Shown: positions 1 to 21,800 of the stretch, in pieces
Position numbering within the stretch: position 1 is the stretch's first letter
How the letters are laid out: every line of letters starts with the position of its first letter
DNA from: a virus
DNA length: 21,800 nt
Virus record (IMG/VR): IMGVR_UViG_3300030451_004181
Span: 1-21,800 of that record
Direction: 5' to 3' (one strand)
The notes under the pieces: model-generated
Told to the model about the DNA's origin: nothing
The model's database searches: none
What the model saw: only the letters and a program-made list of their open reading frames with translations
Made by a program: the position numbers and the translations under genes

Positions 1-1915
1 CAAGAATCGGCGGTTTCTGAACATACCCAACATTAGCAAATGCTGAAAGTCTGTCATCAAGATTGTATCTACCACCACCTTTAACTTGAAAAGTAGTAAT
101 GTTATCAGCCTCAACAACTTCTTTGTCTACAGAGAAGTGGTCTTGATAAGTATACCCAATGGTAGAGATACCACCCATACCATATAGATTTATCTTTTCA
201 GTATCGTATTGACCTTGTACAAAAGCACCAAACCAATCTACTGTGGTGTTGTTGTGATAAGCAATAATATCACCTAATCCAACTTTCTTACCATCAGCAA
301 AATTGTCGTCAGCGTAGTCTACATAGTAGTCTCCACCAAGTAAGTCACGAACTTCTCTAGCATGTTCTATACCAGCAGTTCTCCAATCAATACCAAACTG
401 AACTTCTATTTCATCATTCACATCATAGTTTAATTTAGAAATCAAACCATAGGTGTTCTGTCTATTGATTGAGTTACGTAAAATACCTGTGGAACGATTT
501 TCATCTACAGACCAAGCAGAATCAATATTGTTAGAATTCTGTTCAATCTCAGAATTCCAATCCCATGTCCAAGGTGAAGATGCATACCATCGTTCCCCTT
601 CAACTGCAGGACTTCTACTTACACTTCCGTAAGTTCCTGTTCCACCACCTGAACCACCACTCCAATAAAGAACTGAACTTAATCTCATCTGTTCATTAAT
701 TTCGTAAAAATGGTTTAGGTTTACTAATGGTTTATGAAAGAAGTTTTCTCTTTCATTCAACAGATTTGGACTATACCTATCAGTTGTTCTTGCACCATAC
801 ATATACCAATATTGTTGGCCTTTGTATTGTGGGTCAACTGGTGCCCAATTCTGATTGAAGAATCTACCAGCCTCAGTTTCAAACTTCTCACCTTCAGAGA
901 AAGCAGTTTCATCGTATCCATCGATGTCACCAGCTAACTCTTGAGAGTAAGTTGCGATATTCTGTTTGTATAGATTCTGACCATGTCTTTGTGGTGCTCC
1001 AATAGCATACAATTCAAATCTCTGTTTTTCACTCAGAGCATAAGAACCACCAAAATAATAAGCCCAAGCGTCTGTCCATGTACCATCGATGATTCCATCA
1101 CCAGTTTTACGAACAATAGTTCCACTAAGAGCTAACTTATCATTAATTAGTCCTGAATTGTAGTTCATGGTAGTTTTTAGAAAACCACCACTACCAGCTT
1201 CTTGTTTCACCTTTCCACCTCTTTCAAAAGATGCAGGGTCGGTTATGATGTTCATTGTTCCACCAATCGATGGTGTAGCTAAGTTTACCGCACTTAGTCC
1301 TCTTTGTACCTGAATAGAAGAAGTTGCATCTCCTACTCCGTCCCAATTAGACCAGTAAACCCATCCGTTTTCCATGTCATTTTGTGGAACACCATTAATC
1401 ATAACTGCAACATTTCGTTGGTTAAACCCACGAATGTTTATACGGGCATCACCCGCACCTCCACCTTGACCAGTAGCGTATACACTTGGTGTCGTATTTA
1501 GAATCAACGGAATATCTTGGGAACCAAGTCTTATTTCCATTTCTTCTTTACTAACATTAGTGTAAGCAACAGGAGTGGTTTCAGACGCACGAGATGCTAA
1601 TACCTCAACGTCTGTTAATGTGAGTGCGTCAATTGTCAATTCAAAATCAACATTCACATTGTCTTCTCCAATCACAACGGATTGTGTTGAAGATTTATAA
1701 CCTATGAAAGATACAATTACATTGTATTCACCTGGTAAAACATCTACCAAATATGAACCATCTTTATCTGAGACAGCACCTAAATCAGTACCGACTACAA
1801 TGACGTTTGCTCCTTCAAGTGGTTTTGAGCTTGCATCAGTTACTGTTCCAACTATGGATTGTGCAACCAACCCACTAATCATGAGAACTGATACAAGTAG
1901 ATTACGATATTTCAT
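1..1915 (-). CDS. TonB-dependent outer-membrane receptor (3' end outside window)
   Basis: The frame is open from the ATG at 1915 to the window edge, giving 638 residues with no stop. The start is chosen because AGGAG lies 6 bases upstream of this ATG; the ATG at 1921 would sit directly on it. Residues 1-20 look like a signal peptide (MKYRNLLVSVLMISGLVAQS). Residues about 21-95 form a carboxypeptidase-regulatory-like beta domain (IVGTVTDASSKPLEGANVIV, later DKDGSYLVDVLPGEYNV). A plug domain follows, with INIRGFNQRNVAVMINGVPQ and GGTMNIITD, then an aromatic-rich barrel containing GAPQRHGQN. This is the Bacteroidota/Marinimicrobia style of receptor, which imports a ligand across the outer membrane using TonB energy. 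The ligand cannot be read from sequence. The gene lies 80 bases downstream of the class II ribonucleotide reductase on the same strand. A host-type receptor in a phage operon is unusual, and a prophage-host boundary at about 1920-1990 is the main alternative. Confidence 0.9.
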   Translation of the reverse strand, partial: MKYRNLLVSVLMISGLVAQSIVGTVTDASSKPLEGANVIVVGTDLGAVSDKDGSYLVDVLPGEYNVIVSFIGYKSSTQSVVIGEDNVNVDFELTIDALTLTDVEVLASRASETTPVAYTNVSKEEMEIRLGSQDIPLILNTTPSVYATGQGGGAGDARINIRGFNQRNVAVMINGVPQNDMENGWVYWSNWDGVGDATSSIQVQRGLSAVNLATPSIGGTMNIITDPASFERGGKVKQEAGSGGFLKTTMNYNSGLINDKLALSGTIVRKTGDGIIDGTWTDAWAYYFGGSYALSEKQRFELYAIGAPQRHGQNLYKQNIATYSQELAGDIDGYDETAFSEGEKFETEAGRFFNQNWAPVDPQYKGQQYWYMYGARTTDRYSPNLLNERENFFHKPLVNLNHFYEINEQMRLSSVLYWSGGSGGGTGTYGSVSRSPAVEGERWYASSPWTWDWNSEIEQNSNNIDSAWSVDENRSTGILRNSINRQNTYGLISKLNYDVNDEIEVQFGIDWRTAGIEHAREVRDLLGGDYYVDYADDNFADGKKVGLGDIIAYHNNTTVDWFGAFVQGQYDTEKINLYGMGGISTIGYTYQDHFSVDKEVVEADNITTFQVKGGGRYNLDDRLSAFANVGYVQKPPIL

Positions 1916-1941
1916 AATCATCTCCTACTTTGTTCATTAAT

Positions 1942-1976
1942 AGACACATTTTTCTACAGGTGTGTCTTCTGCCTGT
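1942..1976 (-). promoter_or_regulatory. H-type RNA pseudoknot in the leader of the TonB receptor gene
   Basis: Read on the minus strand, ACAGG (1976-1972) pairs with CCTGT (1960-1956). AGACACA (1967-1961), in the loop of that stem, pairs with TGTGTCT (1948-1942). Stem 1 is 5 bp, loop 1 is CAGA, there is no base between the strands at the junction, loop 3 is AGAAAAA, and stem 2 is 7 bp. Short stacked stems with an A-rich third loop are the classic H-type arrangement used by small riboswitches and phage translational operators. The element lies after the reductase stop and 15 bases before the ribosome binding site of the receptor gene. Pairing is seen directly; function is inferred. Confidence 0.55.
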
Positions 1977-1995
1977 CCGCTTTTGTATGTGAAAT

Positions 1996-4008
1996 TTAGT
2001 TCGCATATTCTTGGTCATCGTTATCACCTGTCAACGATGGCACTTCACAAGAATCATTATTACAAAACTTATCTATATCCGCTTCTTCATTTTTAATAAC
2101 ACCAAACGATAGTTTACCAAGTTTTTTAACTTGTTTATTGTACTCTTTTTCATCAATAGCTTCATAAGGCATTTGTGGATAAGCTCCATAGTCATGTCTT
2201 GGTAACAGACTAATACCTTTTAGATGATATTGATAATAGTTTAAAGCTGGTTCAATTTGTTCGGATTCTTTTTTAGGGTCAAAAGTCACCGTACAACTTA
2301 CTTGGTTATCTGCCCAATGTCGTTGCATAAATGCAGCCAAACTAAATTGTTCCCAAATTGAAAGTTCTCCTGCAGTCCTAATACCCTCTCCGACATCTAC
2401 AGGAACTTCTACAACCATCGTAGTGTCCTCTGAACCAAATGCTGGTTCTATTTTATAACCTGCCTTTTTCATAGGTTCCAACAATTCTGAATGTTTAGAT
2501 ACCCTAATTCTTCTAATATAAAATCTACTTTCGGGATAATGTAAACCTGGAGTAGCACCAGCCAATAGTGAAACGGTGCCAGATGGTTTAACTGAAGTAG
2601 TTTTAATTGACTTTGGTACGGCAAACCAATCAGAATATGTTGCATCCCATTTTTGAATGACATCATATCCATCATTTAACCACTCCTTAAGTACATCGAT
2701 TCCTCTGTGAGTAATAAATTGAGCAACCCCACTTACAGAACAACCGATTCTTCGGTTTCTTAACATAACTCTATTGGTGTCTGACCAATGAGTTCTACCT
2801 AATGTAACTGTTTTTGCATATAAATATGCATATTTTAGTGTACGAGCATAATCTTCAAATGAATCATGGTTATCAGGAAAGGTCTCTACTAAACAACACA
2901 ATTCATATGATTCTAACGTTTGTTCCAAACATGGATTACCACCCATTGCTCTGTGGTCTTTGTCGTCTCCACCATTTTTCATACGAGAGTAGGTTCTCAT
3001 ATTATCCAACCAAGCTAAACCTGGTTCACCATTGTCTACAATTCTTTTTGATACTTCGGTGTAATCCATACCAAGTTCTGCAAATATACTATTATTACTT
3101 GTCCAACCATATTGGTCACGATGAGGATTAACTTTATAATTCTTTAAATCTAAATATTCTTCTGAATGTGGGTCACCAAATACAATCTCAGCAGTTCTTC
3201 TAACATTACCCGCGACTACACACTTTCCTATGAGATTCATAATGTCCACGATTGTGGTAACTGAAATTGGTTCACCACTATTCTTTTCCAATACCTTTCT
3301 TATTTCTTCATGTACTTCCAACAATGGTTCATGTCCACTTGATACTCCACCAAAACCATGTATGGGTTCACCTGCTGGTCTTATCTTTGTGTAGTTAAAT
3401 TCGATTGGAGCTTGTCCATGAAAATAACTTTCTAATAATAACTTTAGAGATTCGACCCAACCCTCACGAGTATCTGGTATCTCAAATACTTGTTCGTCTC
3501 TGTCTTTTTCAACTCCTTTAACTATTATTTCTCCTGCACCTTTTGTATCAAATCCAACACCAACTCCTAACATTGATGCATCCATCAAGAAACAAAATGG
3601 TTTTGCATAATCTTCTTTAAGTGTTTTTGTTGATACAAATGCACAATTGTTTAGGGCGGCATATAATCCCTTTTCTTCTGTGATTGGTGTTCCCATAGCC
3701 CACAGACCGCGACCAGGAGGCAAGAACTTCATTGTGAAAATCCGCTCATACATATCTTGAGCTGACGCTTGAGCTTGCCACGCGTTCCACCCTAATTGGT
3801 GTGATTCAATCCATTTCTTTTGCATAGAGTAAGTTCCCTCTACAACCCTTTGAACCGTTTCCCACCATCTCTCGTTTTTTCCGTCTTCTTTAATTCTTGA
3901 ATAGGTTCTCATGTAAACCAATTCACCTAATCCATTAAAACCAAAAGGAGCTTTTTTCCTTTTATACTTTGATATAAAATTATCTGATAACTTAAATTTC
4001 TGTTCCAT
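1996..4008 (-). CDS. nrdJ: Adenosylcobalamin-dependent class II ribonucleotide reductase (monomeric RTPR type)
   Basis: This enzyme reduces ribonucleotides to deoxyribonucleotides in the cytoplasm using a B12-derived thiyl radical, supplying precursors for phage replication. It has 670 residues, slightly shorter than the roughly 740 of Lactobacillus RTPR. The catalytic set is intact: Cys122 (NNCAF), the NPCLE loop with Asn358, Cys360 and Glu362, and Cys371 eleven residues after the thiyl cysteine, as in the family. A KPSGTVSLLAGATPGLHYP block follows. The C-terminal CNNDSC pair (Cys649, Cys654) keeps the CxxxxC spacing of the RTPR re-reducing cysteines, which favours this type over the larger dimeric NrdJ. 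No separate small subunit or activase is visible, as expected for class II. The start has an AAGG upstream. Between this gene and the helicase (4009-4080) is a 72-base AT-rich gap with a TATAAT-like stretch, a weak promoter candidate. Confidence 0.93.
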   Translation of the reverse strand: MEQKFKLSDNFISKYKRKKAPFGFNGLGELVYMRTYSRIKEDGKNERWWETVQRVVEGTYSMQKKWIESHQLGWNAWQAQASAQDMYERIFTMKFLPPGRGLWAMGTPITEEKGLYAALNNCAFVSTKTLKEDYAKPFCFLMDASMLGVGVGFDTKGAGEIIVKGVEKDRDEQVFEIPDTREGWVESLKLLLESYFHGQAPIEFNYTKIRPAGEPIHGFGGVSSGHEPLLEVHEEIRKVLEKNSGEPISVTTIVDIMNLIGKCVVAGNVRRTAEIVFGDPHSEEYLDLKNYKVNPHRDQYGWTSNNSIFAELGMDYTEVSKRIVDNGEPGLAWLDNMRTYSRMKNGGDDKDHRAMGGNPCLEQTLESYELCCLVETFPDNHDSFEDYARTLKYAYLYAKTVTLGRTHWSDTNRVMLRNRRIGCSVSGVAQFITHRGIDVLKEWLNDGYDVIQKWDATYSDWFAVPKSIKTTSVKPSGTVSLLAGATPGLHYPESRFYIRRIRVSKHSELLEPMKKAGYKIEPAFGSEDTTMVVEVPVDVGEGIRTAGELSIWEQFSLAAFMQRHWADNQVSCTVTFDPKKESEQIEPALNYYQYHLKGISLLPRHDYGAYPQMPYEAIDEKEYNKQVKKLGKLSFGVIKNEEADIDKFCNNDSCEVPSLTGDNDDQEYAN

Positions 4009-4080
4009 ATACGACTTACCTTATTTTTATTTCGTCTTCATTAGTGTGACCTTATATAACTATTATATATATGATAATCT

Positions 4081-5454
4081 TTACTCAAGTCCTTCAACTT
4101 TTTTACTATAATCTGTGAATTTTTTTCCAGCCATTTGTCGTAAGTATTCTTCAGAATTATTCATCTTTCCTTGTACTTCCATTCCACTTACAGTACTACT
4201 TTCAAATATATCCACCTTTCCTATATTGGTGTTCATTGTTACAGGATAAGTAATACCATCAACTCCAAATCTATTTTTAATGACATGAGCTCTTGCAGTA
4301 TTTGCAACTTTATCCTCTACTTTTCTACTAACCGACATTACGAAATCTGCAGTCATAACCTTTGAATAAGACTCCGCAACTTTTGATGCATCTATAACTT
4401 CTTCCTCTAACGATGAACGATTTGCCTGTGATGCAGTCCATACTGGTAAATCAAATTCACCAGCCATACCTCTTAAGTCCTCGTAAATATTACCTAACTG
4501 ATGTCTAACCTCTCTTGCTCCACCAACATCCCTAAGTATATCTGCATAATCTACAAGAACTAAATCTGGTTTTATACTTTGTATATCTAATTGTTTAAGA
4601 TGTGATGCCAAAGTAGGAACTGTTGCAGACCTTGTAGGATAATATTTTATCACCAACTTACCTGGTAATCTCTCAATAACTTTTTTAACATCATCTTGAT
4701 GATACTTTATGTTTGCAGTAGTGACTCCACTAAAAACAGTATCATATCTTAATCCGACATAAGTTTGATTCAACTCTAAGGTATAATGTACAACTGTTAA
4801 ACCAGCTTTGACAGCTGCAGAACCCAATACTTGTAACATCCAAGTCTTACCAATACCAGCTGGAGCAACAATAACACCAAGTTCACCTTTACCTAAACCA
4901 CCATCCATAACCTCGTTTATTACATCCCATGATGTAGAAACCACATCCCTAACAGATTCGGTTAATCTTTCTTCCAAACCCTCTACATAATCATGACCAA
5001 TATCACGACTACTACCCGCCTTCATAGCCTCATCTATTACTTTTTTTATACCATCATAATTTTGTCCTTCAAGTAATTCCACCGACTCCATGATAGCAGA
5101 CTTGATAACTTGATTCCTACAAAATTCAAGTGTCTTATTTTTTACATAGTCCAAATCTTCTGATTCGATTTGTCTCCAAGCTTCTTTTAAGTTCTTTACT
5201 ACAGAGACTTTTAATACATCACTATCTATTTTATCTATCTTAACTTTAAGTACGTCAAGAGTAGGTTTAGTTTTGTACTCAGTAAAATAACCCATTATCA
5301 TTTTGATAAGTAATTTGTTACCATCTGAATCAAAGTAACTTGGATTAATTATATCGAATATTGTTTGTAGAAATACCTTATCTGATAACAAACAAGATAT
5401 TATTTTGATTTGAAAATTTGGCCCATACGAAGTTAAAGTATCATTATTCGCCAT
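4081..5454 (-). CDS. Replicative DNA helicase, DnaB / T4 gp41-like
   Basis: This is probably the hexameric 5'-3' replicative helicase that unwinds the fork. It has 457 residues, close to T4 gp41. The N-terminal 150 residues are helical, as in the DnaB N-terminal domain. The RecA-type core has a Walker A motif APAGIGKT (197-204), a Walker B stretch VLVDYADIL (299-307) and the DnaB-family H3-like WTASQANRSS (339-348). The KNRFGVDG segment near the end suits the arginine-finger region. The gene overlaps the upstream small basic gene by 11 bases and belongs to the uvsX-exonuclease-helicase cluster. A KaiC/RadA-type ATPase is less likely because of the length and replication context. No primase gene is visible in the window. 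Confidence 0.88.
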   Translation of the reverse strand: MANNDTLTSYGPNFQIKIISCLLSDKVFLQTIFDIINPSYFDSDGNKLLIKMIMGYFTEYKTKPTLDVLKVKIDKIDSDVLKVSVVKNLKEAWRQIESEDLDYVKNKTLEFCRNQVIKSAIMESVELLEGQNYDGIKKVIDEAMKAGSSRDIGHDYVEGLEERLTESVRDVVSTSWDVINEVMDGGLGKGELGVIVAPAGIGKTWMLQVLGSAAVKAGLTVVHYTLELNQTYVGLRYDTVFSGVTTANIKYHQDDVKKVIERLPGKLVIKYYPTRSATVPTLASHLKQLDIQSIKPDLVLVDYADILRDVGGAREVRHQLGNIYEDLRGMAGEFDLPVWTASQANRSSLEEEVIDASKVAESYSKVMTADFVMSVSRKVEDKVANTARAHVIKNRFGVDGITYPVTMNTNIGKVDIFESSTVSGMEVQGKMNNSEEYLRQMAGKKFTDYSKKVEGLE

Positions 5455-5623
5455 ATAGGTCTTTTTCCTTTTCTTTTAGTATCATTGCAGCTTTTTTATT
5501 TCTATAACGTTCACGTGCTTTTTTCTTTATCTTTTCTGAGTTACGCCAGTAGTGTTCCATTTGCCATCTACGTTGAGCTTTTTGTTTCTCATCCTTAGTT
5601 AAATATATTCTACGGCGTCCCAT
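5444..5623 (-). CDS. Small basic protein (59 aa), possible nucleic-acid binder
   Basis: I do not recognise a specific function. The start at 5623 (MGRRRIYLTKDEK) is preferred over the upstream in-frame start at 5677, because it falls 2 bases after the exonuclease stop instead of overlapping 52 bases into that gene. The protein is very rich in Lys and Arg and probably one or two helices, with alternating aromatic and basic residues (WQMEHYWRNSEKIKKKARER). Similar basic helical stretches occur N-terminal to phage HNH endonucleases, but no HNH motif is present. It sits between the exonuclease and the helicase and overlaps the latter by 11 bases, so a replication-accessory role is possible but unproven. 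Confidence 0.65.
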   Translation of the reverse strand: MGRRRIYLTKDEKQKAQRRWQMEHYWRNSEKIKKKARERYRNKKAAMILKEKEKDLYGE

Positions 5624-5625
5624 AT

Positions 5626-6681
5626 TCAATCTTTTTTTGCGTATTTGTTTAATTGATTGAAAGTAGACAATAACCAACTATCAAGATTAGGTAAAGTATT
5701 AAACATTCTGTCTTCTAAAAACATTTGTTGAAATTTTATCTTAGCCAAATTAGGAATCTTTTCGTCAACCTTACTCATTATTTTTAATTTATCTGAATTA
5801 GGTATATCAACATCATTGAGTTGCATCAATCTTCTATTGAGAAATAAAGTTTCTTTTGATTCAATAATTTTTCCATAAAAGTTTTTGTTTTCTTTTTCTT
5901 TGGCAGTTGCGACTTTCATTACATCTTCTAAGGTATATTGATTTCCATCTGTTAGCCATGGAAAGTTTTTCAACAAAGTTTTTTTACCTATCCCTTTTAC
6001 ACCACTAATGTTATCAGACCTATCACCCTCAAACATTCTTAATAATAAATAATTATTTGGTCTTATTCCATATTCTTCTTCAAAGTTTTCAACATCATAT
6101 CTTTTTTTCTTTGTGGGTGACCAGACTTTAATTCTATCATCAACCAACTGAAGAAAATCTTTATCAGTAGACATAATATCTATTTTAGAATCTTTCAGAA
6201 CTTGTTTAGCAATGTAACCTATTGTATCATCAGCCTCTATACCATCGATTGATAAAATTGTTAAAGGTAAATGTTCAAGATATTCTATACACCTACTAAA
6301 CTGCATCATCATATTTTTACGTTCATCCTCGATGTTGTCAAAACTATGAACTCTATTTAGACGTGTACGTGTTTTTCTATTCTCTTTATAGTTTGAATAA
6401 TAAGAGCGACGGCGGTTTGACCCACCCTTACCATCAAACACGATGATAGTACGAGTGGGATTTAGAGTTTTTATACTATAACCAATTGACCTAAGAAAGC
6501 CAACTATTCCACCAACGTGAATTCCATCCTCGTTAGTAGTTGGCATAACGCTAAATACTCTAATAAAAGTATTCAGGCCATCTATAATCAACACTTTATC
6601 GTTTTTTGTTCCGTCCTCTAAATTACCGCCGTTGTTCTTAATACTTTCAAGAATTGAAATGTATCTTTTATTGTTCTTCAT
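5626..6681 (-). CDS. 5'-3' exonuclease / flap nuclease, T4 RNase H-like
   Basis: This is a FEN/PIN-superfamily nuclease, expected to remove RNA primers and 5' flaps on the lagging strand. The family's metal ligands can be followed in order: Asp34 (IIDGLNTF), Asp83 (VFDGKGG) followed by an Arg/Tyr-rich segment (NRRRSYYSNYKENRK), Glu149, Asp151 and Asp152 (GIEADDTIGY), Asp173 and Asp175 (STDKDF), and Asp220 and Asp223 (EGDRSDN). A helix-3-turn-helix GVKGIGKKT lies at 227-235. The length of 351 residues resembles T4 RNase H (about 305) with a longer N-terminus. The start at 6681 lies inside the uvsX end (14-base overlap) and has no clear ribosome binding site, which suggests translational coupling. 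Confidence 0.9.
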   Translation of the reverse strand: MKNNKRYISILESIKNNGGNLEDGTKNDKVLIIDGLNTFIRVFSVMPTTNEDGIHVGGIVGFLRSIGYSIKTLNPTRTIIVFDGKGGSNRRRSYYSNYKENRKTRTRLNRVHSFDNIEDERKNMMMQFSRCIEYLEHLPLTILSIDGIEADDTIGYIAKQVLKDSKIDIMSTDKDFLQLVDDRIKVWSPTKKKRYDVENFEEEYGIRPNNYLLLRMFEGDRSDNISGVKGIGKKTLLKNFPWLTDGNQYTLEDVMKVATAKEKENKNFYGKIIESKETLFLNRRLMQLNDVDIPNSDKLKIMSKVDEKIPNLAKIKFQQMFLEDRMFNTLPNLDSWLLSTFNQLNKYAKKD

Positions 6682-7762
6682 CAGGTGTTTCTTCGATTGC
6701 TATATCATCAATACCGAAGTTAGGGTCATACTTTAGAATCGAAGCTTCACAAACTTTTTCATAACAATAGTCATACACTTCTGGTCTATCTTTCAATAAA
6801 GCATCCCAATCTTTTGATTGAAATTTAATCTCATCCCCATCAAAATCTAAAGTATACCAAGACCCACCTTGTTTAACAATCTTATTATCTTTAAGTACTT
6901 GTAATAAACTACCATTGTTATCAAGGCCTGTTTCGAAAAATAAATTAAAGTCAGCACTTCTCATTGGTGGCCCGAGTCTATTCTTAACGACTTGAGCTCT
7001 CATTTTCATACCAACCGTATCATTACCTTTTTTAATTTGTCCAACATTCTTTAATCTAATTCTTGTTGAAGCATGAAATGGTAATGCCTTACCACCACTT
7101 GTTGTCCAAGGGTCACCAAACATTACACCTAATTTTTGTCTTAACTGATTAGTAAATACTAAACATATTTTTTGTCTACCAATCATTTGAGTAATCTTTC
7201 TCATAGCCTTTGATATGATTATGGCCTTAGAAGTAGCCCAACCATCTTTATCGAAGTCACCAGCTAACTCAGTACGAGTAGTTGCAGCTGCCAAACTATC
7301 AACTAAAATAGTAACGAGTCTATCTTTATCTGATTCTCTAATCTTAGTTACGAGTTCTTCGATAGCCTCAAAGATATCTTCTACTGTTTCAAGATGTAGA
7401 TACAACATACTTCCAACATCAACTCCAATAGCACCTAAAAAGTCTGTACTAACTGAAGTCTCAGTATCTATGTATACTGCAACACCACCTTTCTTTTGGG
7501 TCTCTGCTAATATATGGGAACCCAATAAAGATTTACCACTTGATTCTAATCCATTTAACTCTGTTATTCTACCAACAGCAATACCACCATTTGGTCTATT
7601 AGATATAGCCAAATCCAAAGTGGTAGAACCTGTAGAAACAAAATCAGTTACATCTGTTGGTGTGGTATCTGAACCATCCAAAAAGTATGCAACTTTTGAA
7701 TCTTTAAACTTCTTATTGATATCAGAAGCCAAAACATTCGCAAGGTCATCTCTTACTGACAT
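6668..7762 (-). CDS. uvsX: UvsX/RecA-like recombinase
   Basis: This strand-exchange ATPase acts in recombination-dependent replication and repair. In 364 residues, the Walker A motif GLESSGKS is at 71-78, the Walker B stretch VTILVDSL at 150-157, and the DNA-binding L2 region with TNQLRQ and TSGGKALPFHAS at about 205-233. The residues before Walker A (STTLDLAISN, GGIAVGRITELNG) follow the RecA/UvsX pattern. The C-terminus is acidic, which is common in this family. The ribosome binding site GGAG lies 5 bases before the ATG. The gene is directly downstream of the SSB gene, separated by a stem-forming element at 7782-7851, and overlaps the exonuclease. The UvsX name is preferred over bacterial RecA because of the phage-type neighbours. 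Confidence 0.92.
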   Translation of the reverse strand: MSVRDDLANVLASDINKKFKDSKVAYFLDGSDTTPTDVTDFVSTGSTTLDLAISNRPNGGIAVGRITELNGLESSGKSLLGSHILAETQKKGGVAVYIDTETSVSTDFLGAIGVDVGSMLYLHLETVEDIFEAIEELVTKIRESDKDRLVTILVDSLAAATTRTELAGDFDKDGWATSKAIIISKAMRKITQMIGRQKICLVFTNQLRQKLGVMFGDPWTTSGGKALPFHASTRIRLKNVGQIKKGNDTVGMKMRAQVVKNRLGPPMRSADFNLFFETGLDNNGSLLQVLKDNKIVKQGGSWYTLDFDGDEIKFQSKDWDALLKDRPEVYDYCYEKVCEASILKYDPNFGIDDIAIEETPDEEQ

Positions 7763-7781
7763 ATTTTCTCCTTAAAAAAAC

Positions 7782-7851
7782 AAAAGGTGGTTCCAGAAAG
7801 ACGGAGTGTTCCTCTATTCTTAACAGTGGCTCTTAACCTTAACCACCTTTT
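7782..7851 (-). promoter_or_regulatory. Long-stem RNA element between SSB and uvsX (attenuator or terminator-like)
   Basis: On the minus strand, AAAAGGTGGTT (7851-7841) and AACCACCTTTT (7792-7782) form a perfect 11-bp stem around a 48-base loop. The stem is followed by GTTTTTTT and then at once by the uvsX ribosome binding site. Inside the loop, GAG-GAACA-CTC and AAGA...TCTT could form an inner hairpin. A GCCAC segment in the loop could instead pair with the 5' GTGG, giving an alternative fold. The layout suits partial termination or mRNA processing that sets SSB higher than UvsX; this is an inference. Confidence 0.5.
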
Positions 7852-7861
7852 TATTTGTGAT

Positions 7862-8617
7862 TTACTTACTGAATAGCTCGTCAAAGGCATCTGTAGTATT
7901 AGATACAGGAGTATCAGCTACTTTAGATGTAGATACTGCCTCTTCCACGTCACTATCATCCTCATCATCACTTGGTGTTAACCAAGCCTGTAAAGCCTCT
8001 GTCAACTCATCATAAGATAATTCTTGATAAATCTCATTGATGTCTTTCTGATTACTCAAAAAGTTTTCTAACTGAATCTTATCATCAGATAGAGCAGTTT
8101 GATTAGGTTTTACTCGGATAGTAGTTTTTGGAAAAGAAGCTCCAACTTCCTCTGCTGTTTTGAATTCGACTACAACGTCACGTCCACTAACAGGATCGGA
8201 TATATCACCATAATCTGGATCGGCGATGATAGATAGAAGTTCTTGGTAAACTGTTTTACCAAATCCCCAATACTTTACACCCTCGTTTTCTTCACCACGA
8301 ACAATCACAGGTGCGAAAGTTCTCATTTTGGCTTCTAACTTTTTACCGAGTCTCCAATCCTCACGATTACCACTTGACTTGAGTTTGTTTGCAAATTCCT
8401 CAATAGGGTCTGGTCTACCGAAAGAGATAGGTGATAAATAAGATTTCCCGCCTAAATCATAATGAAAAAACAATTCTATAAATGGAATGTCTGTATTTGA
8501 TTTATTTGGTACTATTCTGATTTGAGTTTTACCAGGTTGTGGCTTCCAAAGATTGGAAGTTCTGGTATTTGTGGTTTGTAACTGATTTAATCGCTTTCTA
8601 ATTGCATTAATATCCAT
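7862..8617 (-). CDS. Single-stranded-DNA-binding protein, T4 gp32-like
   Basis: This protein coats single-stranded DNA during replication and recombination. It has 251 residues with the gp32-type order. A short N-terminal region (MDINAIRKRLNQLQ) may mediate cooperative binding. It is followed by an OB-like core beginning LWKPQPGKTQIRIVPNK and containing PFIELFFHYDLGGKSYLSP and KYWGFGKTVYQELL. The C-terminal tail is acidic (SDDEDDSDVEEA) and ends FDELFSK, a type of tail that usually recruits partner replication proteins. AAGGA lies 8 bases before the ATG. Its position just upstream of uvsX matches the recombination-replication module. The zinc cysteines of T4 gp32 are not seen, as in many marine T4-like relatives. 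Confidence 0.85.
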   Translation of the reverse strand: MDINAIRKRLNQLQTTNTRTSNLWKPQPGKTQIRIVPNKSNTDIPFIELFFHYDLGGKSYLSPISFGRPDPIEEFANKLKSSGNREDWRLGKKLEAKMRTFAPVIVRGEENEGVKYWGFGKTVYQELLSIIADPDYGDISDPVSGRDVVVEFKTAEEVGASFPKTTIRVKPNQTALSDDKIQLENFLSNQKDINEIYQELSYDELTEALQAWLTPSDDEDDSDVEEAVSTSKVADTPVSNTTDAFDELFSK

Positions 8618-8657
8618 TAGCTTATCCTTATTTTATTATGTTTCATTTGTCATTAAT

Positions 8658-8675
8658 TGTATCATTCTTGATACA
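8658..8675 (-). promoter_or_regulatory. Perfect inverted repeat in the SSB leader
   Basis: TGTATCA-AGAA-TGATACA forms a 7-bp hairpin with a 4-base loop, 40 bases upstream of the SSB start. It could be a protein operator, or a leader hairpin for autoregulation as known for the T4 gp32 message. An AT-rich TATATATAG stretch (8676-8684) just upstream is a possible promoter -10 region, but no convincing -35 element is seen. Confidence 0.35.
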
Positions 8676-8710
8676 TCTATATATAGTGTCTAACCGCACT
8701 AAAATGTAAT

Positions 8711-8878
8711 TTAATTTTTCTTTTTTAAAATATTTTTTGGAACTGTCCAAATTCTTCCCATGCTATCTTTGACTCTTATGTGATTTTTTGCTTGTACTTC
8801 AGAGTGTTCTTTTACAACTTCATTTTGATATAATACACCATCAGGAGTCATGTGATTCTTTAAAACTAAATACTTCAA
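8711..8878 (-). CDS. Small hypothetical protein (55 aa, TTG start)
   Basis: The frame encodes KYLVLKNHMTPDGVLYQNEV after a TTG start and ends WTVPKNILKKKN. AAAGG precedes the TTG by 6 bases, and the gene begins 18 bases after the SelW-like gene, so it fits the operon. An alternative ATG start would be 27 bases further in. The content looks like a compact beta-rich domain with a basic C-terminus. I do not recognise its function. Confidence 0.6.
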   Translation of the reverse strand: MKYLVLKNHMTPDGVLYQNEVVKEHSEVQAKNHIRVKDSMGRIWTVPKNILKKKN

Positions 8879-8896
8879 TTATAACCTTTGCCTTAT

Positions 8897-9148
8897 CTAT
8901 GTTACCGATTCTATTCCTTCAATTAAGTCTTCAACTTCATTTTCATTTGGGAACCTACCCAATTCTTTTTTACTAAAAAGTTTATGTCTTGCATCTCTGT
9001 ATTCATTGTACATATCTACTTCAAATACACCACCTGTACCTTTTATCAATTCAGCCTTTACACCAAATTTTTTTTCTATTGATTCTCTCAAACTGAGAGC
9101 TTGGTTTAGATATCCTCAAGAAGTACAATATTGAATTGTTATATTCAT
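8897..9148 (-). CDS. Putative selenoprotein, SelW/Rdx family, in-frame TGA read as selenocysteine
   Basis: Read from the ATG at 9148, the frame gives MNITIQYCTS, then TGA at 9118-9116, then GYLNQALSLRESIEKKFGVK and the Rdx hallmarks ELIKGTGGVFEV and LFSKKELGRFP. SelW proteins carry CxxC or CxxU near the N-terminus before exactly this body; here the TGA occupies the U of CxxU. The total is 83 residues, normal for SelW. The ATG overlaps the thermonuclease stop by one base (TAATG) and has AGAGGA upstream (9160-9155), so translation clearly begins before the TGA. Other genes here use TGA as stop (for example the exonuclease), so the code is not globally reassigned. SelW proteins have a thioredoxin-like fold and act in thiol redox reactions. 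Selenocysteine insertion would rely on host SelA-D and tRNA-Sec, none of which is seen here. A nonsense mutation or sequencing error is the alternative. Confidence 0.82.
9085..9099 (-). promoter_or_regulatory. Bacterial SECIS-like hairpin
   Basis: CTCTCA (9099-9094), loop GTT (9093-9091) and TGAGAG (9090-9085) form a perfect 6-bp stem inside the SelW-like reading frame. The distance from the TGA to the apical loop is 22 bases and the loop starts with G. Both fit the known bacterial SECIS pattern (loop roughly 16-37 bases after UGA, with a G among the first two loop bases), which recruits SelB. Confidence 0.6.
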
Positions 9149-9594
9149 TAACTTTCCTCTGCTGGTTTATCAACTAAGTCTTCTTTCTTAGCTGCTTTTT
9201 CTTCTTTGATTTCTGCTATGAACTTCTTTTTCTTACCACCATCGTATTCGTAAGCATGTCCTTCATTGATTAGAATTTGATTTACACTTTCTAAACCATT
9301 TTCTGTTTCAACAAAAACTTCACCTAACACTCTACCGAATTTACCTGTTCCATGTGAAACAATCTTAAAAGTACCAGACTCCAACAACTCTTTATTACGA
9401 GCTTTTGCAGCTAGTCCTTTTTTCTTTTCTTCTAAATCACGAGTTCTACTTTCCCAAGTATCGATACCCATATATCTAATTCTTTTTTTTATTTTTAAAT
9501 CGAAACCTAAATCAATATAAGCATCAATTGTGTCTCCATCTAAAACTTTAACTAATGTGCCATTATATTCAAATGACGCTGGTTTTTTAGCCAT
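9148..9594 (-). CDS. Thermonuclease-like nuclease (SNase family)
   Basis: This 148-residue staphylococcal-nuclease-like protein should cleave DNA or RNA phosphodiester bonds with calcium. The start at 9594 (MAKKPASF) is chosen because AGGAG lies 7 bases before it; the further upstream start would run back into the preceding gene. The catalytic set is complete: Asp19/Asp21 (DGDT), Arg40 and Glu48 in RYMGIDTWE with the exact family spacing, and Arg88 (GKFGRVLGEV). No signal peptide is seen, unlike secreted relatives, so it probably acts in the cell, perhaps in host DNA degradation or nucleotide scavenging. The C-terminus is rich in Lys and Glu. It is translationally coupled to the SelW-like gene. 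Confidence 0.88.
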   Translation of the reverse strand: MAKKPASFEYNGTLVKVLDGDTIDAYIDLGFDLKIKKRIRYMGIDTWESRTRDLEEKKKGLAAKARNKELLESGTFKIVSHGTGKFGRVLGEVFVETENGLESVNQILINEGHAYEYDGGKKKKFIAEIKEEKAAKKEDLVDKPAEES

Positions 9595-9604
9595 ATCAAA
9601 TCTC

Positions 9605-9904
9605 CTAAGAAGCACTCAACATATAAGACATATTCATTCTGTGTGCAACGGCTGTTATTAAATCATGATATCTACAATCATCAACTGCATCTAAACATTT
9701 CATGACCTCATCATGTGTAGGTGTTTTTATATAAGTATCACCAATCAGATTAAATGAACCACCTTGAGGTGACTTTAACATTGACCTAATTTTTTCCATA
9801 ACAATTTTGAACGTTAAAAAATGTTGATATCCTAATTTAACTCTATTTGATTTGTCTGCCATGACTGTGTACTTATCAAACTCAGACCATTCTGTTTTTT
9901 TCAT
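9605..9904 (-). CDS. Hypothetical protein (99 aa)
   Basis: I do not recognise this protein. It begins MKKTEWSEFDKYTVMADKSN and has a likely helical middle (HFLTFKIVMEKIRSML) and a helical end (DDCRYHDLITAVAHRMNMSYM). No transmembrane segment or catalytic motif is apparent. AGAGGA lies upstream of the ATG, and the start overlaps the previous gene by 23 bases. It belongs to a run of small co-directional genes between the DUF1599-like gene and the nuclease. Confidence 0.7.
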   Translation of the reverse strand: MKKTEWSEFDKYTVMADKSNRVKLGYQHFLTFKIVMEKIRSMLKSPQGGSFNLIGDTYIKTPTHDEVMKCLDAVDDCRYHDLITAVAHRMNMSYMLSAS

Positions 9905-10418
9905 TTTCCCATTCCTCTTTACTTAACTTTACTCTGTTTTCATTTTTATAATCTCCGATGGGTCTTCTATATATTGTTTTACCACCATCAGGACTTTCAT
10001 AAATATATTTTTGTAGTTCAGGAAACATTTCATATTGTCCTGAAATATTATCAATTATTTGTTCGGATAATACATTAACATCTTCTTCCCATCTACCCTC
10101 ATGAAATCCATCTGCAAAATGTTTTGTTTCGTCTTTATGCCATGGATATAAAGCAGAATGTTGTGTACTACATTCCTCAGCCTCACGTGCATATGATAAA
10201 TCACATTGTAAATGATTAGTACCATGTCCAATATAATCATACTCTACATTAGAAGTATCTTCTTCACAATGTTCACAAATCCAATCATTTTCTTCTTCAC
10301 TTGTCCCACCTGCCAACACTGCTTCTATTTCAGAAGATATACGTTCTCTTGCAGCCTTTGAACCTAAATTAGTCTGGTCACCAAACCTTTCTAAAACCCT
10401 TTCGATTATTTCTTTCAT
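9882..10418 (-). CDS. Hypothetical protein with a possible zinc site (178 aa)
   Basis: I do not recognise a family. The N-terminal 40 residues look helical (MKEIIERVLERFGDQ, later RISSEIEAVL). A WICEHCEEDTSN segment gives one CxxC pair, with His and Cys further on (GHGTNHLQC, EECSTQH), so a metal-binding site is possible. The C-terminal third has SPDGGKTIYRRPIGD. A GGGGAAAG ribosome binding site precedes the ATG, which lies directly after the DUF1599-like stop. Confidence 0.75.
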   Translation of the reverse strand: MKEIIERVLERFGDQTNLGSKAARERISSEIEAVLAGGTSEEENDWICEHCEEDTSNVEYDYIGHGTNHLQCDLSYAREAEECSTQHSALYPWHKDETKHFADGFHEGRWEEDVNVLSEQIIDNISGQYEMFPELQKYIYESPDGGKTIYRRPIGDYKNENRVKLSKEEWENEKNRMV

Positions 10419-10817
10419 TTACTTTCCCCATTTGCCGTTCTTCACTATAGTTGCCATTATACCATAATTAGAAACATCAAGATAAGCATCTTCCATTGGT
10501 TCATCAACAGCAGACTCTCTCTTGGTCATTAACATAGTCTTAAGTCTCTGTATCTTATCGTTCATCCTAAACCAAAGACCTGTAAGTGACAATTGAATTT
10601 CTTCTTCGGTCTGAAGTTGTGTACCTACTGAAATATTACCTGGCCCGTAATCATGCTGTTTATGTAAGAACAATACATATTGTTCTCTTTGTAGCCTACG
10701 GAACTCGGCAGTCATCTCTGGCCACTCTTTTTCCATCATTGTTACGATGTCACCACCGTCTCCTGTTAAATAAGAATTTACTTCTTTTTTTGACTTTGAA
10801 TCTTTTATCACTTTCAT
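10419..10817 (-). CDS. DUF1599 / Nmad1-like nucleotide-modification-associated protein
   Basis: The 132 residues contain the family's pattern: a helical start, FLHKQHDYGPGNIS, then LTGLWFRMNDKIQRLKTM, and finally EDAYLDVSNYGIMATI with acidic residues. DUF1599, also named nucleotide modification associated domain 1, is common in phages and related to all-alpha nucleotide pyrophosphohydrolase-like folds. A role in processing modified or non-canonical nucleotides is a family-level suggestion. The ATG overlaps the stop of the deoxyribonucleotidase gene by one base (TAATG) with GGAG upstream. That coupling supports a shared nucleotide-pool function. No recognisable base-modifying enzyme is present in this window. 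Confidence 0.65.
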   Translation of the reverse strand: MKVIKDSKSKKEVNSYLTGDGGDIVTMMEKEWPEMTAEFRRLQREQYVLFLHKQHDYGPGNISVGTQLQTEEEIQLSLTGLWFRMNDKIQRLKTMLMTKRESAVDEPMEDAYLDVSNYGIMATIVKNGKWGK

Positions 10818-11371
10818 TATAACTCCATTTTACTAAATGCATCTTTGAGATTTTTAACTCGATACATAGGATTAATACCTCTATTATATATAGTATCTAA
10901 AAGTATGTAATTCCAATCTTTTTTATTTTTAATCCAAGCCTGATAGTTAGAAGGCGAATCATCAACTAACCAATCAACAGGAACTTTCCATTTTTGTCTA
11001 CCCTTCTTAAAATAAACCTCATCAAAGTTAAGTTGTTGATTACCTAACCACTTTAAAGTAAAATGTCTAGCATGTGGTTTTTGTGACGTAACACATACTA
11101 TAGAATAGTCACGTTTACTATTAAGTTTATCTCTGAGGAAATCTACATTTTCTTTTATGGATGGCCCATTACCCATAATTTCATCACAATAATCATGCCA
11201 ATAAATTTGTTGTAATTCCTCTTTAGTAGCATTAAAACAATCTTCCATCTTCCACGATGGAATCTCATCAAATTCTGTTTCAATATAATGTGGATAACTT
11301 TTTCTTATCCTACTTAGTAGAGCCGTTTGAAAATCTCTTAAAACACCATCTACATCAATACCTATTTTCAT
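10817..11371 (-). CDS. HAD-family 5'(3')-deoxyribonucleotidase-like phosphatase
   Basis: This 184-residue HAD phosphatase probably dephosphorylates deoxynucleoside monophosphates. Motif I is IGIDVDGVLRDF, with the nucleophile and acid aspartates at residues 6 and 8. Motif II is VCVTSQKP at about 93-100. A Lys in the WKVPVDWLVDD stretch leads into motif IV, DDSPSNY. The C1 cap region between motifs I and II, with aromatic residues (YWHDYCDEIM), fits the NT5C type found in many phages. The start has AGGAAAAG upstream. It is the first gene after the terminator at 11392-11429. Confidence 0.8.
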   Translation of the reverse strand: MKIGIDVDGVLRDFQTALLSRIRKSYPHYIETEFDEIPSWKMEDCFNATKEELQQIYWHDYCDEIMGNGPSIKENVDFLRDKLNSKRDYSIVCVTSQKPHARHFTLKWLGNQQLNFDEVYFKKGRQKWKVPVDWLVDDSPSNYQAWIKNKKDWNYILLDTIYNRGINPMYRVKNLKDAFSKMEL

Positions 11372-11391
11372 ATCTTTTCCTATTTAAAATT

Positions 11392-11429
11392 AAAAAAAAG
11401 GGGGACAGAAAAAGGAGAAACTGCCCCCC
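11392..11429 (-). terminator. Strong rho-independent terminator after the MoxR-like gene
   Basis: On the minus strand, a GGGGG-CAG arm pairs with CTG-CCCCC (one bulged T) around an AT-rich loop of 12 bases and is followed by eight T residues. It ends the MoxR transcription unit before the deoxyribonucleotidase gene. Confidence 0.88.
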
Positions 11430-11438
11430 ACGAGTTCG

Positions 11439-11459
11439 GGTATGAGATTAACTCATACC
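11439..11459 (-). repeat. Perfect hairpin over the MoxR-like stop codon
   Basis: GGTATGAG-TTAAT-CTCATACC is an 8-bp perfect inverted repeat with a 5-base loop. The stop TAA lies inside the loop. It sits ten bases before the terminator stem and may protect the message 3' end or assist termination. Confidence 0.6.
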
Positions 11460-12605
11460 GTCACTTCCCACTTCCTCATTGAATAAATCTTCGGAAGAAC
11501 CATCAGAAATATACTTCTGAACTAATTGTTTGATGAAAGTTCTCTCAGAGTCCATACCACCATCATCCATGAACTGAGGATAAACACACACCTCAGCCGC
11601 CTCATCAAGACCAAAACCATCATAGAGTAGTCCACTCATCTCGACAGAAGTTCTGGTAGAAATACCATTAGTCAACTTACCATTATCGGACTTAGACTCC
11701 ATTCTTGTGGTGTGAGATATCTCAGACACAGCCTTCAATAATTCAGGATCAACGTTAGGGAACATATACTGAAGTAGTCCAAACTCTTCGTCATCAGTTA
11801 AAACGTCCATCTCAACAATAATGAATCTATCCATCAAAGCCTTGTCCATTACACGAGTTGAAGTATACTCATTACCAATGTTAGCGGTCGCAACAAAAGT
11901 AACTCCCTCGGCGACGTTGATAGTCTCTTGACCATTCGATTCGTCAAGTCTGAGATATCTTTGTCCACTATCAAGAACAGTCATCAGAATATTCCAAGCA
12001 TCTGGATGAGCCCTTGATAACTCGTCAAGTAGAATAACGGCATTCGGTGTCTGAATAGCCTTGACGAATAAAGATTCTGAAAAGTAAGTACCTTTCTTCT
12101 TGTCGAAGTGGACGTTACCAATCAGAGTAGCTCTTGGGTCTTGAGTAGCACCCAAGTTAAAGTAGAAGTCTGGTCTGTCAAGTGAATTGACCAATGACTT
12201 AGCCGCCATTGTTTTACCACAACCAGCTGGGCCAGTCATAAGAATATTCTTACCTCTGACAGCAGACCTAATAAGATATTTCCACTTCAATTCTTTCATC
12301 ACCAAACCTTTAGGTTTTAGTTTATAAGAATCGTGGATAAAGTTAAGAATTTCAGCATGGTCTTCAGGAACCTCTACTGAAGATGTATCGAAGACTGGAG
12401 CACTTGTAGACTCAAAGACAGACATCGGAACTGCCCACCAATAGTTTTTACCAGCCTTATTGACTCTTTGTTCAAGAGCCGTACCATTTTCATATGCCCT
12501 CTTACGAGCACCTGTGGTAATTTGGGACGTGAATTTATTACCATCGGCATCCCAAGCATTATACCTATTACCACTTTTTTCTATTTTTACAACAATGTTA
12601 CTCAT
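11448..12605 (-). CDS. MoxR-type AAA+ ATPase, phage CobS-like
   Basis: This is a ring-forming AAA+ chaperone ATPase. In 385 residues, an N-terminal beta-like region (VVKIEKSGNRYNAWDADGNK) precedes the ATPase core. That core has a Walker A motif TGPAGCGKT (124-132), a Walker B ILLDELSR (191-198) and a sensor-1 VATANIGNEY (238-247), followed by arginine-containing MDKALMDRF. The CobS/MoxR pattern is clear. Cobaltochelatase CobS works with the VWA protein CobT, and a VWA gene lies upstream, so the two probably form an ATPase-adaptor machine. Whether it inserts cobalt, remodels proteins or assembles virions is not decided by sequence. A promoter-like repeat lies at 12661-12694 and AAGGAG precedes the ATG. 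The C-terminus is acidic. Confidence 0.88.
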   Translation of the reverse strand: MSNIVVKIEKSGNRYNAWDADGNKFTSQITTGARKRAYENGTALEQRVNKAGKNYWWAVPMSVFESTSAPVFDTSSVEVPEDHAEILNFIHDSYKLKPKGLVMKELKWKYLIRSAVRGKNILMTGPAGCGKTMAAKSLVNSLDRPDFYFNLGATQDPRATLIGNVHFDKKKGTYFSESLFVKAIQTPNAVILLDELSRAHPDAWNILMTVLDSGQRYLRLDESNGQETINVAEGVTFVATANIGNEYTSTRVMDKALMDRFIIVEMDVLTDDEEFGLLQYMFPNVDPELLKAVSEISHTTRMESKSDNGKLTNGISTRTSVEMSGLLYDGFGLDEAAEVCVYPQFMDDGGMDSERTFIKQLVQKYISDGSSEDLFNEEVGSDGMS

Positions 12606-12660
12606 ATTATTTTTCTCCTTTTTTAATTGAGTTGATTGTTAAAGTCTCATAATTCATACA

Positions 12661-12694
12661 TAAAGCTACGAATAATTTTGCAATAAAACAAGCA
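12661..12694 (-). promoter_or_regulatory. Promoter-like repeat copy 1 (upstream of the MoxR-like gene)
   Basis: On the minus strand: TGCTTG, with TTGTTT as the -35-like box (12691-12686), a 17-base spacer beginning TATTGCAAAA, and TAGCTT (12668-12663) as the -10-like box. An A-rich tract with AAAAAAAGTGAAAA lies upstream. It shares its spacer with copy 3. The predicted start is about 50 bases before the MoxR-like ATG. Confidence 0.7.
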
Positions 12695-12719
12695 TTATTT
12701 TCACTTTTTTTCATTTTTT

Positions 12720-12818
12720 TTATATATTTCCTAATATCATTAAAAATGTAAACACGAAAAATATCCATAGAAGAGTCAAAAATTCCGCAACTCTTGTTCC
12801 TATTAGTTTCCAATTCAT
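12720..12818 (-). CDS. Putative 32-residue single-span membrane peptide
   Basis: From the ATG at 12818 the frame encodes MNWKLIGTRVAEFLTLLWIF and then FVFTFLMILGNI. It has a short charged N-terminus and a continuous hydrophobic stretch of about 20 residues, a single transmembrane helix. GAGG lies 8 bases before the ATG, and promoter-like copy 2 lies just upstream. It is too short for usual gene calling. Small phage membrane peptides include holins and envelope modulators, but no family can be assigned. A longer overlapping frame (12607-12813) is rejected because it reads through promoter copy 1. Confidence 0.5.
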   Translation of the reverse strand: MNWKLIGTRVAEFLTLLWIFFVFTFLMILGNI

Positions 12819-12843
12819 TATTTATACCTCATTATTTATACCC

Positions 12844-12877
12844 TAAGCTACAAAAAAAAGCCTATACGGGTCAAGCA
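12844..12877 (-). promoter_or_regulatory. Promoter-like repeat copy 2
   Basis: On the minus strand: TGCTTGACC with TTGACC as the -35-like box (12874-12869), an 18-base spacer starting CGTATAGGC, and TAGCTT (12850-12845). It shares the CGTATAGGC spacer with copy 4. An AAAAAAAGTGAAAA tract lies upstream. It should drive the 32-residue membrane peptide about 25 bases downstream. Confidence 0.7.
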
Positions 12878-12898
12878 TTATTTTCACTTTTTTTAAAT

Positions 12899-13072
12899 TT
12901 ATTTCCACCAATGTAATTTACCATTAGAACCTTGATATGTTTCCCAACTACATTGTGGCCAAACACATTTCCAATAAAACTCAAAATGTTTTTTTTCAAA
13001 TGGTTTCATAGCCCAACCACAATTACAGGTTGGACTATGTTTATACCATTTTGACAATAACCATTTAAACAT
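12899..13072 (-). CDS. Small zinc-ribbon-like protein (57 aa)
   Basis: The frame from the ATG at 13072 gives MFKWLLSKWYKHSPTCNCGW and continues to FYWKCVWPQCSWETYQG and LHWWK. The Cys pattern C-x-C (16, 18) then C-x4-C (36, 41) with many Trp suggests a small zinc ribbon, though the first knuckle is shorter than the usual CxxC. Its ATG overlaps the VWA gene stop by one base (TAATG), so it is probably co-translated and may be an accessory of the MoxR/VWA machine. It is too short for standard calling. Function unknown. Confidence 0.65.
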   Translation of the reverse strand: MFKWLLSKWYKHSPTCNCGWAMKPFEKKHFEFYWKCVWPQCSWETYQGSNGKLHWWK

Positions 13073-15177
13073 TACTTTTCTAAGAACTTCTTATTCATGG
13101 TCTTGGAAACAGATATTACTGAAGTAACGTCAATCATCTCGGCATCCTTACCATACATTTTTCTGAAGTCACTTAGATTTCTTTCATCACCATAGTCACC
13201 ACCAATAAAGTAACTAAGAACTTGAATACCACGATTACGAATATTGTCAACCATTTTTCTCGTGTGATTAACAGCCGTTTCGTGATAGTAATCAATTTCA
13301 TTGTTACTGAACATTGGCATTCCATCCGAAAAGTTCAAGAAGAAACTATCAATGTTAGTAGCCGTAGGAACAATCTCGTCCATAATCGCCTCGAAACATA
13401 ATCCCTCAGGAGTAGTTCCACCTGGATGAATGTTACCAAACATATTCTTTACTTTTGAAAACTTATCCACACGAGAATCATAAGCGATTAGTACAAGTGG
13501 TAGAGTTATGTCAGCACCTCTGTGATAACGATTTGAATTGTGAGTACTTCTGAATGAAACAACCACGTCAAGGTTTTCAATCATGGAAGCCGCCTTACAA
13601 ATCGCAACTACTGAAGTCATTGACTTGTTCCACTTGTCTCCACCCATAGAACCACTAGCATCAACTGAAATATGAATAAAAGCATCTTGGTAACTATCAA
13701 TAAAAGAAGTTGAAAAGACTCTCTCATTACCAAAACCCAACTCGGCAACTAATCTCTTATCAATACGTCCACTATCAAGTCTTGTCCACTTAGTCTCACG
13801 TGACTCACCACGAACTTGTAATTTCTTACCAAGTTTAGAACCAAGTTGAATACCACGAGAAATATTAGCATCATACTCTTCTGAACGCCAATGACTATTT
13901 GTGAGAACCGATGGAAACATTTCTTCTTCAATCATATCTTTGGTCAACTTCTTGATAACAATAACTTTAGTACCACTCTTTTTGTAACTATTAGTTCTGT
14001 AATCGTACTTAGTTTCAAGACCCTCACCAGCAGTTTCTTGAGTAACACCAGCCTCTTCCATAGTCTTGACAATCTTAGTATCTTTTTTAGATAACTTACC
14101 TTGTTTTTTAGTTTCACCATTTAAGAACTCTTTTTGTTTCTTAACAGCATTATCAAGTTGTCTCTTTTGAGCATCTGTAAGTTCAACTTCCACACCCTTA
14201 GACTCTTTATCGGAACTACCACCACTCTCCATGTTATCCATCATATCTTGAAACTCTTCATCTGAAAGTTTCTTAGGTTCATCCGAACCATCACCAGACT
14301 CATCATTAGACTCAGAACTATCTTCATTATCAGAAACAATTGGTTCAAGATTAGAGTAAACAAGTCTAAGAATATTAAGTGCGACTTCTAAAGCATCTTG
14401 AGTATTTTTTAGATTTTTAACACCACCACCATTTTTGAAAATGAAATAATAGATGTCCTTTAGTGATGGTAACGCATCTAAGTTAGAATTTTTGTTAGTA
14501 AGATTAATAATTCTGAAAATGTATGAATCCCAATCTAAAGAAGTATACTCTGAAGATTTAAGAGCCTTATCGATAACTTTAGAATGAAAATACTTGTCAT
14601 ACATAGAGTGATAATAACCCTTGTAACCAGGTGAGGTAGAGAAAACATAATAGTCAATTCGTCTATCTTCTACATAGTTAAGAAGATTCTTAACTTGTTG
14701 AACAACGTCCCACTTCTGAAAACCAAGACTTTCAGCCCTAACGAACAATTCTTGTGGTATGTTATTTTCAAGATTTCTAACTACATCAAAATCAGAAAGT
14801 TTGATGTGTGAACCCTCATGAAGAGCCAACCCAACAACAGGATCGAAATTCTTTTCATCAATCTTGGAACCGATAACGACAGTTTTACCATCAGTATAAG
14901 AATTATCAGAAGATTGAAATTTTACAGGAATACTACCATCATTAGTAACGATAGTAACAAAGTTTGAAATGGCCCTACGATAAGATGCCAACGCAACGTG
15001 GTCAACACCTTTCTTGACTGGTTGTTCATCATCAAGGATGAAGTCACTTCTACGACTATCCCAATCATTGTCAGCCCAAAAAGAACTAAAAGGATTAGTC
15101 CTCTTCTTAATGTTCTCAGCAGAGTATTTCTCTCTGAGAGCCATTGGATTAAAATGTTTAAGTTTTGAATTGTTCAT
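13072..15177 (-). CDS. VWA-domain protein with metallopeptidase-like N-terminus, phage CobT-like
   Basis: This protein (701 residues from the start at 15177) is the likely partner of the MoxR-like ATPase. That start, MNNSKLKHFNPM, has AAGGG just upstream; the ATG at 15195 lies almost on the predicted transcription start. An HEGSH motif (HExxH type, residues 120-124) in GLALHEGSHIKLSDF is followed by YVEDRRIDYY, which may supply a third ligand. That resembles the putative metallopeptidase domain seen with VWA proteins. A long Asp/Glu/Ser/Lys-rich linker covers roughly residues 280-375. The C-terminal VWA domain has a complete MIDAS: DASGSMGG (from residue 506), GGTTPEG and NFSDGMP. CobT has a similar acidic-linker-plus-VWA plan, but the HExxH domain argues against a simple cobaltochelatase subunit. 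Confidence 0.85.
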   Translation of the reverse strand: MNNSKLKHFNPMALREKYSAENIKKRTNPFSSFWADNDWDSRRSDFILDDEQPVKKGVDHVALASYRRAISNFVTIVTNDGSIPVKFQSSDNSYTDGKTVVIGSKIDEKNFDPVVGLALHEGSHIKLSDFDVVRNLENNIPQELFVRAESLGFQKWDVVQQVKNLLNYVEDRRIDYYVFSTSPGYKGYYHSMYDKYFHSKVIDKALKSSEYTSLDWDSYIFRIINLTNKNSNLDALPSLKDIYYFIFKNGGGVKNLKNTQDALEVALNILRLVYSNLEPIVSDNEDSSESNDESGDGSDEPKKLSDEEFQDMMDNMESGGSSDKESKGVEVELTDAQKRQLDNAVKKQKEFLNGETKKQGKLSKKDTKIVKTMEEAGVTQETAGEGLETKYDYRTNSYKKSGTKVIVIKKLTKDMIEEEMFPSVLTNSHWRSEEYDANISRGIQLGSKLGKKLQVRGESRETKWTRLDSGRIDKRLVAELGFGNERVFSTSFIDSYQDAFIHISVDASGSMGGDKWNKSMTSVVAICKAASMIENLDVVVSFRSTHNSNRYHRGADITLPLVLIAYDSRVDKFSKVKNMFGNIHPGGTTPEGLCFEAIMDEIVPTATNIDSFFLNFSDGMPMFSNNEIDYYHETAVNHTRKMVDNIRNRGIQVLSYFIGGDYGDERNLSDFRKMYGKDAEMIDVTSVISVSKTMNKKFLEK

Positions 15178-15198
15178 ATTTTCCCTTTTTTTCATACC

Positions 15199-15232
15199 TT
15201 AAGCTACAAAGAATTTTGCAATAAAACAAGCA
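15199..15232 (-). promoter_or_regulatory. Promoter-like repeat copy 3 (upstream of the VWA gene)
   Basis: On the minus strand: TGCTTG with TTGTTT as the -35-like box (15229-15224), a 17-base spacer starting TATTGCAAAA, and TAGCTT (15206-15201). It nearly matches copy 1, including the upstream AAAAAAAGTGAAAA tract. The predicted start lies about 20 bases before the VWA ATG at 15177. Confidence 0.72.
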
Positions 15233-15261
15233 CTTTTTTCACTTTTTTTCATTTTTTTTAA

Positions 15262-15368
15262 ATATTTTGATTGATGTAGTGTCTGCCTCACAGTCCTCAA
15301 ATCATTTACTCAAACGGCATGTCGTCCGCGAAAGGAGCTGGTCTCCCATGAACCATCAATCAATATAT
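15262..15368 (-). ncRNA. Putative structured non-coding RNA between promoter copies 4 and 3
   Basis: This roughly 100-base segment has no sizeable gene and is clearly richer in G and C than its surroundings. Ten-base perfect arms TTGATTGATG (15363-15354, minus strand) and CATCAATCAA (15276-15267) close it, with four more pairs beyond one mismatch. Inside, short stems are possible, such as GGAG-ACCAG-CTCC and CTG-TGAGG-CAG. Promoter-like copy 4 lies just upstream in the same orientation, so it should be transcribed. It matches no RNA family I recognise. A 16-residue frame (15306-15356) also lies within it. Confidence 0.5.
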
Positions 15369-15388
15369 ATTCCCCCCATAATCATAAC

Positions 15389-15423
15389 TAAAGCTACGAA
15401 TAAAAGCCTATACGGGTCAAGCA
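15389..15423 (-). promoter_or_regulatory. Promoter-like repeat copy 4 (overlaps the GH6 stop codon)
   Basis: On the minus strand: TGCTTGACC with TTGACC as the -35-like box (15420-15415), an 18-base spacer starting CGTATAGGC, and TAGCTT (15396-15391). The GH6 stop TGA is inside the -35 box. It points at the structured segment 15262-15368. Confidence 0.7.
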
Positions 15424-16262
15424 TTTTTTTTATTATTTATCAATTCAAGGGCTTTTATGTGGTCAAATCTACCTGCAATCTTACCTTTATATTTACGTCC
15501 GTCTGATTCACCAGGTGGTTTTACCCATAAAAAGGCATCACATAATTTATCTTTTGTGTTTGTTGTTGGAAATTCTCCGATTCTTCTACCAGGTGGATTA
15601 CACCATTCTTCATCCAATCCACCATTTCCATTTCGCGATGTATCTATAACAAATGGTTTGTTACTGATTAATCTACTTATCCGTTTACCATATGTCATAC
15701 AATAATCAGTTGAATAGTAATTGGATATGTTTATACTGAATCCTCTACATTTAGAGACACCAACAGATTTTAAGTGTTTAGAAATAATCTTAGGTTTGTG
15801 CCAATTAGGATGTCCTGCATCAAGATACAAGAGAGCATTAGAATTATTGGTTATATAATCCACTGCATATGACATCAAATCTATTCTTTGAAATTTATCT
15901 TTGTGGTGGAATTGACTTAAATGTGGAATTGAATCTGGTTCGTATATTACAATTGGAGCATAATCTCCTATACCTTCAGTAAACTTTTTTACGAACTTTC
16001 TGTATGCCTTAAATGTTCGTTCACCACCTTTTGAATATTGTCCAATATCCCTAAATGGTATCGAATATAAAACTAATACAGGCAAATAGGGTTCAGCCCT
16101 TTGTAATAATCTACGAACTTTTTTGTCAACATTCTTCATGGTCTTTCTACCAGAACCAAACCAAAATGATGTTGGTTGTTCATTTATTATTTTAAGGTCG
16201 GGATATTTCTCTGTAACTTTTTTTCTAATTGGCCAATCTGGCACAAAAAATGGATAATCCAT
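15417..16262 (-). CDS. Glycoside hydrolase family 6 (endoglucanase/cellobiohydrolase fold)
   Basis: GH6 enzymes hydrolyse beta-1,4-glucan with inversion. This 281-residue protein is essentially one catalytic domain, with the family blocks in order: VLYSIPFRDIG with Asp72 (Asp175 of Trichoderma Cel6A), IYEPDSIPHL with Asp110 (catalytic acid, Asp221), LYLDAGHPNW, FSINISNY, PFVIDTSRNGNG, WCNPPGRRIG, and DAFLWVKPPGESDG with Asp242 (Asp401). All catalytic aspartates are kept, so it should be active. The WCNPPGR and TSRNGNG blocks are of bacterial endoglucanase style. It has no signal peptide, carbohydrate-binding module or membrane anchor, unlike secreted cellulases, so release by lysis or packaging in the virion is likely. 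It follows the 140-residue gene by 7 bases in a phage operon, and its stop overlaps promoter copy 4. Its substrate may be a host glucan or capsule instead of plant cellulose. Confidence 0.92.
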   Translation of the reverse strand: MDYPFFVPDWPIRKKVTEKYPDLKIINEQPTSFWFGSGRKTMKNVDKKVRRLLQRAEPYLPVLVLYSIPFRDIGQYSKGGERTFKAYRKFVKKFTEGIGDYAPIVIYEPDSIPHLSQFHHKDKFQRIDLMSYAVDYITNNSNALLYLDAGHPNWHKPKIISKHLKSVGVSKCRGFSINISNYYSTDYCMTYGKRISRLISNKPFVIDTSRNGNGGLDEEWCNPPGRRIGEFPTTNTKDKLCDAFLWVKPPGESDGRKYKGKIAGRFDHIKALELINNKKNA

Positions 16263-16269
16263 TTACAAC

Positions 16270-16692
16270 CTATCTATTAAAATGACTCTCTTCCCAATTC
16301 CTTGTATTAACAACTGTGTGTATTTTTGTGACTATCTTCTGTAATCCATTCTCATTAGTCAATAATAATGTATTTTGAAAATTTTCCCATTCGATGGTAA
16401 ATGATTTATCTAACACACCATTGTTTTCACTTCTAATAATTTCATTTAATGCATTAATGGTATATAATGTATTTGTTTGTTTTTTTCTATGTAGTGATAT
16501 GGTGTCCTTTGATTGTGCAAAATCAAAATCATCAGGTACTACATTATATGTACAAAACAATTGATTTGGGTCTTCATTGTTTTCAAATACATATATCTTG
16601 TCAAAGACAACATCATAACACTCTATAATCAAACTAATCACAGAGTTTAAATCTTTTTTATTTACGAATGTGCAAAGTAGTTGAGTTCTCAT
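16270..16692 (-). CDS. Hypothetical phage protein (140 aa)
   Basis: I do not assign a function. It starts MRTQLLCTFVNKKDLNSVIS and contains VFDKIYVFENNEDPNQLFCTYNV and HRKKQTNTLYTINALNEIIR. It reads as a compact alpha/beta domain without membrane segments or metal motifs. The ATG overlaps the stop of the large upstream gene by one base (TAATG), indicating coupled translation. The GH6 gene follows within 7 bases. Confidence 0.72.
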   Translation of the reverse strand: MRTQLLCTFVNKKDLNSVISLIIECYDVVFDKIYVFENNEDPNQLFCTYNVVPDDFDFAQSKDTISLHRKKQTNTLYTINALNEIIRSENNGVLDKSFTIEWENFQNTLLLTNENGLQKIVTKIHTVVNTRNWEESHFNR

Positions 16693-18698
16693 TATTGATT
16701 ATCCTTAATAAGTTGTTGGAACTCTGGTGTCCACTTATAAACTGTTTGTAGTTTTCCAAGTGGGCCATCCTTTGTTCTTTGTCTCTTTTCCATAATTGGA
16801 ACTTTTTTGTCACCAACCATCATATAAACCAAACCTGTAGAACCAGTAACTCTATCTTCTTTAGATTTTTGTACTTGTGTTTTTTCTACTTTTAATTTCT
16901 TTAAAAAATCTTCTTTTGATTCAACACCCAAAGCCTTTTTCATAACATTACCATCCAAAACAAGTCCAGCATGATTTGTTTCAAACATACCTCTATGTTT
17001 ATGAACACCTTTTTTACCACCTATGGCATCCATATGTCCTTGTTTCCAAATGTTGTTTCCCTCGATATAAGTTCCTACACCTACACCATCAACTTCTATT
17101 TGGTCAAGGTCTGAGATTTGTTTGTCAAGTAATTCTATAGAATCTTTTCTAACTTTCTCTACAGACTCCTCTACACTCGGGCCACCATTTTCTTTATTAG
17201 CTTTACCAATCATTTTTTGTTGTGGGCCTGTTAAATCTTTTACACCTGATGTAGCATAGTTTAAAAGAGCCTGTACTATCTGTTTATCTGTAGGTGGTGA
17301 ATCAGAACCCTCTGGTAAAAAGTCTGAATACTTTTTATCTGTTTTAGGTATCTTTTTATCACTACTAAATTTTTTCTTTTCGGCATCAAAATACTTTCTT
17401 GGATTTGCACCTGCAGAAGAATTGACCATAGAGTCAACAACCTTATCATCTACATTATCTTTAAGATAATTAGCTGGTTCATTGGTTACACTCTTTAACT
17501 TATTCTCTATCTCTTTTAAACCACTAGCATAATTTCTTCTCTCACCTGCAATAGCTTCAGATTCCTCTGAGGACAATTTACCATCATCACCTAATTGTAG
17601 AATTGCATCATCGGTTTGAGTAGATTCAGCCTTAGTGGATGATTGAGCTATAATAGCATTGGTTGAATCTTTATCCGATGTAAATAATATTGTGGCCTCA
17701 CCAGTATCTTTATTTTTAATAATTGTAGCCGTATCCGATGGATTGTCTCCACCACCACCAACTCTGATTAATTCTATTATCTCATCTTTTGGTATTTCAT
17801 TACCATCTAAATCCACAACTTTAGATGCAGAGTTAATATCTTCTTCTTGTTTTTTTAATCCTGCAGAGTCACCAAAATATTCTGATGTTTCGGTGTTTTT
17901 CCAACCTAAATCTTTTGAAGCACTTTGTGACCTTTGGTATTTTCTTTTACCACTTCTAACTGCAATCAATGTCTTGGTATATAGTTCTCTTTCTTCTTTT
18001 GGTAAACCATCTGGTAACTCACCAGTTTTTAATCCACCAGCCATCTTATTACTTGAGTTTTGTTTTGCCAAATTAGAATCACCATACTTATCTAAGATAC
18101 TTTTTACTAACTCTTCTTCCGTTGCATCAGGATTATCTTGTAGTAAATCTGAAACCTCTCCACTCATAATCTCATTGTACATAGAACCAGCGTTACCAGG
18201 TGCAGCTCCTTTTACAAAACCACTTGATATATGTTTTTGTTTAGATTCATGGTCACCTTTTGTCTTAGGTTTATCTTCTTTTTCTTTCTCATCACTTCCC
18301 ATATCTCTTTGAAAATCTTTACTTGGTGTGGATTGTTTAGAGTCTCTATCGAAATCACCTTTACCTAAAGGTTTACCAACTTGTTTTGGTTTTTCACCTT
18401 TATCATCACTTTTTTGGTCTGATGATTTTACATATTTACCAGCATCAGTTTTTACAAATACATCTGCATCAGAATCTTTTTCTTTACCCTTTTCTTTATA
18501 CCTACCATAACCAATAGAAACATATTTATCGTCTTCTGCTTCTGTTAAATTATTTATTACCCCATTAATAACCTCATGTGGCCATCCACGTTCTTCTAAT
18601 ATATTATTTAGGTGATGTAGGTGTTCACTATTATTTGGTTTGATAACACCAACTCTATAACTCCATTCCTTTAATATTTTATTCCAATTTGGAATCAT
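16692..18698 (-). CDS. Large hydrophilic protein of unknown function (668 aa)
   Basis: I do not recognise this protein. The N-terminal 55 residues form a small domain (SEHLHHLNNILEERGWPHEV followed by INGVINNLTEAEDD). Residues about 65-165 are a low-complexity Lys/Asp/Ser/Gly linker. Helical blocks follow (DNPDATEEELVKSILDKYGD, KEERELYTKTLIAVRSGKRK), then a beta-like segment (IIELIRVGGGGDNP, TGEATILFTSDKD). The C-terminus is a more compact domain with GGKKGVHKHRGMFETNHAGL and LVYMMVGDKKVPIMEKRQR, which could be an enzymatic or DNA-binding module. It overlaps the polymerase gene by 4 bases (ATGA). A virion-packaged or replication-associated role are both possible. Confidence 0.8.
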   Translation of the reverse strand: MIPNWNKILKEWSYRVGVIKPNNSEHLHHLNNILEERGWPHEVINGVINNLTEAEDDKYVSIGYGRYKEKGKEKDSDADVFVKTDAGKYVKSSDQKSDDKGEKPKQVGKPLGKGDFDRDSKQSTPSKDFQRDMGSDEKEKEDKPKTKGDHESKQKHISSGFVKGAAPGNAGSMYNEIMSGEVSDLLQDNPDATEEELVKSILDKYGDSNLAKQNSSNKMAGGLKTGELPDGLPKEERELYTKTLIAVRSGKRKYQRSQSASKDLGWKNTETSEYFGDSAGLKKQEEDINSASKVVDLDGNEIPKDEIIELIRVGGGGDNPSDTATIIKNKDTGEATILFTSDKDSTNAIIAQSSTKAESTQTDDAILQLGDDGKLSSEESEAIAGERRNYASGLKEIENKLKSVTNEPANYLKDNVDDKVVDSMVNSSAGANPRKYFDAEKKKFSSDKKIPKTDKKYSDFLPEGSDSPPTDKQIVQALLNYATSGVKDLTGPQQKMIGKANKENGGPSVEESVEKVRKDSIELLDKQISDLDQIEVDGVGVGTYIEGNNIWKQGHMDAIGGKKGVHKHRGMFETNHAGLVLDGNVMKKALGVESKEDFLKKLKVEKTQVQKSKEDRVTGSTGLVYMMVGDKKVPIMEKRQRTKDGPLGKLQTVYKWTPEFQQLIKDNQ

Positions 18699-19975
18699 AC
18701 AAATTTCTCCGTAATGTCTTTCATTTCATGATAGTTTAGTCCCCAACTAACTTTAACTGGAAACTTATCTTTTTGTTCTAATATTTCTTTAACTTTCTTG
18801 ATGTAATCTAAACCATCTTCCATATTAAAGTCAAACAAAAAACTATCATAACTATATAGTATTAATTTACTTTTATAGTCTTTAATATTAGGAATTAATT
18901 CTGATAAAACTTTCATATTGTTCTCAGTTTCCATTAACTGAATTGTGTAATTGAACAACTTGTTAGCGTTCATTCCATCTAAATTTTTCCTAAATATCTT
19001 CTTATTATAAATATCGGATAGTATAAATTCTTCATTATTATATTTGTCCCATAAATCCTTTATATAATTCTCTACTCTAGCAAAAAATGGATTAAGTTGA
19101 GACACTTCATATGGTGTAAAACCATATAGATATTGAAATGATAACTTCTTACTCTCTTCATAATCAACACCATAGAACTCTGCCATGTGTTCATGTACAG
19201 AACCTTTTGGAAAATCATAACCAATTCGTTCACCAATAAGTCTGAGATGATAAGCATCGTAGTCCATCTCTACCAATACACCATTTTTATATCTACTTAC
19301 ATATGGTTTTCTACTACCATCTTTTTTATTCAGAGCTGCAAAGTTCGTTCCACCAAATCTGTTCGATGGTCTGCCAGTAGATGTGAATATATTATATTCA
19401 GAATAAACCATACCATCCATAGTTTGTATACCATTACTTTCCATGTAAGAAAGGTTACCTAGTATCTCATCGTTATATGATGTGTTTACATCTTCTTTAT
19501 TTCTATCAATAACATCTAACAACATACTTGTTATCTTTCTACAAACTTCTAGGTGTTTTAAGATTGGTATCACCTTATTAAGATTTTTCTTTCGATAATG
19601 TTTCATATTAAAAAAACCATGAGCTGATGTATCTAGATTATCAACTTGCAATGGTTGATTTGTTTCAATATAGTGTAGTAAATTTACATCAACAACATTA
19701 TCGATGTCAACTAAATGTTGCAATCTTTTTTTATCTATGGTATACTTTGTTGTATCTGATTTTAGATTTGGGTGTTCGTCTAAGTTTAAAGACTCACTAT
19801 GATTGTAAGATAGAACGTACTCTTCCCCATCAATAATCTGAACGTAAAGCAAACAGATATCATCATCTACTGTATGTTTGTGTTCATCAGATTGTATAGG
19901 TAAAACAATACTATCTTGTTTTTTATATATCTTAAGAAACGAACTGAGTTGTTCGTTGTTTTCTACTATAACCAT
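18695..19975 (-). CDS. Divergent family A DNA polymerase, short form
   Basis: This protein has the palm and fingers of a PolA-type polymerase. TSTGRPSNRFGGTNFAAL (198-215) matches the TGRLSS block. Motif A is VEMDYDAYHLRL with Asp238. Motif B is KKLSFQYLYG (276-285). A FNYTIQLMET block (341-350) follows, and motif C is LYSYDSFLFDF with Asp377. The two metal-binding aspartates are kept. Differences from Escherichia coli Pol I are marked: the motif A Glu (E710) is His, the motif B Arg (R754) is Tyr, and motif C HDE is YDS. At 426 residues it lacks room for a full 3'-5' exonuclease; the N-terminal 150 residues (LLYVQIIDGEEYVLSYNH) may be its remnant. No clear ribosome binding site precedes the ATG. 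Confidence 0.8.
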   Translation of the reverse strand: MVIVENNEQLSSFLKIYKKQDSIVLPIQSDEHKHTVDDDICLLYVQIIDGEEYVLSYNHSESLNLDEHPNLKSDTTKYTIDKKRLQHLVDIDNVVDVNLLHYIETNQPLQVDNLDTSAHGFFNMKHYRKKNLNKVIPILKHLEVCRKITSMLLDVIDRNKEDVNTSYNDEILGNLSYMESNGIQTMDGMVYSEYNIFTSTGRPSNRFGGTNFAALNKKDGSRKPYVSRYKNGVLVEMDYDAYHLRLIGERIGYDFPKGSVHEHMAEFYGVDYEESKKLSFQYLYGFTPYEVSQLNPFFARVENYIKDLWDKYNNEEFILSDIYNKKIFRKNLDGMNANKLFNYTIQLMETENNMKVLSELIPNIKDYKSKLILYSYDSFLFDFNMEDGLDYIKKVKEILEQKDKFPVKVSWGLNYHEMKDITEKFV

Positions 19976-19980
19976 TTAAT

Positions 19981-19996
19981 ATACATATCAATGTAT
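19981..19996 (-). repeat. Short inverted repeat before the polymerase gene
   Basis: ATACAT-TGAT-ATGTAT is a perfect 6-bp inverted repeat in the 30-base AT-rich gap between the 206-residue gene and the polymerase start, a possible operator or hairpin. In AT-rich DNA such repeats arise easily by chance. Confidence 0.25.
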
Positions 19997-20005
19997 TTTT
20001 CTAAA

Positions 20006-20626
20006 TTACATTATTTTTCTTCTATTTAGTTTTGTTTGTATATCATCAACAGAACCTTTTGGTGGATTCCAATATTGTAGTGGGGATAATATTTTTCTAA
20101 ATTGCTCATTACCTCTAATCCTACTAATGGAATCTATAGTTACTTGATTATCTCTAATGACATCGGATTTTAATCCACCAATCCTCCAATCTAAAACAAT
20201 ATATCTAAATAAATTGTTTATCTCATTATCTTCCTCTTTAATCTCAAATATTTCACCATCAAGATTATTAGCTTTTTGTGTAAAGTATCGTTTAAAAGTT
20301 CCAATCCTATAATCACTCTCCGATGGTAGTGGTGTATGTTTAGATGGGTAATTCTCTCTAACTCGTGAAGTTAACTCGGAATACGTTGAAAATAAACTTT
20401 GACTACCATTTACCTTTTCTATTATTTTTGAACTAGAGTTATGAGAACCACCTGTCATAAATACTTCTTCTTTATCATTTGTGTAATGTATGTGGTATTC
20501 TAAACCAGGTTGTACGGAACCACCATGTGTATATCTAAATTCACCTAATTGAGTCACACCAGCAAAGTTTACCTTGAAATCGGTGTCCTCGTGTACTTCC
20601 ATCATCTCTTCTTTTAATTTTGACAT
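20006..20626 (-). CDS. Probable phage structural protein (206 aa)
   Basis: No firm family is recognised. The N-terminal half contains VTQLGEFRYTHGGSVQPGLE followed by YHIHYTNDKEEVFMTGGSHN, a Gly/His-rich beta-type pattern I associate with virion proteins of marine phages. The C-terminal half includes YIVLDWRIGGLKSD and RGNEQFRKILSPLQYWNPPK. It lies 2 bases downstream of the baseplate-hub-like gene, supporting a virion role. The ribosome binding site GAAGGG sits before the ATG. The assignment is by context and general impression only. Confidence 0.55.
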   Translation of the reverse strand: MSKLKEEMMEVHEDTDFKVNFAGVTQLGEFRYTHGGSVQPGLEYHIHYTNDKEEVFMTGGSHNSSSKIIEKVNGSQSLFSTYSELTSRVRENYPSKHTPLPSESDYRIGTFKRYFTQKANNLDGEIFEIKEEDNEINNLFRYIVLDWRIGGLKSDVIRDNQVTIDSISRIRGNEQFRKILSPLQYWNPPKGSVDDIQTKLNRRKIM

Positions 20627-20628
20627 TT

Positions 20629-21800
20629 TTAACCCTTCGGAGCCAATAGTTGTTTTTGTATTGCAATTTTAGTTTTTTGGTCGTCTAATTCTATCTTTCT
20701 TTCTTGTGCTTCTGCTTTATCTTTATTAGAGTCATTTTTTAATTTTTTCTGATAATTTTCAATCAAATCTGAAACGACACTATCTTTATCTTTCACCACA
20801 AATATTTGATTATAACTTGTCCTCATTTTACCAGACAATGATGTTGTCCATCCAGTAGAACTTACTGTGTGGCTCACATCAAATATTTGAAAAACAGTTT
20901 TATCTTGATACCTTTGAGGTAGATATGTTGAGTGATATGAATTACCAGGATAAATACCACCTGTTCCGTCTATCTCAAGTTCCATTTCAAGTGGAACTAA
21001 TATAGATTGTTCGGTATCTCCACTACCACCCTCGATATGCTCTGTGGATAAATATCCTATACTGTCTTTAAAATCTTTTTTTATTTTATAATCTGAATCA
21101 TTGTCTCCTGAAGTCTCATATTTCGAACCAAGTAAAGTTGCTAAATTTTCTCTTTGACTTTTATCTACATCTTTAAATGCACCTACTCGTTCTGATGGTG
21201 TCAAAAAATTTAAAGGTGGAACTGGTTTCGAACTATCATAATCGATTCTTTCCCAAGTTACTTTTTTCCATTCTGAAGCTTCTTTAGTTTCAACATCTTT
21301 TTCTTCTGTCAAATCGTTTACTGATTTTTTTATTTCCTCTATATTATCTACCATGTATTTGACAATTCCATCGTCTGAACCATTTTTTTCTAAATCTTCT
21401 CCAGCAAAACCATTTGCATTTCCTATCTCTAAATTATTTTTAAATGCAAAGTCCACCCCTTTGTTGTCTCTATCTGAATTTTCATTATTGAGTCCACCGA
21501 TAATCAATCCGTTTTTTTCACCTGTTATCCCAGCTCCATTTGGATATTTAAATTGATCTAAATTTGAACCGTACATCGTTGCTAATTGCATTGCTGTTGG
21601 TACATTTGCAGATATATTCTGTGATTTTACAATACTATCTTGTCTCCACACAGGAAAAAAGAATATCCCATTATTTAAAATTTCTCCATTAACATACGTA
21701 CTTCTCTGTGGGTTTAATGGTTTATTGAAATCTACTGCTGTGTGTTGGTCATCGGTTATTCTAACTTGATTTGGTAAATCAGGATCAGATTCCAATTGAA
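20629..21800 (-). CDS. Baseplate hub-like virion protein (5' end outside window)
   Basis: The frame is open to the right edge, so the true start lies beyond the window; at least 390 residues are visible. The C-terminal half has VPLEMELEIDGTGGIYPGNS, then FQIFDVSHTVSSTGWTTSLS and GKMRT. This pattern (elementary beta domain, then H-x-V/I followed by GWTT and a G-x-MR end) recurs in phage tail-hub or late-control-D-like proteins. The final 50 residues are a charged helical, coiled-coil-like tail (EAQERKIELDDQKTKIAIQK). The N-terminal part is Asn/Gly/Asp-rich. Role in the tail baseplate is inferred. Confidence 0.5.
   Translation of the reverse strand, partial: QLESDPDLPNQVRITDDQHTAVDFNKPLNPQRSTYVNGEILNNGIFFFPVWRQDSIVKSQNISANVPTAMQLATMYGSNLDQFKYPNGAGITGEKNGLIIGGLNNENSDRDNKGVDFAFKNNLEIGNANGFAGEDLEKNGSDDGIVKYMVDNIEEIKKSVNDLTEEKDVETKEASEWKKVTWERIDYDSSKPVPPLNFLTPSERVGAFKDVDKSQRENLATLLGSKYETSGDNDSDYKIKKDFKDSIGYLSTEHIEGGSGDTEQSILVPLEMELEIDGTGGIYPGNSYHSTYLPQRYQDKTVFQIFDVSHTVSSTGWTTSLSGKMRTSYNQIFVVKDKDSVVSDLIENYQKKLKNDSNKDKAEAQERKIELDDQKTKIAIQKQLLAPKG

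Follow-up and report, generated by a model that had tools for sequence, protein, structure and literature searches.

The window, by which we mean the whole 21,800-nucleotide stretch of DNA analysed (positions 1 to 21,800 of IMG/VR record IMGVR_UViG_3300030451_004181), comes from a T4-like phage, probably a marine one. It contains a gene of the Rdx/SelW family whose only internal in-frame stop, a TGA at codon 11, very probably specifies selenocysteine (Sec) in a functional phage-encoded SelW. Conservation of this codon, covariation in a SECIS hairpin and conservation of silent sites together exclude chance as an explanation. Selenoproteins have been described in all three domains of life. A search of open-access full text returned no described phage selenoprotein, and in a 2021 marine survey the families examined had no or very few viral sequences except for class II ribonucleotide reductase (RNR), plastocyanin and Cu-Zn superoxide dismutase (PMC9402790). 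A virus-borne class of selenoproteins carried through a whole phage clade appears to be undescribed.

The SelW-family gene and its in-frame TGA

The gene and its start region comprise the following features.

8897 to 9148, minus strand: predicted Rdx/SelW-family selenoprotein gene, 83 aa followed by TAG, with Sec (TGA) at codon 11; from translation with TGA as U, profile matches and a structure model
9116 to 9118, minus strand: in-frame TGA at the U of CxxU (C8-T-S-U11), shared by viral and bacterial relatives
9155 to 9160, minus strand: Shine-Dalgarno-like AGAGGA a few bases 5' of the SelW ATG, read directly from the sequence
9148 to 9594, minus strand: thermonuclease-like endonuclease (phrog_452, E 5e-35), its stop codon overlapping the SelW ATG (TAATG)

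Read from 9148 to 8897 on the minus strand with TGA as U, the gene translates as MNITIQYCTSUGYLNQALSLRESIEKKFGVKAELIKGTGGVFEVDMYNEYRDARHKLFSKKELGRFPNENEVEDLIEGIESVT. The original prediction had the coordinates right and left the strand unstated. Its further claims about the gene also held when examined directly: the TAA of the upstream nuclease gene overlaps the SelW ATG, a Shine-Dalgarno-like AGAGGA precedes this ATG, and translation and profile matches agree on a normal Rdx/SelW frame in which TGA occupies the U of CxxU. The family search that it had proposed for the 83-residue product placed both Rdx/SelW profiles above their curated cut-offs, namely Pfam Rdx PF10262 (E 8e-18, 64.9 bits against a cut-off of 22.6, residues 2-77) and NCBIfam TIGR02174 CXXU_selWTH (50.8 bits against 34.2).

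An AlphaFold2 model built from a 25-sequence alignment has a pLDDT of 91.5 and places CxxU after the first strand (residues 2-8, followed by a helix at 14-28) of a thioredoxin-like fold, as is characteristic of Rdx/SelW proteins. Among PDB entries, the SelW-related proteins of bacteria 2obk, 2oka, 2fa8, 2ojl, 3dex and 2p0g match best (E about 1e-5). Four of these, 2fa8, 2oka, 2obk and 2p0g, resemble the window model with TM scores of 0.68-0.78 at 20-29% identity. The PDB entries are structural-genomics structures from bacteria, whereas the window protein is phage-borne with predicted Sec at the second redox position.

Relatives were sought with peptide patterns from which codon 11 was left out. 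A first viral scan of this kind found five relatives, all with TGA and one of them a near-identical copy; a sixth viral relative, again with TGA, came from a second scan. Among GTDB species genomes searched in the same manner, the best 80 bacterial loci had TGA in 80 of 80 cases, and the closest member reached up to 51% identity to phage SelW. A degenerate pattern for I-E-Y-C-x-x-U-x-Y with TGA recovered an Rdx frame in 28 of 32 matching IMG/VR stretches, while the pattern matched to it with TGT (TGT being the Cys codon scanned, not TGC) returned three stretches and no Rdx frame. Altogether, SelW with TGA was found in about 30 viral contigs representing 21 to 22 distinct sequences. No SelW relative was found in 50,697 phage records, and at E 0.001 or better BFVD, a library of viral structures, gave no match. 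In the record L005, a second Rdx-like C-terminus fragment (6-113) lies at the contig end directly 5' of SelW, which suggests that this phage has Rdx genes in tandem.

If this TGA were a true stop, the gene would be a decayed pseudogene or would be expressed only as a short fragment, and mechanical ORF calling does yield just a TTG-started fragment of 64 aa (8897 to 9091), as had been predicted. However, the same TGA occurs in about 30 viral contigs with the frames on both sides intact, conservation within the protein is highest in the N-terminal strand with CxxU, and the SECIS hairpin described below covaries, which makes a true stop very improbable. The related phages found all keep TGA at codon 11, with no sense codon found there and no scattered stops seen in homologues; a sense codon unrelated to Cys and scattered stops had been named in the original prediction as contrary to it. 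Read error had been named as well. L001, a separate IMG/VR record, has the near-identical SelW copy with the same TGA amid neighbouring genes that are 100% identical to those of the window, which argues against a sequencing error.

Some phages recode stop codons, so that TGA might be reassigned to tryptophan or another amino acid, or read by a suppressor tRNA, leaving codon 11 as something other than Sec. We consider this highly unlikely. TGA terminates four of the 19 other likely genes in the window (TAA 13, TAG two), so the code is standard, without genome-wide recoding, and no suppressor tRNA was found in the records scanned. Furthermore, the TGA falls at the Sec position of the family, and bacterial homologues share both the TGA and the SECIS hairpin.

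Mutation from TGA to TGT is easy in these genomes, yet Sec is kept across the phage clade and no TGT variant was found, which points to selection retaining a costly amino acid. In small, fast-evolving genomes that retain selenium, the question of why its use pays off could be tested directly. A phage selenoprotein would couple the fitness of the phage to selenium and Sec decoding in its host, would restrict the host range to bacteria that decode Sec, and would mean that standard phage annotation misses such genes.

The hairpin downstream of the TGA

Bacterial SECIS elements have an accepted form, in which a small apical loop downstream of UGA has a G near its start. Such an element is present in the SelW gene.

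9085 to 9099, minus strand: bacterial SECIS hairpin CUCUCA-GUU-UGAGAG, assigned from conserved position and loop, covariation and silent sites

The hairpin has 6 bp and a GUU apical loop that starts 22 nt after UGA, with G among its first two bases (for the bacterial form, compare the Figure 7 legend of PMC2398784). Nearly all phage and most bacterial sequences examined have a hairpin at this same position. Their loops vary (GUU, GGU, GUC, GUG, GGG) and so do their stems, with CUCUCA/UGAGAG, CCCUUA/UAAGGG, CUCUUA/UAAGAG and UCGUA/UACGA among the variants. In 21 phage sequences, 98.4% of cells were paired and 12 cells were compensatory, with both sides changed. The covariation score of these sequences was 0.360 versus 0.207 after shuffling, with none of 500 shuffles as high, and the signal was lost when the stem partner was slid out of register. 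Adding bacteria raised the score to 0.636 versus 0.271 for shuffled data, and RNAalifold recovered the same stem unprompted. Within the window's own subclade, silent sites of codons 17-25 were invariant in 8/9 columns versus 13/36 elsewhere (Fisher p 0.006). Folded as a single sequence, the SECIS region of the window was unremarkable (z -0.33), and an Rfam search of the region gave sub-threshold chance matches only, with no match to any bacterial SECIS family.

Phage neighbourhood, a predicted second selenoprotein and possible redox clients

SelW-like proteins form the most abundant marine selenoprotein family (PMC2398784), and their frequency in marine bacteria raises the possibility that the gene is bacterial and sits on contigs that were mis-binned or contaminated with host DNA. 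The genes downstream of SelW in the window bear on this possibility.

8711 to 8878, minus strand: small ORF of 55 aa between SelW and the single-strand DNA binding protein (SSB) gene
7862 to 8617, minus strand: T4 gp32-like SSB (phrog_1192, E 3e-18)
6668 to 7762, minus strand: UvsX-like recombinase (phrog_97, E 3e-69)
5626 to 6681, minus strand: exonuclease (phrog_107, E 1e-39)
4081 to 5454, minus strand: DnaB-like replicative helicase (phrog_19, E 1e-73)
1996 to 4008, minus strand: class II (B12-dependent) RNR with the C-terminal Cys pair CNNDSC (RNR-II_ins_dom, E 5e-15)

The gp32-like SSB, UvsX and helicase are viral hallmark genes of T4-like phages, and this replication-gene setting is common to many relatives. 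In several relatives the gp32-like SSB is the next sizeable gene after SelW, in others SelW follows the thermonuclease-like endonuclease gene, and similar small ORFs lie 3' of SelW in L094 and G002. In another record, L102, SelW is close to a gp25-like baseplate gene. The phage SelW proteins also group together, forming one clade in 92% of bootstrap trees from 72 alignment columns, although the branch itself is weak (93/35). Nearest to this clade are four marine Alphaproteobacteria (98/83) and not Neomarinimicrobiota, a placement from a short alignment with weak resolution. One record, L093 (IMGVR_UViG_3300009104_001210, 216 kb), does lend something to the idea of contamination: at 737-5778 its Sec-SelW sits, as judged by eye, among cysteine desulfurase-, IscU/NifU-, SufT- and glutamine synthetase-like genes, of which the cysteine desulfurase- and glutamine synthetase-like neighbours are possibly cellular, and the contig is either a jumbo phage or a misclassified cellular contig. 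Against the replication and baseplate genes and the single clade, bacterial rather than phage DNA around the gene seems most improbable.

The phage-borne SelW shares with the bacterial SelW-like selenoproteins (PF10262) its family, the CxxU motif, the TGA codon and the position of the SECIS hairpin. It differs from them in adjoining replication or baseplate genes, in forming a clade of its own and in lying on records where no Sec machinery was found. Two carbohydrate-related observations were made in passing. The window includes a glycosyl hydrolase family 6 gene (15417-16262, minus strand; PF01341, E 2e-54), and about 30 kb of the T4-like record G024 (L130/L131, about 26-57 kb) is occupied by glycosyltransferase- and sugar-nucleotide-like genes, as judged by eye.

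A thioredoxin search of the phage records led to a frame of 379 aa in which TGA takes the first position of UGPC and which has AhpC/TSA, dockerin-like and secretion-tail domains; its Por_Secre_tail match scored 26.3 bits, just under the cut-off of 27. A UxxC pattern scan found this frame in eight viral contigs, L170 (G024), L172, L168, L174, L169, L173 (G021), L166 and L167, and the CxxC version of the same TlpA-like pattern found no viral contigs. A SECIS-like hairpin, CGGA-GGC-UCCG, whose loop starts 17 nt after UGA, is present in seven of these contigs. By these sequence features the frame represents a second predicted phage selenoprotein family, a putatively secreted UxxC protein of TlpA/AhpC-like type that has dockerin-like repeats and a T9SS-type C-terminal tail. 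Like the SECIS hairpin and the breadth of the phage clade, it goes beyond the original prediction. Both selenoprotein genes occur on one contig in G021, G024 and IMGVR_UViG_3300032360_000023. When all frames were searched for other conserved TGA cases, antisense shadow frames dominated the result; after filtering, one convincing extra family was left, the same TlpA-like UxxC protein.

Phage SelW is most likely a small cytosolic thiol/selenol oxidoreductase acting in phage replication, and its clients may be host proteins or the phage class II RNR. The C-terminal cysteine pair of class II RNR requires an external dithiol donor. An RNR related to that of the window is present in nine SelW phage records, and the pair is conserved in all eight records that retain this end of the protein. 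A clear CxxC thioredoxin was found only in G012 among the records scanned, the other thioredoxin matches being either the UxxC protein or thioredoxin-like proteins that lack CxxC. The co-occurrence of class II RNR, its cysteine pair and the rarity of CxxC thioredoxins make this enzyme a reasonable candidate client. T4 offers a comparison in NrdC, a phage thioredoxin and small thioredoxin-fold redox protein able to serve RNR; unlike phage SelW, NrdC belongs to another family, has CxxC and contains no selenium. Thioredoxin-like proteins with a signal-like N-terminus and no CxxC are encoded in three SelW phage records (L125, L126 and L127).

In one reading SelW is a true selenoprotein whose main task is general redox work, the repair or regulation of host or phage thiols, and the variety of SelW neighbours between phages (nuclease, SSB, baseplate) speaks for this. 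The replication-gene neighbourhood in many members leans instead to RNR, as does the scarcity of clear CxxC thioredoxins or glutaredoxins in most of the larger records. On balance we give general redox work a slight preference. A more ambitious reading has the T4-like clade keeping its own selenoproteome, a cytosolic SelW plus the secreted TlpA-like UxxC protein, decoded by host Sec machinery and with SelW as the dedicated selenol donor of RNR. We regard this as rather unlikely; if true, phage DNA synthesis would depend on the selenium supply of the host.

Decoding machinery and host

SelA, SelB, SelD and tRNA-Sec were each found in none of the phage records tested for them, these records being fragments. 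Weak RF01852 matches in phage records were below the gathering score, and wherever a check was possible they fell on genes for tRNA-Cys or tRNA-Gly. As far as such fragments show, decoding depends on the host. During infection, host SelA, SelC and SelD would make Sec-tRNA(Sec), and host SelB carrying it would recognise the hairpin whose loop starts 22 nt after UGA. Selenocysteine would then be inserted at codon 11, completing the CxxU active site in the thioredoxin-like fold. Sec insertion and activity as a thiol/selenol reductant are what the sequence leads us to expect of phage SelW, and both would link it to host selenium metabolism and redox state, as originally proposed.

Contact between phages and selenocysteine has been hinted at earlier by tRNA-Sec genes in Basilisk-like phages (PMC6145125) and in huge wastewater phages (PMC10747093), reports whose passages on these tRNA genes name no selenoprotein. 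In the present phages, selenoprotein genes are present and tRNA-Sec was not found.

The original prediction had called for Sec machinery in candidate hosts. In the phylum Neomarinimicrobiota, which may include the host of the window phage, SelA, SelB and SelD are present in five of five genomes and tRNA-Sec exceeds the gathering score in four of five. SelD of Neomarinimicrobiota itself has an in-frame TGA, and the closest single bacterial SelW homologue among the best 80 loci belongs to this phylum. A search for UvsX homologues in the genomes of Neomarinimicrobiota turned up one 49%-identical phage-like contig whose gene order is the same, and SelW was absent from the stretch of it examined; its presence in a Neomarinimicrobiota bin is no more than suggestive of such a host. 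From its T9SS-type tail, the second predicted selenoprotein points to a host in the FCB group. A predicted tmRNA gene in the 96-kb phage record G002 (L146, 14431-14840) has the tag EYDYSPMVASNQDQPTYAYAA, which could help to name the host of that phage.
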